A stretch of 64,000 nt of DNA from Candidatus Melainabacteria bacterium (GTDB lineage: Bacteria > Cyanobacteriota > Vampirovibrionia > 2-02-FULL-35-15), in contig JAHFBF010000005.1 of assembly GCA_023250195.1 (NCBI GenBank), positions 62,001-126,000 on the forward strand, written 5' to 3'. The translations under genes were made by a program, and so were the position numbers. Positions 1 to 64,000 of this stretch are shown piece after piece; position 1 is the first letter of the stretch, and each line of letters starts with the position of its first letter. The notes below the pieces were generated by a model that ran no database searches, was not told where the DNA came from, and saw only the letters and a program-made list of their open reading frames with translations.

Positions 1-1182
1 TTCTTCAAGTAGTAGTTCATCCTCTGGTGGAAGCGGTTCAGTTTGTACAAGCGGTTCATTCTGTACATCTGGACTAATACCGGATTGTACCTGTACCGAA
101 GAGTTTCACTGTGTACCAAGTACTAATCAGCCAATTTGCCATAACCATACAACTGGTCAACAAAGAACTCCAAGCTGCATAGCACCAACATGTACAAATG
201 GAACATTCTGTTGTCCAGGATTTATTCCGGATTGTACTCCTAATGAAGAGTTTCATTGTTTACAAAATACTAATCAGCCAATTTGCCATGTCCATGCAAC
301 TGGTGAATCAAGAATTGCAGGTTGCATCCCAACAGTAATCATTTCCTCTACTTCATCCAGCAGTAGTTCATCTTCTTCCAGTTCTAGTTCTTCTTCATCC
401 AGCTCTTCTTCAAGTTCTGGTATTAGCTCTACATCTACTACCTCCTCGTCTTCATCAAGCGGATCTTCCAGCAACTCTTCTAGTTCTTCTTCATCTAGCT
501 CTTCTTCGAGTTCAAGCTCTGGCATAATAAGTTCATCTTCTGGTGGAAGCAATTCTTCATCAAGCGGATCTTTCAGTAACTCTTCTAGTTCTTCTTCAAG
601 TAGTAGTTCATCCTCTGGTGGAAGCGGTTCAGTTTGTACAAGCGGTTCATTCTGTACATCTGGACTAATACCGGATTGTACCTGTACCGAAGAGTTTCAC
701 TGTGTACCAAGTACTAATCAGCCAATTTGCCATAACCATACAACTGGTCAACAAAGAACTCCAAGCTGCATAGCACCAACATGTACAAATGGAACATTCT
801 GTTGTCCAGGATTTATTCCGGATTGTACTCCTAATGAAGAGTTTCATTGTTTACAAAATACTAATCAGCCAATTTGCCATGTCCATGCAACTGGTGAATC
901 AAGAATTGCAGGTTGCATCCCAACAGTAATCATTTCCTCTACTTCATCCAGCAGTAGTTCATCTTCTTCCAGTTCTAGTTCTTCTTCATCCAGCTCTTCT
1001 TCAAGTTCTGGTATTAGCTCTACATCTACTACCTCCTCGTCTTCATCAAGCGGATCTTCCAGCAACTCTTCTAGTTCTTCTTCATCTAGCTCTTCTTCGA
1101 GTTCAAGCTCTGGCATAATAAGTTCATCTTCTGGTGGAAGCAATTCTTCATCAAGCGGATCTTTCAGTAACTCTTCTAGTTC
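1..1182 (+). repeat. 591-bp perfect tandem duplication inside the Ser-rich gene
   Basis: Bases 1-591 recur as 592-1182 with no difference that I can find, and a partial third copy starts at 1183 before diverging after about 30 bases. The unit is a multiple of three, so the frame is kept and 197 residues are duplicated. The array may extend left of the window. Near-perfect identity suggests recent duplication or gene conversion; copy number may vary between strains and may be mis-assembled from short reads. Confidence 0.95.
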
Positions 1183-3442
1183 TTCTTCAAGTAGTAGTTC
1201 ATCCTCTGGTGGAAGCGGTTCTTCATCAAGCGGATCTTTCAATAACTCTTCTAGTTCTTCTTCAAGCTCTTCTGGTGGAAGCTCTAGCGGATTACTCCTA
1301 CAATTCGATGCAACAAATATTGACGGTGCCAATACCTTTGCAAACAATTCAACTACTTCTACTACCTGGTTTGATCTGAGCAATAACGGAAATACTGGAA
1401 TCGTAGATATGAATATTTTCTCCCTACCCACAAATGGTGCCAGCGGTTGGAATGGTCAAAATACTATTTGTGATCCTTCAAACTTAAAATTTGATGGTGT
1501 TGATGACTTCGTAGATACCGGTAATAATTCCTCGCTTCAAATCCCTGGTGCTTTAACTCTTGAAACCTGGGTACTTTTTGATGGTATTCCTACAGGTACT
1601 GACACTGGCATTGCTGGTACTGGAATTAATAGTTATCAATTAACCTATCATAGCGATGGTATGGTCTGGTTCTATATTAATAACGGTGGAAACAATGTAA
1701 ACACTTCTGTAAGTCCAAGTACATGGCACTATGTCGTTGGTACTTGGGATGGTACTACAGATCCAAACGGAATTAAACTATATTTAGATGGTTCATTAAG
1801 TACACAGGGAACCTCCAGTCAATCGGCTATAACAAGCTGGAATAACTTCTTACTTGGTAAAGCCACTTCAAACTTTAAAGGTCAAATCGCAAAAGTCAAA
1901 GTTTATAACAAAACACTCTCTTCTTCAGAAATATCACAAATTTATTTAAATGAAGTTGGTTTATTCCCAAATAATTCCTGCACTACAACTACTTCTTCCA
2001 GCACTTCTTCCGGGAGTTCTTCATCCTCTTCAAGTTCTTCTTCTGGTGGCGAAGAAGCGTCTTCTTCAAGCTCTTCTTCTGGTGGCGAAGAAGCATCTTC
2101 TTCAAGCTCTTCTTCCGGTAGTAGTGAATCTTCATCCTCCAGTGGATTTAGTGAAGGGACTTCCAGCAGCAGTTCATCCTCTTCAAGTTCTGGAATAAGT
2201 TCTACATCTACAAGCTCAACAAGCAGTACTTCTACTACTGGCGGTGGCGGCGGTCCTACATGCACATTTGCAATTTGCGGAGGCAGCTGCTGTGTAGCTG
2301 GTTGTTGTCCTACAAGTCCGTTTTCCTGTTTAGGCAGTGAAAGCTGTATTTCAATCAGCTCTTCTTCAGGCAGCAATATACAAAACACTTCATCATTAGG
2401 AAGCTCATCTGGAAATCTTATAATAGACTCTATAAGCAGCTCATCATCAGGGAATTTAGGCACAGATTCATCAAACCCAGCAACTCCATTTTGTGGTTTA
2501 ACGGGGAATCCTGAATGTACAAGCGGATTAACTTTCGCCTGTCCTTCCAGCAGCGGGATTCCTTCCTGTGATTTATTAGGCTTACCACTTTGTAAGAACG
2601 ATAATGATTTTCTACCTGGATTCTGTACAGAATCAGAAGAATCAAATGATCCAGAGCCAATTATTGGCATTGAAATTCTTTCTGTAGTGTCATTCCCTGA
2701 TGTCATTAACCTTCCACTCATTCCTGATGAATTTGTTGGAAAGATTGGTTTTGCCTATCCTGGCTCTAATCCATCTTATGAAATTAAAGTGCTTACAAAT
2801 GAGCAAAATATAGAAGTAGGTTCAGTTAGTTTCATTGATAGTTCTGGAATGATTTTTGAAAATATTCCATTTGAAATTACTAAAATCGATGGCTTCGAAA
2901 ATCAGTTTATCTTAGGCTTGGAAATTCCTGAAGGAGCTAGTAAAGGAAGTGCAAACTTTACATTAAACTTTATAAGCGGAGAACAGCTAACAGGAATAAT
3001 TGAAATTATTGACTCTTTTAAGAATGTTGAGATTATAACTATAAAGAATCCTATTAAACGAACTGAACTTGATAAGCCTGTTATAGAAGAACTTATCAGT
3101 AAAGCTTCTTCAAGTACAAAGCTAACCTTATTTTTAAAAGGTAAAAACTTTGTAAGCAGACAAATATTTTATACCACAGACTCTTCAGGCGAAATGCCGG
3201 AAAACACAGAGTCATTCCTGGCAAATCCTAACATCCCGGATCCTCATACATTTATAACTATTCTCCCAAGCAATTTAAATGCAAAAGTAATGAAAAGAGT
3301 TGTAAAACAAAGAGGAAAACTTATGAAAGTTTTCCTGGAATTCCCTGAACAAGTAACAAAGAGGACTGAAGCAGTAATCGTAGTAGTTACTCCGAAAGGA
3401 ATTGTTTCAAAACATTTTATTATAAAACCAAGATCAAACTAA
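2..3442 (+). CDS. Giant Ser-rich surface protein with LamG-like domain, 3' part (5' end outside window)
   Basis: One frame is open from the first complete codon to the TAA at 3440-3442 (1146 codons), so the gene begins upstream; the ATG at 1409 is internal. Order seen: two identical 197-residue units, each with poly-Ser tracts and two Cys/His modules (IPDCT..EEFHC....TNQPICH.H.TG); a LamG/concanavalin-like beta domain at about 433-655 (LKFDGVDDFVDTG, LTLETWV, WHYVVGTWDG, LYLDG); another Ser stalk with GGEEASSSSSS repeats; Cys-rich patches near 750-783 and 829-880; a C-terminal beta-rich region of about 260 residues. LamG domains usually bind glycans or proteins, so I infer a cell-surface adhesin or stalk protein. 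No membrane anchor is visible at the C-terminus. The stop overlaps that of lpxI by 4 bases. Confidence 0.85.
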   Translation, partial: SSSSSSSSGGSGSVCTSGSFCTSGLIPDCTCTEEFHCVPSTNQPICHNHTTGQQRTPSCIAPTCTNGTFCCPGFIPDCTPNEEFHCLQNTNQPICHVHATGESRIAGCIPTVIISSTSSSSSSSSSSSSSSSSSSSSSSGISSTSTTSSSSSSGSSSNSSSSSSSSSSSSSSSGIISSSSGGSNSSSSGSFSNSSSSSSSSSSSSGGSGSVCTSGSFCTSGLIPDCTCTEEFHCVPSTNQPICHNHTTGQQRTPSCIAPTCTNGTFCCPGFIPDCTPNEEFHCLQNTNQPICHVHATGESRIAGCIPTVIISSTSSSSSSSSSSSSSSSSSSSSSSGISSTSTTSSSSSSGSSSNSSSSSSSSSSSSSSSGIISSSSGGSNSSSSGSFSNSSSSSSSSSSSSGGSGSSSSGSFNNSSSSSSSSSGGSSSGLLLQFDATNIDGANTFANNSTTSTTWFDLSNNGNTGIVDMNIFSLPTNGASGWNGQNTICDPSNLKFDGVDDFVDTGNNSSLQIPGALTLETWVLFDGIPTGTDTGIAGTGINSYQLTYHSDGMVWFYINNGGNNVNTSVSPSTWHYVVGTWDGTTDPNGIKLYLDGSLSTQGTSSQSAITSWNNFLLGKATSNFKGQIAKVKVYNKTLSSSEISQIYLNEVGLFPNNSCTTTTSSSTSSGSSSSSSSSSSGGEEASSSSSSSGGEEASSSSSSSGSSESSSSSGFSEGTSSSSSSSSSSGISSTSTSSTSSTSTTGGGGGPTCTFAICGGSCCVAGCCPTSPFSCLGSESCISISSSSGSNIQNTSSLGSSSGNLIIDSISSSSSGNLGTDSSNPATPFCGLTGNPECTSGLTFACPSSSGIPSCDLLGLPLCKNDNDFLPGFCTESEESNDPEPIIGIEILSVVSFPDVINLPLIPDEFVGKIGFAYPGSNPSYEIKVLTNEQNIEVGSVSFIDSSGMIFENIPFEITKIDGFENQFILGLEIPEGASKGSANFTLNFISGEQLTGIIEIIDSFKNVEIITIKNPIKRTELDKPVIEELISKASSSTKLTLFLKGKNFVSRQIFYTTDSSGEMPENTESFLANPNIPDPHTFITILPSNLNAKVMKRVVKQRGKLMKVFLEFPEQVTKRTEAVIVVVTPKGIVSKHFIIKPRSN

Positions 3443-4251
3443 ACCGCAACAAGACAAATATTTAATCTATCCGCAATTTTGATCAACTGTTCTTTGTTTG
3501 CAACAATTGTCTTATTTGCTTCAAAGGCTAAGATCCCGCCTCCATTGTTTGCTAAAGTCTGAATTGTTTTTTCTCCAATCGTTGGAATATCAAAACGCTC
3601 ATCCTGATTAGGTTTTGAGACTTTAACCACCACCGCTTCGCCTTTTGCAAACTCATATCCTCTTTTTATGGCTTCATCTGTTCCTTCTATTGCTTCAACA
3701 GCTAAGATCATTCTATTTTTAACAATTACTGTTTGTCCTATATCAAGGCTTCCGATTTTTTTTGCAACACTAAAACCATATTCAATATCAACCCTTTCTT
3801 CCAAGGTTGGTTTTCTTTTACTTAAAACTTCTTTTTCTAAAAATAAATGCTTTAAAAACTTAGTTTGTGGAAGAATTTCAACATTATATTTCTTCAATAA
3901 ATCAGCTATTCCATTATGAATAGAGTCATCATTTAAGTTTGAAAGTCTACTTAAAGTTTTAATTGCTACCCAGTCAAGCTTGTAAATGTTTCTTAGCAAA
4001 TCAAGTTTTGGTACCTTCCCTATAAAAACTGCCTGATGAATCATTTCAGACCTCATAAGTTCAAGTATTTTTGAAAGCTGACCCGGTGAAAATTTGTATG
4101 TCTTGTCACAGAGTTCTTCAAGTCTTTCTTTTGCTTCTTCCGTAACAGCAATAGCACAGGTTGTAAAGCCCTGTTCATGAGCTGATTTGACAAGAAGCGT
4201 GGTTAATTCTCCATTGCCAGCTACTACCGCTAGTTTATTGTTTTGTGACAT
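3439..4251 (-). CDS. lpxI: UDP-2,3-diacylglucosamine pyrophosphatase LpxI
   Basis: This 270-residue protein matches the LpxI (DUF1009) family along its length. It opens with a Rossmann-like N-terminal half (LAVVAGNGELTTLL) and has a C-terminal catalytic half with VIVKNRMILAVEAIEGTDEAI and RFDIPTIGEKTI; the Asp of the D-(L/I)-PTIG motif belongs to the family's catalytic site. LpxI cleaves UDP-2,3-diacylglucosamine to lipid X and UMP in the cytoplasm, a step of lipid A synthesis, so it implies an LPS-bearing outer membrane. It runs convergent to the Ser-rich gene. No other lpx gene is nearby, which is unlike Proteobacteria where lpx genes often cluster. Confidence 0.9.
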   Translation of the reverse strand: MSQNNKLAVVAGNGELTTLLVKSAHEQGFTTCAIAVTEEAKERLEELCDKTYKFSPGQLSKILELMRSEMIHQAVFIGKVPKLDLLRNIYKLDWVAIKTLSRLSNLNDDSIHNGIADLLKKYNVEILPQTKFLKHLFLEKEVLSKRKPTLEERVDIEYGFSVAKKIGSLDIGQTVIVKNRMILAVEAIEGTDEAIKRGYEFAKGEAVVVKVSKPNQDERFDIPTIGEKTIQTLANNGGGILAFEANKTIVANKEQLIKIADRLNICLVAV

Positions 4252-4300
4252 ACAAGTAAATTATAACGCACCTTCGTAAAAATGACGTTCGATGTCGCCT

Positions 4301-5266
4301 TTATTTCTGTCTTCCAGAAAGAGATTTGAGAAATTCAACTAAATCTTTCTGTTCCTGCTCATTAAGATTTAAAGGTTTTTTAAGTGGATCTTTGTATCCA
4401 TCTTGTCCACCACCTGCATTGTAATAAACAATTACCTGCTCAAGGGTTTCAAACTGACCCTGATGAAAGTATGGCGCAGTATTTGCTACTTCACGCAGTG
4501 TAGGCGTTTTAAATTTCCTGGTATCTTTTCCTGTAATTGAAATAGCAGATCTGCCCACATCATTAGTTATTGGCAAACCAATATTATGAAAATCACCATC
4601 GGTAAAATCAGTTCCTTTATGACATGCTGCACACATTGCTTTTCCAAAAAAAAGATCCATTCCACGTTTTGCACTGATTGAGAGAGCCGCTTTATCCCCG
4701 ACTACAAATTTGTCATAGTTAGAATCTTTTGAAATAAGCGTTCTTTCAAATGCTGCAATTGCATGAATAAGATGTGAAGTGGCAATTGGTGTTTGACCAA
4801 ATGCATTTGCAAACTCTTTCACATACTGCGGGTCATTATTTAGCTTTGTTAAAACTCCTTTTACTGATTCTCCCATTTCTTTTGGATTTTTAATTGGTCC
4901 AAGCGCCTGCTCTTCCAGGCTTTGTGCTCTGCCGTCCCAGAAAAGAAACTTGAGGTTAGTTGTATTAAAGACCGTAGGTGTGTTTCTATCTCCCTTTTGA
5001 CCATTTATACCATCTGAAACCGGCTTATCATCAGCAAAACCATGCTCCGGTTTATGGCAGCTTGCGCAACTTACTGTGCCTGTTTTAGATAAAATTGGAT
5101 CAAAAAACAGCTTCTTTCCAAGCTTAACTTTAGGATCAACCGTAGAATCGTCCCGCCGGGGCACCTCTACTATTTTATCTTTGTCTGCAATAATAATAGA
5201 AATAGCCTGATTAGCAAAAAAGGAAATGCTTAAAACTAGGAATATTATTAAAAAAGTATTTTTCAT
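4301..5266 (-). CDS. Di-haem cytochrome c peroxidase family protein (MauG/CcpA type)
   Basis: A 321-residue protein with a signal peptide (MKNTFLIIFLVLSISFFANQA) and two CxxCH haem-binding motifs, CASCH in the N-terminal half and CAACH in the C-terminal half. The family context motifs FDPILS, NTPTVFN, FWDGRA and FKTPTLREVANTAPYFH(Q)G are present. Members reduce periplasmic hydrogen peroxide using electrons from small c-type cytochromes or oxidise other substrates (MauG branch); I cannot tell which. Its 5' end overlaps the divergent nuclease gene by 41 bases, so the two signal peptides are encoded on opposite strands of the same DNA. No Shine-Dalgarno sequence is evident. Confidence 0.88.
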   Translation of the reverse strand: MKNTFLIIFLVLSISFFANQAISIIIADKDKIVEVPRRDDSTVDPKVKLGKKLFFDPILSKTGTVSCASCHKPEHGFADDKPVSDGINGQKGDRNTPTVFNTTNLKFLFWDGRAQSLEEQALGPIKNPKEMGESVKGVLTKLNNDPQYVKEFANAFGQTPIATSHLIHAIAAFERTLISKDSNYDKFVVGDKAALSISAKRGMDLFFGKAMCAACHKGTDFTDGDFHNIGLPITNDVGRSAISITGKDTRKFKTPTLREVANTAPYFHQGQFETLEQVIVYYNAGGGQDGYKDPLKKPLNLNEQEQKDLVEFLKSLSGRQK

Positions 5267-5900
5267 TCTATTAATTTTATTTTTTTTCTCATCACTTATT
5301 ACTCAGGGTGCGATTAATCGCACTTCTACCTATTCTGTTGATTATAAATCAAAACCAACATTCTCAAACAACTGCTCAATAGAAAATAAACAATCTGTTG
5401 TTAAAAAGGTTTTCGACGGAGATACAATTCTAGTAAGAGATGAGATCTCAGAGATGAGACCTGAGAAAAGAACAATCCAAAATTCTTATCTCTCATCTCC
5501 CACCTCTCATCTCTATAAAATCCGTCTTTTGGGTATTGATGCTTTTGAGCATGATCAAAATATTTACGGCATAAAGGGAAAAGACTTTCTAGCAATGCTT
5601 ATTTTAAATAAAAATATTTGTATTGAAACTGATGTGCAAAAAAATGATATTTACGGAAGAACACTGGGATACATTTTTCTTAATGATGTTTTTGTAAACG
5701 AAGAACTCGTTAAAAACGGTCTATCTCTTTTATATGATTTTCCGCCAAACATAAAGTATTTATCGCGTCTTAAAAAAGCACAAGTGTATGCACGTCAAAA
5801 TATGCTTGGTGTTTGGCAAGAGCACAATTACATTCCAGAAACACCAGCACAATGGAGACATAAGCATCCTTTCAACAAAAAACAGGTTGGAAAAATATAA
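5226..5900 (+). CDS. Secreted staphylococcal-nuclease-like thermonuclease with in-frame repeat insertions
   Basis: A 224-residue SNase-fold protein with a signal peptide/TM segment (KKVFFILLILFFFSSLI). Core motifs are VFDGDTILV, YKIRLLGIDAFE, DIYGRTLGYIFLNDVFVNEELVKNGL; residues equivalent to the catalytic Arg35, Glu43 and Arg87 of S. aureus nuclease are all present, so it probably hydrolyses nucleic acid outside the cytoplasm. Two non-family segments are encoded by DNA repeats: INRTSTY just after the signal peptide (palindrome at 5308-5323) and a roughly 26-residue insertion between the first two core strands (5436-5514). The ATG has AAGGA only a couple of bases upstream, and it overlaps the divergent peroxidase gene. 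Confidence 0.85.
   Translation: MLKTRNIIKKVFFILLILFFFSSLITQGAINRTSTYSVDYKSKPTFSNNCSIENKQSVVKKVFDGDTILVRDEISEMRPEKRTIQNSYLSSPTSHLYKIRLLGIDAFEHDQNIYGIKGKDFLAMLILNKNICIETDVQKNDIYGRTLGYIFLNDVFVNEELVKNGLSLLYDFPPNIKYLSRLKKAQVYARQNMLGVWQEHNYIPETPAQWRHKHPFNKKQVGKI
5308..5329. repeat. Palindromic element, family A (GTAG/CTAC type), in coding DNA
   Basis: GTGCGATTAATCGCAC (5308-5323) is a perfect 16-bp palindrome, followed by TTCTAC, which completes the right arm of the 28-bp element seen intact in pabB at 28592-28619. The left GTAGAA foot is lost here. It encodes AINRTSTY in the nuclease. Confidence 0.75.
5436..5514. repeat. GA/CT-rich imperfect inverted repeat, family B, inserted in the nuclease gene
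   Basis: The left arm (agagatgaga...agagatgaga from 5436) is the imperfect reverse complement of the right arm (...ctctcatctc...tctcatctct ending at 5514), about 30 bases each around an A-rich centre. It stays open in frame and adds about 26 residues not expected in the nuclease fold. Related DNA occurs in pabB and in the family 9 glycosyltransferase gene. Confidence 0.75.
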
Positions 5901-5902
5901 AC

Positions 5903-7147
5903 TTATATTTTCTGTTTTTCTTTATTTAATTTATCCAGTTCAAAAACTTTATGAATGGCTTTAACTGCCTTATCACCATCTTTTGCTTCAATAACACAGC
6001 TTACTTTTATTTCACTTGTGGAAATCATCTGAATGTTTACACTTGAGTCTGCAAGTGCTTTAAACATGGCTGCTGCAATACCAGGACGACCAATCATTCC
6101 AGCACCGACTATTGAAACCTTTGCAATGTTTGTCTCAGCAGTTACACCAGTCGCTCCAATATCTTTTGCTATTTCTTTTGTAACTTTTGTAGCATCGTCA
6201 ATTGTCTCTTTATCTACAGTAAATGCAATTTCATTTATTCCATCCTTACTGGTGGACTGAACGATCATATCTACGCTTATATTTTTCTTTGCGAGCGATT
6301 CAAAAACTTTTGCTGCAATCCCCGGCTTATCCGGCACACCGACTATTGCTATTCTTGCCTGTGATTCATCTAGTGCTACACCACTCACGGGATTATTTAA
6401 CTCCATTTCTTTTACTCCTTTTACTAGTGTACCGTCATCCTGGGGTTTAAAGCTACTCCTAACCCGCATAGGCATATTATAATTTTTAGCAATTTCAACC
6501 GATCTCGGGTGTAAAACCCCTGCTCCAAGGCTTGCAAGTTCAAGCATTTCTTCATAAGAGATTGTTTTTAATCTTGAAGCATCCTTTACTATTACAGGGT
6601 CAGTCGTAAAAACCCCTTCTACATCTGTATAAATGTCACAGCGTTCTGCTCCAAGTGCTACAGCAAGAGCTACAGCAGTAGTATCCGATCCACCGCGACC
6701 AAGAGTAGTTATTTCTCCTGTAGATTCACTTATTCCTTGAAAACCAGCAACTACTACAATGTTTTCTTCTGATAAATATTTTTTTAATTTTGAGGTTTTT
6801 ATTTCTGTAATTCTGGCTTTACCATGTCTATCTTCTGTCATGATCCCCACTTGTAACCCTGTCTGTGAGATAGCTCTAGCTCCCAAAAAATGAATAGCCA
6901 TAGCAACAAGAGGAATGCTGATTTGTTCTCCAGTAGAAAGTAAAAGATCATATTCTCTGGGATCTGGTTTACTTGTAACATCTCTAGCAAGATCAATTAA
7001 ATTATCAGTTGTATCACCCATCGCTGATACAACTACGACTACCTGATAACCGGCTTTTTGTGCATCAGTTGCAATCTTTGCTACACGCTTTATACAAACA
7101 GCATCCTGAACTGAAGTACCACCAAATTTTTGAACAAGTATTGGCAT
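5903..7147 (-). CDS. lysC: Aspartate kinase
   Basis: This enzyme phosphorylates L-aspartate with ATP, the first step toward Lys, Thr, Met and diaminopimelate. Visible motifs are VQKFGGTSV at the N-terminus, the SAMGDTTD loop, STGEQ, GRGGSDTTA and YTDVEGVFTTDP in the amino-acid kinase domain (first ~260 residues), followed by two ACT domains (ARIAIVGVPDKPGIAAKVF and KVSIVGAGMIGRPGIAAAMF) typical of feedback-inhibited monofunctional forms. I chose the ATG at 7147 because the protein then begins MPILVQKFGGTS as in the family; an upstream in-frame ATG at 7204 would add 19 unconserved residues. Neither start has a good ribosome site. A degenerate paralogue lies at 7650-8270. Confidence 0.93.
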   Translation of the reverse strand: MPILVQKFGGTSVQDAVCIKRVAKIATDAQKAGYQVVVVVSAMGDTTDNLIDLARDVTSKPDPREYDLLLSTGEQISIPLVAMAIHFLGARAISQTGLQVGIMTEDRHGKARITEIKTSKLKKYLSEENIVVVAGFQGISESTGEITTLGRGGSDTTAVALAVALGAERCDIYTDVEGVFTTDPVIVKDASRLKTISYEEMLELASLGAGVLHPRSVEIAKNYNMPMRVRSSFKPQDDGTLVKGVKEMELNNPVSGVALDESQARIAIVGVPDKPGIAAKVFESLAKKNISVDMIVQSTSKDGINEIAFTVDKETIDDATKVTKEIAKDIGATGVTAETNIAKVSIVGAGMIGRPGIAAAMFKALADSSVNIQMISTSEIKVSCVIEAKDGDKAVKAIHKVFELDKLNKEKQKI

Positions 7148-7286
7148 AGTTAAAATAATAGCATTTAAAGACTCCTGAATATTAAAGAAGTTTAATCTTT
7201 TCATGTAACCGTAGGTATCATTCTTATAACGATGTAACCAAACGTATCTTGATATAAATCAAGTCAATAAATACACTAATGTCCCT

Positions 7287-7487
7287 ATGATTTCTGAACA
7301 GCAAAAATATATTTCTGGAATATTACGAAATCTCGGATTTGCATTACTTGCACCAGCAGGATCAATTGTATTTCAACAAATGGTGTTTCAAAAAGCCTTA
7401 TTTAATTACTTTAAAGAAGCTGTGATAGTATTTTTACTTGGTTGGGTTTTTATGATTGGTGGTTTTGTTGCTCTTAAGGAGAAATAA
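7287..7487 (+). CDS. Small two-helix membrane protein, unknown
   Basis: A 66-residue protein with two hydrophobic segments (LGFALLAPAGSIVFQQMVF and AVIVFLLGWVFMIGGFVAL) and a Lys/Glu C-terminus. I do not recognise the family. Its 3' end carries the AAGGAG ribosome site (7476-7481) for the next small gene, so the two are likely co-expressed. The start ATG lacks a clear ribosome site. Confidence 0.6.
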   Translation: MISEQQKYISGILRNLGFALLAPAGSIVFQQMVFQKALFNYFKEAVIVFLLGWVFMIGGFVALKEK

Positions 7488-7491
7488 ATAA

Positions 7492-7614
7492 ATGAACTTC
7501 CAATGGGATCTTAAATCAGGTCTTGCTTTTATCTTACTAAGTTTAATTAGCATGATAGCAATAATGGTCTATGATCTTTATAGAGAGAAAAAAAACAAGG
7601 TAGAGAAAAAATAA
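7492..7614 (+). CDS. Small single-pass membrane protein (40 aa), unknown
   Basis: The frame begins at ATG 7492 and ends at TAA 7612-7614. It starts MNFQWDLKSG, has one transmembrane helix (LAFILLSLISMIAIMVYDLY) and a basic tail (REKKNKVEKK). A strong AAGGAG lies 10 bases upstream, within the end of the preceding gene, only 4 bases separating the two genes. This pairing of two tiny membrane proteins suggests one complex or a small accessory subunit, but no function can be assigned. Confidence 0.65.
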   Translation: MNFQWDLKSGLAFILLSLISMIAIMVYDLYREKKNKVEKK

Positions 7615-7649
7615 AAGAAAAGTTAGTACTTTCTTGACTGGAAAATCAA

Positions 7650-8270
7650 TTAAACTAAACTTACTATTTCAGGACCAATCCTTTCTTTTGCTCTTATCCT
7701 TGGCTTATAATCTTCTTGGAAAAAAGTAACTACTTCATATCTTCCTCTAAGAGCTCTTGCTAATTCTAATGCTGTGATTTCTGCTCCATCTGATGATGAA
7801 TCACCAAAACGTACAAAATCAGAAGTGGCTGCTTCAATTCCCTGCGCCCCTGGAATAATAGGGATGACATGACTTTCTAATAATTTGTTTATCCAGCTAG
7901 TATCAATTCTTGTTATTCCTCCATCTTGATTTGTATAAATTCCTGCTTGCCTCGAAGATAAAGCATTTGCTTTTTCACCTAATGTACTTAACGCTATTGC
8001 AAATAATGCTGCAGCCTGCATTTCACCAACAGAAAGGAGAACATCTAACTCTCTTTTAGATGGCTTTCCTTTTGGTCGTCTTGCTTTTTCACCAACTATT
8101 TCTTGAACTGCCTCAAGTAAATCTCTGCTTTCAGCATCACTTCGTTCAGGCACTACTACAACTGGTTTATATCCAGCTCTCCTTGTGGATGCAACTTTTC
8201 TTGCTGCTGCAAGCATTCTTTCAGGTGTGCTTAGTGTATTTGGGTTAAATTTCTGAACTGTTATTGACAT
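7650..8270 (-). CDS. Degenerate aspartokinase-like protein (amino-acid kinase fold, no ACT domains)
   Basis: The 206-residue sequence can be aligned by eye with the kinase domain of the neighbouring aspartate kinase: VQKF at the start, GYKPVVVV versus GYQVVVVV, RELDVLLSVGEMQAAALFAIAL versus REYDLLLSTGEQISIPLVAMAI, and IPIIPGAQGI versus IVVVAGFQGI. The catalytic KFGGTS loop is replaced by KFNPNT, the GRGGSDTTA nucleotide loop by RFGDSSSDGAEITA, and both ACT domains are missing. It is therefore probably not an active aspartate kinase; a regulatory or structural pseudoenzyme is possible. The frame is intact and ends GPEIVSLV, arguing against a decaying pseudogene. Confidence 0.7.
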   Translation of the reverse strand: MSITVQKFNPNTLSTPERMLAAARKVASTRRAGYKPVVVVPERSDAESRDLLEAVQEIVGEKARRPKGKPSKRELDVLLSVGEMQAAALFAIALSTLGEKANALSSRQAGIYTNQDGGITRIDTSWINKLLESHVIPIIPGAQGIEAATSDFVRFGDSSSDGAEITALELARALRGRYEVVTFFQEDYKPRIRAKERIGPEIVSLV

Positions 8271-8331
8271 ATGTGAAATGATAACAGTAGAAATGCTAAG
8301 TTCTTAAAAATTAAGTAATATTTAATTTTTG

Positions 8332-8337
8332 TATAAT
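8332..8337 (+). promoter_or_regulatory. Probable -10 element of pckA
   Basis: TATAAT lies 26 bases before the pckA ATG in the gap between the divergent aspartokinase-like gene and pckA. A convincing -35 box is not seen, so the assignment rests on the -10 match and position. Confidence 0.45.
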
Positions 8338-8362
8338 AGTAACTATGTTCAAGGAGGAACAT

Positions 8363-9925
8363 ATGAAAACAATATTAATGGAAAAAAATAAAAGCTTAGA
8401 AAATTTAGGAATTAAATCGTCAGGAAAAATTTATTGGAATCTCTTAGCGCCAGCTCTATATGAAGAAGCCATTCGTAGAAATGAAGGCTTAACTAGCAAA
8501 TATGGATCAATTGTAGTAAACACTGCTCCCTTTACAGGCAGATCACCAAAAGATAAGTTTATCGTTAAAGAGTCTTCATGTGATGACAAGGTCTGGTGGG
8601 GAAAAATTAATCAACCGCTTGATGAAGGAAAATTTAGCTTGCTTAAAAAGCTTGTTATTGAACATCTGCAGAAAAAAGATTTGTTTGTAAAGGATTGTTA
8701 TGTCGGTGCTGATGAGCACTACAGAATTAATCTTAGAGTAGTATCAGAACGTGCTGTTGGAGCACTTTTTGCAGGAACAATGTTTATTCCGGAAAATAAT
8801 CCTAACAAGTTGAAAAAATTTGCTCCTGAGTTTACTCTTTTACATGCCCCGTCACTAAATGCAGATCCTAAGATACACGGGACAAACTCCGACACATTTA
8901 TTGTTCTTAATTTCAAAGAAAAAATTATATTGATTGGCGGAACATCATATGCCGGTGAAATTAAAAAATCAATGTTCTCTGTAATGAACTATCTACTCCC
9001 GCAAAAAGGAGTAATGTCCATGCACGCATCTGCAAATTATGGAAAAGATAAAAACGATGTTGCAATATTTTTTGGACTTTCAGGTACCGGAAAAACCACT
9101 CTGTCAGCCGATCCTGAAAGAAGTTTAATTGGTGATGACGAGCACGGCTGGAGTGACAACGGCATTTTTAATTTTGAAGGAGGTTGCTATGCAAAAGCAA
9201 TTAAACTTAAAAAAGAAACAGAACCTGAAATCTTTGAAGCAACTCAGCGCTTTGGCACAATGCTTGAAAATGTAGTAATTGATCAAGAGAGCAGAGAACT
9301 GGATCTGGACAGTGATTCAATTACTGAAAATACTCGTGCATCGTACCCGGTATCATTTGTTCCAAATATGACATTAGAAGGAACAGCCGGACATCCAAAA
9401 AATATAATTATGCTTACCTGCGATGCGTTTGGCGTATTGCCTCCAATATCAAAGCTTACATTTGATCAGGCAATGTACCATTTTATTTGTGGTTATACTG
9501 CAAAGGTGGCAGGAACAGAGAGAGGGATAACAGAACCTCAGGCAACATTTAGTCCCTGTTTTGGAGGACCTTTTATGGCACTTCCTCCAAGTGTTTATGC
9601 AAAACTTCTCGGCGAGAAAATTAAAAAACACAATGTAGATGTCTGGTTAATAAATACTGGCTGGAGTGGTGGACCATATGGCATTGGGAACAGAATGAAA
9701 TTGCCTCTTACAAGAGCTATGGTAAAAGCAGTTCTAAACAGCAGCTTAAAAAATATTGAGACTAAAAAAGATCCTATTTTTGGTGTTCAAATTCCTGTTT
9801 CATGTCCAGAAGTACCAAAAGAAATTCTCCAGCCTAAAAACACCTGGAAGGATCCTATTGCTTATGACAAAAAGGCAATGGAGCTTCAGGAAATGTTTGA
9901 GAAAAATTTCAAAGAACACAGTTAA
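8363..9925 (+). CDS. pckA: Phosphoenolpyruvate carboxykinase (ATP)
   Basis: This enzyme converts oxaloacetate plus ATP to PEP, CO2 and ADP, the entry step of gluconeogenesis. The 520-residue length is typical of the ATP-dependent class. Visible are NTAPFTGRSPKDKFIV, GTSYAGEIKKSMFS, the P-loop GLSGTGKTTLSADP, the metal/nucleotide site LIGDDEHGWS and FNFEGGCYAK. The start is ATG 8363, which sits 5 bases after AAGGAGG; an in-frame ATG at 8345 lies upstream of that ribosome site and is not used on this reading. Its presence next to biosynthetic genes indicates growth at least partly on non-sugar carbon. Confidence 0.96.
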   Translation: MKTILMEKNKSLENLGIKSSGKIYWNLLAPALYEEAIRRNEGLTSKYGSIVVNTAPFTGRSPKDKFIVKESSCDDKVWWGKINQPLDEGKFSLLKKLVIEHLQKKDLFVKDCYVGADEHYRINLRVVSERAVGALFAGTMFIPENNPNKLKKFAPEFTLLHAPSLNADPKIHGTNSDTFIVLNFKEKIILIGGTSYAGEIKKSMFSVMNYLLPQKGVMSMHASANYGKDKNDVAIFFGLSGTGKTTLSADPERSLIGDDEHGWSDNGIFNFEGGCYAKAIKLKKETEPEIFEATQRFGTMLENVVIDQESRELDLDSDSITENTRASYPVSFVPNMTLEGTAGHPKNIIMLTCDAFGVLPPISKLTFDQAMYHFICGYTAKVAGTERGITEPQATFSPCFGGPFMALPPSVYAKLLGEKIKKHNVDVWLINTGWSGGPYGIGNRMKLPLTRAMVKAVLNSSLKNIETKKDPIFGVQIPVSCPEVPKEILQPKNTWKDPIAYDKKAMELQEMFEKNFKEHS

Positions 9926-9934
9926 AACCACTAA

Positions 9935-10630
9935 TCAGTTTTTTTCTATTTCTAAATAATATCCTACTCCTCTAACGGTTCTAAATAGTTTTGGTCTTTT
10001 TGGTTCTTCTTCAATTTTTTTTCTAAGATAACCAATATGAATGTCCAGCGTTCTTGTATTTTTTATAGCGTGAGGAAAACCCCAGATTTCTGTTAACAAT
10101 TCTTCCCTTGAAAATACTTTTTTGGGGAATTGAGCAAGCTTACATAATATTTGAAATTCCTTCGGTGTTAATTCTTTGGTTTTTCCAGCATATACAACTG
10201 TTCTTCTTTCAAGGTCAATTTCTAAATTTTTAATTTTTATTGTCCGGTTAGTTCCTTTTGACAGGTAAACTTTAAGCTGTAATTCAGCCCTGGCAAGTAC
10301 TTCATTAATCTTTAATGGTGTTTTCCTTATATAGTCCTGTGCTCCAATTTCAAGTCCTATAACTGCATATATCTCAGATTCTTTATCTGTTAAAAATATT
10401 ATTGGACTTGAAAACCCCTGGGCTCTCAGAGTTTTGCAAAGTGAAAAACCATCTAACTCTGGAAGATTAACCTCAGTAATAACAAGATGAACAAGCTCAC
10501 TTTCAGTAATTTTTAATGCTTCCTCTCCATTACAAGCTATACGCACTTTGTAGCCCTTAGTTAAAAGAGCCTTTTCTAAACTCGATGTTACCTCAGTATC
10601 ACTATCAACAACTAATATTTTTAGATCCAT
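9935..10630 (-). CDS. OmpR-family response regulator with Glu at the phosphoacceptor position
   Basis: A 231-residue two-domain regulator: receiver (about 1-115) and winged-helix DNA-binding domain (about 130-228, with TPKEFQILCKLAQFPKKVFSREEL and TVRGVGYYLE). The acidic pocket Asp9/Asp11, the Thr switch residue (FLTD) and the conserved Lys (IRKTP) are present, but the phosphoacceptor Asp is Glu53 (LVITEVNLPELDG; codon GAG). Glu often mimics phospho-Asp, so the protein may be permanently active or respond to another signal. No histidine kinase gene is adjacent. It is convergent with pckA. Confidence 0.88.
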   Translation of the reverse strand: MDLKILVVDSDTEVTSSLEKALLTKGYKVRIACNGEEALKITESELVHLVITEVNLPELDGFSLCKTLRAQGFSSPIIFLTDKESEIYAVIGLEIGAQDYIRKTPLKINEVLARAELQLKVYLSKGTNRTIKIKNLEIDLERRTVVYAGKTKELTPKEFQILCKLAQFPKKVFSREELLTEIWGFPHAIKNTRTLDIHIGYLRKKIEEEPKRPKLFRTVRGVGYYLEIEKN

Positions 10631-10976
10631 AATATTTCTATTGTTAGAGGACGTTTATTTATTCTTGAAGTAGTTATCACTTACTTACTAAGGTAATAAA
10701 TCTTTTAAAGGTTAATATGTCTTTATTTCACTTAACAGATTAAATTCTTCTCATCTTTACAATATTTAAGATCTCATACAATGAAAAGACTTTGTAATCG
10801 CTTCATTTAGAAAACAAAAAGATTTAAAGTTAGTTAGCCTTAACAAGTAAAAAAATCCTTTCAAAGGACAGTTTCTAAAGCAAATCCTTACAAATAAAAT
10901 ACAAATAATTCACACAATTAATACACAGTTAGAAGTTTTTAAATCATAAAATAGTTACTTAAGAAGAAGATTTAAT
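10631..10976. other. Non-coding gap, 346 bp
   Basis: This very AT-rich gap separates the divergent response-regulator gene from the gene at 10977. I find no ORF with a ribosome site, no tRNA and no strong terminator. It presumably holds divergent promoters, but I cannot place them with confidence. Confidence 0.5.
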
Positions 10977-12005
10977 TTGAAAATAAATCCAGATAGAGAA
11001 ATATCCCAGTCTATTTCAGCTGCAAAACAACACGAATCAGCTGGCTTAACGTCAGTAATAAAGCCTCTTTCTGAGGAAGGTAAAAATCCATTTCTTGAAG
11101 TTATACAAAACAAAGAAGTGAAACAAGCAATTAATAATGGAGCTAATTGGGGAACAGCAGGATTAAATGTCCTTACCTTTGCAAATGCTAATTTTCATTT
11201 TTTCGATCAATTCCAGGATGTCCTGGAAAAATCCAGTGAGATCTTTACAAAAATTACCTACAATGTCACAAGTATTCTTGGCACTATTGATTTATGGGGG
11301 AAGAAAAACCTTATTCCATTTTTAGGCTTTGCAAGTGGTGTCCCACTTACAATAATGAGTTCAAATTATAATTTATACCTGGCATATGGCATCCCTTATG
11401 GATTAGGTAATTTTGTAATTATCACTGATCAAAGAGAAGTGGTAGATAAAGATGGTAAACCGATCCTGGATAAAGGTGGGAATGTTCAGTTAGTAAATGG
11501 GGATTTTAGTAAAAGAGGCTGGATGAATAGCCTTTCTACTACATGTAAAGAATCTATAAAAATAATAAAAGAACTTGCAGAAAAACCTCAGAGAATAAAA
11601 AAAATATCACATGCATTATTTACCTCTTCTGTATTTGAAATGTTTGGTCCTGTACTAGGCTACTTAGGATTTGAAAAACTTGGTTCATTTATCAGGTCAA
11701 GCGGAACAATTGCAACACAAACATCCTTTTTGCTTCACAACGACAGTAATAAAAAAACTTCAATTGAAAACCAGGGAAAAATAACTTTAAAATCATCAAT
11801 TGCGCTGGGAGGGTTATTTGGAATTGGAGGATCAGCAATTGATTTTTTAAAACGATCTGAATTTATTTCAGAAAAAATTCCAAATCTAACTAATTTATCT
11901 CTTGGACTTGACAGAGTAATGGGTGCTTTAATTGTTTCAGGAATTATGGATATTGAAAAGAATCAAGGAGGTTCCAATGCTGCTAAAGAAAATAGAAACA
12001 TCTAG
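10977..12005 (+). CDS. Predicted membrane protein, unknown
   Basis: A 342-residue protein starting at TTG 10977 behind a weak purine-rich site (AAGAAGAAGA). It has several moderately hydrophobic, Gly-rich segments (NLIPFLGFASGVPLTIM, YLAYGIPYGLGNFVII, SSIALGGLFGIGGSAI, LDRVMGALIVSGI) and a hydrophilic N-terminus. I do not recognise the family. Its end overlaps the start of the downstream oxygenase, whose ribosome site lies inside it, so the two are translationally coupled and probably act together. Confidence 0.6.
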   Translation: MKINPDREISQSISAAKQHESAGLTSVIKPLSEEGKNPFLEVIQNKEVKQAINNGANWGTAGLNVLTFANANFHFFDQFQDVLEKSSEIFTKITYNVTSILGTIDLWGKKNLIPFLGFASGVPLTIMSSNYNLYLAYGIPYGLGNFVIITDQREVVDKDGKPILDKGGNVQLVNGDFSKRGWMNSLSTTCKESIKIIKELAEKPQRIKKISHALFTSSVFEMFGPVLGYLGFEKLGSFIRSSGTIATQTSFLLHNDSNKKTSIENQGKITLKSSIALGGLFGIGGSAIDFLKRSEFISEKIPNLTNLSLGLDRVMGALIVSGIMDIEKNQGGSNAAKENRNI

Positions 12006-13140
12006 TGGTGCACCACCAAGCCATCTATGGCTTAAACATCTTGCAACTAGACCAATGAGTCCCATTGCCAATAAGCTAAGAAAAATAGTAGGTGAAGAAA
12101 TTCTATTGGATAAAAGTGCTGCTGACTTTCCAACCAAACTTATAGATGCATGGCAAAAATATGGCTTTGCTGTAGTGAAAGATTCCAGTATTCCTAGAGA
12201 TATTTTTCCAAGTGCTTATGGTGTGAATAGAAGATTCTTCAGTCAGCCTGTTGAATACAAAGAACGACTTGGACATCCAAGTGCCACAAACTGTTCTGGC
12301 TATATTCCACCAGGAGAAGAAATCTCTGTTTCAGGACGTGGAGATGGAACTGTACAAAAAAATGTCTATGAAATGGTACATAGGTCTGCAAATGCTAAAG
12401 ACAATATTATTCTTCCTGATGAGCTTGGAAAGGAATTTAATTCAAGTTCAAATGGGTTAGTTGATTTACTTTATGAAAAAGGATTAGAGCTGGCACATGA
12501 CATTGCTGTTGGTCTTCACGAGAAAGGGTTTTTAACCCCTGATGGTGGAGGATTACCAAATGACTATTTCACAAAACTTATAGAACGTGGAAACGAAAAC
12601 CGCAGTGATCTAAATTTGCTTAGACAAACTCATTGCAATGCACAAGCTACAGATTCAACTAACTTTGATGGTTGTTCACAGGCACATACTGACTTAAACT
12701 TTTTTACAGTTTTACCGGCAGCTACTAAAGAAGGTCTACAGATTTGGTACGAAAATGAAGATCGTCCTGAAGACTCTGGATGGGTACAGTTAGATGCTCC
12801 ACCTGGAGCCTATGTTGTGAATTTAGCAGATATGGCTGAGATCCTTACCGGTGGATATTTAAAGTCTACCCCGCATAGAGTAGTTTCTCCTATAGGTGAG
12901 GACAGATATTCTATCGTTTTCTTTGTAGGTCTTCAAAGAGATGTAGATTTACAGAAAAATAAACTTACACATCGAAGTATGCAAACCAGATCCATGTTTG
13001 AGGGAGAAGCTCTTGCTAGAATGCCAGGACAAAACTTAACTGCTGGCTCTTTTACCAATCTTAGATGCATGGATATTGGAATCATCCCTGAAAAAGTTGG
13101 AAAAGAAAATTTAGGATTTATTCCTCTAGCTGAAATGTAA
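11977..13140 (+). CDS. 2-oxoglutarate/Fe(II)-dependent oxygenase (isopenicillin-N-synthase-like)
   Basis: A 387-residue non-haem iron oxygenase. The iron-binding triad HxD...H is His237, Asp239 and His300, with the 2-oxoglutarate-binding Arg310-x-Ser312 (RYS), and the domain context GLQIWYEN, APPGAYVVNLADMAEILTGGYLKSTPHRVV, RYSIVFF is complete. Such enzymes hydroxylate or cyclise small molecules or peptides; the substrate is unknown. The ATG at 11977 follows AAGGAGG by 6 bases and overlaps the upstream membrane-protein gene by 29 bases; an in-frame ATG at 11932 lacks such a site. A two-domain phosphoesterase and an ABC exporter follow on the same strand. Confidence 0.85.
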   Translation: MLLKKIETSSGAPPSHLWLKHLATRPMSPIANKLRKIVGEEILLDKSAADFPTKLIDAWQKYGFAVVKDSSIPRDIFPSAYGVNRRFFSQPVEYKERLGHPSATNCSGYIPPGEEISVSGRGDGTVQKNVYEMVHRSANAKDNIILPDELGKEFNSSSNGLVDLLYEKGLELAHDIAVGLHEKGFLTPDGGGLPNDYFTKLIERGNENRSDLNLLRQTHCNAQATDSTNFDGCSQAHTDLNFFTVLPAATKEGLQIWYENEDRPEDSGWVQLDAPPGAYVVNLADMAEILTGGYLKSTPHRVVSPIGEDRYSIVFFVGLQRDVDLQKNKLTHRSMQTRSMFEGEALARMPGQNLTAGSFTNLRCMDIGIIPEKVGKENLGFIPLAEM

Positions 13141-13406
13141 TAGCTTCATTATATTTTGGAGTTCTAATTAGTAAAAAATCTCTTACCAAAATTAATATGC
13201 TTGTAAATATTTTTTACATTGTAATAAGATTGCAAAAGGTTAAACTCAGAATTGTAATATTTGGGTCAATTAATTTTTAACAAGTAAGAAAACTCTTTCA
13301 TTTCGTCACAATCGTTTTTTTTAGATTCTTATCTGATTTAATCAAGGTACGGTTTTCACATTACAGGTACTAAATCAACCAAAGATAACTGTTGGAGGAG
13401 AAGAAC

Positions 13407-15707
13407 ATGAGAGTACACACAGCAACTGAAACAGCAACCAGAGGAACAAAGACAAAGCAAGATCCTCCGCCAGAAGAAAAAAAACCAACTCTTCGCTCAA
13501 CTATTACACAAAGATATATTGAAGGACTGTCAGAAGATGATGATGCACATGAGAAATTTAATAAACTACGTACAGTTGATAAATTACATGTAGGCATACG
13601 TGGAAAAGATGCAAGGGTTATGCATTTAACAGAACTGCTATATGGACATAAGGATGCAGATGTAGCTTTTGCGGAGAGAGCACTTACATATCTGGAAGAG
13701 CTTCCTCCAAGCAAAAGACCTGACGTAGTAGTGGTTTCAGGACTTCTATTTGGAGGTTACCATCACAGAGAAAAGAGTAACCGCAGAGTAAAGACCATGA
13801 GTGTTAACAGCCAGCTTGCCAAAGCTAAAGAGTTTATAGAAAGATTACAAAAAATGGGAATGACTGTTGTTTATAACAAATCTGATAATGACCAAAAAAT
13901 TATTGAGGATTATACCTACGATGCAGTAAGAATTCTAGAAGGTGAAGCAAGAGAAAGTGGTGAAGACTGGCCTACAAGCTTTGCTGGATTTGATACAGTA
14001 CAGCAATCCCATCTTTGGCAAAGTAACTATGAATTTCAGTGGGATATCGTATTTGAATATATGCTGCGTTCTGGTCGCAGACTTTCTACAAGGCAGGAAG
14101 TTCAAGAAGCTGCAGGAGAAGAGATTGAAGAATATCTCTTACTTCTAGATGCACACGGTAGACTTGAAAGAGGGGAAGCATTAACTGACCTGCAAAATGA
14201 AGTTCTTGAAGTCAATAATATTCCTTACAGCAGAAGGCCTCAGGATCGACTAATCGTAACTGACGACTATAACTTAGAACTTGAAACTGCAGGAAAAACA
14301 ACTCATTTAAACGGGCGACATGAGTTTAGGCAAACTGCAACCAGCATGGTAAAAGATCCTACAAAAGCTGCAAGACTAATACTGTCTCAAATGGAGGCCG
14401 TAGGAGAAGAAACCCCAAACGCTTTTGTTATTGAAAACCAGCAACATTCTGTTGGTATGATGCATGGAAATACACTTATCACATCAACTCCCGGCATGAC
14501 TACATATAACCCTGATTCCAGCTCTTTTGCCAGGATACAGAGTGATAAGGCAGAGCGTCTTGCCAAAGGAAGAGGAGAGTTAAATATCGCTGGTATACAA
14601 CAGATAGAATTTCATGATGATGGCCGCATATTTGTTCATCTTATGAATGATCATTTAATGAACCTTGCAGCAAAAACTGAAGAACCACATGCTGCAGTAT
14701 TCTTTTCTGATTGGCAGACAGGATCAGTAACAGCTAGACCAGATCTAGCTGTTAAGGCAATGGATTATGTTTTGCATTCGGTTTTAAAAAAGGAAAAGGG
14801 GATGATGTTTGTAAATGGTGACATCATTCAAGGAAGAAACTATCCTGAGATGCCAAATGAAAATACAAATATGGGGCTGGTTACTATAGATTCTCAGCAA
14901 GAGTTTGTATATACCATGCTGAGAGATCTCTTAGAGAAAATGCCTAAGGAAGCAAAAGAAAATTTACAAGGAGTACATATCACTCCTGGAAATCATGAAT
15001 GGAATTCCGGACATGAACGCCATGGATCAACCCACTCAATGTTTTTAAAAATATTGTTTAATGAGGCTTCTGAAGGGACCTTCAAAACTACTCTTCATTC
15101 TTACGATACAGTAAGAGCTGGAACAAGTCATTTTAAATCTTATACTGCCATTGCTGAGTTAGCTGCACATAAAATTTTAGCTCAACACATAATGATGGAG
15201 AAAGGAGGTAAAGGAAGTGGAGAATTACCGATAAACCAGTTTTTTGCAATGACTAGTTCTTCTACCGGACCTCTCATGAAAGAACTTAACTTAATGGGTG
15301 CTGGACACTATCATCATCCTTCCTATATGATGACAAGCAATAAAATTGGAGTTATCAATGGCTCTTTAGCCGGGCTTTCAGGCTATGAGTGGTGGAGAGG
15401 ATATAATCCAGTTATTGGGACTACCATAGTTCATTTGGGAGGAAACAGACCCCCTGTAATAGAGTTTTTAACTCCAGAGTTTCTATATAACTACCAATGT
15501 AAAGGAGCATACGCAGATAGAAATTTAGAAAGAAGAGGATTTGAAACTGATAGAAACTTTGATCCAAACAGGCATGGATTTGGAAAGATTCTTGTTACTA
15601 CGGGAGAACAGTCTCAAAGAATGCCACAAAGTGCTATTCAGAAAAGGTTATGGGACATAGTTGAGAGTATTGCATGGAGCTCAAACGAAAACTTAGCTTT
15701 AGTTTAA
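13407..15707 (+). CDS. Large two-domain calcineurin-like metallophosphoesterase
   Basis: This 766-residue protein appears to contain two phosphoesterase folds. The C-terminal one (about 430-690) carries FFSDWQTGS, VNGDIIQG, TPGNHEWN and GAGHYHHP, matching metal-binding motifs I-V of the calcineurin-like superfamily with variation at the first (D-x-Q for D-x-H). The N-terminal one (about 55-160) shows only remnants (VVVSGLLFGGYHH, VVYNKSDNDQ) and is probably inactive. The substrate is unknown. The start is ATG 13407 after GGAGGAG; a TTG at 13392 overlaps that site. The first 35 residues are Thr/Lys-rich and probably disordered. No signal peptide is seen. Confidence 0.72.
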   Translation: MRVHTATETATRGTKTKQDPPPEEKKPTLRSTITQRYIEGLSEDDDAHEKFNKLRTVDKLHVGIRGKDARVMHLTELLYGHKDADVAFAERALTYLEELPPSKRPDVVVVSGLLFGGYHHREKSNRRVKTMSVNSQLAKAKEFIERLQKMGMTVVYNKSDNDQKIIEDYTYDAVRILEGEARESGEDWPTSFAGFDTVQQSHLWQSNYEFQWDIVFEYMLRSGRRLSTRQEVQEAAGEEIEEYLLLLDAHGRLERGEALTDLQNEVLEVNNIPYSRRPQDRLIVTDDYNLELETAGKTTHLNGRHEFRQTATSMVKDPTKAARLILSQMEAVGEETPNAFVIENQQHSVGMMHGNTLITSTPGMTTYNPDSSSFARIQSDKAERLAKGRGELNIAGIQQIEFHDDGRIFVHLMNDHLMNLAAKTEEPHAAVFFSDWQTGSVTARPDLAVKAMDYVLHSVLKKEKGMMFVNGDIIQGRNYPEMPNENTNMGLVTIDSQQEFVYTMLRDLLEKMPKEAKENLQGVHITPGNHEWNSGHERHGSTHSMFLKILFNEASEGTFKTTLHSYDTVRAGTSHFKSYTAIAELAAHKILAQHIMMEKGGKGSGELPINQFFAMTSSSTGPLMKELNLMGAGHYHHPSYMMTSNKIGVINGSLAGLSGYEWWRGYNPVIGTTIVHLGGNRPPVIEFLTPEFLYNYQCKGAYADRNLERRGFETDRNFDPNRHGFGKILVTTGEQSQRMPQSAIQKRLWDIVESIAWSSNENLALV

Positions 15708-15774
15708 TCAAGCACTTATTTATGTACAAAAAAAAATATTAAGTTAATATTTTGGAATTTTTTATTGGATAAAA

Positions 15775-18123
15775 ATGAGTTTAGCTGTAAGAAAATTATT
15801 TACGTGCAATGAAAGCGATTCATTTAGACCGCTAAGAAACACTGTTGAGAGAACAAGACCTAAACTGAATTTAATTCCTGATATTAACGAACCTGAAAAC
15901 TTTATAACACCAGCTGAATATGAACTGTCTTTAAGGCTTACTATTCAGGAATTGAAACAGCTAGGACAACCAAAAATACAAGAAGTAGAAAACATCTTAT
16001 CTTTTAAACAATTAATCGATCCAACGTTAATGCCGGGATATCAAAAACTTATAGAAAGCATAGAAGTAAAAACAAAAATATCAGACGAACATCCAAATCG
16101 TGAATTTATAGATCTTGAAAGTAAAGAAATCGCTGATCCAATAGAACAATGGACAGAAAAGCTTATTGGAAATATAAAGATTCAAAGAGATGGCATGAAC
16201 TTAAGCCAGGATGAGATTTATGAACTTGAAGCTTTAATTTGGTTTCATTTTGATTCACTTGCTAATCTCTCTAATGCAAGATCTCTTGAACTGGATATAG
16301 TTGAATTTTATCAATCCTCAAATTTTTACAATTTAGATCCAGTCGAGCAGGTAGAAAAAAGCAGTGAGTTACTAAACGGTTTAATGAAAAAATATCCTCT
16401 AAAGAAAGATGAGATTGAAATCCTGATTGCACTTATGACCTCCAGAAACAATGGAAAGGGCTTACTCGAAACAATGCTCAGGTTATGGAAGCAATATAAT
16501 CTCGGGGAAAGAAAAGGAACTATAGCCAAGATTGTCTCAAGCTATTTATTTTCACATCTTATACAAGGAATTACTCCTTTTTTCTTTCAGTACGGGATTG
16601 CTTATCCAACACTCGGACATGTTGCAGGAAACGGGATCTCTGCTTATTGTGAATTGTTGGGAGAACTAAAAGAAGCAGAACTTATGAATGACATTAGAGC
16701 CAAGATTAATAAAAGGATTTCTGATTCAATGTTTTTTAAAACTTATGAGTTTACACAGACCAGATCACTTGGTGAGATTTTCAAAACTATAGAAACCGGA
16801 AAAGAATCAACTATTCATTTACTTACAGAAGCTATTTCACAAATTTTCCCCCAATCAGTAGGAATTGGGACCGCTTTTACTGGATTGATGTTAATAAATC
16901 CTATCCTTGGCTTGATTAACCTGGTTAGTATTCCTCTAACTTTTGTAATCGGGACTATCTATAACCGCAAAATCAGACCAATACATAAATCTGAACTTAA
17001 AGAAGGTGAAGAGGTGGCAACACAATTAGCTGATGTAAAAAATGGAATGCAGGAAATATTAACTTCTCCTAATGTTCCGGAAATAGCCAATTCTGTTAAA
17101 AACAAAATGGATAAAAAGGACAACCTATCATTTCAGAAAATTCTTAATGAAATAAAAATGAGATATGCAGCTTATTTTACATTCAATACAACTGTAGGAG
17201 TATCTTCAGGAGCAGGTTTATTGCTTTATATGCTGGGTAAAATTCCTGAAGGTGCTGTTCTCTCAAACGTATTCTATTCGGAAGCTCTCAGCGATCCATT
17301 TAAAGACCTGGTTAAAAAGTGTTTTACTAAATTCCCAAGATACATTCAGGATATTGAAAGAATGGAAGAAATATTAGGAGAAGCCGATAAGCTGGATTTG
17401 CCGGATGGAGAAAGAGAAAAAGAAAGGATTCCTGTTTCTAAACTAGATAATCATCATCTATCTCTAAAGGGCTTAAAATTCAAGAATATATTAAATGGTG
17501 TCAATTTAGATATTAATGAAGGGGAGTTTATAACTATTGTTGGTCCTTCAGGAGTAGGCAAGTCTACTCTTTTAAGAAATATAGCAGGGCTATATAAACC
17601 TGACAGTGGAAGTATAGAAATCGGCGGAGTTAATATAACTGACATTAAAAAATACGGGGATGAATCGATTTACTCAGTTATGTCTTACTGTAACCAGGAA
17701 CCACAAATTTTTCAGGAGATGACCTTAAGAGAGAATTTAATGCTCTGGTCAAATAAACCGACTGATGATGCCTACTTAAATCAGATGTTAGAAAATTTAT
17801 ATCTGGATAAATTTACTGACAGGCTTGATGAAAAGATTAACCATTTCTCTGGCGGTGAGAAGGTAAGGCTTGGAGTAGCAAGAACATTAATTAAAGGTGC
17901 AAAAATAATATTGCTTGACGAACCTACAGCCAGTCTAGATTCTGAAGCTTCGTTAGAAGTTAGGAAGATTCTAAGAAAAATACATAAAGAATATCCTAAA
18001 ACAACAATAATCTGTGTTACTCACGATGCAACACTCATTGAAGAAAGTTTGAGACTGGGAAGATCAATTAACTTAGGTATCAGTAACAATGCTGAAGCAG
18101 GACAATTAGAGATTGCTGGTTAG
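15775..18123 (+). CDS. ABC exporter, fused membrane and ATPase domains, with long N-terminal extension
   Basis: A 782-residue half-transporter. The first ~240 residues are soluble and charged and not part of the usual fold. Membrane segments follow (SSYLFSHLIQGITPFFF, GIGTAFTGLMLINPILGLINLVSIPLTFVIG, TVGVSSGAGLLLYMLG), then an ATPase with Walker A GPSGVGKST near 590, Q-loop, signature FSGGE near 690, Walker B ILLDEPTASLD and H-loop THD. It should export a substrate as a dimer. The extension has no recognised motif, neither a C39 peptidase Cys/His nor a kinase loop. It follows the oxygenase and phosphoesterase genes on the same strand, suggesting a shared product. Confidence 0.85.
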   Translation: MSLAVRKLFTCNESDSFRPLRNTVERTRPKLNLIPDINEPENFITPAEYELSLRLTIQELKQLGQPKIQEVENILSFKQLIDPTLMPGYQKLIESIEVKTKISDEHPNREFIDLESKEIADPIEQWTEKLIGNIKIQRDGMNLSQDEIYELEALIWFHFDSLANLSNARSLELDIVEFYQSSNFYNLDPVEQVEKSSELLNGLMKKYPLKKDEIEILIALMTSRNNGKGLLETMLRLWKQYNLGERKGTIAKIVSSYLFSHLIQGITPFFFQYGIAYPTLGHVAGNGISAYCELLGELKEAELMNDIRAKINKRISDSMFFKTYEFTQTRSLGEIFKTIETGKESTIHLLTEAISQIFPQSVGIGTAFTGLMLINPILGLINLVSIPLTFVIGTIYNRKIRPIHKSELKEGEEVATQLADVKNGMQEILTSPNVPEIANSVKNKMDKKDNLSFQKILNEIKMRYAAYFTFNTTVGVSSGAGLLLYMLGKIPEGAVLSNVFYSEALSDPFKDLVKKCFTKFPRYIQDIERMEEILGEADKLDLPDGEREKERIPVSKLDNHHLSLKGLKFKNILNGVNLDINEGEFITIVGPSGVGKSTLLRNIAGLYKPDSGSIEIGGVNITDIKKYGDESIYSVMSYCNQEPQIFQEMTLRENLMLWSNKPTDDAYLNQMLENLYLDKFTDRLDEKINHFSGGEKVRLGVARTLIKGAKIILLDEPTASLDSEASLEVRKILRKIHKEYPKTTIICVTHDATLIEESLRLGRSINLGISNNAEAGQLEIAG

Positions 18124-18150
18124 AGCAATACTTTGCTAAAATACTGTTAA

Positions 18151-19728
18151 ATGGATAACGACAAAGTTTTTATTTTTGACACTACTCTTCGAGATGGCGA
18201 ACAATCTCCCGGTGCTACATTAAATATTCAGGAAAAATTAGAGATTGCAAGACAGCTTGCAAAACTTGGGGTAGATATTATTGAAGCGGGTTTTCCATTT
18301 TCAAGTCCGGGAGATTTTGAAGCAGTTAAACTCATTTCAAAAGAAGTACAGGGACCTGTAATTTGCGGACTTGCAAGAGCAAGAAAAGAAGATATTGACA
18401 AAGCAGTAGGAGCTTTAGAACCTGCAAAGAAAAAAAGAATTCATACATTCATAGCTACAAGTGATATTCACATGGAGCATAAATTAAAAATGCCTCGTGA
18501 AAAGGTTTTAAAAACCGCTGTTGAATGTGTCTCTTATGCAAAACAATTTACAGATGATATAGAGTTTTCACCGGAAGATGCAGGCAGATCAGACCCAAAG
18601 TTTTTATTTGAAATATTACAGGCTGTAATTGAAGCTGGTGCTACTACAGTAAATATTCCTGACACAGTTGGTTATACGGTTCCAAGTGAATTTGGCGGAT
18701 TAATTAAATCCATTAAAGAAAACGTGCCAAATATAAATAAAGCTGTTATTTCAGTTCACTGCCATAACGATTTAGGACTTGCTGTTGCAAATTCTTTAAG
18801 TGCTGTAATTAATGGCGCACGTCAGGTAGAGTGCACTATAAACGGAATCGGCGAACGTGCTGGGAATTGTTCACTTGAAGAAATAGTAATGATTTTAAAG
18901 ACAAGACCAATCCTTGGGTTATACACAAATATTGACTCTACTCAAATCTATAGAACAAGCCGTCTTGTAAGTACCCTTACAAATATGCTTGTCCAGCCAA
19001 ACAAAGCAATTGTCGGTGCAAATGCATTTGCACATGAAGCAGGAATACATCAGGATGGTTTCTTAAAATACAAAAGAACTTATGAAATTATGAACCCGGA
19101 AGATGTAGGACTTCTTACATCAAAACTTCCACTCGGTCCACGCTCAGGACGCCATGCATTAAAAGAAAAATTAACAGAACTGGGATATCATCTCAGCGAA
19201 GAACAGCTAGATAAAGCATTTATAAGATTTAAAGAAATTGCAGATAAGAAAAAACAGGTCGCTGACAGGGATTTAGAGTCAATAGTCAGAGATGAGCAGA
19301 GAATACAGGAAACTGTTTCTTACTATGAACTTGCAAACCTTCAGATTGCCTGTGGAACGGGCTTACCGACAGCATCTGTTTGTCTAAGAAGGACCAGTGA
19401 CAATGTTTTCTTAAAAGACTCAGCACTTGGAACAGGCCCTGTAGACGCTATCTACAAAGCCATAAACAAACTTGTAAATGTACAAAATGAGTTAATAGAG
19501 TTTTCAGTTCAGTCAGTAACAGAAGGAATAGATGCCCTTGGCGAAGTAACTATTCGTATAAAAGAAAAAGACGGGGCTATTTACAGTGGTCATGCTGCAA
19601 ATACCGATATTACTTTAGCCTGTGCAAAGGCTTACTTAAACGCTCTTAACAAATTAATTGACTCATTAAATGCAGGTACAAAAGTAGCACCTCAAGCTGA
19701 TGAGTTTAAAAGTAAAAAGGGTGTCTAA
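18151..19728 (+). CDS. leuA: 2-isopropylmalate synthase
   Basis: A 525-residue LeuA that condenses acetyl-CoA with 2-oxoisovalerate, committing carbon to leucine. The catalytic start [12 protein letters not shown], metal-binding [13 protein letters not shown] and the [10 protein letters not shown] motif are present, followed by the C-terminal LeuA dimer domain (about 390-510) that normally binds leucine for feedback inhibition. The gene stands without other leu genes in the window. It follows the ABC exporter by 27 bases. Confidence 0.95.
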
Positions 19729-19755
19729 ATAAATTAGTCCAAAGCAAAAAATAGT

Positions 19756-20184
19756 TTAGGCTTGTTCGGAAGAATTTAAAGCATCAAACACTTCTTTTAT
19801 TCTCTCTGGCGTTGGATCGTTAAAAGCAAGGTGCATTAATAAGCTATAAACAGCATGGCTGCCTGGAGGCGTAGCTAGGTTTATATAAGATGCCTGAAGG
19901 AGTTCTGTTGTCACTGGTTTTCTGCCTATTGTTCTTTCTGCAGCTTCTTCTCCACGTCCACCGTCATCACTTAATGTAATTCCAGGATTTCGTGCTAGAA
20001 GCAAAGCTCTATAAAGTCTTATATAAGCTACATCCTGTGCTGGTTGCCCAAGAGTAAATAAGCGGCTTGTTTGGTTAATTTTATGTACTGGGCCGTCTTC
20101 AGTAGCTTCAAGGACTCCAATTCTTTCTTTTACTACTGGACTTATGTGTCTACCATAGCCAAGAAGCGGGGTTGTGTCTATCAT
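19756..20184 (-). CDS. Hypothetical protein, 142 aa
   Basis: I do not recognise this soluble protein. It has helical segments (YIRLYRALLLARN, TTELLQASYINLATPPGSHAVYSLLMHLAF) and no signal peptide. The ATG is preceded by AAAAGGAG at ideal spacing, so it is very likely translated. Its neighbour at 20320-20982 has the same kind of ribosome site, orientation and mixed Pro/helical composition, so they may form a pair. Confidence 0.65.
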   Translation of the reverse strand: MIDTTPLLGYGRHISPVVKERIGVLEATEDGPVHKINQTSRLFTLGQPAQDVAYIRLYRALLLARNPGITLSDDGGRGEEAAERTIGRKPVTTELLQASYINLATPPGSHAVYSLLMHLAFNDPTPERIKEVFDALNSSEQA

Positions 20185-20319
20185 TGGGTTTCTCCTTTTG
20201 AGAAATACTTAAATACTAAAGTTGCTTTAGGTTTATTATACAAAAATAAAGAGCAGAATTACAATCCCCAAAAGATTAAAAATCCAGAAAAGAACAAAAA
20301 AATATTTAATTAAGACTGC

Positions 20320-20982
20320 TTAACCGAATTTTTCAATGGCTTCTAATACTGGCTGCATATCACTTGTTGCAAGATTTACATTACTATCTCTTGTAATAAA
20401 GTCAGTAAGACTATTAGTAACTTGATTGTATTGTGGACCTGCAAGATTGAGTTCAGAAATAGCATGAATAAGATTGAGTCTTGGTACTGGTTGTCCAGAA
20501 GAAACAAGTCCTGCAAGAGCTAAAGTATACTTAAAGCTTTTTGGTTCTTCTTTAGCAGCTCGCACAACAAAAGTTTTTGTTATCCTTGACTCTTCTTCAA
20601 CAACAGCTTCTGCTTCTGTCCGAGCTCTTAGTAAAGCTCTTTCAACTATCGCAGGAGTAGCTTTTTTACCTACAAAGGCTAAATAGAGATCATGGTTTTC
20701 TTTACCACCTGCAAGAAGAGCAATCCCCTGTGCTCTTTGTCTATTATCTTCTGATGGATCACCCAAATACAGCTCAAGTACTAATGGTAATGCTTTTTTA
20801 TAAGCCTTTGTTACATCTGAGCCATATCCACCTGCACTCATTATTATTAGATTAATTCTTCTCTCAAGAGCACGAGGTTCTTTTTCATCCTTAACCGGTT
20901 CTTGCTCAGCCCCAAGTGAAATCACCGGTAATGAAATCCTGGAACTTCCCACTCTTTCCTGCAATGGTGATACTACGTTCAT
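20320..20982 (-). CDS. Hypothetical protein, 220 aa
   Basis: Soluble, no family recognised. After a disordered N-terminus it is alpha-helical with repeated Ala/Leu-rich helix pairs (AYKKALPLVLELYLGD, RAQGIALLAGGKENHDLYLAFVGKK, SFKYTLALAGLVSSG), compatible with an alpha-solenoid fold. AAAGGAG precedes the ATG. It is transcribed toward the 142-aa gene, about 135 bases upstream of it. Confidence 0.62.
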   Translation of the reverse strand: MNVVSPLQERVGSSRISLPVISLGAEQEPVKDEKEPRALERRINLIIMSAGGYGSDVTKAYKKALPLVLELYLGDPSEDNRQRAQGIALLAGGKENHDLYLAFVGKKATPAIVERALLRARTEAEAVVEEESRITKTFVVRAAKEEPKSFKYTLALAGLVSSGQPVPRLNLIHAISELNLAGPQYNQVTNSLTDFITRDSNVNLATSDMQPVLEAIEKFG

Positions 20983-21204
20983 GATTTCTCCTTTAAATTT
21001 TTTTGATTAAACTTTACCTTTCAATTCTAGTGCTCATTTCATTAAATTACAATAAACTTTATAAAAAAAAGATAAAAAGTTTTCTAAATTTTTTTTAATA
21101 ATACAGGTTGCCTTAACCAGATGGGGCATAACGTTCTCACTTTCATACAAGTGAAGATTTGCATAGAAATAATCTGTGTAACAGTTATTTCGCGTTATAT
21201 AAAA

Positions 21205-22047
21205 CTAAGGCAAAACAAGACTTTTACCGCTTCTTAGATATTCCTGAATTTCACCATCATATGTATTTTTTAAAGATGTTATCCTTGAGTCAACTGAAAA
21301 ATTATATTCCCTATCCTGAAGCTTAATCCTTGAAACCGGCATCAGTCCGATAATTGCATTGGTTATAAAAACACTCTTTGCTTTGTTTAAATAAAGACTG
21401 TGAACATTTTTTTCCTCTGTTTGTATATTATTTGCTTTTGTTATATCTAGTATTTTTGATCTTGTTACCCCGGACAAAATTCCGCTTTCTAAAAGTGGAG
21501 TAATTATTTTATCTTCCATCACTAAAAAAACATTTGCTCTTGTACATTCAATCAGTTCATTTTTTTCATTGACATACAGTGCATCATTAAAGCCCTGTTC
21601 CAGGGCTTTTTTATAAGCTACATAACTATCTGCTCTGCTTGTAGTCTTATGCCTGAAAGAAACAGAGTTGGAATCCCTGCTTAAAACATACTCAAGCAAA
21701 GAATAGAAAGCCGGCAAATTTTCAAGTGGTGACGCCATAATAAGAACATTAAATTTCTCTTCAATACGTTTTGAAATAATTATTTTTATCCTTGCTGAAG
21801 TTAATTTGTTTGCACTTAATAAATCTTTTATCCATTTTTTTACTTCCTCCTGCTCTACAGGAAATGGCATATTAAGTTCTTTTGCACTGTGAGTAAGTCT
21901 TTTATAATGAGATTCAAAAAAAATTGGACTGCCCTGTTCACATTTTATAGTTTCAAATAATCCATATCCAAACTGGTATGAAAGATCGCTTATAGAAATC
22001 TTTGCATCTTCTTCTTTTATGATTTGACCATTTAGGAATACGAGCAT
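21205..22047 (-). CDS. pabC: Class IV PLP aminotransferase, probable aminodeoxychorismate lyase
   Basis: A 280-residue class IV aminotransferase fold: FLNGQIIKEEDAKISISDLSYQFGYGLFETIK at the N-terminus, the PLP-lysine region HKTTSRADSYVAYKKALEQGFNDALYVNE, and ECTRANVFLV...GILSGVTRSKIL downstream. PabC, D-amino-acid and branched-chain aminotransferases share this fold; the FGYGLFET start and the presence of pabB and folB at 27688-29359 favour PabC, which releases p-aminobenzoate from aminodeoxychorismate. The substrate assignment remains an inference. Confidence 0.75.
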   Translation of the reverse strand: MLVFLNGQIIKEEDAKISISDLSYQFGYGLFETIKCEQGSPIFFESHYKRLTHSAKELNMPFPVEQEEVKKWIKDLLSANKLTSARIKIIISKRIEEKFNVLIMASPLENLPAFYSLLEYVLSRDSNSVSFRHKTTSRADSYVAYKKALEQGFNDALYVNEKNELIECTRANVFLVMEDKIITPLLESGILSGVTRSKILDITKANNIQTEEKNVHSLYLNKAKSVFITNAIIGLMPVSRIKLQDREYNFSVDSRITSLKNTYDGEIQEYLRSGKSLVLP

Positions 22048-22119
22048 GGTTTAAAATCAATTCTAAATGAAATTGTGCTTTCTGTACATCCAAACTATTA
22101 CTACTCTAACTTTAGATTT

Positions 22120-23730
22120 TTACTTTTCTGTATTATTGCTTAAAATATCTTTAACTGCTTCATCAAGATCAATAACATCAGGATCATCTTTAAATACTCT
22201 AACTCCTTCCAATTGCAAATCAGAGCCTGTTCTTACAAGAATAACTTTTGGCAGCTTCCCTTGACTTATTGCTATTTGATCTAACATTGCACAGGCAGTC
22301 TGCTCAGAGCCGGGAGGTTTAAATTCAGAAATTATCAGCTTAGGTTTGTGTTGTTCAGCTAGCATTAGAGCTTCTTCAAAAGTTTTAGCTGTAATAATCC
22401 TATATTCACTCTCTCTTCCCTGTCTCAAAATCCCAGCAATAGCTTCTGGTCCATATTTTCGAACAATCAAAATTGTTTCAGTAGGAGAAGTTTCACTTGC
22501 ATCTTGAACAGGAGCAACTTCATCCACATTACATGCGTGACGAACTGCTAAGGTTTCATCACCATGAGGTTGCAATCCACCAGATGATTCAACTGGATTA
22601 GGAACAGTCACTGCAGGGAACTGAAGAACAAATCTTGTGAAGTGATTATCACCATCTTGGGATGAATCTACTGTGACAGTGCCTCCTGCTAAATCGATAT
22701 TTCTTATTACGTTCTGAACTCCAAAGCCTTGATTGGCTCCTCCTCCTTTTCCTTTTGACTCTCCAAGAGAACCAGAAAATTCTTCTCCTGTTCTTATTTT
22801 TCTTAAATATTCTTCAGGCATCCCCGGACCAGTATCTTCAAGAATTATTTGGACTTTACCACCTTCATTAACAACGGTAATCCTAAATTCCACTCCTTGT
22901 AAAGGAATTCCTGCTTTAAGAGCTGCTTTTGCAGCATTTCTAGTTAGGTTCTCAGCACTACAAATAAAAAGGGTTGGATCTATAGAGATAAGACAGGGAT
23001 CTCCTTGCAGTGTAGGTTTATTTATTTTCAAAACCTTACCTGCAGGTGTCAACTCCGGACAATGAAAGAAATTACATAGAAAATCAAAAGGATTAAAAGT
23101 TTTAGCCTTGCCTCTATAATCTAAATAAGATTCTGCTGTATTTAAATTATTTATTGACTCGAGAATTTCAACACCGCTAGATTTGATTTTTGCTAATAAA
23201 GCTAAGGTATCTTGATCACTTGTTTTATAAGTGTCGGTAAATTCAATCAAAGGGCCAATTTTTGATTTTAATTCTTCTTCTAAAACCTTTCCTTTTCTTT
23301 TAGCTTCCTCCAGTATCTCTCCAGGAATACTATCTTGAACATCCTGAGCCACAAATTCTTCCCACCGGCTGAAGCTATTATCACTGCGATTATCTACTAA
23401 TAAAGAGGAATATTCAGAAAATTCTTTTAGAGCGGGTGGTAGATTAGTCCCTTCAAAATCACCTACTATGTGATCAGTTTGGATTACAAGTCTTGCAACA
23501 ACATTTTTTAAATCATGCAGATATCTGGGTAATAGTATTCTTAAGGCATCAAGTTCCTGGCTTTCTCTAGTAGCTGTAAAAAGAGTTAGTCCAGCAGACT
23601 CTAAATGTGAAACAGGTTCTGGATGAGTAGGACCACTAGTTAAAGTGGCACTTTCAGCTACTTGGCCAGGAGGGCCATCAATTTTGACAACAATAGTCTT
23701 AACAGCTTGTACTTGAGTTATATCCGTCAT
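22120..23730 (-). CDS. Soluble histidine kinase with C-terminal pseudo-receiver
   Basis: This 536-residue protein has no membrane segment. The phosphoacceptor region is RYLHDLKNVVA (His72), and the ATPase domain has an N-box (NLTRNAAKAA), G1 (LEDTGPGMPE) and a Gly-rich G2 (GKGGGANQGFGVQNV). The C-terminal ~110 residues look like a receiver (ETILIVRKYG...LIISEFKPPG) but lack the acidic pair, and Glu469 stands at the phosphoacceptor position, so it is probably not phosphorylated. A second soluble kinase with an intact receiver is encoded at 24115-25857, and the two are likely ancient tandem duplicates (both have SGSLGE in the lid). Confidence 0.8.
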   Translation of the reverse strand: MTDITQVQAVKTIVVKIDGPPGQVAESATLTSGPTHPEPVSHLESAGLTLFTATRESQELDALRILLPRYLHDLKNVVARLVIQTDHIVGDFEGTNLPPALKEFSEYSSLLVDNRSDNSFSRWEEFVAQDVQDSIPGEILEEAKRKGKVLEEELKSKIGPLIEFTDTYKTSDQDTLALLAKIKSSGVEILESINNLNTAESYLDYRGKAKTFNPFDFLCNFFHCPELTPAGKVLKINKPTLQGDPCLISIDPTLFICSAENLTRNAAKAALKAGIPLQGVEFRITVVNEGGKVQIILEDTGPGMPEEYLRKIRTGEEFSGSLGESKGKGGGANQGFGVQNVIRNIDLAGGTVTVDSSQDGDNHFTRFVLQFPAVTVPNPVESSGGLQPHGDETLAVRHACNVDEVAPVQDASETSPTETILIVRKYGPEAIAGILRQGRESEYRIITAKTFEEALMLAEQHKPKLIISEFKPPGSEQTACAMLDQIAISQGKLPKVILVRTGSDLQLEGVRVFKDDPDVIDLDEAVKDILSNNTEK

Positions 23731-23872
23731 TTATTTAAGTTTTGTTACAAGGGGCTTTATTATAAAAAGGTTTTTAACTAGCAAATTTGACAAATTGGTT
23801 GTAGATTCGATTCTTGGTTTAGAGAAGGTTAAGGTGACAATCATTAAACTATAGAAATATGATTAAAATCAT

Positions 23873-24100
23873 ATGTTAGGATTTATAGCCAAGAGGAAAT
23901 TAAAAAAAGCTATGGTTCAGGTGCATAATGACTTAGTAAGAACTTACGTATGGTTTAAACACCTTGAAAAGAAGGTCCCTTTTGATGATGGACTTATTAA
24001 GGGTGCAAGCAACCAGTGTGAAAGAGAACTTAGGGCTCTCAATCTAGATCCTGACAAACTTGTAGAAAGATCTTTATCAAAGACTAAGTCTAGTTCATAA
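23873..24100 (+). CDS. Small helical protein, 75 aa, between the two kinases
   Basis: It runs opposite to both flanking kinase genes. It is basic and helical (KRKLKKAMVQVHNDLVRTYVWFKHLEKK) with a Ser/Lys tail, and no family is recognised. The ATG has no clear ribosome site, but the frame fills the gap exactly and its composition is protein-like. Confidence 0.5.
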   Translation: MLGFIAKRKLKKAMVQVHNDLVRTYVWFKHLEKKVPFDDGLIKGASNQCERELRALNLDPDKLVERSLSKTKSSS

Positions 24101-24114
24101 CTACAAAGTAAATA

Positions 24115-25857
24115 TTAATCAACATTCTTTAAGGCTGAAGGTAATATTTTATCAATTAGAGCAGAAATAATTTTCTCTCCTAAATCTTCTGGATCAACTG
24201 GTTTTTGCAAAGCACCATCTAAAAACGGAAACTCTTTCATTACCTCTGGCGGACGATTACCAGTTACAGCAATAACTTGGACTCCTTTAATATTAATTTC
24301 TGAAGATTCAAGTTTAGGTTTAATTGAAGGACCAACCTCACCAGGTAAACCTACATCTGCCAGTATGAGATGGGGAATATAACCACTCTGAATTCTCGTA
24401 AGAGCTTCTTCAACACTTGATACTAGTATGATTTCAACATTATATTTTTTTGCTAAAGAAAGTTCAATTACCATCTTTGTAAGTTCACTACTTATATCAT
24501 CATCAATCATAAGAATCCGAAACGGTGGAACATTAGAAGGCCTTCGTTCTTCCACAGCAGGAGTCACAGCAACTGTACTTGTTACCACATCATTTACACT
24601 GCCTGCTGCAACTAATTGTTTCTCTTGTGAAGAGAGGGAAGGAAGCCTTATGACAAAATTTGCACCATTCAAATCAGGCTGTTTAACTTGCTCACGAATG
24701 GAGCTAGGGACTTCTTCAACATGAATAGAGCCACCTACTGCTTCAAGATCTCTTCTTACACTTGCAAGTCCAAGTCCTTCGTTTTTTCCTGCACCATCAG
24801 CAGCAGAAGTCGACTTAACTTCACCTAAACTTCCTGATACTCCTTCCTTAAATATTTCTTCCCTCTTTTCTTCTGATACACCAGGACCATTATCACTAAC
24901 TCTAATTACTACAAAATTCCCTTCTTCTTCAAAAGTAATTACACACTTTCCATCACCTGCAGTGTGCTTAGCCTGCGAAGCTTTTGCAGCATTAGTAAAC
25001 AAATTTATAAGTAAATTTCTAAATATCGCAGGATCCATTGAGATTTGCTTGATACTTCCTTCAGAACACACTTCAAACTTCATCTGCTTATCCACAAAAG
25101 TTCCTCTTAAAGAATCAATTGCTTTCTGAGTCAGTTCTCTTGGATTTAAATTTTCCGGGGACCCAATGTAGCTAGAACTAACAATTCTCTTATCAAAATT
25201 ATCAAAAAAAGTAAGAACAAAAGTCGCATTTTCTAAAATAATATTACTGTCTACTGGTGGGGGTTGAATTCTTTTTATTTCTTCTACAAGTTCTTTTACA
25301 CATGGAATTAGCTCTTCTCGAAATGTTTTTTCTACAGAGCATCTATAGTCTTGCGAGTCTCTTAAAATATCTGCAGGGTTGCCATCTCGTTCTGTAAGAC
25401 TCTTCCAATACTCAAGCCTTCCTAAAACGTGTTCCGACAAAGGCTCTTCAGGCAAAATAGCACCTTCGTCTTTTTTCCCTGCAATTAACCCTTGATATAA
25501 TTCCTGAAATTTTAAAAAAGTCTGGCTTGATCCAATCTGACCTGAAGAAAGCGCTGCCAGATGAATTGAATAACGAATCGATATTAATGGTGCCCTAATA
25601 TCATGATTCAGTCCCCTAAGTACTCTGCGGTATGTTTGGAGTTTTAAAAGTGCATCTTGATCTCGCTCTACCAGCGCAATCCCAACAGAAGCTCCAAGTC
25701 CAGGAGCAGAAACACCAACCACCTCTTGGCTACCAGCACCAGTAACAACATCACCTGGTTGATTAGCATCTTCAGGAGTAATTTCACCTAAACTTGTCAC
25801 AGAGCCTAGTTGGCCAACAGGTGGACCATTTTTTGGGCCTATATTTTCTACACTCAC
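24115..25857 (-). CDS. Soluble hybrid histidine kinase with canonical receiver
   Basis: A 580-residue protein starting at GTG 25857, with AAGGAG upstream at good spacing. The phosphoacceptor box is RGLNHDIRAPL (His85); the ATPase domain has N-box LINLFTNAAKAS, G1 VSDNGPGVSEE and G2 GKNEGLGLASV. A complete receiver follows (ILMIDDD, LILADVGLPG with Asp501, LQKPVD with Lys552). The N-terminal ~60 residues are Gly/Pro-rich and there is no membrane segment, so it probably senses a cytoplasmic cue and relays phosphate internally. The variant kinase at 22120 may modulate it. Confidence 0.87.
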   Translation of the reverse strand: MSVENIGPKNGPPVGQLGSVTSLGEITPEDANQPGDVVTGAGSQEVVGVSAPGLGASVGIALVERDQDALLKLQTYRRVLRGLNHDIRAPLISIRYSIHLAALSSGQIGSSQTFLKFQELYQGLIAGKKDEGAILPEEPLSEHVLGRLEYWKSLTERDGNPADILRDSQDYRCSVEKTFREELIPCVKELVEEIKRIQPPPVDSNIILENATFVLTFFDNFDKRIVSSSYIGSPENLNPRELTQKAIDSLRGTFVDKQMKFEVCSEGSIKQISMDPAIFRNLLINLFTNAAKASQAKHTAGDGKCVITFEEEGNFVVIRVSDNGPGVSEEKREEIFKEGVSGSLGEVKSTSAADGAGKNEGLGLASVRRDLEAVGGSIHVEEVPSSIREQVKQPDLNGANFVIRLPSLSSQEKQLVAAGSVNDVVTSTVAVTPAVEERRPSNVPPFRILMIDDDISSELTKMVIELSLAKKYNVEIILVSSVEEALTRIQSGYIPHLILADVGLPGEVGPSIKPKLESSEINIKGVQVIAVTGNRPPEVMKEFPFLDGALQKPVDPEDLGEKIISALIDKILPSALKNVD

Positions 25858-25991
25858 AAATTCTCCTTAAATATCATTTTGAAAAATCAAGAACTGGTTC
25901 TTATTATGCTTAATATTATAAAGCCTGATTAAAAATAAAATTTATAGCTTGTGGCTTCTAGAAATACTCTTTTTGTAAATTGACTCCCTAT

Positions 25992-26540
25992 TTAAGATAT
26001 ACCTTTCAATTCTTTCATGTGTAAGCGGTGGAATCTGTAAGCTATTTCCAAATAGGGAGCAATTGTACTTTCAGAGTTAGGCTGATTATATGGCTCAACA
26101 GTTCCATTAGGAGTTGCAAATGTGAAAAATCCGACTCTGTTTATAGTTGCTTTTATTAATGGAGTTCTCTCTGAGCCTGGGTTTGGATTTGCATTTTGAC
26201 CTAGTGTAAATTCTATTTCAGTTGGTATACCATTTGGACTGACTGTTATTACTGCTTCCCCAGAAGCTGAGGCTATACGTACTAAAGGAAGAAATCTTCT
26301 TGCTCCTTTATCAAAAGTATAAGTTACTTCATAGTCTTCTCTTTTTGTGTATCTTGTATTAGGAATGAGTCTGTCAGCTCCAAGTATTTGTACTCTAGAA
26401 TTAGGTGTAGTGGTTAAACAAACTGCTTTTTTAAAATATCTATTATTGCCTTCTTCAGCTATAACAAATCCTCCTTCTGATGAAGAAGTTCTAAAAGGAT
26501 AATTAGCCAGTACAGTTTCTATTTTTCTAAGTTGACCCAT
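25992..26540 (-). CDS. Hypothetical beta-rich protein, 182 aa
   Basis: No family recognised and no signal peptide. The sequence alternates as in beta sandwiches (YEVTYTFDKGARRFLPLVRIASASGEAVITVSP, RVGFFTFATPNGTVEPYN). It is 36 bases downstream of the 328-aa gene on the same strand; both handle similar beta-type composition and are probably co-transcribed. Confidence 0.6.
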   Translation of the reverse strand: MGQLRKIETVLANYPFRTSSSEGGFVIAEEGNNRYFKKAVCLTTTPNSRVQILGADRLIPNTRYTKREDYEVTYTFDKGARRFLPLVRIASASGEAVITVSPNGIPTEIEFTLGQNANPNPGSERTPLIKATINRVGFFTFATPNGTVEPYNQPNSESTIAPYLEIAYRFHRLHMKELKGIS

Positions 26541-26576
26541 ATTTTGTAACTATTGTGCAAAGATTATTTTACTATG

Positions 26577-27563
26577 TTAATTCCAACCATAGCTTTCACC
26601 TTCAGTATTCATTTTTTTTATTATTGGAAGAGCATCTATTGATACATTGATAAAAATGTAATGATGGAATTTTAAAAGCCATAACTCTTCATTGGCTCTA
26701 GGCTCAGCTTCACTGTTTTGAGGTGTTACTCCTATCCAAACACCCTTTTGCGCCTCTGTAAGATAAAGGCATTCATTAGTGTGAGCTTGATAACTTTCAG
26801 GACCATAGACAATTTTAGGTTTTTCAGGAGTCCCCTCATTATGTTCTACTAGAAAAGTTTCCTTCTCTCTCTTACTAACAATATAAAAACGCTGAAGCTC
26901 AGTAAACTCTTTAGGACTCATATCAAGGTTTATGGGATCTTTATTGCCCTGATCTTGAACTGATCCTTCATTATTAGAAGGATCACCCATTAAACCTTCT
27001 TCAGGATCATACCCACCTCCTTCTAAAAATGCTCTTTCAGGATCGTAAGGTTCACTTTCACTTTGTGCAAACCCACTTTCCGGATCATAATCTATATTTT
27101 CTCGTAGCGCCTCTTCCCTGGTTTGAATTGGATAAACAACTCCTGTTCCTACAGATTTGATATTTGCCCTGACGCTAAGAGGATGTTTATAATTTATCTC
27201 TGCTGATATATCATCGTGTGCACTAAGACTTATTTTACGGGGAATTATTCTGCCTTCCTCTGTTAATCCCAGATCTATAATTGCTTTTCCAAGAGGCGTG
27301 ATTATAAATGCTTTATAAGGTCTTCCTGTTTTCCTATCAACATAATATTTTACACTGCATGGTAAGTCGCAAATATTTCCATCTCTTTCCTCAAATTTAA
27401 ATACTGACTTGGATTCATATCTTGCTGTATCTTTGTCTGCTCTTCCCCGCATCACTATTACAGCATCTCTAGCATCTTCAAATTCATTGAGAAACTTCCC
27501 ATAGGTCTGCAGGCCTAATGGCAAGTTACTCAGACCTCCGTCATAATAAGAAGATACACGCAT
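26577..27563 (-). CDS. Hypothetical protein, 328 aa, with YDPE repeats
   Basis: The family is not recognised. It has a beta-rich N-terminal half (KSVFKFEERDGNICDLPCSVKYYVDR, AFIITPLGKAIIDLGL), an acidic linker near 155-200 with three YDPE-type motifs (YDPESGF, YDPERAF, YDPEEGL), and a C-terminal domain ending with hydrophobic strands (LLKFHHYIFINVSI). AAGGAAA precedes the ATG. The spaced YDPE motifs look like short linear repeats that could bind a cation or a partner. Confidence 0.6.
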   Translation of the reverse strand: MRVSSYYDGGLSNLPLGLQTYGKFLNEFEDARDAVIVMRGRADKDTARYESKSVFKFEERDGNICDLPCSVKYYVDRKTGRPYKAFIITPLGKAIIDLGLTEEGRIIPRKISLSAHDDISAEINYKHPLSVRANIKSVGTGVVYPIQTREEALRENIDYDPESGFAQSESEPYDPERAFLEGGGYDPEEGLMGDPSNNEGSVQDQGNKDPINLDMSPKEFTELQRFYIVSKREKETFLVEHNEGTPEKPKIVYGPESYQAHTNECLYLTEAQKGVWIGVTPQNSEAEPRANEELWLLKFHHYIFINVSIDALPIIKKMNTEGESYGWN

Positions 27564-27687
27564 TTTAAATTTCCTTAAATAGCTAAAATCCCTTGCTTAA
27601 GAAGGTTATTTAAGACGAATATATCAAAAATTATTAGTAAAAGGCAACTCTTAAAAGTTGTTTAAAGGCAATTTAACAAATTTTTTA

Positions 27688-29016
27688 TTATTGCCTGGCT
27701 TCAGCTAAAGCACTAATTATCCCTTTTACTTTTAGCTTGATCTCTTCTAACTCACTCTCAGGCTCTGAATCAGCCACAATACCACCACCTGCATTAAAAA
27801 CGATCTTTCCGCTCTGAACAAAAATAGTTCTAATTAAAATATTAAAATTCATCGTTCCATCAGTTCTTATATAACCAAAAGAACCAGTGTAAGCACCTCG
27901 CTTTGTAGGTTCTATTTTTTCTATTATTTTCATTGCCGCAATTTTTGGTGCTCCAGTAATAGAACCGCTTGGAAACATAGCTTCAAATATTTTTTTTAAT
28001 TTAATGCCGGGGTTTAACCTTCCCTCTACAGTAGAAACTACATGATTTAAATGTTTGTAAGATTCAATCTCCAAAAGTTTTTTAGCCTGCACTGATCCAT
28101 ATTCACAAATTCTGCCAAGATCGTTTCTTTCCAGATCAACTATCATTATATTTTCAGCTTGATTCTTAGAGTCAATTTCAAAAATATTTTCAGGCAAAGT
28201 GCCTTTAATAGGGCGGGTTCTAATGTATCTTTCATTCTGTCTGGGTTCAACATATATAAACTCTTCCGGCGAGCTGGAAAGAATACTTACAAATGGGGTT
28301 TTGAAATAGCATCCATAGGGATTTGGAGAAGCAGACCTTAATTTTAGATAAAGCTCTAAATCATCAACACCCTCAAGCTCAATAGAATATTCACGTGTAA
28401 GATTTACCTGATAAACATTTCCAGCTTTTATTTCTTCTTTTATTTGTTTTACTTTTTCCAGATACTCAGAGTCGGTCATGTTAGAGGTGAGTATTGCATC
28501 GCGCGTATTGAGTATTGAGCTTGAACTTAGCTCTGGATTATTAGACTGAGGTTCGACCTTATCAAAATATGCAAAGAAAAAATCAGGATATGTAGAAGTA
28601 CGATTAACCACACTTCTACAGCGAAATAAATCATATGAGAAATAGCCTACAAATATTCCATCTGGATTATTTTTTTCTTCTTCCAGCTTTTGTTCTATAA
28701 AGTCAAAGCAATTTACATTAAAGAGATGAGAGGTGAGAGGTGAGAGGTGAGATTCTTTTCTGACCTCTGATCTCTGATTTCTGATTTCTGATTTTTGATC
28801 TCTGATCTCTACTAGATTAACTTCATTTAAAGATCCATAAATATAATATTTTGGATTTACTCCATAAAAAGAATTTTTACAGAGTTCTTTTGGTCCACCA
28901 GAACTATCTATCCAAAACGAAACAACACAATCTCTCAAAGAATCCAAAAATCTGATCTCTGATCTCTCATTTCTGATCTCTGATCTATTTTGTTCTTTCA
29001 ATTTCAACTGAAACAT
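27688..29016 (-). CDS. pabB: Aminodeoxychorismate synthase component I, carrying repeat-encoded insertions
   Basis: PabB aminates chorismate for p-aminobenzoate synthesis in folate formation. The chorismate-binding domain is complete: KAGNVYQVNLTREYSIELEG, FLYVEP-like FIYVEPRQNERYIRTRPIKGTLP, NIMIVDLERNDLGRICEYGSV, LNHVVSTVEG, MFPSGSITGAPKIAAMKIIE, NFNILIRT. The N-terminal part is interrupted by segments encoded by DNA repeats: SEIRNERSEIR at 28951-28986, about 30 residues (IRDQKSEIR...) at 28722-28811, and SVVNRTSTY at 28592-28619. All stay in frame before the catalytic core, so the enzyme is probably active. The start overlaps folB by 32 bases. Confidence 0.9.
   Translation of the reverse strand: MFQLKLKEQNRSEIRNERSEIRFLDSLRDCVVSFWIDSSGGPKELCKNSFYGVNPKYYIYGSLNEVNLVEIRDQKSEIRNQRSEVRKESHLSPLTSHLFNVNCFDFIEQKLEEEKNNPDGIFVGYFSYDLFRCRSVVNRTSTYPDFFFAYFDKVEPQSNNPELSSSSILNTRDAILTSNMTDSEYLEKVKQIKEEIKAGNVYQVNLTREYSIELEGVDDLELYLKLRSASPNPYGCYFKTPFVSILSSSPEEFIYVEPRQNERYIRTRPIKGTLPENIFEIDSKNQAENIMIVDLERNDLGRICEYGSVQAKKLLEIESYKHLNHVVSTVEGRLNPGIKLKKIFEAMFPSGSITGAPKIAAMKIIEKIEPTKRGAYTGSFGYIRTDGTMNFNILIRTIFVQSGKIVFNAGGGIVADSEPESELEEIKLKVKGIISALAEARQ
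28592..28619. repeat. Palindromic element, family A, intact 28-bp copy inside pabB
   Basis: GTAGAAGT (28592-28599) and ACTTCTAC (28612-28619) form perfect 8-bp arms around an imperfect centre. The right half matches the element in the nuclease gene at 5308-5329 and, read on the coding strand, both give NRTSTY. The GTAG foot resembles that of REP sequences. Confidence 0.75.
28722..28811. repeat. GA/CT-rich inverted repeat, family B, inside pabB
   Basis: The left arm consists of agagatgag followed by three aggtgag-type units; the right arm consists of tctgatctctgatttctga-type units ending at 28811. The arms are imperfect reverse complements. A second block of tctgatctctgatctctcatt type lies at 28951-28986. 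Both remain open in the pabB frame. Confidence 0.75.
28951..28986. repeat. tctgatctc repeat block, family B half-element, at the 5' end of pabB
   Basis: Four tctgatct-type units give SEIRNERSEIR near the PabB N-terminus. The block reaches the last codons of folB (stop at 28985-28987), so it lies at the overlap of the two genes and may have created the pabB start region. Confidence 0.65.
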
Positions 29017-29359
29017 TTCCCTGAAACCCTTTATACGGGATGTGCGGCTTATGAACTTTTACTTTAACAGAAAGTATAAGCGGCAATTGTAAAATATGAG
29101 AAGAAAGCTCCTCAGCAAGAAATTCTATTACTGAAAATGATTTAGATTGTCCTACTTTCTGTACAATTTGATAGACATCTACATAGCTTACGGTATCAAT
29201 TATGTTGTCGGTCTTTGATATTTTTGTTGAATCTATTTCAATGGTTACATCCACAAAAAGCTGCTGTCCCATTTTTTTTTCTTCAGGAGCAATTCCAATA
29301 GAACAATAGCAGGGGATATTATTTATATTTATTTTTGTAGTTTTTTTATCTATACTCAT
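28985..29359 (-). CDS. folB: Dihydroneopterin aldolase
   Basis: FolB cleaves 7,8-dihydroneopterin to 6-hydroxymethyl-dihydropterin and glycolaldehyde. The 124-residue length is normal, and the family motifs are visible: CSIGIAPEEKKMGQQLFVDV with the conserved Glu, DTVSYVDVYQIV, FSVIEFLAEELSSHIL and VKVHKPHIP with the active-site Lys. It overlaps pabB downstream by 32 bases and lies 9 bases from the threonine aldolase gene upstream, suggesting one transcript. Confidence 0.93.
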   Translation of the reverse strand: MSIDKKTTKININNIPCYCSIGIAPEEKKMGQQLFVDVTIEIDSTKISKTDNIIDTVSYVDVYQIVQKVGQSKSFSVIEFLAEELSSHILQLPLILSVKVKVHKPHIPYKGFQGNVSVEIERTK

Positions 29360-29368
29360 ATTCAGTTC

Positions 29369-30403
29369 TTAGTTTACTACCTTTTTTAAATAATCCGCGA
29401 AATTATCAATGTCTTCTTTTTTTGTATCAAACGATGTCATTAAACGGACTTCAGAAATCTTTTCATTCCACGTATAAATAAAATATTTTTTGTTTATCAA
29501 AGAAATGCACCTGGGCGGAACCGTTGCAAACACTCCGTTTGTTTCTACCCTCTGTGTAAGCTTTATTTTTGGAATTTCTTTTAACCTTTTTTCCAGATAC
29601 TTAGCCATTTTGTTTGCATGTTCTGCATTCTTATGCCACAAATCATTTGAAAGCAATGCAATAAATTGTGTTGAGATATAGCGCATCTTGGATGCTAATT
29701 GCATCCCCTGTTTCCGGACATATTTAAAATTTCTGGATAATTTCTTGTCAAAGAAAACTACTGCTTCTCCATACATAATTCCGTTTTTTGTCCCGCCAAA
29801 TGAAAGCACATCAACTCCCGCATCCACAGTAGTTTCTCTAAGTTTTACGCCAAGCTTAACTGCTGCATTTGCAAGTCTTGCTCCATCCATATGAAGAAAC
29901 ATATTATGTTTATGCGCAAAATCAGCTAAAGTTTTTATTTCTTTTGGTGTGTACACAATTCCTAATTCAGTAGGCTGGGTAATCGAAATGACTTTTGGCT
30001 GTGCATGATGCTGCTCTCCTAGAACGTGCATATTTTCTTTAACCTGATCAACTGTAATTTTCCCATCTGCGGATGGAACTGTAAGCAGCTTACAGCCTGT
30101 AAACCTCTCAACTGCATTACACTCACTGCTGTTAATGTGGGCAATATCAGCACATATTACTGAATGAAAAGATTCTGTCAAACCCATTAGACCAATTACA
30201 TTTGCAGCTGTACCATTAAAAACAAAAAATGCCTCTGCGTTTTTCCCAAAGTGTTCCTGGAACTTTTTGTCTGCTTTTTTTGTATATTCATCTTCACCAT
30301 AAGCAACTGCACTCCCATTGTTAACAGAAATAATTGCGTTTAAAATTTCTGGATGTACACCAACCGTGTTGTCGCTGGCAAAATTAGATATTGTAGTATT
30401 CAT
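29369..30403 (-). CDS. ltaE: Low-specificity L-threonine aldolase
   Basis: A 344-residue fold-type I PLP enzyme that cleaves L-threonine or L-allo-threonine to glycine and acetaldehyde. Visible are FASDNTVGVHPEI, YGEDEYTKKADKKFQEHFGK, FNGTAANVIGL, the PLP-contact Asp in LHMDGARLANA and the Schiff-base Lys206 in SFGGTKNG. Located directly upstream of folB-pabB; glycine from this reaction feeds one-carbon metabolism, which fits folate genes downstream. Confidence 0.92.
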   Translation of the reverse strand: MNTTISNFASDNTVGVHPEILNAIISVNNGSAVAYGEDEYTKKADKKFQEHFGKNAEAFFVFNGTAANVIGLMGLTESFHSVICADIAHINSSECNAVERFTGCKLLTVPSADGKITVDQVKENMHVLGEQHHAQPKVISITQPTELGIVYTPKEIKTLADFAHKHNMFLHMDGARLANAAVKLGVKLRETTVDAGVDVLSFGGTKNGIMYGEAVVFFDKKLSRNFKYVRKQGMQLASKMRYISTQFIALLSNDLWHKNAEHANKMAKYLEKRLKEIPKIKLTQRVETNGVFATVPPRCISLINKKYFIYTWNEKISEVRLMTSFDTKKEDIDNFADYLKKVVN

Positions 30404-30436
30404 TTGAAATTAATTAATTTAATCAAGTTTAATTTT

Positions 30437-30518
30437 ATCTTATTGCAAAGCCTGACAAGCGAAGAATGAGCGAGTAGGGCAGTAAGAGGTTCAGTATGTA
30501 TAGATACAGCAATAAGAT
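30437..30518. repeat. 82-bp element with 10-bp terminal inverted repeats
   Basis: ATCTTATTGC at 30437-30446 is the exact reverse complement of GCAATAAGAT at 30509-30518. The interior is comparatively G-rich (gcgaagaatgagcgagtagggc) and encodes nothing obvious. It sits between ltaE and the downstream end of the transporter gene and could be a small non-autonomous mobile element or a folded RNA end. Confidence 0.5.
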
Positions 30519-30531
30519 ATTCTGGAAAACC

Positions 30532-31410
30532 TCAATTAATAACTACCGGGACTTCCTGATGCCTGGATTTAACCGTTGCAATTAAGATGGCACCTAAAAT
30601 TACTAACCCGCCAATAATTGTTCTAATCCCTGGAATTTCCCCAAGCAGAATTGCAGCAAATACAATTGCATAAACTGGTTCAAGACAAGTAACCACACTT
30701 GCAAACTGGACTTTAATAGTAGTCAGGCTTTTAATATATAAAGTCCCGGAAACAGCCGTAAACAAGCTTCCGAGTAAAATCAGAAGGAGAATATCTTTTA
30801 AGTGAAATGAAGATTTTGTATAAATTAAAAAGGGGGCTGAAACAATCGCCGATGTAAGGTTTTGGTAAAAAGGGATTACTAAAGTAGAATATTTTTCAGT
30901 TCCTTTTTTACAGGCAATTGACAAAAAGGCACATGTAAGTCCAGCAGCAAGTCCCCATAAAGCTCCCTGAGCAATATTGTCTGTTAATTCAAACCTCGGA
31001 ACAATTAAAAACACTCCGAATAAAGTTATAAACGAAACAAAAATATCAAAAAGTCTTATCTTCTCTTTATAAAAATATGGCTCTAGAAAAGTCACAAAAG
31101 CAGGATAGGTAGAAAAAGTAAGAACTGCTATTGCTACACTAGATACCTGAATTGATTTAAAGAAAGTAAACCAGTGTACTGCAAACAAAATCCCGATGGA
31201 ACATAAAAACAAATAATCGTTTTTTGTATTTAATTTATAACTTTGCTTCAAATATTTCAAAATCAGATATGAAGTAATTGCTGCTACAAAGGTCCGTCCA
31301 AAGACAATTACAATAGGTGAAAGAGAAATAGCTTTTCCAAACAACGCAGAGAATCCGAACAAAAAAATTGATACATGAAGCTCAATTAAGTTTTTTGTTT
31401 TTTCTTTCAT
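30532..31410 (-). CDS. EamA/DMT-family transporter
   Basis: About ten hydrophobic helices arranged as two EamA repeats (first ending near FLIVPRF, second starting ALWGLAAGLTCAFLSIAC and ending IIGGLVILGAILIATV). Members export metabolites such as amino acids; the substrate cannot be read from the sequence. I prefer the ATG at 31410 (MKEKTKNLIELHVS), directly before the first helix; an in-frame ATG at 31452 would add 14 residues. Its 5' end is divergent to the gene at 31572. Confidence 0.87.
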   Translation of the reverse strand: MKEKTKNLIELHVSIFLFGFSALFGKAISLSPIVIVFGRTFVAAITSYLILKYLKQSYKLNTKNDYLFLCSIGILFAVHWFTFFKSIQVSSVAIAVLTFSTYPAFVTFLEPYFYKEKIRLFDIFVSFITLFGVFLIVPRFELTDNIAQGALWGLAAGLTCAFLSIACKKGTEKYSTLVIPFYQNLTSAIVSAPFLIYTKSSFHLKDILLLILLGSLFTAVSGTLYIKSLTTIKVQFASVVTCLEPVYAIVFAAILLGEIPGIRTIIGGLVILGAILIATVKSRHQEVPVVIN

Positions 31411-31571
31411 GAAAAATAAGTAATTTATGTATTGTAACAGTTGATTATTCACTATTTAATCTTAAATTTTATTTTTTCTTTAGATTTTAAGTTGATCTTT
31501 TTTCATATCCCAGTTAAAGTATTATAAACAGGACTCAATAACAATTAAAGTTTTCAAAGAAGGATACAGAT

Positions 31572-32825
31572 ATGGCTGGAGAAATAAAAATCGACCCGTT
31601 AGCTTTAGAAAGAATGTTAGCGTCAATAAGAATGCTCAAGGAAGGTTCCCCTGGAATCCTTACAGCAGGGATGGATTCTCCACCAGATCCTCCTGCTTTA
31701 GAAGCTTTTGCTAGAGCACATACCGCTGCATCTTCCTTAAACAATACTACTGTAGACAGGTGGGAATGGTCAGGGGTCAATCCAGATAGCATAAGGGTTA
31801 CCGATCCCGCAGGATCTATACAAGTCAACATCCCTGCTTTATTACCAGAACATCCAAACTGCCCTAGATTATCAGTCCCTCTACATCCTATAGATGAAAA
31901 TAATGCTCCTGTAACTGGTGAACGCCAATACTATGCTCCACTTTTAGTCAGAAGAGGCGGTACATGGAAAACAAGACCTGATATTAGAAATCACAAAATT
32001 ACTGGATATGTAGGTCAACCAAGTAATGTAAAAGAGATTGGGTTTGACAAAGCAGAGTCAATGACTTTAGAAGAGGTCGTTGCCAGTCACCCAAGAGAAG
32101 ATGAAGGCGGACTTTTATTACAGGCTTTAACTGGAAAAAATGTACCTGTTGTAGATGAAGGCGGACTTTTATTACAGGCTTTAACTGGAAAAAATGTACC
32201 TGTTGTAGATGTAGTTCCGGTTATTCCATTTAGTGCAGATCAAAAATACAAACCAGAATTTTCTATAAAGCTTGATGTGAGAGATTTACCACACCCCTCT
32301 TATGCAGTGTACATAGTCAGCCAGGACAGGTTAGTATACAGAATCCGTTTGCACGGTGATAGAAATACTCCTATTGAAGTAGGAATAATAAGTGATCAAG
32401 CAAAAAAAGATCTTAACTGGAATCCTATGCCTAAAGATCAAATCCCGGATGAATTAGCTCCGATAATTCCAAGTTCTTCTGGTCAGATTAAATTAATTGT
32501 AGTTCCTATTAGAAAACCAAGACCGTCAATATCCACTCTTGATTACCTGTCATCTCGCAGTCCTGATTCATATGCCCGGAAGTCTTATTTTGATCCAACA
32601 GCAAATAGATCTTCAGGTAGTGTTTCAGGGACATATCTTGAAACAGGTACTGGAGGAAAAGCCAGTGGCAGTTTATATAAAGGAGATTTAATTGTACCGA
32701 GAGATGTCGATGCAATAATTTATGATATTCGTCCTATTGCATTAACACCAAATAGAATAGAAAGACTAGCCCCGGGGGAATTAGCTGGTGGGCTTACATC
32801 AATTCCAGAACCTAGTGTTAACTAG
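31572..32825 (+). CDS. Hypothetical protein, 417 aa, with a recent internal duplication
   Basis: No family recognised. It has no signal peptide and is rich in Pro, with beta-type segments (SYAVYIVSQDRLVYRIRLHGD, QIKLIVVPI). It contains two identical 18-residue units (DEGGLLLQALTGKNVPVV) from an exact 54-bp DNA duplication. A purine-rich AAGAAGGA precedes the ATG. It converges with the carbamoyltransferase gene, 16 bases away. Composition resembles the other lineage-specific proteins at 26577 and 61031. Confidence 0.62.
   Translation: MAGEIKIDPLALERMLASIRMLKEGSPGILTAGMDSPPDPPALEAFARAHTAASSLNNTTVDRWEWSGVNPDSIRVTDPAGSIQVNIPALLPEHPNCPRLSVPLHPIDENNAPVTGERQYYAPLLVRRGGTWKTRPDIRNHKITGYVGQPSNVKEIGFDKAESMTLEEVVASHPREDEGGLLLQALTGKNVPVVDEGGLLLQALTGKNVPVVDVVPVIPFSADQKYKPEFSIKLDVRDLPHPSYAVYIVSQDRLVYRIRLHGDRNTPIEVGIISDQAKKDLNWNPMPKDQIPDELAPIIPSSSGQIKLIVVPIRKPRPSISTLDYLSSRSPDSYARKSYFDPTANRSSGSVSGTYLETGTGGKASGSLYKGDLIVPRDVDAIIYDIRPIALTPNRIERLAPGELAGGLTSIPEPSVN
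32100..32207 (+). repeat. Exact 54-bp tandem duplication in coding DNA
   Basis: Bases 32100-32153 are repeated without change at 32154-32207; the unit encodes 18 residues. Absence of any difference implies a recent event. Confidence 0.93.
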
Positions 32826-32841
32826 AAATTGAAAAAATCTT

Positions 32842-34659
32842 TCAATCCAGTTCAAACTCTTTTTGCCAGTTAATATCTTTCTCTAATGATTTCTGCTCTT
32901 CTTTACATAAGAGGATATTCTCCATTATCAAATAATCCATATCAGTCCTCATAAAGCAAAGATAAGCCTCCTGAGGAGTACAGACAATTGGTTCACCTCT
33001 AACATTAAATGAAGTATTCACAATTACGCCACATTTATATTTTTCATTGAATTTTGAAATTAATTCATAATATAAAGGATTATCTATTTTATCCACAGTC
33101 TGAACACGCGCAGAGTAGTCTACATGGGTTATTGCAGGGATAGTGGATCTAGAAACATTTAATTTTTCAATTCCAAACAATTTCTCTTCACTTTGAGACA
33201 TATTTTTTCTAATTTCCTTTTTAACCGGGGCCACCAGAAGCATATAAGGACTTTCTCCGTTAAGTTCAAAATAATCGCTGCACTTTTCTTTTATTACTGA
33301 TGGTGCAAATGGTCTAAAACTCTCTCTGAATTTAATTTTCAGATTCATCTGTTCCTGCATCTTTGGAGATCTTGCATCTCCAATAATCGATCTGGCGCCA
33401 AGTGCTCTTGGACCAAATTCCATTTTTCCCTGAAACCATCCAATAATTTTCTCAGAAGCAATAAGGTCAGCAACTTTTTCTGCAATTTCTGTTTTCTTTA
33501 GTTCTCTGAAGGGAATACCTCTTTCTTTCAAGAAAGTCAAAATCTCACTGTCTTCATACTTTGGTCCAAGGTATGAACCATGTTGAAAATCAGTTTTGTT
33601 ATCGGCTTTTCTATCATTATCCAGATATTGATACCATGCAAATAAAGCTGCTCCCAGAGCGCTTCCTGCATCACCACTGGCTGGTTGTATCCATATACTT
33701 TCAAACGGTCCTTCTCTAAGAATCCTTCCATTACCAACACAGTTTAGTGCTACACCACCTGATAAACACAGATTTTTTTTACCTGTTATTTCATATGCAT
33801 GTCCTGCCGTTTTCAACATTACCTGTTCAGTAACTTCCTGAACAGATCTGGCTAAGTCCATCTCTCTCTGGGTAATCTTTGATTCTGGTTTTCTTGGTGG
33901 TCCACCAAACAGCCTGTCAAACTTTTTATTTGTCATTGTCAGACCTGCACAATAATCAAAATAATCCATGTTCAGCTTAAAAGAGCCGTCATCTTTTAGA
34001 TTTATCAGCTCAGATAAAATTAAATCTTTATACTTTGGCTCACCATAAGGAGCAAGTCCCATAACTTTATATTCACCTGAATTAACTTTAAAACCGGTAT
34101 AGTAAGTAAATGCTGAGTAAAGAAGTCCTAAAGAGTGCGGAAATTTAAGCTCTTCTAAAATTTCGATTTTATTCCCGCTTCCCAGTCCAATACTTGTCGT
34201 AGTCCACTCTCCAACCCCATCCATGGTAAGGATTGCTGCTTCCTGATACGGTGATGGAAAAAATGCAGAGGCAGCATGGGATTCATGATGCTCCGGAAAA
34301 ATAATTTTGCCATCATAATTAAGTTTTTCTCTTATAAGTTCTTTCATCCAAAGTTTCTGTTTTATCCAGAGAGGAACTGCTTTTAAAAATGATTTAATTC
34401 CAAGCGGAGCATATGCTAAATAAGTATCCAATATTCTTTCAAACTTAAGAAACGGTTTATCATAAAAAACAACAAAGTCCAAATCTCCGGATGTTAAGTT
34501 ACTATTCTGCAAACAAAAATTTATTGCGTTTGATGGAAATGAAGCATCATGTTTTTTACGGGTAAATCTTTCTTCCTGTGCTGCTGAAACTATTCTGCCA
34601 TCCTGCACAAGACATGCTGCACTGTCGTGATAAAAAGCTGAAATGCCTAAGATATTCAT
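32842..34659 (-). CDS. Carbamoyltransferase (NodU/CmcH family)
   Basis: A 605-residue protein with both family halves: N-terminal ASKHA-type ATP domain (LGISAFYHDSAACLVQDG, AAQEERFTRKKHD, PEHHESHAASAFFPSP, LTMDGVGEWTT, LCLSGGVALNC) and the C-terminal carbamoyl-transfer domain (GWFQGKMEFGPRALGARSI, FRPFAPSV, SFNVRGEPIVCTP). These enzymes transfer a carbamoyl group from carbamoyl phosphate via carbamoyl-AMP to hydroxyls of sugars or antibiotics. No biosynthetic cluster surrounds it, so a surface glycan or an undescribed metabolite is a possible acceptor. Confidence 0.92.
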   Translation of the reverse strand: MNILGISAFYHDSAACLVQDGRIVSAAQEERFTRKKHDASFPSNAINFCLQNSNLTSGDLDFVVFYDKPFLKFERILDTYLAYAPLGIKSFLKAVPLWIKQKLWMKELIREKLNYDGKIIFPEHHESHAASAFFPSPYQEAAILTMDGVGEWTTTSIGLGSGNKIEILEELKFPHSLGLLYSAFTYYTGFKVNSGEYKVMGLAPYGEPKYKDLILSELINLKDDGSFKLNMDYFDYCAGLTMTNKKFDRLFGGPPRKPESKITQREMDLARSVQEVTEQVMLKTAGHAYEITGKKNLCLSGGVALNCVGNGRILREGPFESIWIQPASGDAGSALGAALFAWYQYLDNDRKADNKTDFQHGSYLGPKYEDSEILTFLKERGIPFRELKKTEIAEKVADLIASEKIIGWFQGKMEFGPRALGARSIIGDARSPKMQEQMNLKIKFRESFRPFAPSVIKEKCSDYFELNGESPYMLLVAPVKKEIRKNMSQSEEKLFGIEKLNVSRSTIPAITHVDYSARVQTVDKIDNPLYYELISKFNEKYKCGVIVNTSFNVRGEPIVCTPQEAYLCFMRTDMDYLIMENILLCKEEQKSLEKDINWQKEFELD

Positions 34660-34769
34660 AGAAATTATTCATTAATACTACAAACAATCATCTTAGCATT
34701 CACCTGGGAATTGAAAGATCTGGGTATTGTGGAAAACATTTTAGTAACTATAGGATTTGTCCGATTTAT

Positions 34770-34815
34770 TTGACTGGTATTGCCCCTATTGTATACGTCT
34801 TAATGTGTGTATAAT
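34770..34815 (+). promoter_or_regulatory. Candidate promoter region of the toxin-antitoxin pair
   Basis: TTGACT at 34770-34775 could pair with TATACG at 34792 (16-base spacer); a better -10, TATAAT at 34810-34815, lies further down with TTGTAT at 34789. The region is also rich in GTATA/TGTGTAT words that could serve as antitoxin operators. Confidence 0.35.
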
Positions 34816-34848
34816 GTATGTGTATTAAGGTTGTGTGGAGATAAACGC

Positions 34849-35058
34849 ATGGGCAAAGTAAGAAAAAATATTTCAATATCAAAACAATCAGCCAAATACC
34901 TTAAAACAGTTAACAATGAATCTGAGTTTGTAGATAACTTGATCAAACAGGCTATGTTTGAAAATGCCGCAACTAGCATGGCATCTGATCCGGATTATTT
35001 AAAAGAATTTAAAGAATGGGATTCTTTAATAAAAGATGGTTTAGAAAAAGATGGCTAA
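34849..35058 (+). CDS. Antitoxin of a MazEF-type pair
   Basis: A 69-residue protein starting at ATG 34849 after GGAG; an upstream in-frame ATG at 34807 is less likely because it precedes the ribosome site. The N-terminus (KVRKNISISKQSAKYLKTV) resembles small ribbon-helix-helix-like DNA-binding antitoxins, and the acidic C-terminus (DPDYLKEFKEWDSLIKDGLEKDG) is the sort that occupies the toxin groove. It overlaps the toxin gene by 8 bases, the classic coupled arrangement. Confidence 0.8.
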   Translation: MGKVRKNISISKQSAKYLKTVNNESEFVDNLIKQAMFENAATSMASDPDYLKEFKEWDSLIKDGLEKDG

Positions 35059-35419
35059 ACCTGTTTTATTGCACAGACCCAGAAGAGGCGAAATTTGGAT
35101 TATTGAATTAGATCCAACCCGTGGTCATGAAATGCAAAAGACGAGATATTGTTTGGTTATTCAATCAGATGTCTTAAATAAAAAACTTCCTACTTATATC
35201 ATTGCTCCAATAACATCAAAAGTAAGACCTGAATGGTTTCCTATTGGAATAATTCTAAGAAAGGGGGAAAGCGAGCTTTCCAAAGAATCACAAGTTATGC
35301 TTAATCAAATTAAAGCTTGTGATATTGCTAGATTTAAAAGAAAAGTTGGAAAGCTTAATGAGAATACTATGACTCAGATAAATGAATCCTTAGGTTTTGT
35401 TTTAGGTTTAAATGAATAA
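35051..35419 (+). CDS. MazF/PemK-family mRNA interferase toxin
   Basis: A 122-residue toxin with the family signature RRGEIWIIELDPTRGHEMQKTR, LVIQSD, YIIAPITS, SQVMLNQIKACD. MazF proteins cut mRNA at short sequence motifs when the labile antitoxin is degraded. The gene starts within the last codons of the antitoxin. The Arg of the TRGHE loop and the Ser/Thr of PITS, catalytic-site positions in the family, are present, so it is probably active. Confidence 0.9.
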   Translation: MAKPVLLHRPRRGEIWIIELDPTRGHEMQKTRYCLVIQSDVLNKKLPTYIIAPITSKVRPEWFPIGIILRKGESELSKESQVMLNQIKACDIARFKRKVGKLNENTMTQINESLGFVLGLNE

Positions 35420-35425
35420 TAATCT

Positions 35426-35498
35426 CGGGCCTTGAGGGATTCGAACCCCCAACCATCTGGTTCGAAGCCAGGTACTCTATCCGTTGAGCTAAAGGCCC
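35426..35498 (-). tRNA. tRNA-Arg (anticodon TCG)
   Basis: The minus strand folds as a 73-nt cloverleaf: acceptor GGGCCTT/AAGGCCC, D-arm GCTC...GAG, anticodon loop CTTCGAA (anticodon TCG, reading CGA), T-arm GGGGTTCGAATCCC. The top pair of the anticodon stem appears mismatched. No CCA end is encoded. It lies 6 bases past the toxin stop, on the other strand. Confidence 0.9.
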
Positions 35499-35679
35499 TT
35501 TCAGAAGATCAGATATCAGTAGTCAGAAAATCAGAAAAACAAGATTAATTATAGCCTACAAAGTTAAGCCTTCTTAATCCAGTAATCAAATAAACTAAAG
35601 AAATTATTAATTGATCAAAAATGATAAGCAGCTAGATATATAATCCTCATTCTATAAAGAAAATCTTATTTAAGAATCT

Positions 35680-36264
35680 ATGTATAAAAAAACAATATTA
35701 CTTAATATCATTACAACATTAGTATTTATTTTACTAAATTTGTTGGTCCCGCAGGTTGCCGACGCTAATTGTTCCAAAAGAACACTAAAACAAGTTTGCG
35801 ACATCTGTGAAGAAAAAGCACAAAGTAAACTTCATCCCGATGCATCCTGTCCAGTCTGTGAAAAAGTAAACTGTCCAACAGCATCTCTTGCTTGCATACG
35901 GCTTGATTCTTTTGAAGCATTACTTAAATCAAAGTATACACTTACTACAAAGCTTTTGGGAGACGGAGGGGATCTGGTCTTTAGAATAAACGCTGCACAA
36001 AGTCAGGACTCGCCAAATACATTTTCATATGAAACCAGAGGTCAAAACTATAAGTTAATCAACAATGACGGATTTGGTTTTATTTTTTATGACATTGTAA
36101 ATTTCACCCTGCCGGTATATGCAGGAACACAGCTCTTGTCATATAACTGCACTGGAGCAATTGATAATACTTCTATAATAAAAGGATATTGCTCCACTAT
36201 AACTCCAGATAGTAATGGACAACCACAAACCTATGGTGGATCATTTATTGCAATCCCTGATTGA
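35680..36264 (+). CDS. Secreted Cys-rich protein, 194 aa, unknown
   Basis: A signal peptide (KKTILLNIITTLVFILLNLLVPQVADA) is followed by a region with several Cys, including CDICEE, CPVCEK and further spaced Cys, then a beta-rich part (YTLTTKLLGDGGDLVFRI, NFTLPVYAGTQLLSYNC). The clustered CxxC pairs suggest disulfides or a metal site. The family is not recognised. It converges with the adenine deaminase gene, overlapping by 20 bases. Confidence 0.65.
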   Translation: MYKKTILLNIITTLVFILLNLLVPQVADANCSKRTLKQVCDICEEKAQSKLHPDASCPVCEKVNCPTASLACIRLDSFEALLKSKYTLTTKLLGDGGDLVFRINAAQSQDSPNTFSYETRGQNYKLINNDGFGFIFYDIVNFTLPVYAGTQLLSYNCTGAIDNTSIIKGYCSTITPDSNGQPQTYGGSFIAIPD

Positions 36265-37270
36265 TAAAGCTTTGAACTTTTACAAGCATTGATTTTTTAT
36301 CTGCATCATTCAAAAACGATGCCTCAAACGAATTTCTAACCAGTGTACAAATATCTTCTCTGGTTAATTTTAATGCCTTGTATACTCCCAAATAATTTTC
36401 ACTTAAATATCCTCCAAAATAGGCAGGATCATCTGAATTAATGGTTATAAAAAGCCCGGCATTTATTAGTTCTTTTAAATTATGCTCCCCTAAAGATTTA
36501 AAGATCCCAAGTTGCACATTTGATAAAGGACAGACAGTAAGTGGAATCTTTTTCTTAATAAGTTGCGCTACAAGAGATTCATCTTCCAGGCATCTCACTC
36601 CATGATCAACTCTTAAAACTTTTAATTTATCAATTGCCTCCCAAATATATTCAGGAGAGCCTTCTTCCCCTGCATGAGCTACAGGCAAATATCCAAACGA
36701 AATCGCTTTTTGAAAAACCTCAGTAAACTTTGATGGGGGATTATTCAGTTCTGTAGAATCAAGCCCTACACCAATTATTTTATCTTTATATGGAATGGAC
36801 TCTTCAAGTGTTTCCATCGCAGATTTTTCACTTAGATGTCTTAAAAAACACATTATAAGCTTTGAAGAAAGATTTAACTTTTTTTCACCATCTTCAAGTG
36901 CTTTACTGATGCCATTTATAACTACCTCAAACGGAACTTTACGGCATAGATGACTTTGAGGATCAAAAAATATTTCTGCATGAATTACATTCTCAAGATA
37001 TCTTTTCTCTAAATATTGCCATGTTAAATCATAAAAATCCTGCTCGGTTATTAAAACATTTGTACCTTCATAATAAATCTCAAGAAAAGACTGAAGGTCT
37101 TGAAATCTGTATGCATTACGCAATTTATTTACAGAAGGATACTTCAGCCTAACTGCATTTTTTTCTGCAAGCTGAAACATATGCTCAGGCTCAAGGGTTC
37201 CTTCAATATGCACATGCAATTCTGCTTTTGGGATCTTTTGGATAAAGGTTTGCATTTGATCATTTACCAT
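36245..37270 (-). CDS. Adenine deaminase of the adenosine-deaminase superfamily
   Basis: A 341-residue TIM-barrel metal hydrolase with the zinc site HVH in AELHVHIEGTL, the catalytic Glu in HAGEEG, DHGVRCLED, PLTVCPLSNVQLG and TINSDDPAYFGGY. The last motif (SDDPAYFGG rather than SDDP...TG) is characteristic of the adenine-deaminase subgroup (Aah1-like), so adenine to hypoxanthine conversion is more likely than adenosine. It serves purine salvage together with purB elsewhere in the window. The start could also be ATG 37255. Confidence 0.85.
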   Translation of the reverse strand: MVNDQMQTFIQKIPKAELHVHIEGTLEPEHMFQLAEKNAVRLKYPSVNKLRNAYRFQDLQSFLEIYYEGTNVLITEQDFYDLTWQYLEKRYLENVIHAEIFFDPQSHLCRKVPFEVVINGISKALEDGEKKLNLSSKLIMCFLRHLSEKSAMETLEESIPYKDKIIGVGLDSTELNNPPSKFTEVFQKAISFGYLPVAHAGEEGSPEYIWEAIDKLKVLRVDHGVRCLEDESLVAQLIKKKIPLTVCPLSNVQLGIFKSLGEHNLKELINAGLFITINSDDPAYFGGYLSENYLGVYKALKLTREDICTLVRNSFEASFLNDADKKSMLVKVQSFINQGLQ

Positions 37271-37329
37271 AAGGGTCCAAGAAAAAATCTAATTGGCAAA
37301 AATATAGAAAGCACTGCTTGGAAAACTCG

Positions 37330-37404
37330 CGGGCCCTATAGGATTTGAACCTACGACGCCTCGGTTCGTAGCCGAGTCCTCTATCCAGACTGAGGTAAGG
37401 GCCC
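37330..37404 (-). tRNA. tRNA-Arg (anticodon ACG)
   Basis: A cloverleaf on the minus strand with acceptor GGGCCCT/AGGGCCC, anticodon stem CTCGG/CCGAG, loop CTACGAA (anticodon ACG, presumably modified to ICG) and T-arm TAGGTTCAAATCCTA. No CCA is encoded. It is the second Arg tRNA within 2 kb. Confidence 0.92.
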
Positions 37405-37505
37405 AATTCAGAAAATCAGAAGAACAAAGTTTATTATAACTTGTTAAGGATTATTACATTGAAAAACTGGAACAGTGATTACATACAATCTGTCTTAAAT
37501 AAATA

Positions 37506-38312
37506 TTGAAAATAAGAAACAATCTAAAAGTCAGTGCTTTTTTACTTCTCTGTTGCTTTTTGATATTTGGTTTACCTGCCCATAGTTGGACTAGAGAAGA
37601 ACTTGCCCTGGATTCTAATGTAGAACAAACGCAACAGTCACAAAATCTAAAAAAAAATAATTTCATTCATGATATACATGGCTACTTCGATGTTAATGGA
37701 TACTATGATACTAGAAGCTTTGATGTTTTTACTTTAAATACTCTAATTGATACTCCTTTTAGATTTCAATACTTCTCATTTATAAACTTATTTGGCAATC
37801 CTGGTTCAGCAAATAAAGTAACCTTAAATAAATACTACACAGAACAAGATTTTCGTTATATATCCCAAAAAACTCCTGTTGACTTGGAGGCACAGTATGT
37901 TACAGCTACTACCTTTAAAGACTTATGGAGATTTGGTCCTAGATGGAGAGTTAGAGATACAAAATGTTTTAAAAAAATATTTGAAAAATTACATCTTCTT
38001 TATGAACCTACCTTTTTCCCACTTCAGATTGATCGATCAGCTGGGTATGATGCACAAATAGAGCATTTTTACAGAGTTCAGGTCTATCCAAAACTGTTTG
38101 GTGACAGGGTTTATATATCAGGTTTTTTTGATCATGATTTTCGATTTGGCTCAGACAATAGAAATGATCACTTCAAATTAGTAGCTGAAAACCAAATTGG
38201 AGTTAGGATTATTAAACAGCTATACATAGTAGCTGAGCATAGATTTAATGAATACAGAAAATCTAAAAAACAAGGTGTAGGAATAGGTCTGGAGTATTCT
38301 TTTAATTTTTAA
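37506..38312 (+). CDS. Outer-membrane beta-barrel-like protein
   Basis: A 268-residue protein starting at TTG, with a signal peptide (VSAFLLLCCFLIFGLPAHSW). The mature part alternates polar and aromatic residues in beta-hairpin style (DIHGYFDVNGYYDTRSFDVF, FRVQVYPKLF-type strands, VYISGFFDHDFRFGSDN, LYIVAEHRFNEY) and ends YSFNF, a C-terminal aromatic signature for outer-membrane insertion. I infer a small barrel of about ten or twelve strands; the transport role is unknown. Confidence 0.68.
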   Translation: MKIRNNLKVSAFLLLCCFLIFGLPAHSWTREELALDSNVEQTQQSQNLKKNNFIHDIHGYFDVNGYYDTRSFDVFTLNTLIDTPFRFQYFSFINLFGNPGSANKVTLNKYYTEQDFRYISQKTPVDLEAQYVTATTFKDLWRFGPRWRVRDTKCFKKIFEKLHLLYEPTFFPLQIDRSAGYDAQIEHFYRVQVYPKLFGDRVYISGFFDHDFRFGSDNRNDHFKLVAENQIGVRIIKQLYIVAEHRFNEYRKSKKQGVGIGLEYSFNF

Positions 38313-38378
38313 TTATTCTTTGCTTTTTTAGTTTATAAGCTTTATAATTATTCCAATTAATCTTTGGAGTCATTGAAA

Positions 38379-38954
38379 ATGCTAGGCATAAGTTCACTTT
38401 ACTATTTGGTCATAGGCTTCCTTAGTGGCCCAAAAGCTAATGGTAAAGCTGACGTACAACCAGCTCAACCACAGGAAGAAAATGCGTTACCAGCATTTGA
38501 TCCAACAAGTTTTACAGAAGAGCGTTATCTTCCAAAATTAAACCGGCTTCGACAAGAAGAGCTATGGAGAATTAGTTTTACTGCTAGTAGACCACTTGAA
38601 TCAAGAGAAGAAGCTTTCTTACGTCGTATGAGAGAAAAGATCGACGGAATGACAGACCGGGAATTACACGAATTTGTAAGTTCTCCAGAATATGATCCGA
38701 ATATTCGCTGTATTGGAGCAGCTGAACTAGTAAACAGAGGAGATAAAACTGCAGGTCTTACATTTACATGGTGTATTGTTACTGATACAGACTTTACTCT
38801 TAGAAAAATATGTGCGATAGGACTTGGTGAGCTAGGCAGAAAAGAAGATCTCCCGGTTTTAGAAAGTATACAAGAAGATGACTGGGTATATGATGATGCT
38901 CAAGAAGCAATTAGAAAAATACTTTCACACGAAACATCTATAACAGTTCTGTAA
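38379..38954 (+). CDS. HEAT-repeat-like protein with N-terminal hydrophobic segment
   Basis: I take ATG 38379, which has GGAG at 38366-38369; a TTG at 38364 overlaps that site. The 191-residue product has a short hydrophobic N-terminus (LGISSLYYLVIGFLSG), a Pro/Gln-rich linker and a helical C-terminal half with HEAT-like repeats (NIRCIGAAELVNRGDK, TLRKICAIGLGELGRKEDLPVLESI, WVYDDAQEAIRKIL). Its stop codon is immediately followed by the ATG of the PMT glycosyltransferase gene. Confidence 0.65.
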   Translation: MLGISSLYYLVIGFLSGPKANGKADVQPAQPQEENALPAFDPTSFTEERYLPKLNRLRQEELWRISFTASRPLESREEAFLRRMREKIDGMTDRELHEFVSSPEYDPNIRCIGAAELVNRGDKTAGLTFTWCIVTDTDFTLRKICAIGLGELGRKEDLPVLESIQEDDWVYDDAQEAIRKILSHETSITVL

Positions 38955-40367
38955 ATGATTCCACCTAAAAGAGTTAACATAAATGTAAATGTACAAAGAT
39001 TATTATTTTCAGAATTATTTATGAAATCTGATGAGTTCACTGCAACAAAAAAATCAAATCTTAAAATAAATCTGGAAATAGCTTTTGTATTTGCATTAAC
39101 TATTTTTTCTTTTATCATTTCTATGATTCACCTGAATTTTCCTTCCACCCGTATATTTGATGAACTATATCGGGTAACTAGGGCTGAACTTTTTCTTCAT
39201 AAGCAAGTTTTTGTTGTAGACCAACCTCCGTTTGGGAGATATCCAATGATTCTCGGCATTCTACTTTTTGGGAATAATCCAATTGGGTGGAGAATTTCTC
39301 AAATTATTAGTAGAGCCTTACTTGTACCAATCTCATATTTTATTGGCAAAAGTATCTTTAAACATAAGCATGCTGGTTTATTAATGGCATTTTTTGTTAC
39401 ATTTAATCTCTCATTTTTAGCATATAGCAGGATTGGCGTTGTTGTAATGCTGGAAGTTTTTTTAGTAGCTATTTCATTTTTATTGTTTATTCTTTCAATA
39501 AAAGATGATACAAAAAACGGTAAATTGCTTTTTTGTTTAAGTGCTGTTTTAACCGGGTTTACAATAGCTACTAAATGGACAGCTTTATGTTTGCTCCCAA
39601 TCTATTGGCTCTGGATTAAAACAAAGACTAACATAAAAAGCACTTTCCCTGAAAGACTACCTTTCAAAATATTATTTTTAATAATTGTTTTTTCTGCTTA
39701 TTTATTGACTTTTGCAGGTGAGAAAAGAAACTTTGAATATTACCACCAGGCATATGGCATGCATAATAGTAGTTTTCTTGAATCAGTCATTTCCTGGCAT
39801 AAACTTGCTATTGGTTCACACACTAGGGAAGGAGTATCTCATCCTTATTCTTCTAAATGGTATACATGGCCATTTATGTATAAGCCGGTGGTGCTATATC
39901 AGGACATAGATAAAGCAGGTAAACAAATAACCAGTATCATTGGGCTTGGAAATCCCATAGTTTGGTGGCTTGGCGATTTAGCAATATTATTTCAATTATT
40001 TTTACTTTTATTTAAGAGAGATAAAACAATGGTTTTCTTATTAGGAGCTTATTTTATTTCATTTTTACCTTATGCTTTTATTCAAAGACCCATGTTTCTT
40101 TATCATTATTTAATTTCATTATTTTTTCAAATGCTTATACTTGAATATACATTTGCGAATTTATACAAAGAAAAAGTCTTCTTAAGACCTGCACTAAGCT
40201 TGTTATTAGTTCTAATTATATTTATATTTTTTTATTTCTACCCATTTATTAACGGATATCCTGTTTCTACATCAGAATATTTTCATCGACTTTGGTTTAA
40301 GAGTTGGAGAGAGTTTCAACTTGTTAATGGATCTAATATGTTTTTCTTAAATGCCCCCCACCCTTAA
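38955..40367 (+). CDS. PMT-family (dolichyl-phosphate-mannose-type) protein glycosyltransferase
   Basis: A 470-residue multispanning membrane enzyme. The acidic motif in the first external loop (RIFDELYRVTRAE), the following loop (QPPFGRYPMILG) and the C-terminal motif HPYSSKWYTWPFMYKPVVLY identify the PMT/GT39 branch, which transfers mannose from a lipid-phosphate carrier to Ser/Thr of exported proteins. The first 30 residues are hydrophilic and the start could be downstream (ATG giving MKSDEFTATKK). The very Ser-rich exported protein at 2-3442 is an attractive target, but this is inference. Confidence 0.82.
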   Translation: MIPPKRVNINVNVQRLLFSELFMKSDEFTATKKSNLKINLEIAFVFALTIFSFIISMIHLNFPSTRIFDELYRVTRAELFLHKQVFVVDQPPFGRYPMILGILLFGNNPIGWRISQIISRALLVPISYFIGKSIFKHKHAGLLMAFFVTFNLSFLAYSRIGVVVMLEVFLVAISFLLFILSIKDDTKNGKLLFCLSAVLTGFTIATKWTALCLLPIYWLWIKTKTNIKSTFPERLPFKILFLIIVFSAYLLTFAGEKRNFEYYHQAYGMHNSSFLESVISWHKLAIGSHTREGVSHPYSSKWYTWPFMYKPVVLYQDIDKAGKQITSIIGLGNPIVWWLGDLAILFQLFLLLFKRDKTMVFLLGAYFISFLPYAFIQRPMFLYHYLISLFFQMLILEYTFANLYKEKVFLRPALSLLLVLIIFIFFYFYPFINGYPVSTSEYFHRLWFKSWREFQLVNGSNMFFLNAPHP

Positions 40368-40397
40368 TATCTTCTGGAGCTATTATTAATACTTATA

Positions 40398-42077
40398 CTA
40401 GTCATCTAGAACCATTTCTGTGACAGCTTTCTCCAATACTTCTCTTGCATTGTCATTCGGAACAACATCTTTATCTTTTATAAACTCTGGTAAAAGATCT
40501 ACAAAGCCTGGATTTGAACAATATTCCTTAATTGTACTTATTGCCTCTTCTTCGATTTCATTAGTCCCATTAAGGCAAGCCAGCAAACACCTGAGCCAGG
40601 CTCTAACAACATCAGGATCACTGCCGTTTATACTTTCTACTTTTTCTCTTAGTATATTAATCTGATGTTTTCTTATTGCAGTAACACCACAATTTGTTTC
40701 ATCAGGAGCTGAGTACCTCCACGGAGCATCTGGTGACCTGATAGGACCAAAATAATCATGCGTTGGATCAAGAACTAAAGATTCTTTTTTGTTTGCCGGA
40801 TCATTAACTACACAATAGGTATTATAACCATCCCTTGGTACATAGTTTGTACAAACTCTTATATTTAATATCTCATAAGGTAATTGAGACGGGTCTTCAT
40901 TCCAGCGAAGAGCTTCTTCAATAAACTTATCAAAGACTGCTGCACAGGTTATAGCTCTAATTCTATAATCTGTTAATTTCTTCTTAAGAAGCTCATCTAA
41001 TGTTAAATCGTTTCTATTTCCATACATTTTTATCAATTTTGAGTGTGCACAATCATTTTTTGGAGGAAACTCTTCTCTAACAACAGCAAATATTGTTTTT
41101 AGAATTAACTGTGTTTGAGCTTCCGGTTTTAGGGAAGTCCCTTTTATTCTAGCTTCTACAAGCTCTTTTAATCTTTGTAATTCACCAGACTTATCACATA
41201 TAATTTTAAATTTCAGTTCACTTTTACTAACTAATACATTTGTTGCACCAGGAATTGTTTCTTCTATATCTATATTCATTTTTCTTAATTCTTCAATTTT
41301 CATTTGTAACTTATCTTCTAGTTCCTCTTCGCTTAATTCGGGCTCAACAACAGTAATAGTCTTACCTTCTTCAAGCAGATAAACACGATCAAGAGTTTGC
41401 GGGGCTCTTTCTGAAATATAGCCTCTACATCCATCCCTACGAAGAAATTTTATATCTGTATACAATGAGTTTAGTTCTCTCACTTCCGGAGAAATGACCG
41501 GAGCAACTCGTGGATAATTTTTTTCTACTGGTCTGCTTCTTCGTGGTTTACTTGGTCTAAAGTCATCTTCCGTTGGATCTCCTTGATCATGCATAGTCTC
41601 TAGATGTAATGCTTCCCTTGATGGAGGCTTAATAACTACCTCTCGCTGGGTAGGTGAAGGTTTAAGCTTAAGCATATGGTCTGTATCTTTTTTCTTTCTC
41701 GGTGGCGGTAGAGCCTCTTCTTCAGCAACTCGTTGTTGAGGCAAGTCAGAGAGGTCTACATCTTTGCCTGAAACTTGAGGAGGAAGATTTAATTTAGTTG
41801 TGATAACTGGAGCTGGGGCACTTGTTTCTAATCTCTGTTGCTCTGGTAGTGGTTGACTGTCACTGTTTGCTTCTTTTCCCTTAAAGTTATAAGTTATGGC
41901 TGTTAAAGTACCGCCGACCAATAATCCTCCACCTAAAAGTTTGCATATAGCATTGTCTTGAATAAGTGCCCATATTCCCACTATTAACCCGCTGCCGGCA
42001 ATAACTGGACCCACAACTCCTGTAAATTGAGGATTGGTTTTAATCGACGGTCTTTGTATTGAAATCGCAGATGACAT
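40398..42077 (-). CDS. Hypothetical protein, 559 aa, possible transglutaminase-like domain
   Basis: The N-terminus has two hydrophobic stretches (FTGVVGPVIAGSGLIVGIWALI, LGGGLLVGGTLTAITYNF), followed by a long Pro/Arg-rich disordered part and a folded C-terminal half. In the latter, RAITCAAVF, GYNTYCVVND and LVLDPTHDYF recall the Cys...(G-x-H)...Asp spacing of transglutaminase-like proteins, but Asn stands where His would be expected. I call this fold only tentatively. Convergent with the PMT gene. Confidence 0.5.
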   Translation of the reverse strand: MSSAISIQRPSIKTNPQFTGVVGPVIAGSGLIVGIWALIQDNAICKLLGGGLLVGGTLTAITYNFKGKEANSDSQPLPEQQRLETSAPAPVITTKLNLPPQVSGKDVDLSDLPQQRVAEEEALPPPRKKKDTDHMLKLKPSPTQREVVIKPPSREALHLETMHDQGDPTEDDFRPSKPRRSRPVEKNYPRVAPVISPEVRELNSLYTDIKFLRRDGCRGYISERAPQTLDRVYLLEEGKTITVVEPELSEEELEDKLQMKIEELRKMNIDIEETIPGATNVLVSKSELKFKIICDKSGELQRLKELVEARIKGTSLKPEAQTQLILKTIFAVVREEFPPKNDCAHSKLIKMYGNRNDLTLDELLKKKLTDYRIRAITCAAVFDKFIEEALRWNEDPSQLPYEILNIRVCTNYVPRDGYNTYCVVNDPANKKESLVLDPTHDYFGPIRSPDAPWRYSAPDETNCGVTAIRKHQINILREKVESINGSDPDVVRAWLRCLLACLNGTNEIEEEAISTIKEYCSNPGFVDLLPEFIKDKDVVPNDNAREVLEKAVTEMVLDD

Positions 42078-42252
42078 ATATTAAGAGGTTAAATGAAAAT
42101 ACTTTAATAACTACTAGCCTATGTAATAGTAAATTATCAGCGTTAAAAGAGCTGTGATATCCTGCATATAGAGCTTAATTTTTATAATTATTTAATGATT
42201 TTTTCCGTGGTTATACTAGGATAAAACCTGAATGACTTATAAATAATGGTTT

Positions 42253-42441
42253 CTACTTATTCACTTCTCCAACAATCACTGCACAGAAGTTATTGTGTTC
42301 TTTAATTATTTTCAAGGAGACCGGATGTATATGTTCTTTTTCAATGTGAGTTCTAACATTCATAAGAAGTTTGCCTGAATCTTCTCCAAAGATTAAATCT
42401 AATGTTTTGTCTGTTTCTTTACTTAAAAAATCATTGTCCAT
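42253..42441 (-). CDS. Small soluble protein, 62 aa, unknown
   Basis: I chose ATG 42441 because AAGGAG lies 6 bases upstream (42448-42453); longer in-frame versions reach 42510. The protein (MDNDFLSKETDKTLDLIFG...) is acidic with a central helix and a C-terminal KEHNNFCAVIVGEVNK strand. No family recognised. It is divergent from the IDO-like gene. Confidence 0.6.
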   Translation of the reverse strand: MDNDFLSKETDKTLDLIFGEDSGKLLMNVRTHIEKEHIHPVSLKIIKEHNNFCAVIVGEVNK

Positions 42442-42593
42442 AAATTGCTCCTTCATATTTATTGGTAAACTTAATATTAATTTACCCAGCAGAAATCTTC
42501 CTGAAAACATCTACCCCACTATATGAAGGAACTGTAACGTAAGAGTATAAACGTACTATAATTTATCTTACAAACAATAAAAAGGGGTTATAT

Positions 42594-43823
42594 ATGAACA
42601 CTCAAACTATAAACAAAACTGGTATTGAAGAAATCGAAAATCAGATTAAATCTCTTATGCAGGAAAATTATGTCTCTTTTAAAACAGGATTTCTTTCTGA
42701 AGAACCACTGCGTAATTTACCACCTACAAATGACAAGCAGCAATCTGAAGATTTTAAACTCCTTGATAAAATCGGACATTCAATCGATCAAATTATCCGA
42801 GATAAAAAAGCAGCTGAAACAGTAAAAAATTTAAAAGTTCCTACATGGTCGCTTGAAAATCTCTCCCGTGAAGTCACGCACCGTCTCATGTTAATTTATG
42901 CAATGCTAATGCATGCTTATTTCAGGGAAACCCTGCCTTACAAAAATGTAAATGAACTTATGAAAGATACCAGCAAAAAATCTTTGCCTGCACAAATTGC
43001 AGTTCCTCTCTGGAAACTTTCAAAAATTACAGGCATTGCTCCATCAATGTCATATGGCCTTTATTCTCTCTGGAATTACTATAAAAAAGATTCAAATAAA
43101 CCACTAAGTCTTGAAAATGTTGAATTGATTCAGTCTTTTACAGGAAGCCTCGATGAAAAGTGGTTCGTATGGATTCATCAGATTGTTGAAATTACTTTTG
43201 CACAGGCTATTCCAGAACTTGCAAAAGCATCACTTCTTTCAGTTCCTCCAGAAAATGATGACCCAAAAGTTACAGAAGAAATAATAAAATGCCTTGATAA
43301 GGCATCGCTTGTAATGAGAGATGTGGTAACTGTTCTGGAAAGAATGCGTGAAAACTGCAGTTATAAGGACTACTTTGATAAAGTCAGAATATTTTATTCA
43401 ATCCCAAGAAACATCGTCTTTGAAGGTGTAGATGAATTAAAAGGCGAGGGGCAGGAAATCTATGGGGAAACCGGTGGGCAGACTCCTTACATGCATTGTT
43501 TATTAGCAACACTTGCCATAAAACATGAAGAAGATTCATATTTTCCTTACATGCAGAAGCATATGACTCACCAGTTTAGAAACTTTATTTTAAGATTTAA
43601 AGATTCAAAACTCAGAGAGTACACAGTAAACCATAATAGAAACAGAATCTTAGTAAGAAGATATAACATGCTTGTACAGTCAGTTCTGGATTGGAGAGCA
43701 GAACATATGAGTCTCGTGGAGGATTATATAAAAGTATTTGGTGAGGTACATGGAACAGGGAAACCCCCTTTAACCTGGCTAAAAAGTTTGTATGATAAGA
43801 CTAAGACTTTTTTAGTAGAGTAA
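42594..43823 (+). CDS. Indoleamine-2,3-dioxygenase-like protein
   Basis: A 409-residue, fully helical protein matching the IDO family: PAQIAVPLWKLSKITGIAPSMSYGLYSLWN, FTGSLDEKWFVWIHQIVE, ERMRENCSYKDYFDKVRIF, GGQTPYMHCLLATLAIKH, and the C-terminal RNFILRF and LVQSVLDWRAEHMSLVEDYI. IDO opens the indole ring of tryptophan using haem. The proximal His of human IDO1 (PPAHRNF) is replaced here by Phe328 in THQFRNF; His326 lies two residues earlier and His323 five earlier. Haem binding is thus uncertain, and a different reaction is possible. No kynurenine-pathway gene is adjacent. Confidence 0.78.
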   Translation: MNTQTINKTGIEEIENQIKSLMQENYVSFKTGFLSEEPLRNLPPTNDKQQSEDFKLLDKIGHSIDQIIRDKKAAETVKNLKVPTWSLENLSREVTHRLMLIYAMLMHAYFRETLPYKNVNELMKDTSKKSLPAQIAVPLWKLSKITGIAPSMSYGLYSLWNYYKKDSNKPLSLENVELIQSFTGSLDEKWFVWIHQIVEITFAQAIPELAKASLLSVPPENDDPKVTEEIIKCLDKASLVMRDVVTVLERMRENCSYKDYFDKVRIFYSIPRNIVFEGVDELKGEGQEIYGETGGQTPYMHCLLATLAIKHEEDSYFPYMQKHMTHQFRNFILRFKDSKLREYTVNHNRNRILVRRYNMLVQSVLDWRAEHMSLVEDYIKVFGEVHGTGKPPLTWLKSLYDKTKTFLVE

Positions 43824-43846
43824 TCGGTCTAAATTCTACGGTATCA

Positions 43847-44734
43847 TTATTTGTTTTTTGCTCGGGTGAATTTTTCTATAAACCTCTCCGGGACAAACAC
43901 CCAGAACGAACAAACCATACAAAAAGTAAAAAAAGTAACATTTGGAATTAATATTCCAATCCCTATATGCAGTGCAGTAATAAGTGCAAGAGCGATAAGT
44001 TTCGTTTTTCTAAACCAGACCAGTACTGGAAATGAAAACTCAATAAATAAGGCCCCATAACTAAAAAGTTTAGTTAAAATCCCATCCCACTTATAAAACA
44101 AATCCGGGTAGGGAAATCTACTCCAGTTATTGCTTGTTACTGTCCAATAAATTGCTTCACCATGAACCCAGGATGGATCATAGAGAAGCTTATAAGGAGT
44201 GCTGAATAGATAAATAAGTACAATATTTATCTGCATTAGACGAATAGGCCATATTTCCGATACTTTGCTTTTTAATTTTTTATTTAAGTATAAGTCCACT
44301 GAAAAACGATGATTTAATCCTGCAAAACAACTATAAAACAGCAACATTCTAGTTATATTATCCTCGCCATAAACCATAAAATAATTTCTATTCATCATTG
44401 AGCTGTAAACTACATAGAGTATTATTGTAAAAATGCGTGTTTTATATCCCACGGTAAAAGCAACTGCAGAAATAAAACCAATAAACCAGTATAAAATTAC
44501 AGGAATTTTTCCTTCAGTTAAATAAAAAATAGATAATAGGTTCTGATAGTGCAAGATATTTTTATCATGTAGTGAAATAATTCCATTTGCATCATAAAAC
44601 CTCTCCCAGTTCGGCAGGTAAGCAATAAAAATCAAACAGAGTAAAAGTCCAAAGCATATTCTAAAAATGCTTATTGGAATAAGCTCTGCCTTACTAAACC
44701 AAAAATTATTCCAATACTTTAAAAATGATTTCAT
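43847..44734 (-). CDS. HTTM-domain membrane protein (vitamin-K-carboxylase-like fold)
   Basis: A 295-residue protein with about six or seven hydrophobic helices and HTTM/VKG_Carbox signatures: SIFRICFGLLLCLIFIAY, GYKTRIFTIILYVVYSSMMNRN, GEDNITRMLLFYSCFAGLNHRFSVD, and YDPSWVHGEAIYWTV. Members occur in operons with a membrane-anchored partner; their activity in bacteria is unclear. It starts in the 4-base overlap ATGA with the stop of the upstream gene. Confidence 0.82.
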   Translation of the reverse strand: MKSFLKYWNNFWFSKAELIPISIFRICFGLLLCLIFIAYLPNWERFYDANGIISLHDKNILHYQNLLSIFYLTEGKIPVILYWFIGFISAVAFTVGYKTRIFTIILYVVYSSMMNRNYFMVYGEDNITRMLLFYSCFAGLNHRFSVDLYLNKKLKSKVSEIWPIRLMQINIVLIYLFSTPYKLLYDPSWVHGEAIYWTVTSNNWSRFPYPDLFYKWDGILTKLFSYGALFIEFSFPVLVWFRKTKLIALALITALHIGIGILIPNVTFFTFCMVCSFWVFVPERFIEKFTRAKNK

Positions 44735-45327
44735 TTTACATTCTCTGTATGACAGTTAAATACTCCTGCTATTTCTTTTCTTACAGTCGGATCAAGGTAG
44801 GTATTTCTTTTTAATGCTTCTTTTGGTTCTAGGACATTTTGCTTATAAAATTCAAAAATGATTGATCTTATTTTCACTCCGTTATGAACTGGATATTTCC
44901 TGCAAAGATAACTTGCATAATGTTCTCTTGCATATGGTCTATAGTTAAAGTTATATTGAAACTTTGCATCTTTAAAATCAAACAAGATTCTCTGCAAAAC
45001 CGATCTGTCCCCTTGTCTTGGAACCGGCAAAATGACCTCAGACGAATCCGCATACTTCGCTTTAATTAAATAGAACCAGTTATATTTATCCTGTAAAACA
45101 AACATAAGCCATCTTGTTCCAAGTCCTACAAGCTCACCATAGTTTGTAAAAAATAATCCCGCGGCTGATCTCATGCTGTCCAATGAAGATGGATGTAAAA
45201 TCTCTTTTAATTTATTGTTCTGTACTTCTTTTATTGGAACTGGTCTATTTATATAAATTACAGTAAGAATATTTAACAAAACAAAAATAGAGATAAGAAA
45301 TCTTTTTGTATTTTTATCAAGATTCAT
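44731..45327 (-). CDS. Membrane-anchored partner of the HTTM protein
   Basis: A 198-residue protein with one N-terminal TM helix (FLISIFVLLNILTVIYI) and an extracytoplasmic domain (SAAGLFFTNYGELVGLGTRWLMFV, DRSVLQRILFDFKDAKFQYNF, YASYLCRKYP). Such small anchored proteins commonly accompany HTTM genes. Its 4-base overlap with the HTTM gene implies coupled translation and a shared complex. Confidence 0.68.
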   Translation of the reverse strand: MNLDKNTKRFLISIFVLLNILTVIYINRPVPIKEVQNNKLKEILHPSSLDSMRSAAGLFFTNYGELVGLGTRWLMFVLQDKYNWFYLIKAKYADSSEVILPVPRQGDRSVLQRILFDFKDAKFQYNFNYRPYAREHYASYLCRKYPVHNGVKIRSIIFEFYKQNVLEPKEALKRNTYLDPTVRKEIAGVFNCHTENVK

Positions 45328-45503
45328 AAGGCCCCTGACGGTTTATATTATTTATATTTCCAATCTAGCAATAAAAGTATATGGATAGCCCAATTATTGG
45401 CAGGTAACCCCATTTAATATTTAATGGAAATAATCAAATATAGTAAATTAATCCAAGCTTAGTTTATAAGATCTTGTTTGATAGCTAGAGAAGAGAGAAG
45501 CCA

Positions 45504-45740
45504 GTGAAAACCAGATTTACAGCTATACTGTTTGTAATGTTGATTTGTATATTTTATACATCTCTGTCGGCCATTGCTGTCTCTCCAAGCAAGGAAAAAA
45601 CATTAAGTACTCCTGACAAAGACTTGTTATTAGAAGAAGGCTGTATGAGATCCTGCTTAAGTGATTATTCAAAAATTATAAAATGTGACCTGAACAAAAT
45701 GATGGGTCAGTATCTTGCAGAACTTAATAATGAAAACTGA
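45504..45740 (+). CDS. Small secreted protein, 78 aa, unknown
   Basis: A signal peptide (RFTAILFVMLICIFYTSLSAIA) is followed by a roughly 50-residue helical peptide with three Cys (GCMRSCLSDYSKIIKCD). GAGAGAAG-type purines precede the ATG. The Cys pattern could support a disulfide plus one free thiol. Confidence 0.6.
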   Translation: MKTRFTAILFVMLICIFYTSLSAIAVSPSKEKTLSTPDKDLLLEEGCMRSCLSDYSKIIKCDLNKMMGQYLAELNNEN

Positions 45741-45745
45741 GATTC

Positions 45746-45928
45746 CTAAGTCCCACTACTAGTAAATGTATCCTGCGTTAGGGGTCCCTTTACCTGTAGA
45801 TTATTTGTGCTCGGTGGTTCTGAAACCTGTCTGATTGCCTCTGCAAAAGAGATTGCTCTATTATTTCCATCTGTTCTTGGAGCAGGTGGCAGCTGATTTA
45901 TGTTAATTGATATTACTCTTCCGACCAT
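45746..45928 (-). CDS. Small Pro/Asn-rich protein, 60 aa, uncertain
   Basis: It opens MVGRVISININQLPPAPRTDG and is probably disordered. AAGG lies at acceptable spacing from the ATG and the frame converges with the preceding small secreted gene, 5 bases away. Its style resembles the 92-aa protein at 59674. Confidence 0.4.
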   Translation of the reverse strand: MVGRVISININQLPPAPRTDGNNRAISFAEAIRQVSEPPSTNNLQVKGPLTQDTFTSSGT

Positions 45929-46151
45929 TTTGTGCCTTACTTTTTAAAGAATTTCTAAAAACTTTGTTATCAGAAATGCGAGCTTACAGTTTAAATAACA
46001 AAGGTAATGGTTATATTAAGTAAAAAGGGCTACTGCCTAGCTTATGTAACATTTTTAAGAGTAAACTATTAATCTAATAAGATTTTAACGAATAAATCGT
46101 CAAAATCTGCCAAAAGGCTTAAAAATTACTCCTTCAAGCCTGTTATAATAT

Positions 46152-46167
46152 TTTTAAAGCTTTAAAA
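46152..46167. promoter_or_regulatory. 16-bp palindrome at the expected transcription start
   Basis: TTTTAAAGCTTTAAAA is a perfect inverted repeat directly after the -10 box, a position where a repressor would block initiation. It could also be only an AT-rich coincidence. Confidence 0.4.
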
Positions 46168-46221
46168 GCTGTAGACAATGGCGTCGATTTAAGACAATGG
46201 TGTCTTTCGTTAGGAGGACAC

Positions 46222-46278
46222 ATGAGTCCATTAAGTCCAATAACGCCAATATTTTCTAGGTCTTGGCTTAGAAAATAG
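46222..46278 (+). CDS. 18-residue leader or small peptide
   Basis: ATG 46222 to TAG 46276-46278 encodes MSPLSPITPIFSRSWLRK. AGGAGGA just upstream is among the strongest ribosome sites in the window, and a terminator follows 5 bases after the stop. No run of one amino acid is present that would identify a classical attenuator; Ser/Pro and Ile are enriched. Confidence 0.5.
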   Translation: MSPLSPITPIFSRSWLRK

Positions 46279-46282
46279 ACTG

Positions 46283-46313
46283 AAAAAGGGAAGCAGAATT
46301 GCTTCCCTTTTTT
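46283..46313 (+). terminator. Rho-independent terminator
   Basis: GGGAAGCA (46288-46295) pairs perfectly with TGCTTCCC (46300-46307) around the loop GAAT, flanked by A5 and T6, so it can terminate on the plus strand strongly. Confidence 0.9.
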
Positions 46314-46362
46314 GTTTTTATATAGCTCCAGAGAAGTCTCTATAATAATACCTGTCAGACTT

Positions 46363-47793
46363 ATGAACATAATTTTAATCGCGACCGAATGTTTTCCTTT
46401 TGCCAAAGCAACAAGTCTTGGGGATCTGGTAAGTCTTCTTGCAAAAGGCATTGAAAAAGATAACCACAATGTAAGAATTTTTATGCCACGGTACGGATGC
46501 ATAGATCCTGCAGGTTTCCAGATTGAAAGAGTGCCACTTGAATTAAAAGTTAATTTAAACGGAGCAAGCATATCATCTTCTGTTTTTAAAGGCATCATGC
46601 CAAATTCTCTAACCAGCATATTTTTTATTGAAAGTCAGAACCACTTCAGCAATTCAAAAGAAATTTATTTAAGTACCGTGCACCAGAACGAGACTCAAAA
46701 TAGAAATTCTTTTTTCTGTCTTGCGACACTTGAAACAATTTCAAGATTAAAGTTAAATGCTGATATTATTCATGTTTTTAATCCTGTCTGTGCACAAATT
46801 ACAAAGCTTTTACGCTCAAAAGACTTTGAGTATTCTCATTTGAAAAAAAGTAAATTAATTTTTACGATTCAAAGTCTGGAAGAATTATCAGGGAATAATG
46901 ACAATATTCTGCTTACGAAAGAGGCTATAAACTATTCTGACTTTATAACAACAGTCTCAAAAACATTTGAGAACGAGCTTTTATCAGACACCTATAATAC
47001 AGGAATTGCTGATGCCTTAATAAAAAAGGGAGAGGTTTTTAGAGGTTTTTTAAGCAGCCCGGATGATGAGATTTATAATCCTGAGACAGACAATGAACTT
47101 ATACAAGCATACTCAAAAAACTACTTTTCTGTTGGAAAAAGAAAGTGCAAAGAGGATTTATATAATTTATTAGGTCTTGAAAAAGATCTTCAGATCCCTT
47201 TATTTGGAATGATTACAGGATTAACTGAAAATAAAGAGCTTGATATTTTAATTAATATATTTCCTGAAATTGCTGATTTAAATTTGCAATTTATTCTTTG
47301 GAAAAAGGGTGAAGAAGAAACCGAAGAAAAGCTAATAAGAATATCGAGACCTTATAAAAACATAAAGGTTTGTATAGGATATGATCACAATTTTGCAAAG
47401 AAGATCCATGCTGCCCTGGATTTTTACATTCGCCCGGAAGAAATACAGCCATGTGGCAATTCTATACTTACTGCAATGAAATACGGGAGCATTCCAGTTG
47501 CTTTTAATTCCGGAGCAATAAAAGAAATAATTACCGATGTAGATTCTTCCTCAAACGAGCCTAACGGGATTGTTTTCAACAATCACACAAAAGAAGACTT
47601 GCTTGAATCAATAATAAGAGCAATAAAATATTACAAAAACAAGGAAAAATGGACAAAGCTTGTAAAATCAGCAATGAGTTTTGATACAAGCAAATTAAAT
47701 ACTGCAAAAAACTATATAAATTGTTATGAAGTTGCTATTAATGCAAAAAAATCTCAGGAGCTCCCCCTTTCTATTAGTTCTCTGGGAAAATGA
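46363..47793 (+). CDS. Degenerate glycogen-synthase-like glycosyltransferase (GT5 type)
   Basis: From ATG 46363 the 476-residue protein opens MNIILIATECFPFAKATSLGDLV, matching the GlgA start, and its second half has LFGMITGLTENKELDIL, FILWKKGEEE, NIKVCIGYDHNFAKKIHAALDFYIRPEEIQPCGNS and AMKYGSIPVAF. The sugar-nucleotide loop KTGGL is KATSL, the essential Glu of the FEPCGL motif is Gln362 (IQPCGN), and TGGL...DTV is NSGAIKEII. It is therefore unlikely to make glycogen normally and may be a regulatory or altered-specificity paralogue. An upstream in-frame start at 46312 lies within the end of the terminator. Confidence 0.78.
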   Translation: MNIILIATECFPFAKATSLGDLVSLLAKGIEKDNHNVRIFMPRYGCIDPAGFQIERVPLELKVNLNGASISSSVFKGIMPNSLTSIFFIESQNHFSNSKEIYLSTVHQNETQNRNSFFCLATLETISRLKLNADIIHVFNPVCAQITKLLRSKDFEYSHLKKSKLIFTIQSLEELSGNNDNILLTKEAINYSDFITTVSKTFENELLSDTYNTGIADALIKKGEVFRGFLSSPDDEIYNPETDNELIQAYSKNYFSVGKRKCKEDLYNLLGLEKDLQIPLFGMITGLTENKELDILINIFPEIADLNLQFILWKKGEEETEEKLIRISRPYKNIKVCIGYDHNFAKKIHAALDFYIRPEEIQPCGNSILTAMKYGSIPVAFNSGAIKEIITDVDSSSNEPNGIVFNNHTKEDLLESIIRAIKYYKNKEKWTKLVKSAMSFDTSKLNTAKNYINCYEVAINAKKSQELPLSISSLGK

Positions 47794-47820
47794 TTCATAG
47801 ATGGTGAGAGGAAAATAAAA

Positions 47821-48294
47821 ATGGAAAAATCAAAAGAAAAATTAATTAACGCTCTAAATGAGGATCTTGAAAAAGAAATGGCCGGCATTGTCAGATATTT
47901 ACATCATTCATTTATTGTTTTTGGACCTAACCGCGGCCCGATTGTTCAGATATTTCGTACTCAGGCAAATGAATCCATGGCACATGCCATCCAGCTTGGA
48001 GAAAAAATCACAGCCCTTGGCGGTCATCCTACTGTAAAGGTAGATCAGGTGTTTGAACCCGGCTACCAGTCTATTGAAGACATGCTTACAGAAGATCTAA
48101 GAGCTGAAAAAATACAGCTTGAACTCTACACAAAACAGCTAAAGGAGTTTGGCGAAACCAACCTGCCTATGAAACTCATGCTTGAGCAGATAATCATTGA
48201 TGAACAAACCCATGTGGAAGAAATTGAAAAATATCTTAGGACTTCTAATGAAGAGTTAATGATTGTTGATGGACATCACAAGAGAAAGGGATAG
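47821..48294 (+). CDS. Bacterioferritin-type ferritin-like protein
   Basis: A 157-residue four-helix-bundle protein with a di-iron ligand set of the bacterioferritin type: LEKEMAGIVRYLHHS (Glu near 18), ANESMAHA (Glu51, His55), LRAEKIQLELYTK, and DEQTHVEEIEKYL (Glu128, His131). It may store iron or detoxify peroxide with the di-haem peroxidase encoded at 4301. It lacks an obvious haem-binding Met at the usual dimer-interface position. It follows the GlgA-like gene by 27 bases. Confidence 0.85.
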   Translation: MEKSKEKLINALNEDLEKEMAGIVRYLHHSFIVFGPNRGPIVQIFRTQANESMAHAIQLGEKITALGGHPTVKVDQVFEPGYQSIEDMLTEDLRAEKIQLELYTKQLKEFGETNLPMKLMLEQIIIDEQTHVEEIEKYLRTSNEELMIVDGHHKRKG

Positions 48295-48295
48295 T

Positions 48296-48892
48296 TTACC
48301 TTCCGCTTAAAACGCTGCTGGCGGAATCAAGTACATTTTTAAGTGCTATTTTAAATGTCTGATTTTGTTTTATTATTGTACTGACTTCTTTGTTATCTTT
48401 TGTTTTACCGCTAAGAACCTTGGCAAGCACAACCCTTATATCAAGCAGGTTTCCAAGTTTTATAAACTCATTTCTGTCGTTTGCTTTAAAGCTAACACAG
48501 AGCTCATGATCAACTGCCTGTAAATCATCTTCAGTAACTTTTTCTGAAGCATTTTCTTCTGTAAACTCAACCTTCATGCCAGGAATTAAAAATGCTCTCA
48601 TGATCATTCCTTTGTCAATTTTTTCATCAAAAAATACCAGCTCATGGCTTTCAACCAACTCAAGTCCTTTTTCCTTTGATTTAATTAACAATTCAACTTC
48701 ACTAATCTGGCTTTCTCTTTCTGCATAAGAGAGTATAAAGTTTCTGATTTCTTCTGTAATGCGATCAGATTCACTTTTTGCTTTTAAAACATTTTCGTTA
48801 TTAAAACAAATATCCCGAAAGATCTCTATAAGCTTCTGCTCAATTTTTCTCTTTGCTTCAGGGGATAAATTGGGTTGTTTAAGGTCTGCCAT
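48296..48892 (-). CDS. Hypothetical protein, 198 aa, coiled-coil
   Basis: The first ~85 residues form charged amphipathic helices (SPEAKRKIEQKLIEIFRDI, ESQISEVELLIKSKEKGLELV); the rest is mixed alpha/beta (MIMRAFLIPGMKVEF, HELCVSFKANDRNEFIKLGNLLDIRVVLAKVL). No family is recognised. Its stop lies 2 bases from the stop of the convergent ferritin gene. Confidence 0.62.
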   Translation of the reverse strand: MADLKQPNLSPEAKRKIEQKLIEIFRDICFNNENVLKAKSESDRITEEIRNFILSYAERESQISEVELLIKSKEKGLELVESHELVFFDEKIDKGMIMRAFLIPGMKVEFTEENASEKVTEDDLQAVDHELCVSFKANDRNEFIKLGNLLDIRVVLAKVLSGKTKDNKEVSTIIKQNQTFKIALKNVLDSASSVLSGR

Positions 48893-48941
48893 TATAATTA
48901 AAGGTAAGACGATAATTATTTTGTCAGTGTTTCAGACGTAT

Positions 48942-49265
48942 TTAACGGATTAATTCATCACCAAAATCTAATTTTCTTAATGACGATATATAAACATCAC
49001 TTAGCTGCTTAAATGTTAATTTGCTAAATTGTTCCCAAATATATTCAACTTTATGACGATCTGGACAAAGCGTTGGGAAGGCTTCAATACATTGCTCAAC
49101 TGTAGGAAAGTACCTATAACAGGAGATAGCCTGAATCAGGTCAAATGCTTCAAGGACTTCCGGGTCATAATTAGCTTTTTTTAACGAATTCGTCGCTGAA
49201 TCAAAGAATCTAGCCATTAATTCTATAGTATCCTTAGATGCTACTTGGTTTATAAATGGATTCAT
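48942..49265 (-). CDS. Hypothetical helical protein, 107 aa
   Basis: Soluble and helical (TIELMARFFDSATNSLKKAN, EVLEAFDLIQAISCYRYFP, KLTFKQLSDVYISSLRKL). No family recognised and no convincing ribosome site. It lies upstream of the 198-aa gene on the same strand. Confidence 0.55.
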   Translation of the reverse strand: MNPFINQVASKDTIELMARFFDSATNSLKKANYDPEVLEAFDLIQAISCYRYFPTVEQCIEAFPTLCPDRHKVEYIWEQFSKLTFKQLSDVYISSLRKLDFGDELIR

Positions 49266-49439
49266 CTGCTAATTACCTCTGACGTTTCTCTATGGGGAAG
49301 TTCCTTAATCTGTTACTGCACCTTATACTTCAACTATATTCTTTTAACCATTCCTTTGTCAATGCTTAATCTTAATTTAAAATAAAATTTTTATAAACCC
49401 TTTTTGCCTGTTTCTTAACGTTTAAGACTTTTGTACCTA

Positions 49440-51008
49440 TCATTCAGTAAGGCTAGTCAAAGAAGCGTTAACCGAAGTAAGCACAGGCTTATTCTGTCTC
49501 GTAGATAGAAGGCTCTTTCCATCCATATAATCAAGTGATTTTAAGTTAAAGATATTCATGATGGTTGGGACCATATCAATTATTCTGGGGGAGGATAGGT
49601 CAATTTTACTAGTCTGTGTTCCTTTAACTGCAACAATTCCTTCGCTTACATGATTTCCAGATGAAAGCGGATGTGCTTCATGAAAAAGCTCTTTCTCGCC
49701 GGTACCAGAAAAAAGATAAAATCCGGAATGAGGAATAACAATTAAATCAGGGATTTTATTTATGGCTGGTCCATTAAATATTTCTTCTTTTCTATATACA
49801 GCTTTTATAAACTGCTCGCCTGAAATTGGATCTTTTACATTAATCAGCTTTTGAATAATTTCATTCTTTAAATTTTCTGCTTCCTGAGCAGGAACAACTC
49901 CTTCTGCCTCACGCCCAATCAGATTTAACTGAATTGTTCCATACACAGTACCAATACCACTAAAAGCCCTTGTCTCTTTATAGGCTATTGGATCGTAAGC
50001 AGCTCTTGGAACAATAACTCTTTGCTCTAATCCTTCTTCACTTTTTTGCTTAATTCTTGTTTTTAATCTGGCAAGAACGTCTACCTTATTTACCATTTTT
50101 ATAGCTGTGGTTTTTACAGTCGTTCTAATTTGAGTTTCTATATCCTGTTTTAATTTTAAATATCCGTTTTCCATAAGCCAGACATTCATAGCCAAGCGTC
50201 TTTTTACTGGACCAAATCCATGATCACTTACAAGCAGAAATGTACCTTCTGAACTTACTTTTTTAATTAGCTCTCCAAGATATTTATCCAGGACACTATA
50301 AAACTCCCAGATTTTTTTTAGGCTGAGGTTTGTAGAATTAAAATCAAATGTTGCAATCTGATGCCAGAAACTATGCTGAATGATATCTGTGGTCTGAAAA
50401 TGAACCATAAAAAAATCGGTAGGTTCAGTTTCCAGAAGCCATAAAGCTGCATCTCCGACTTTCTTTGTAATATCAATGAGACTGTTTAAAAAATCAATAT
50501 CTTTAGTCCCCTGTCTATCAAAGGTTCTTAGACAAATCGGGTAATCACCGAGCTTTTCAATTAATTTATTCCCAAGTTCCGGCGGGTAAGTAAAAACTTT
50601 TTTATTGTTTGGTCTCTCCCATCCTGAAACAATGAATCCGTTTACTTCAGGCGGTGGGTAGTTGATCGGCACATCTATAATACCAACCTTAATTCCATTG
50701 TCAGAAAGAATTCTCCATAAAGTTTTAGTCTGAATTGATTTGCTTGTAGTAAGTGCTGGTTTATATGTACCTTCCTGATATTCATAAAAATCAAAGACTC
50801 CTGATTTCCCGGGATTACAACCTGTCATAAATGCAGTCCATGCAGGAGGCGTTACAGGAGGAATTGTAGATTCCAAATTTGAATAAGAGCCGCTTTCAAT
50901 GAGTCCCTTCAAATTTGGCATAATCCCACTATTTGCAAGCGGTAAAAGATTTGACCAGACACCCCCATCAAATGAAACAACAAGAACTTTTGGTAAATTA
51001 GCTTGCAT
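49440..51008 (-). CDS. Type I phosphodiesterase/nucleotide pyrophosphatase family protein
   Basis: A 522-residue alkaline-phosphatase-superfamily hydrolase. The metal and nucleophile motifs are recognisable: VVSFDGGVWS, MPNLKGLIESG, STIPPVTPPAWTAFMTGCNPGKSGVFDF with the nucleophilic Thr region, MVHFQTTDIIQHSFW, LVSDHGFGPVKRR and SGNHVSEGIVAVKG. Members cleave phosphodiesters or phosphonates, or act on lipid head groups. No signal peptide is present, so it acts in the cytoplasm or at the membrane face. Confidence 0.85.
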   Translation of the reverse strand: MQANLPKVLVVSFDGGVWSNLLPLANSGIMPNLKGLIESGSYSNLESTIPPVTPPAWTAFMTGCNPGKSGVFDFYEYQEGTYKPALTTSKSIQTKTLWRILSDNGIKVGIIDVPINYPPPEVNGFIVSGWERPNNKKVFTYPPELGNKLIEKLGDYPICLRTFDRQGTKDIDFLNSLIDITKKVGDAALWLLETEPTDFFMVHFQTTDIIQHSFWHQIATFDFNSTNLSLKKIWEFYSVLDKYLGELIKKVSSEGTFLLVSDHGFGPVKRRLAMNVWLMENGYLKLKQDIETQIRTTVKTTAIKMVNKVDVLARLKTRIKQKSEEGLEQRVIVPRAAYDPIAYKETRAFSGIGTVYGTIQLNLIGREAEGVVPAQEAENLKNEIIQKLINVKDPISGEQFIKAVYRKEEIFNGPAINKIPDLIVIPHSGFYLFSGTGEKELFHEAHPLSSGNHVSEGIVAVKGTQTSKIDLSSPRIIDMVPTIMNIFNLKSLDYMDGKSLLSTRQNKPVLTSVNASLTSLTE

Positions 51009-51035
51009 AAAGAACTAATAATAGCAAATCATTAC

Positions 51036-52271
51036 TTATTTCGTCTCTCTTCTAAGGTTTTCAACTGCAATCTGATAATTATTGTTTCCCCTTAATATGG
51101 TTTGAAGTTGAGGTTTATGTTTTAACAATGCAGAAATTAACTGCAGATCTGCTTTATTAAATTCAGTTAGTCCACTAATCAGATTTTTTGCAAACTCACT
51201 GTGAGGATACCTAACTGCAAGTTCTAAAAGTGCTTCCCTAAAATCATCAATTTTATTTTTTTGTTCGTTTAAAGCTAAGCCAAGGACAAAACCATGATCA
51301 GATTTCCCTTCTAAAAAACAGAAATTAGTTTTACTAATCGTTGTCTGCCAGGTTGTGCTGGTAAGAATACTTGGATTTTGCATTAGCTCAAAGACAAATT
51401 TTTCTTCTTTCCCTTTCATTCCAATTAAAGACTCTGCATGCGACATTAAACATAGTCTGTCTTTGCGCTCCAGATCAGCACCTCTAGGATTACCCTTCAC
51501 TTTAGTAATAATTTCTATTACTACTTTAGGGATTGTATCTGTCGTAGAAGCTTTTGATGCTAAAGGAGGTGAAGGGGGGCGGTGTATTCTTAGATTTTCT
51601 ATAATGTTTACTGCAGTCCTGCTGGTAGAACACACAGTACTATTAGAAAATTGTTCTGCCCAGCTACGAAGTCCTGCTATCCCTTCACATCTAGAAAGAT
51701 TTTCATTATTTGCTAAAAAACTGGCAAGTGGGCCATCAGAATTTCGCATAATATATTCTGTTATCTTTTCTCTACGGTGTCTGTCTCCTGCACAATCCCC
51801 TAAAGGAATTATGTTTTTATTTACACAAAGTCCCTTCTGAACAGCAGTTGTATTAAGGGACTGTGAACTGCCTTCTCCAAGATAAAGACCATTATCACCT
51901 TCATCTTCAATATAAACCCTGCGACCAATTCGTTTTTCCATAGAAGGGGAAGGGGTAGTTAGTCTAATAAAAAGTCCCATTGCTTCATCACTATCAGATA
52001 TGATGCTTGCATTTGATGCAAACGCTTCTGAAATCGGTTCATTCTCTAACTTTTTACTAAAAATAAGCTCTATTAACTTTTGTCTTGTAGCTCTATCAGG
52101 AATTTCAAGCGTTCTACAAAAATCTATTTCTTTTCTAGAGATTTTTGGCATAAAGGGCGTTTTACTCAGAGCGATGTTTTCTAATTTTGTAACAATACTT
52201 GCAAGATTAAATACCTGCTTAGTACTAGTAGGAGTTCTCGTTACAGGAGAAGGTTTTATAATTCTTGGCAT
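51036..52271 (-). CDS. Hypothetical helical protein, 411 aa
   Basis: No family is recognised. It begins with a Pro/Thr-rich disordered tail (PRIIKPSPVTRTPTSTK) followed by helical segments (SRKEIDFCRTLEIPDRATRQKLIELIF, FREALLELAVRYPHSEFAKNLISGL, LQLISALLKHKPQLQTILRGN) suggesting a solenoid. It is 27 bases downstream of nothing obvious and just upstream of the phosphodiesterase on the same strand; the two may share a transcript. Confidence 0.6.
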   Translation of the reverse strand: MPRIIKPSPVTRTPTSTKQVFNLASIVTKLENIALSKTPFMPKISRKEIDFCRTLEIPDRATRQKLIELIFSKKLENEPISEAFASNASIISDSDEAMGLFIRLTTPSPSMEKRIGRRVYIEDEGDNGLYLGEGSSQSLNTTAVQKGLCVNKNIIPLGDCAGDRHRREKITEYIMRNSDGPLASFLANNENLSRCEGIAGLRSWAEQFSNSTVCSTSRTAVNIIENLRIHRPPSPPLASKASTTDTIPKVVIEIITKVKGNPRGADLERKDRLCLMSHAESLIGMKGKEEKFVFELMQNPSILTSTTWQTTISKTNFCFLEGKSDHGFVLGLALNEQKNKIDDFREALLELAVRYPHSEFAKNLISGLTEFNKADLQLISALLKHKPQLQTILRGNNNYQIAVENLRRETK

Positions 52272-52338
52272 TGGTAAATATTATCCTAAAATACAAATTA
52301 AAAGAGTTAAGCAGAGGCGTATTACAATCCGCCTTTGC

Positions 52339-53664
52339 TTATGACTTACAACTTACCGCTTCTTTTTGTTTCAAAACCCTATTAAACACTGTGTCTACAT
52401 GTTTAAGATGTTTCTTTGGATCAAAACATTCTTCAATTTCTCTTTCCGACAAATATTTTAAAATTTCCTTATCACTTAAAAGATTTTTCTTAAAGTCCCC
52501 ATCTTTTTTATTCCATGCATTGTGTGCATTTTTCTGGACAAATTTATATGCTACTTCTCTTTCTAACCCTTTTTCTACAAGCTTTAATAAAACTGTTTGA
52601 GAAAATACAACCCCGCCAAACTTAAACATATTTTCTCTCATGTTTTCAGGATAAATATTTAAGTCAGAAATTACTTGATTTATCCTGTCAAGCATAAAAT
52701 CAACCAGTGTTGTAGCATCAGGCAGAATAACTCTTTCTACTGAACTATGACTTATATCTCTTTCATGCCACAGCGGGATGTTTTCCATGGCTGCTAATGA
52801 ATAAGATCTAACCAACCTTGCAAGCCCACATAAGTTTTCAGATCTCCACGGATTCCTTTTATGCGGCATTGCAGAGCTTCCTTTTTGATTTGCATAAAAT
52901 GGTTCTTCTACTTCAAGCACCTCTGTTCTTTGAAGGTGTCTGATTTCAGTAGCAATTTTCTCAATTATCGTAGCTATGAATGCAAGTTCACTTAAATAAA
53001 GTGCATGTCTGTCACGGCTTATAACTTGAGTAGAAATCGGTGCTGGTTTTAACCCTAGTTTTTTTGTGGCAATTTCTTCTACCTTAGGATCTATATTTGA
53101 ATATGTTCCAACTGCTCCAGAAAATATTCCAACTCCTATTTCATCTTCTATAACATAATTAAATCTCATTTTTGCTCTTGTAAGTTCTTCCCAAAAGCCA
53201 AGTAATTTTAATCCAAACACAGTTGGCTCAGCATGAACTCCATGTGTTCTCCCTATACAAATCGTGTTTTTATGTTCAATTGCTCTTTTTTCCAGTGTAG
53301 ATAAAAACTTGTTTAATCCATTTAATATTTTTTCTCCGGCTTGTTTCAGAAGTATTGCAAAAGATGTATCAATTAAATCAGAACTGGTCATTCCTAAATG
53401 TAAGAATCTTCCCTCAGGACCAATTGACTCAGTAACACAAGTTAAAAAAGCAATAACATCATGATGAACTTCCTTATCAATCTCTTCAATCCTTTTTATG
53501 TCAAAGCTTGCTCTTTCTTTAATCACTGAAAGAGATTCTTTTGGCACCTGACCAAGTTCACACATTGCTTCCAGTGCTGCAATTTCTACAGAAAGCCAGA
53601 TATTATATTTATTTTCTTCAGACCATATCTTTGCTAATTCTGGTCTTGTATAACGCTTAATCAA
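52339..53664 (-). CDS. purB: Adenylosuccinate lyase
   Basis: A 441-residue fumarase/aspartase-superfamily lyase that removes fumarate in two purine-synthesis steps (SAICAR to AICAR, adenylosuccinate to AMP). The superfamily signature GSSAMPHKRNP, the FLHLGMTSSDLIDT region with the catalytic acid context and GRTHGVHAEPT with the His are all present. It fits the purine salvage suggested by the adenine deaminase gene. Confidence 0.96.
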   Translation of the reverse strand: MIKRYTRPELAKIWSEENKYNIWLSVEIAALEAMCELGQVPKESLSVIKERASFDIKRIEEIDKEVHHDVIAFLTCVTESIGPEGRFLHLGMTSSDLIDTSFAILLKQAGEKILNGLNKFLSTLEKRAIEHKNTICIGRTHGVHAEPTVFGLKLLGFWEELTRAKMRFNYVIEDEIGVGIFSGAVGTYSNIDPKVEEIATKKLGLKPAPISTQVISRDRHALYLSELAFIATIIEKIATEIRHLQRTEVLEVEEPFYANQKGSSAMPHKRNPWRSENLCGLARLVRSYSLAAMENIPLWHERDISHSSVERVILPDATTLVDFMLDRINQVISDLNIYPENMRENMFKFGGVVFSQTVLLKLVEKGLEREVAYKFVQKNAHNAWNKKDGDFKKNLLSDKEILKYLSEREIEECFDPKKHLKHVDTVFNRVLKQKEAVSCKS

Positions 53665-53729
53665 ATTAATCTCCTTTAATTATTGTGTCTTACAGACAAA
53701 GCACAAAACTATATTTTACAACGTAACAC

Positions 53730-53825
53730 GTCATTGCGAGGAGGTGCTTTAGCACCAACATGGCAATCTTATAACGTTTTGGAGATTGCTTCGTCGTCCA
53801 CCAAAGGCGGACTCCTCGCAATGAC
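53730..53825. repeat. 96-bp element with 14-bp perfect terminal inverted repeats (CATTGCGAGGAG type)
   Basis: GTCATTGCGAGGAG at 53730-53743 is the reverse complement of CTCCTCGCAATGAC at 53812-53825. Inside are a GGTGC/GCACC hairpin and a GCAATCT/AGATTGC pair, giving a nested stem. I recall similar CATTGCGAGGAG elements from other bacterial genomes, but cannot search here. It fills most of the gap between the divergent purB and aldehyde dehydrogenase genes and is more GC-rich than its surroundings. Confidence 0.85.
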
Positions 53826-53868
53826 ATGCCGAGTTTTACTTAATACATCACTCATGTAAAATTAAGTT

Positions 53869-55416
53869 ATGTCAACTGCCACAAAAGAAAACTTAATAAG
53901 CATTATTAACCCTTCAAATAGTAAGGTTATTTCTGAAATTAAGCCTTCTACAAATCTTGAAATAAAAGAAAAAATTCAAAAGGCAAAAACGGCATCTCCA
54001 TTATGGAGAAGTTTATCTGTCGAGAAAAGAATTGTCTATCTGCAAAAAATTTATGCCCTCATAATTAAAGATCGTCAGAACATAGCAACCACCATTTCCA
54101 AAAACAACGGTAAACCACTTGCTGAATCATATTTAACCGAAATTGCATCTACACTTCAGATTATGGAATACCATATCAAAAACGGGACAGAACTTTTAAA
54201 TGAAAAAAATATTTCGCTTGGTCTTTTATATCCTACAAAAAAAAGCTCAATGACTTATGAGCCATACGGAGTTATTGCAATTATTGAGCCCTGGAATTAT
54301 CCTTTTTATCTCCCGCTTTCTGCAATTACAAAAGCATTGTTGGGTGGAAACACTTTTGTATTCAAGCCTGCAAGTGCAGTTTCTTTAGTCGGGAGACTAA
54401 TTGAAGAGATTTGTTTAAAATCAGAATTGCCGGACGGTGTAGCAAATTTTATTTATGGAGGTGGATCTGCTGCAGAAAATTTAATTGGTAGTAAAATCGA
54501 TAAAGTAGTTTTTACAGGTTCAGTAGAAGTCGGGAAACAAATTGCAGAAACATGTGCAAAAAAGCTTCTCCCTGTGTCGCTTGAACTTGGAGGGAAAGAT
54601 CCTGCAATTGTATTTAAATCCTCTAATCTTGATTATGCCTGCAGTGGAATTCTGTGGGGTGCCCTATCAAACTGCGGTCAAGCCTGTGCATCAATTGAAA
54701 GAGTTTATGTTCAGTCAGAAATTTACAACGAGTTCCTGGGAAAAATCACAAACTTGACAAAACAATTAAAAGTTGGAGATCCCTTTGACGATGAGGTTGA
54801 TATAGGCCCTCTAATTAACGAAGAACAAGTAAACAAAATTGAAGATCATATTTCAGATGCATTAAGTAAAGGAGCAAAATTACACTGCGGCGGAAAAAGA
54901 CTTCCTGGAAACGGTTTCTTCTTTGAGCCTGCTGTTTTAAGCAATGTCACACATTCTATGAAAGTAATGGCTGAGGAAACCTTTGGACCAATAATTCCAG
55001 TAATGAAATTTGATTCTACCGAAGAAGCCATTTACCTTGCAAATAATACCAATTACGGACTTGCTGCAAGCATATGGACAGGTGAAACAGGAAATTTAAA
55101 AACCCTTGCCGAACGGTTAAATTGTGGAACTGTTTGGGTAAATGATTCTTTATTCCTGCAGGCTCATCCTAAATGTCCCTGGCAGGGATACAAAGAAAGT
55201 GGTTATGGCGGCAGTTCAATCTATGATTTTGTCAAAACAAAACATATAAGCATTGATCAGGGGTTTATTCCTTCCTTACATCCAAAAAGTTTCTGGTGGT
55301 ATCCTTATAAAGGCAAGGCAAGATCTTTTCATGACTTAATTGAAGTAGTATTTAATTCTGGTATAAAAGAAAAGGCAAAGGCTGCTTTCAATACAATGAT
55401 AGATTTGTTAAGGTAA
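53869..55416 (+). CDS. NAD(P)-dependent aldehyde dehydrogenase
   Basis: A 515-residue ALDH superfamily enzyme with the oxyanion Asn region PWNYPFYLPLS, the coenzyme loop FTGSVEVGKQIAE, catalytic Glu in LELGGKDPAIV and nucleophile Cys273 in NCGQACAS, followed by EETFGPIIPVMKF and GLAASIWTG. It oxidises an aldehyde to the acid; the class-3-like layout with a C-terminal extension after HPKSFWWYPY suggests lipid-type aldehydes, which I cannot prove. The stop abuts that of the convergent 157-aa gene. Confidence 0.93.
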   Translation: MSTATKENLISIINPSNSKVISEIKPSTNLEIKEKIQKAKTASPLWRSLSVEKRIVYLQKIYALIIKDRQNIATTISKNNGKPLAESYLTEIASTLQIMEYHIKNGTELLNEKNISLGLLYPTKKSSMTYEPYGVIAIIEPWNYPFYLPLSAITKALLGGNTFVFKPASAVSLVGRLIEEICLKSELPDGVANFIYGGGSAAENLIGSKIDKVVFTGSVEVGKQIAETCAKKLLPVSLELGGKDPAIVFKSSNLDYACSGILWGALSNCGQACASIERVYVQSEIYNEFLGKITNLTKQLKVGDPFDDEVDIGPLINEEQVNKIEDHISDALSKGAKLHCGGKRLPGNGFFFEPAVLSNVTHSMKVMAEETFGPIIPVMKFDSTEEAIYLANNTNYGLAASIWTGETGNLKTLAERLNCGTVWVNDSLFLQAHPKCPWQGYKESGYGGSSIYDFVKTKHISIDQGFIPSLHPKSFWWYPYKGKARSFHDLIEVVFNSGIKEKAKAAFNTMIDLLR

Positions 55417-55890
55417 TTAATCCTCACCCTTCCTCTTATTGTCATCCGGGGAATCGCCGTACATAGGTCCTTCTGAGTTTATTTGATTGTTTAAATCATT
55501 AATTCGCTGTTGTGCTCCTCTTATCTGATCATCAAAATAATTTCCGTATGCTACATAAGATCTAACTTTTTGTACAAGGCTATTAACATCATCCTCAGTT
55601 ACTGAACTAAGCGGTTTGCCAAGAGTTTCTTTGACCTTATCCAGTAATTGATTCTCTGTAATCCCTGAATTCCTAACATTTACCTGTTCTTTCGGTAACA
55701 TTAAAATTGCCTTTTGATATCCCTGCTGATTTGTTTCCCCTTCTTCCAGTGCATTTTCCCAATTCTTAAAAAATGTCGTAAGCAAAACAATATCTGCTTG
55801 CCTTTCTATAATCTTATTCTTAGCAGGCTCCCAAAAATGTGAGATATCATTCGAAAGGTTGTTTATAATCTCTGATGTTGAATTTGACAT
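55417..55890 (-). CDS. Hypothetical protein, 157 aa
   Basis: A soluble helical protein with coiled-coil-like C-terminal part (NYFDDQIRGAQQRINDLNNQIN) and an acidic tail. No family recognised. Its stop codon is directly adjacent to the aldehyde dehydrogenase stop. Confidence 0.6.
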   Translation of the reverse strand: MSNSTSEIINNLSNDISHFWEPAKNKIIERQADIVLLTTFFKNWENALEEGETNQQGYQKAILMLPKEQVNVRNSGITENQLLDKVKETLGKPLSSVTEDDVNSLVQKVRSYVAYGNYFDDQIRGAQQRINDLNNQINSEGPMYGDSPDDNKRKGED

Positions 55891-56153
55891 ATTACTCTTC
55901 CAAATTTGCTCTAGCTAGCCACTTACAAACCAACACTTGGTTCATTAGCAATGTACAGAAGGATCGTTATAAGAAAGTTAAGTTTCCCAGAGGGAAGTGT
56001 AAATTCTAGGATTTTTATATCTAAAACTGTATGTTTTCCTTTGTTTTGGTCCTAAAAACCTTTTAGCTAGACTTCCCACTATTGAGAAACAAAATCCCAA
56101 ATTCCCTATTACAAATGAGTGTATAACAAAAAAACTGGGTATATTTAAACCAA

Positions 56154-56285
56154 ATGATACCAAGGCTAATTTTTATCTTATTTACTATCTCATTTATGGC
56201 ATATACGTGGTCCCATGCAGGAAAAGCACGATCCTGCCAGTTTGTGAATGGGCCTGTTCCTTATATTAACCCCTTAAGCAGGTAG
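56154..56285 (+). CDS. Possible small secreted peptide, 43 aa
   Basis: ATG 56154 to TAG 56283-56285 encodes a hydrophobic leader (MIPRLIFILFTISFMAYTWSHA) followed by a short tail with one Cys (GKARSCQFVNGPVPYINP). No ribosome site is visible. Signal-peptide-like architecture is the only support. Confidence 0.35.
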   Translation: MIPRLIFILFTISFMAYTWSHAGKARSCQFVNGPVPYINPLSR

Positions 56286-56355
56286 ATATTCAATACTGCT
56301 ATTGCAAATTCCAACACCTTCAATTATTTTAGCAATACAGACATTTTCCCTTGAG

Positions 56356-56368
56356 GTATTCCAAATAC
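56356..56368. promoter_or_regulatory. Operator-like palindrome GTATT-N3-AATAC, copy 1
   Basis: GTATTCCAAATAC overlaps the position of the -35 box (TTCCAA at 56359) for the -10 TATAAT at 56382. The same half-sites recur at 56426-56438. Confidence 0.55.
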
Positions 56369-56381
56369 CGATGACACGAGC

Positions 56382-56387
56382 TATAAT
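56382..56387 (+). promoter_or_regulatory. Probable -10 element of the SWIB gene
   Basis: TATAAT with a weak -35 (TTCCAA, 17-base spacing) about 90 bases before the SWIB gene start, leaving a leader of about 80 bases that contains a hairpin (GGATTGA 56411-56417 with TCAATCC 56441-56447). Confidence 0.5.
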
Positions 56388-56425
56388 CTCATAGCGGAAA
56401 CAACATAGGGGGATTGAGCGTTTGA

Positions 56426-56438
56426 GTATTTAGAATAC
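56426..56438. promoter_or_regulatory. Operator-like palindrome GTATT-N3-AATAC, copy 2
   Basis: GTATTTAGAATAC lies in the transcribed leader, inside the loop of the GGATTGA/TCAATCC hairpin, 70 bases from copy 1. A site on each side of the -10 would suit repression by a dimer pair or a small loop. Confidence 0.5.
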
Positions 56439-56472
56439 CTTCAATCCTAATTACAAAAGGAGAATTATAAAC

Positions 56473-56763
56473 ATGGCAACAAAGAAAACAGCAAAGACAG
56501 CAAAGAAAACAAGAAAACCAAATGCAGCATTTATGAAACCACTTCAACCAGATGAGGCATTGGCAAAAGTCGTAGGTTCAAAGCCAATTCCTAGAACTGA
56601 AATCACAAAGAGACTCTGGGTATATATTAAAAAGGAAAAGCTTCAAGACAGTAAGAACAGAAGAAACATCAATGCAGATGATGCTTTAAGACCAGTTTTC
56701 AATGGCAAAAAGCAAGTCAGTATGTTTGAAATGACAAAGTTAGTTGCAGGACACGTAAGCTAA
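56473..56763 (+). CDS. SWIB/MDM2-domain protein
   Basis: A 96-residue protein with a Lys-rich tail (KKTAKTAKKTRKP) and a SWIB domain (FMKPLQPDEALAKVVGSKPIPRTEITKRLWVYIKKEKLQDSKNRRNINADDALRPVF). In bacteria such proteins are found in Chlamydiae and relatives and in some other phyla; they are thought to bind chromatin or DNA-associated partners, with the Lys-rich tail like histone H1. AAGGAG precedes the ATG by 10 bases. It has its own promoter and terminator, so it is monocistronic. Confidence 0.88.
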   Translation: MATKKTAKTAKKTRKPNAAFMKPLQPDEALAKVVGSKPIPRTEITKRLWVYIKKEKLQDSKNRRNINADDALRPVFNGKKQVSMFEMTKLVAGHVS

Positions 56764-56781
56764 TTCATAAGGCAGAAAAAT

Positions 56782-56819
56782 AAAAAACAGAAGTCAGAGA
56801 AATTTGGCTTCTGTTTTTT
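56782..56819 (+). terminator. Rho-independent terminator after the SWIB gene
   Basis: CAGAAG (56788-56793) pairs with CTTCTG (56808-56813) and is extended by A6/T6 flanks, so it can work in both directions; the convergent thioredoxin-like gene ends nearby. Confidence 0.85.
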
Positions 56820-56827
56820 ATTTTTAT

Positions 56828-57244
56828 TTATAAGCTACAAAGTTTTGAGGTATCAAGTAATAATTTATCTAAAGCTTCCTTATAAACTTCTTTATTGGCT
56901 TCACCTGAAAACACGTTCTCTACCTTTGTTCCACCGGGGCATACTATGCCAACTGCAGGAAGGTCGCTTTTGTATTGATTAAAGAAGCTTTCTATTCCAA
57001 GATTAGCTGCTGTTTCTTTTGCTTCTTCTAAAGAAGCCTTTGAAGAAAGGTCTAGAGTAATAAATGTTACTCTATCACTATATTCGTTTTTTAATTCTTC
57101 AATTACTGGTTTTAATTTCTGACATGAATAACACGATTTCATTGTCACAGTTACAAACAAGGGGTTTGAATCATCAGAAGCTTTAGCTATCTGGAAACCA
57201 GAAGATAATAAGGTTATTAAAAGTATTAGGAGTGATTTTTTCAT
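56828..57244 (-). CDS. Secreted thioredoxin-like protein, 138 aa
   Basis: From ATG 57244 the protein begins with a signal peptide (KKSLLILLITLLSSGFQIAKA) and has a thioredoxin fold with CYSCQ as active site (VTMKSCYSCQKLKPVIEELKNEY) and the cis-Pro region SDLPAVGIVCPGG. It is probably a periplasmic thiol protein. The gene begins 1 base after the stop of the other thioredoxin-like gene; an ORF extending to 57355 would overlap that gene and lacks family residues. Confidence 0.82.
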   Translation of the reverse strand: MKKSLLILLITLLSSGFQIAKASDDSNPLFVTVTMKSCYSCQKLKPVIEELKNEYSDRVTFITLDLSSKASLEEAKETAANLGIESFFNQYKSDLPAVGIVCPGGTKVENVFSGEANKEVYKEALDKLLLDTSKLCSL

Positions 57245-57245
57245 C

Positions 57246-58031
57246 TTAAAAATGCAATCCTTTCTCATTTCTTGTAGCATTCGGATTATATGGTTTAAAA
57301 GCCGGTCCATTATTATTTTTTGCATCTTGAGTGTTGACTGTAAAATTATTAGCACAGATTACATTGTTATCACTAGAGCACTTTGATATAAGTAGATACT
57401 GGTAGTATGCATACCAGGGAATCGGTTGTCCGGCACTCCAGAAGCTAAGCTCATTGGGCCTTCCCGAGCTAATTAGTTCATTCGGTCTATCAAGAAAATT
57501 TGGGGTATCTGGTCTGCTCCCTATAATTTCCGGCATCTCAGGTTCATTAGGTCTGTCCGGACCATTAGCAACCTCTGCAGGTCTGCCGTTTAAATTGCAA
57601 ATTTTATTTGGATTAAGTATAAAAGAATTTATTGCATCTACATATACTTGTTTAGCATCAGCACCTATAATTGCTTTATCTGGAACTGTTGCACCGGGAC
57701 ATAAGATTCCAACCCTGGGAAAAATATTTCTATTTGAATCAAAATACGCTGCCAGTCCATACTGTGCAGCAATTTGTCTTGAAGCAACTATCGTTTCATC
57801 TGAGCTTGCATCCAAAGAAAGAAAGTTTACTTGCCCGCTGTACTGAGCCACTAACTCATTAATAACCGGATGCAATAGTTTACACGCAAAGCACCAGTCT
57901 GTTGAAATTATTACAAATAAGGGTTTGTCATTTCGTAGATCTTCTGCCTTAACCCCAAGAATGTTAAATGAAAATCCTGTTAATAAGAGAGCAACTGCTA
58001 GGAAAGATTTTGTTGTGTTTTTAAAATTCAT
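57246..58031 (-). CDS. Secreted thioredoxin-like protein with RPNE-repeat tail, 261 aa
   Basis: A signal peptide (SFLAVALLLTGFSFNILGVKA) precedes a thioredoxin domain with the active site WCFAC (STDWCFACKLLHPVINELV) and cis-Pro region FPRVGILCPGA. It resembles the 138-aa protein downstream and is likely its duplicate. Unlike it, it has a C-terminal stretch with RPNE-type words (DRPNEPEMP, DRPNELISSGRPNEL) and two extra Cys. The tail may bind a partner or the cell wall. Confidence 0.82.
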   Translation of the reverse strand: MNFKNTTKSFLAVALLLTGFSFNILGVKAEDLRNDKPLFVIISTDWCFACKLLHPVINELVAQYSGQVNFLSLDASSDETIVASRQIAAQYGLAAYFDSNRNIFPRVGILCPGATVPDKAIIGADAKQVYVDAINSFILNPNKICNLNGRPAEVANGPDRPNEPEMPEIIGSRPDTPNFLDRPNELISSGRPNELSFWSAGQPIPWYAYYQYLLISKCSSDNNVICANNFTVNTQDAKNNNGPAFKPYNPNATRNEKGLHF

Positions 58032-58182
58032 AATCTAATTCCTGTAAAATATTGTGCTCATCTTTGAGCCTTTATAGAGTTTTTACTATATGTGGGTTAA
58101 GTATATATTATGAGGGTTAAGGGACAATACTATACTAAAGTTAAAACTTAAAGGTTGAAACTTTTAACTTTTGACTTTTAAG

Positions 58183-58764
58183 TTAGAATTTCCTAACCGA
58201 TCCTGTAACAACTCCAACAATCTTAAATTCCGATTCCGGATATATATCCTTGTATTTTGGATTTGCTGCCTTTAAGTAATTTTTAGTTCCTTTTTTACGC
58301 AGGTATTTTACAGTGTACCCCCCATCTATAATTGCCACTACAATTACTCCATGCGTAGGCGGGATTTTCTTATCCACTACTATTAAATCTCCATCATAAA
58401 TCCCTGCTTCTATCATTGAGTCTCCTGAAACACGAAGCATAAATGATCTTTCATCATCTGCTCTTAGATAATCTTCAAAATCAAAGACCTCATAGCTATC
58501 TTCAGCAGTTGCAGGCATGCCGGCTGGAACTCTTGAATCAAAAATTTTCAAACCAAAGAGTTTTTTGTCCAGATATAAGAAACTATCTATTTTTTTTACT
58601 ATTCCACTAAACATAAGGGCCTCCAGATAGTGTTGAACTGAATTGTGGTATTTAAACTTCAAGTCTTCTGCTATCTGCCTGAATGAAGGCAAAGGACTTC
58701 TTTTATAATGCTTTTTTAGCATCTCAAGAAACTGATTTTGATTTTCTGTAAGTTCTAATGCCAC
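58183..58764 (-). CDS. lexA: LexA repressor
   Basis: A 193-residue SOS repressor. The N-terminal winged helix (QNQFLEMLKKHYKRSPLPSFRQIAEDLKFKYHNSVQHYLEALMFSGIV) is followed by the Ala81-Gly82 self-cleavage site and the Ser116/Lys153 catalytic dyad (GDSMIEAGIYDGD, GGYTVKYL). RecA-stimulated autocleavage should release SOS genes. A palindrome 13 bases upstream of the ATG is probably its own operator. Confidence 0.96.
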   Translation of the reverse strand: MALELTENQNQFLEMLKKHYKRSPLPSFRQIAEDLKFKYHNSVQHYLEALMFSGIVKKIDSFLYLDKKLFGLKIFDSRVPAGMPATAEDSYEVFDFEDYLRADDERSFMLRVSGDSMIEAGIYDGDLIVVDKKIPPTHGVIVVAIIDGGYTVKYLRKKGTKNYLKAANPKYKDIYPESEFKIVGVVTGSVRKF

Positions 58765-58776
58765 AAACTACATGAC

Positions 58777-58792
58777 TTGTACAAATGTACAA
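58777..58792. promoter_or_regulatory. Candidate LexA operator
   Basis: TTGTAC-AAAT-GTACAA is an inverted repeat of TTGTAC with a 4-base spacer, close to the lexA start. The arrangement resembles the two half-sites of SOS boxes such as the 4-spacer CGAACN4GTTCG type. I saw no second copy in the window. Confidence 0.65.
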
Positions 58793-58801
58793 AAGTTCCC
58801 A

Positions 58802-58835
58802 CTTGTAGGTGCAGGTCGCGACCTGCACCTACAAG
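58802..58835. repeat. 34-bp perfect palindrome containing a 28-bp GTAG...CTAC unit
   Basis: Each half (CTTGTAGGTGCAGGTCG, 17 bases) is matched exactly by its reverse complement, so the DNA could extrude a cruciform or give a strong RNA hairpin. The inner 28 bp begins GTAG and ends CTAC, as does the intact family A copy in pabB. It lies 10 bases from the candidate LexA operator and 3 bases from the stop of the 233-aa gene, where it may also terminate transcription. Confidence 0.85.
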
Positions 58836-58837
58836 AG

Positions 58838-59539
58838 TTAATCATAAACCCTAACCATCGTAAAAATCTCTACCGGTCCATATCTTTCAAAAACCTCATA
58901 ATTATCTTTTCTGGTATCTTTGCCATTTACTGAAATATCATAATTACCAAGCATTCCGCTGCCATTTAGAATATACGCTACTCTATCATCAATTGCACGA
59001 TCTTCTCCTGTCAGCTCAAGCTTATAGCTTTGGTCTCCGATTTTCCCTTTTGTTGATTTTAAAAATGTTTCATAGTCAACTTTTTGATTCCCAATTTTAT
59101 CTTTAATCTGCACTTTCCCTTGTAAACCAAGTATATTTTCTAATCCAAAGAGACCAAGTTGAAATTTTTGATTTTGAATTCCAAAGGCAATTTCGCCATT
59201 GATTTTAATTGGAATGATTTCTGATTTGGTTTTAACCGTTCCAACAAATGAAAATCTTTTATTTGATTTTTTGTCCGTTTTAACTCCAACCAATATACTT
59301 TCTTCAACCGCTTCTTTATTTGGGAATTTTACTTTTCTATATATAGATGCTTTGTGGAATTTTCCTGGAATATCGCTGTGGTTTAAACACCGCATTACCG
59401 CCGGTGAAGGGAAATAAAGGACAAGGGCTTTAAGCGGGGTATTAACCTGAAAAGTTCTACTACTGCATGATCCTATAATTTTTGTAAATGTCAAAATAAC
59501 AAGAACAACAAACGTAGAAATTAAAACTTTCTTTCTCAT
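58838..59539 (-). CDS. Secreted beta-rich protein, 233 aa, unknown
   Basis: A signal-anchor-like N-terminus (VLISTFVVLVILTFTKIIG) with SCSSR following, which could be a lipoprotein-type site though no clear lipobox is present. The rest has beta strands (IPIKINGEIAFGIQNQKFQLGLFGLENILG, YDISVNGKDTRKDNYEVFERYGPVEIFTMVRVYD). No family recognised. The strand is shared with lexA but a palindrome lies between. Confidence 0.6.
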   Translation of the reverse strand: MRKKVLISTFVVLVILTFTKIIGSCSSRTFQVNTPLKALVLYFPSPAVMRCLNHSDIPGKFHKASIYRKVKFPNKEAVEESILVGVKTDKKSNKRFSFVGTVKTKSEIIPIKINGEIAFGIQNQKFQLGLFGLENILGLQGKVQIKDKIGNQKVDYETFLKSTKGKIGDQSYKLELTGEDRAIDDRVAYILNGSGMLGNYDISVNGKDTRKDNYEVFERYGPVEIFTMVRVYD

Positions 59540-59673
59540 ATTTCACCATTGTATCGTTGGAGAATGTTCCAGGGTTAAGCTTCAGTTAAAGGTTCATTTT
59601 ATTCAGGTTATGTGAAACAACCCCCTTGACGAAACAAAAGTATTATAGGAGAATCATCTTACGAGGGGAAAAA

Positions 59674-59952
59674 ATGAGTTCAGCAATAAGCCTAGCAGCA
59701 CCAAGATTTATTCCACAGCTGTCCAGGGCAATAAGACCGACACTAACTGAATCTACATCTACACCTAGAGTAGAGATTCCTCGTTCACAATCAATAACAC
59801 CAAATTTAATTCCTTCCGGTCACAGAGAAGCTGTAATGTCAGGAGCACTAGGCGCTCAAACCATGTTTATTAGAGGCTTTGGTGGACCGAACAGATCTCT
59901 TAGTACTTTTGAAGATGCCCCTTCTGAGTCTACCCCTTGCTCAAAAGTATAA
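59674..59952 (+). CDS. Small Ser/Pro-rich protein, 92 aa, unknown
   Basis: I take the ATG at 59674, behind a GAGGGG ribosome site. An in-frame TTG at 59626 (TTGACG) is unlikely as a start. The product is probably disordered (STPRVEIPRSQSITPNLIPSG). Its first six residues, MSSAIS, match those of the 559-aa protein at 42077, perhaps by chance. Confidence 0.5.
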   Translation: MSSAISLAAPRFIPQLSRAIRPTLTESTSTPRVEIPRSQSITPNLIPSGHREAVMSGALGAQTMFIRGFGGPNRSLSTFEDAPSESTPCSKV

Positions 59953-59970
59953 GTTCTGATCGTGAAAAAC

Positions 59971-60744
59971 ATGCCAAAACTTAAACTTCTCTCATGGAAT
60001 GTAAACGGAATTCGCGCAGCTCAGAAAAAAGGACTTCTTGAATGGCTTCTTAAAGAGAGTCCGGGTATTTTATGTGTTCAGGAGACAAAAGCTCACATAG
60101 AACAATTAAACAAAGAACTTATTAATCCAAATGGTTATAAAACCTACTGGTCAAGTGGAGAGAAAAAAGGTTATAGCGGTGTAGCTATCTTTACAAAAAC
60201 AGAGCCTGTAAACATTGAAACAGGCTTCGGTGTTAAAAAATTTGACTGTGAAGGAAGGATTTTAATTTCTGACTATAAAGATTTTGTTTTGTTTAACATT
60301 TACTTCCCTAATGGGCAGAGAGATGAAGAAAGACTTAAATACAAACTTGGATTTTATGATGAGTTTTTAAAGTATGTCGAAAAGTTAAAAGCAAAGGGAA
60401 GAAAAGTTATTATCTGCGGAGATGTAAACACTGCTCATAAAGAGATAGATTTAGCCAGACCAAAAGAGAACGAAAACTCAAGCGGGTTTTTACCCATTGA
60501 GAGGAAATGGATGGATAAGTTTACAGAGCATGGCTATATAGATACTTTTAGACATTTTCATGATGAAGGTGGAAATTATACCTACTGGGATCAAATTACA
60601 AGAGCGAGGGAAAGAAATGTAGGCTGGAGAATTGATTACTTTTTCATTACTGCTGACTTACTAAAAAATTTAAAAAGTGCTTTTATAATGCCTGAGGTTA
60701 TGGGATCTGATCACTGTCCGCTTGGAATTGAAGTAGTTATATAA
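59971..60744 (+). CDS. xth: Exodeoxyribonuclease III (AP endonuclease)
   Basis: A roughly 257-residue enzyme of the Exo III/APE family: WNVNGIRAAQKKG, CVQETKAH with the metal Glu, YSGVAIFTK, GDVNTAHKEIDLARP with the catalytic Asp/Asn, and GSDHCPLGIE with the catalytic His. It cleaves abasic sites in DNA repair. GTG at 59962 is an alternative start three codons earlier. The 18 bases before ATG have no obvious ribosome site. Confidence 0.95.
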   Translation: MPKLKLLSWNVNGIRAAQKKGLLEWLLKESPGILCVQETKAHIEQLNKELINPNGYKTYWSSGEKKGYSGVAIFTKTEPVNIETGFGVKKFDCEGRILISDYKDFVLFNIYFPNGQRDEERLKYKLGFYDEFLKYVEKLKAKGRKVIICGDVNTAHKEIDLARPKENENSSGFLPIERKWMDKFTEHGYIDTFRHFHDEGGNYTYWDQITRARERNVGWRIDYFFITADLLKNLKSAFIMPEVMGSDHCPLGIEVVI

Positions 60745-60820
60745 ATTGTCGCCAAATTCTTACCAAGAAATTACGCCAACAATAAAATCTCTGATTACTT
60801 ATCCTGTAGATCCAAAAATT

Positions 60821-60893
<73 letters not shown>

Positions 60894-61030
60894 AAAATAG
60901 ATAATTAAAATACATGCCTTTGCTTATTACCTAAAGCTTTGTACTTCGGACTTTGAATATATCACTTTTCACTAAATTAAAAAATCTCTTTACCGCTATT
61001 TCTTATGAAATATCGTAAATATAATTAAAG

Positions 61031-61744
61031 TTAGTTTCCACTTATTGTTCCTACTAGCTGACCATCTTTATAAATTTCAAATGCAAGATCTCTATGAACT
61101 CCATTTGTGGGTTTAATAGGAAATCCTCTTTGGCATTCAATCGGTATTTGACCCTCACAGCTAAGTTGTCCCTGTGAGTTACCATATGGATTCCCCCATT
61201 GGCCCTGCACCGGTGTTCCTTCTGGAATTAAATCCAGTTGTCTTTTATATCCATCACCACTTACATAAGTAGCTCTTACTGTATATCGTCCTACCTCTCC
61301 AGCTTCTTCAGAAGTAAGAAGTTTATTATATCTATGTCCATCAGTAGAATATTTTAAAATTGTCACTCCAAAGCTATCAGTTACAGGTCTGTTTTCAATA
61401 GACTCTACTTGGGGTTTACTTAATGAAGCTCTTGCAGTGTCAGCTGCTACCTTATCTTTTATAGGAAGTCTACTGCGGGTTTCTATGCCGCCGACAACCC
61501 TTGAAATCCTAAGTTCAATTCCACTATCATCACGGAACCAAGCACTACTAAGTTTTGAACCTGATAATGCTGATGTAAGAAACTGATTGCTTAAGAGGGC
61601 TTGCATGCTATCTCCGTCTGGCTGGCTTGATGGATTTATTACTTGTCCAAATAGATCTCCAATAGTTTGTTCCGGGCCTTTCACAACTGCAGGGGATCCG
61701 TAGCCTACTAACCGTAATGCACCATTTACAATTCCTCTAAGCAT
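61031..61744 (-). CDS. Hypothetical protein, 237 aa
   Basis: No signal peptide and no recognised family. It has Ser/Gly-rich linkers and beta-type segments (GVTILKYSTDGHRYNKLL, GRYTVRATYVSGDGYKRQLDLIP, LAFEIYKDGQLVGTISG). Located between tRNA-Phe and the family 9 glycosyltransferase gene. Confidence 0.6.
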   Translation of the reverse strand: MLRGIVNGALRLVGYGSPAVVKGPEQTIGDLFGQVINPSSQPDGDSMQALLSNQFLTSALSGSKLSSAWFRDDSGIELRISRVVGGIETRSRLPIKDKVAADTARASLSKPQVESIENRPVTDSFGVTILKYSTDGHRYNKLLTSEEAGEVGRYTVRATYVSGDGYKRQLDLIPEGTPVQGQWGNPYGNSQGQLSCEGQIPIECQRGFPIKPTNGVHRDLAFEIYKDGQLVGTISGN

Positions 61745-61870
61745 AATATTTACCTCTTAATTTTTATAAGTCCTTTAAAGGGATACTAGCAAATTAATTA
61801 GAACTAATTCAACTTAGAGCCAAGACCAAAGAGATTAAATTTTTTTAATCTCTTAAGAGGCTTTATTAAT

Positions 61871-63007
61871 TTAACACTGTTTTTCTGCTGTTTTAGTGAA
61901 TTTATTTAGAGTGCTAAAAACAAACTCCGGTGTCAATAATTTCATACAGCTTAAATGTGAACACTTTACTTTTACATCACATGGTTGACAGGGTAATAAT
62001 TGATTTAACCTTATTGGGAAAACCATTTTACCTACTGGAAGCCAGCGTTCAGGCCTTGTGGGTCCATATAAAACATAAGTAGGAATCCCACTTGCTGCAG
62101 CAATATGTGCATTTCCAGAATCTACACAAATAGCTAAATCAAGTTCTTTATAAATTGAGTAACATTCTCTAATCGAAGTTAATCCACAGAGATCAAGAGT
62201 TTTAAACTTGTTTTTGTTTTTACACCAGCTTAATATCTTTTCATAAATTTCTTTATCAATCTTTGCTCCAGTAAAAACAAACTGAGCTTCAAACTGTTCA
62301 AACAGACTATCCATAAGCTTTGCAAAATATCTCTTTGACCATATTTTATAAGGGTGTGCACTACTGGCATGAATTAAAATTTTTGGCTTAAAACGATCGA
62401 GTCTTACTACAAATCCATTAGCTCTTGTTTCTTCTTTTTTATCCAAATGAATTTCAGGAATATATTTTTTAGTCTTTATATCAAGCGGCTCCAGACAATT
62501 CAAGAAATTATCCAGCTCATGAAGTTTTTGATCATATTTAACAGAATGCGTAAGCAAAAAAAACCTAAACTCTGTATCGAAACCAATTCTACACTTAATT
62601 CCAGCAAGTGCTGCAAGTAATGCACTTGAAAAAGATCTCTTTAAAACAAATGCAAGATCGTATTCCTGTTTTCGAAGAGCTTTTGCACAATCAAAAAGTG
62701 AATAATAAATCTCCAATCTCTGATCTCCCGCCCACTTTGTGGGCGAGACTCGCTCGCTTTGCGAGCGGCTGATCTCTGATCTCTGTTTCTCATATTTATG
62801 AAAATCCGTGTTGTCAAAATAAATCACATTATTCACATCAGGATTTCTTTCAATAAGCTCCCCGCTGTTTGGTGAAACCAGAACATCGATTTGTGCATTC
62901 GGAAAATTTTCTCTGACATTTTTTATAAAGGGGATTGTTAGAACCGTGTCCCCAATAAATCTATATCTTAAGATTAAAATCTTTTTAATTTTATTTTTAT
63001 CTATCAT
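61871..63007 (-). CDS. Glycosyltransferase family 9 (heptosyltransferase-type)
   Basis: A 378-residue GT9 protein with the GT-B signatures ILILRYRFIGDTVLTIPFIKNVR, IDVLVSPNSGE, LAFVLKRSFSSALLAALAGIKCRIGFDTE in the N-terminal half and LDLCGLTSIRECYSIYKELDLAICVDSGNAHIAAASGIPTYVLYGPT in the C-terminal half. Such enzymes add heptose to LPS inner core, fitting LpxI. Between the first domain's strands, EISRSQSERVSPTKWAGDQRLE (20+ residues) is encoded by repeat DNA at 62709-62795 and is not expected in the family. Confidence 0.88.
   Translation of the reverse strand: MIDKNKIKKILILRYRFIGDTVLTIPFIKNVRENFPNAQIDVLVSPNSGELIERNPDVNNVIYFDNTDFHKYEKQRSEISRSQSERVSPTKWAGDQRLEIYYSLFDCAKALRKQEYDLAFVLKRSFSSALLAALAGIKCRIGFDTEFRFFLLTHSVKYDQKLHELDNFLNCLEPLDIKTKKYIPEIHLDKKEETRANGFVVRLDRFKPKILIHASSAHPYKIWSKRYFAKLMDSLFEQFEAQFVFTGAKIDKEIYEKILSWCKNKNKFKTLDLCGLTSIRECYSIYKELDLAICVDSGNAHIAAASGIPTYVLYGPTRPERWLPVGKMVFPIRLNQLLPCQPCDVKVKCSHLSCMKLLTPEFVFSTLNKFTKTAEKQC
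62709..62795. repeat. GC-rich double-hairpin insertion with flanking tctgatctc units
   Basis: Two perfect 7-bp hairpins, CGCCCAC-TTT-GTGGGCG (62729-62745) and CGCTCGC-TTT-GCGAGCG (62751-62767), are flanked on both sides by family B-type tctgatctc units. It stays in frame inside the GT9 gene. GC content is far above the surroundings. Confidence 0.8.
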
Positions 63008-63009
63008 AA

Positions 63010-63110
63010 AGGACTTTCACAAAAGCGAACCTATTGCCCGAAGCGTAATTTGGAAGCAAAGCGGACATGGAGCAAAGGGCTGTATGGTGAGCATAAAAAG
63101 TGAAAGTCCT
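63010..63110. repeat. 101-bp element with 11-bp terminal inverted repeats
   Basis: AGGACTTTCAC (63010-63020) is the exact reverse complement of GTGAAAGTCCT (63100-63110). The interior is purine-rich and contains no ORF of note. It fills the 104-bp gap between the GT9 gene and the stop of lpd. Confidence 0.65.
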
Positions 63111-63111
63111 G

Positions 63112-64000
63112 TTATACATGCACTGCTTCACCGAGACAGTCTTCCAGAGCTTCAAACACAACTTCAGAATAAGTGGGATGTGCATGAATAGAGTTTACAA
63201 TTTTATCAACCGTTAAATCATTTTGCATAGCTACAACAAGCTCATGAATTAAATTTGAAGCTTCTGGTCCTATAATATGAGCTCCAAGAATCTTCTTTGT
63301 ATTTTTATCCATTAGTATTTTCACAAGACCTTCCGTTAAACCTGATGCTTTTGCTTTTCCGCTTGCTAAAAACAAAAACTTCCCTGTTTTATATTCTGCT
63401 TTCTTCTCTTTCAGAGCCTCTTCGGTCTCGCCAATAAAGGCTATTTCCGGATAACCAAAGATGCAGGATGGTATCAGATTTCCATCAAATTCTTTTTTCT
63501 TACCTAAAATGTTTTCAGCTACTACTTTTGCCTGAGTACTTGCTGTATGAGCCAACTGTGGGAAATTTGTAACGTCTCCAACTGCCCAGATATTTTTTTT
63601 ACTTGTTTGCATACCGCTGTCTGTTTTTATAAAACCCTGTGGATCGAGTTCAACCCCTACGCTTTCAAGTCCAAGATTTTCGACATTTGGTTTCCTGCCA
63701 ACAGCAATTAAGATCTGATCAAATTCTTCTATTTCTCTCCGGCTATCAACCGTACTAATAAACTCTGCCTGAACCTTGTCCTGCATCTTGCTTAAAAATT
63801 TTGAGGCTGTGTTCGGCTTTAGGTTTATTCCTCTGCGCTTTAAGCTCCTGACTAAATTCTCCGAGATTTCCAGATCTAAGATCGGACAGATAAACTCTTT
63901 TATCTCTGCAATTGTAACTTTAGAACCAAGTACATTAAATATTCTTGCAAACTCAATTCCAATAGGTCCTGAGCCTATAACTAAAAGCTTTTCCGGCACT
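63112..64000 (-). CDS. lpd: Dihydrolipoamide dehydrogenase, C-terminal part (5' end outside window)
   Basis: The frame is open to the window end; its first in-window residue is Val of GTG (VPEKLLVIGSGPIGIEFA), an internal position of the NAD-binding domain, so the gene starts further right and the redox CxxxxC is not visible. The NAD-binding fold (GSGPIG), the FAD-contact GRKPNVENLGL...IWAVGDV, and the dimerisation domain with His-x-His-PT (SIHAHPTYSEVVFEAL) are present. It is the flavin E3 component of 2-oxoacid dehydrogenase or glycine-cleavage complexes. Confidence 0.92.
   Translation of the reverse strand, partial: VPEKLLVIGSGPIGIEFARIFNVLGSKVTIAEIKEFICPILDLEISENLVRSLKRRGINLKPNTASKFLSKMQDKVQAEFISTVDSRREIEEFDQILIAVGRKPNVENLGLESVGVELDPQGFIKTDSGMQTSKKNIWAVGDVTNFPQLAHTASTQAKVVAENILGKKKEFDGNLIPSCIFGYPEIAFIGETEEALKEKKAEYKTGKFLFLASGKAKASGLTEGLVKILMDKNTKKILGAHIIGPEASNLIHELVVAMQNDLTVDKIVNSIHAHPTYSEVVFEALEDCLGEAVHV

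Follow-up and report, generated by a model that had tools for sequence, protein, structure and literature searches.

The question raised by the pabB gene of a groundwater Candidatus Melainabacteria genome is whether the repetitive stretches in its reading frame are normal PabB sequence or repeats inserted from elsewhere, and what kind of repeat would settle within such a gene. The gene lies in the window, the whole stretch of 64,000 nucleotides that was analysed (G000:C5:62001-126000), and the source genome, G000, comprises 2.21 Mb in 7 contigs with a GC content of about 35%. The original prediction held that pabB carries multiple repeat-derived insertions, and PabB was compared with the orthologues found in ten other genomes of its family (11 aligned sequences including its own). 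The closest named genomes encoding this PabB are Candidatus Melainabacteria and Caenarcanales assemblies. The alignment bears the prediction out: pabB contains four in-frame repeat segments that the ten orthologues lack, and these segments do not match normal PabB N-terminal sequence.

Four repeat segments within pabB

The genes and segments are as follows.
27688-29016, minus strand: pabB, aminodeoxychorismate synthase component I, 442 aa
28985-29359, minus strand: folB, dihydroneopterin aldolase, overlapping the pabB start
28951-28985, minus strand: site 1, five-unit GATCAGA heptad array, peptide RSEIRNERSEIR
28722-28811, minus strand: site 2, complete two-armed heptad element of 90 nt, peptide EIRDQKSEIRNQRSEVRKESHLSPLTSHL
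28759-28807, minus strand: site 2, 5' arm (coding strand), seven GATCAGA-type heptads
28725-28752, minus strand: site 2, 3' arm (coding strand), four TCTCACC-type heptads, inverted relative to the 5' arm
28591-28620, minus strand: site 3, family A palindrome TGTAGAAGTGTGGTTAATCGTACTTCTACA, peptide CRSVVNRTST
28505-28519, minus strand: site 4, two-unit GTATTGA stretch (TCAATAC on the coding strand) in a hypervariable linker

The Pfam domains of PabB are Chorismate_bind (residues 183-429, 1e-78) and, with a weaker match, Anth_synt_I_N (residues 26-152, 3.5e-7). All four segments are in frame and lie upstream of the Chorismate_bind start at residue 183, so that in this genome the inserts are N-terminal, keep the frame and spare the chorismate-binding core, as had been proposed. 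The two blocks assigned to family B (sites 1 and 2) are heptad arrays whose words match the genome far above control: RATYAGAGATCAGA has 117 genome-wide matches with up to one mismatch versus 1 for the reversed control, and CTCACCTCTCACCTCT has 49 with up to two mismatches versus 0 in the control. The heptad blocks in pabB are thus far beyond chance. The first base of the site 1 array, a G, is also the last base of the folB TAG stop codon, and the array corresponds to about 9 extra residues relative to the ten family orthologues. At site 2, where the two arms are separated by 6 nt, PabB is 20 residues longer than the ten orthologues, with 38 residues between the anchors versus 18 in eight of the ten relatives. 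The element measures 90 nt but lengthens the gene by only 60 nt, so about 30 nt of the loop was replaced; the residues found there in relatives, CESGAITF, are replaced in the window PabB.

The palindrome at site 3 forms a hairpin with a perfect 9-bp stem that folds far better than shuffled sequences (z = -5.1), and it has one other, diverged copy in the genome. A third repeat-like stretch suspected near 28495-28530 proved real but weak, narrowing to site 4. Its word, GTATTGAGTATTGAG, has three weaker matches elsewhere in the genome and is multicopy in the congener G002 (24 matches). An AlphaFold model of PabB built from the 11-sequence alignment reached a mean pLDDT of only 50, too poor for loop placement. 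Because this model failed, the variability of the loops is what suggests that they lie on the protein surface. Among plasmid records, PabB has distant matches only.

Spread and design of the heptad element

The survey of the element covered 38 GATCAGA-type array loci, obtained from pattern searches and genome stretches without being exhaustive. Thirty of them lie within predicted genes, all in frame and all in the sole stop-free orientation. One is located just upstream of a likely rplF start, and the remaining seven are clearly non-coding, every one adjoining a tRNA gene, most at a distance of 25 nt or less. About 27 genes besides pabB carry the element, many of them conserved housekeeping genes. 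The hosts include phosphoglucomutase, RecJ, an S1-domain protein, CarB, a CoaBC-type flavoprotein, PriA, an oligopeptide ABC ATPase, FolP, RuvA, BioD, phosphoglycerate kinase (PGK), uracil-DNA glycosylase, ThiE/ThiD2, UbiD, CinA, RlmN, an amidase and a sulfite-reductase-like protein. Since pabB hosts the same element as these genes, it is not special in kind. The loci outside pabB and the short words near tRNA genes discussed below are as follows.
5484-5511, plus strand: heptad array in frame in a staphylococcal-nuclease-like gene (5226-5900)
L074, L043, L050:719-732, L051, L054, L067 and L070: non-coding arrays adjoining tRNA genes
35499-35558 and 37405-37464 of the window, and tRNA leaders in L226, L235, L240 and L161: TCTGAT words upstream of tRNA genes

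Full copies are about 65-95 nt long, and the two arms occur in the same order at at least 17 loci. One exact 14-mer is present 41 times in this genome, whereas none of 145 other genomes of the class, two congeners included, has it more than once; this near-confinement to one genome indicates that the amplification is recent. The element is absent from the PGK and FolP orthologues of relatives, where the corresponding loops vary, and the length gains of PGK and FolP are also smaller than the element. The same loop holds different heptads or palindromes in UbiD (G000 versus G008) and in PGK (G000 versus G007). In the UbiD gene (L063:1350-2969), a CATTGCGAGG repeat comes shortly after a GATCAGA array, and the G008 orthologue has a different heptad in that loop. 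The same two-armed element sits at one position in each of three paralogous genes arranged in tandem (L068:1726-9537), one of which matches YfhO weakly; because these genes were probably duplicated after the insertion, the three copies count as one event.

On one strand, GATCAGA and TCTCACC can be read in any frame without meeting a stop codon, but the opposite strand has a stop. Successive 7-nt units shift through all frames, so that the three frames of a heptad array are either all open or all closed, and a unit that is stop-free on one strand is a simple explanation for the tolerance of heptads in genes. The arms encode DQRSEIR (GATCAGA) and SHLSPLT (TCTCACC), hydrophilic peptides with the same seven residues in any frame. 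Both arms have C instead of G, which avoids TGA, because perfectly complementary arms would create TGA in one of them. The resulting stem mismatches may explain why the element folds weakly: as single-stranded DNA, its z scores against dinucleotide shuffles are -0.3 for the pabB copy, -1.7 for the carB copy and 0.1 for a tRNA-adjacent copy. Because this folding is no better than that of shuffles, a hairpin of the heptad element is suggested by the order and sequence of its arms.

In most of the ten genomes surveyed (samples of 107-241 kb, mismatches within arrays being allowed), tandem arrays most often have a period of 7. The words differ between species, with GATCAGA/GGTGAGA here, ATTCACG in G001, TTCGTGC in G002, and AGACCAT and AGCTGAT in G008. 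About 70% of period-7 arrays lie within genes, at a coding density of about 90%. Across the family, the density of heptad arrays is about 91 per Mb in non-coding DNA versus about 25 per Mb in genes. Arrays are thus denser outside genes and show no preference for them, but genes are avoided less strongly than is usual for such repeats. No mobilising enzyme is tied to the heptad element: this genome has two matches to the Y1-transposase (PF01797), both partial, and one full match occurs in one congener. Several genera of the family have recurring TCTGAT words of 7 or 8 nucleotides immediately upstream of their tRNA genes, and these words are possibly both a leader element and a seed of dispersed heptads.

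Repeats in the same PabB loops of relatives

The comparison with related genomes found pabB there with fewer or different inserts. The repeats at six loops of the relatives' PabB, of which sites 5 and 6 are loops within the chorismate-binding domain, are as follows.
Site 1: a repeat of the CATTGCGAGG family in G002; in G003, likely a remnant of a GTAGGGATGTTCC palindrome
Site 2: short palindromes in G001 and G008
Site 3: AGGATTG heptads in G006; CAGCAAT heptads in G008
Site 4: CATTGCGAGG-family hairpins in G002, G003, G008 and G009; a different hairpin, encoding GNDK, in G001; a GTAGAAACGTT palindrome in G005; heptads in G006
Site 5: AGGATTG heptads in G006; an octad run in G009
Site 6: a GTCATCCTGAGC hairpin in G004; AAAATCG heptads in G008

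The idea that inserts spare the chorismate-binding core therefore does not extend to the relatives, whose repeats occupy two loops of that domain. In G010, which has the shortest complete PabB, no repeats were found at the examined loops. The CATTGCGAGG word is multicopy in all 11 genomes (7 to 188 matches; controls 0), and AGGATTG has 103 matches in G006 and few in other genomes except G007. A reversed control word, GTTAGGAGTTAGGA, which is almost absent from the other genomes, matches 44 times in G007; being confined almost wholly to G007, it is itself a species-specific heptad there. In G002, a CATTGCGAGG repeat lies at the folB/pabB junction (L003:1453-1540). Because the N-terminal frame of relatives is stopped there, this repeat appears to provide the start of the pabB frame.

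The suggestion that pabB is an insertion hotspot was examined in the ten relatives only, the window genome being left out of the counts because it had suggested the gene. One uniform detector was used, and its hit density over samples of coding sequence totalling about 1.45 Mb gave the expected numbers. The relatives' pabB genes contain 6 heptad arrays versus 0.32 expected (Poisson P ~1e-6) and 6 hairpins versus 1.4 expected (P 0.003), P values that are optimistic because arrays within one genome are not fully independent. Both kinds of repeat are enriched, and pabB stands as a repeat hotspot.

Origin of the element and its relation to known repeats

These observations are most probably explained by family B being a small non-autonomous repeat that was recently amplified in one species and is selfish and tolerated inside genes. 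In its full form, consecutive GATCAGA heptads would be followed by a short spacer and then by consecutive TCTCACC heptads, the whole making an imperfect inverted repeat. A copy in the open orientation and with a net length divisible by three would add a peptide to the protein. Copies in tolerant loops would persist, and all others would presumably be purged. With several tolerant loops, pabB would gather repeats of several families in most of the lineages examined. The element may move by copying that swaps out about 8-40 nt of a loop at short homologies, with target-duplicating transposition as the disfavoured alternative. It is also possible, though less likely than not, that a family-wide process makes and spreads species-specific 7-nt repeats, so that orthologous loops would be recolonised time after time by each species' own word, and that the TCTGAT words of tRNA leaders could be the seed of the present repeat.

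Arrays might instead have grown in place by slippage from chance short heptads, with no movement between loci. A slippage bias fits the dominance of period 7 in most sampled genomes and the several words per species, and some arrays are short and one-armed. However, one identical word and one two-armed order recur at the 17 or more loci here and almost nowhere in congeners, and independent slippage would not yield the same inverted second arm every time. The two-armed copies with sharp boundaries against orthologues, as at PabB site 2, also argue against slippage, which is an unlikely account. That the hairpins or peptides have a selected function in regulating mRNA or protein is in turn quite improbable. 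The seven non-coding copies beside tRNA genes and the TCTGAT words in tRNA leaders of several genera are consistent with it, and the similar heptanucleotide elements of Geobacter metallireducens are interpreted as regulatory (PMC2700814). Yet the in-gene copies are species-specific and differ between orthologues, and in other species the loops hold unrelated repeats or none.

Ordinary loop variation, or an artefact of assembly or binning, is very improbable. PabB linker length varies in other bacteria too, but the extra residues here consist of multicopy repeat words. The genome is in several contigs and the named relatives are metagenome-assembled, whereas its completeness is 98.9% and its contamination 0.07%, and copies are found on six of the seven contigs with reading frames intact. 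Contingency switches, in which the heptad copy number would toggle genes on and off, are scarcely credible: each 7-nt slippage step would shift the frame, as phase variation demands, but most hosts, PGK, CarB, PriA and RuvA among them, are conserved housekeeping genes, the in-gene copies are all in frame, and most arrays are short and imperfect.

A selfish repeat tolerated inside genes has a precedent. The best-known selfish palindromes within protein-coding sequence are those of Rickettsia and Wolbachia, host-bound bacteria with reduced genomes. The Rickettsia palindromic elements (RPE) were reportedly described by Ogata et al. in 2000, and the Wolbachia palindromic elements are considered together with them. 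RPE have a given length of 100-150 bp, and different families (RPE-4, -6 and -7) occur at the same or nearby sites in orthologues (PMC3767692); RPE insertions affect RNA genes too (PMC2229807). The element described here resembles RPE in being a small repeat, with arms inverted at 17 or more loci, that lies in frame in conserved genes and appears to be tolerated by the protein, and orthologues outside the group have no insert (here those of PabB, PGK and FolP). Unlike RPE, its full copies are shorter, its arms are tandem heptads, its word is species-specific, part of the loop is replaced, and the host is a Melainabacterium. Its mode thus appears closest to that of RPE, the two being compared by description with no claim of membership.

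Other heptanucleotide repeats are more distant. The Geobacter metallireducens elements (consensus GGACCGG, 49 copies; class 3 sites MTYCTGA) are four or five tandem heptamers, dispersed and reported within genes (PMC2700814). They differ in their words and regulatory interpretation, and the passages on them contain no analysis of frame or orthologues. Over-represented 7-nt tandem units, some of them inverted, are found in Nostoc, Calothrix and Xanthomonas, and thus also in the cyanobacterial phylum, but the Nostoc and Xanthomonas heptamers are G-rich, quadruplex-forming and under-represented in coding regions (PMC4692102). The REP or GTAG/CGTC-tagged palindromes are described as small, high-copy and extragenic (PMC3733652), whereas most full copies of the present element lie inside genes, as do 30 of the 38 array loci. 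The papers found on Melainabacteria or Caenarcaniphilales describe no such repeats in their titles and abstracts. Selfish, protein-tolerated repeats being already known from Rickettsia, what is new here is the heptad arms, the species-specific words and the partial replacement of loops. A groundwater relative of cyanobacteria thus shows the same habit with an element of another design, and its close relatives, in which the same loops are empty or otherwise filled, allow the conversion of junk DNA into protein sequence to be compared as in a natural experiment.

Two other duplications were noted in the window. At 1-891, bases 1-300 are repeated exactly at 592-891, beside serine-type TCT/TCA-rich repeats, and at 32099-32206 there is a perfect 54-nt tandem duplication within the ORF at 31572-32825.
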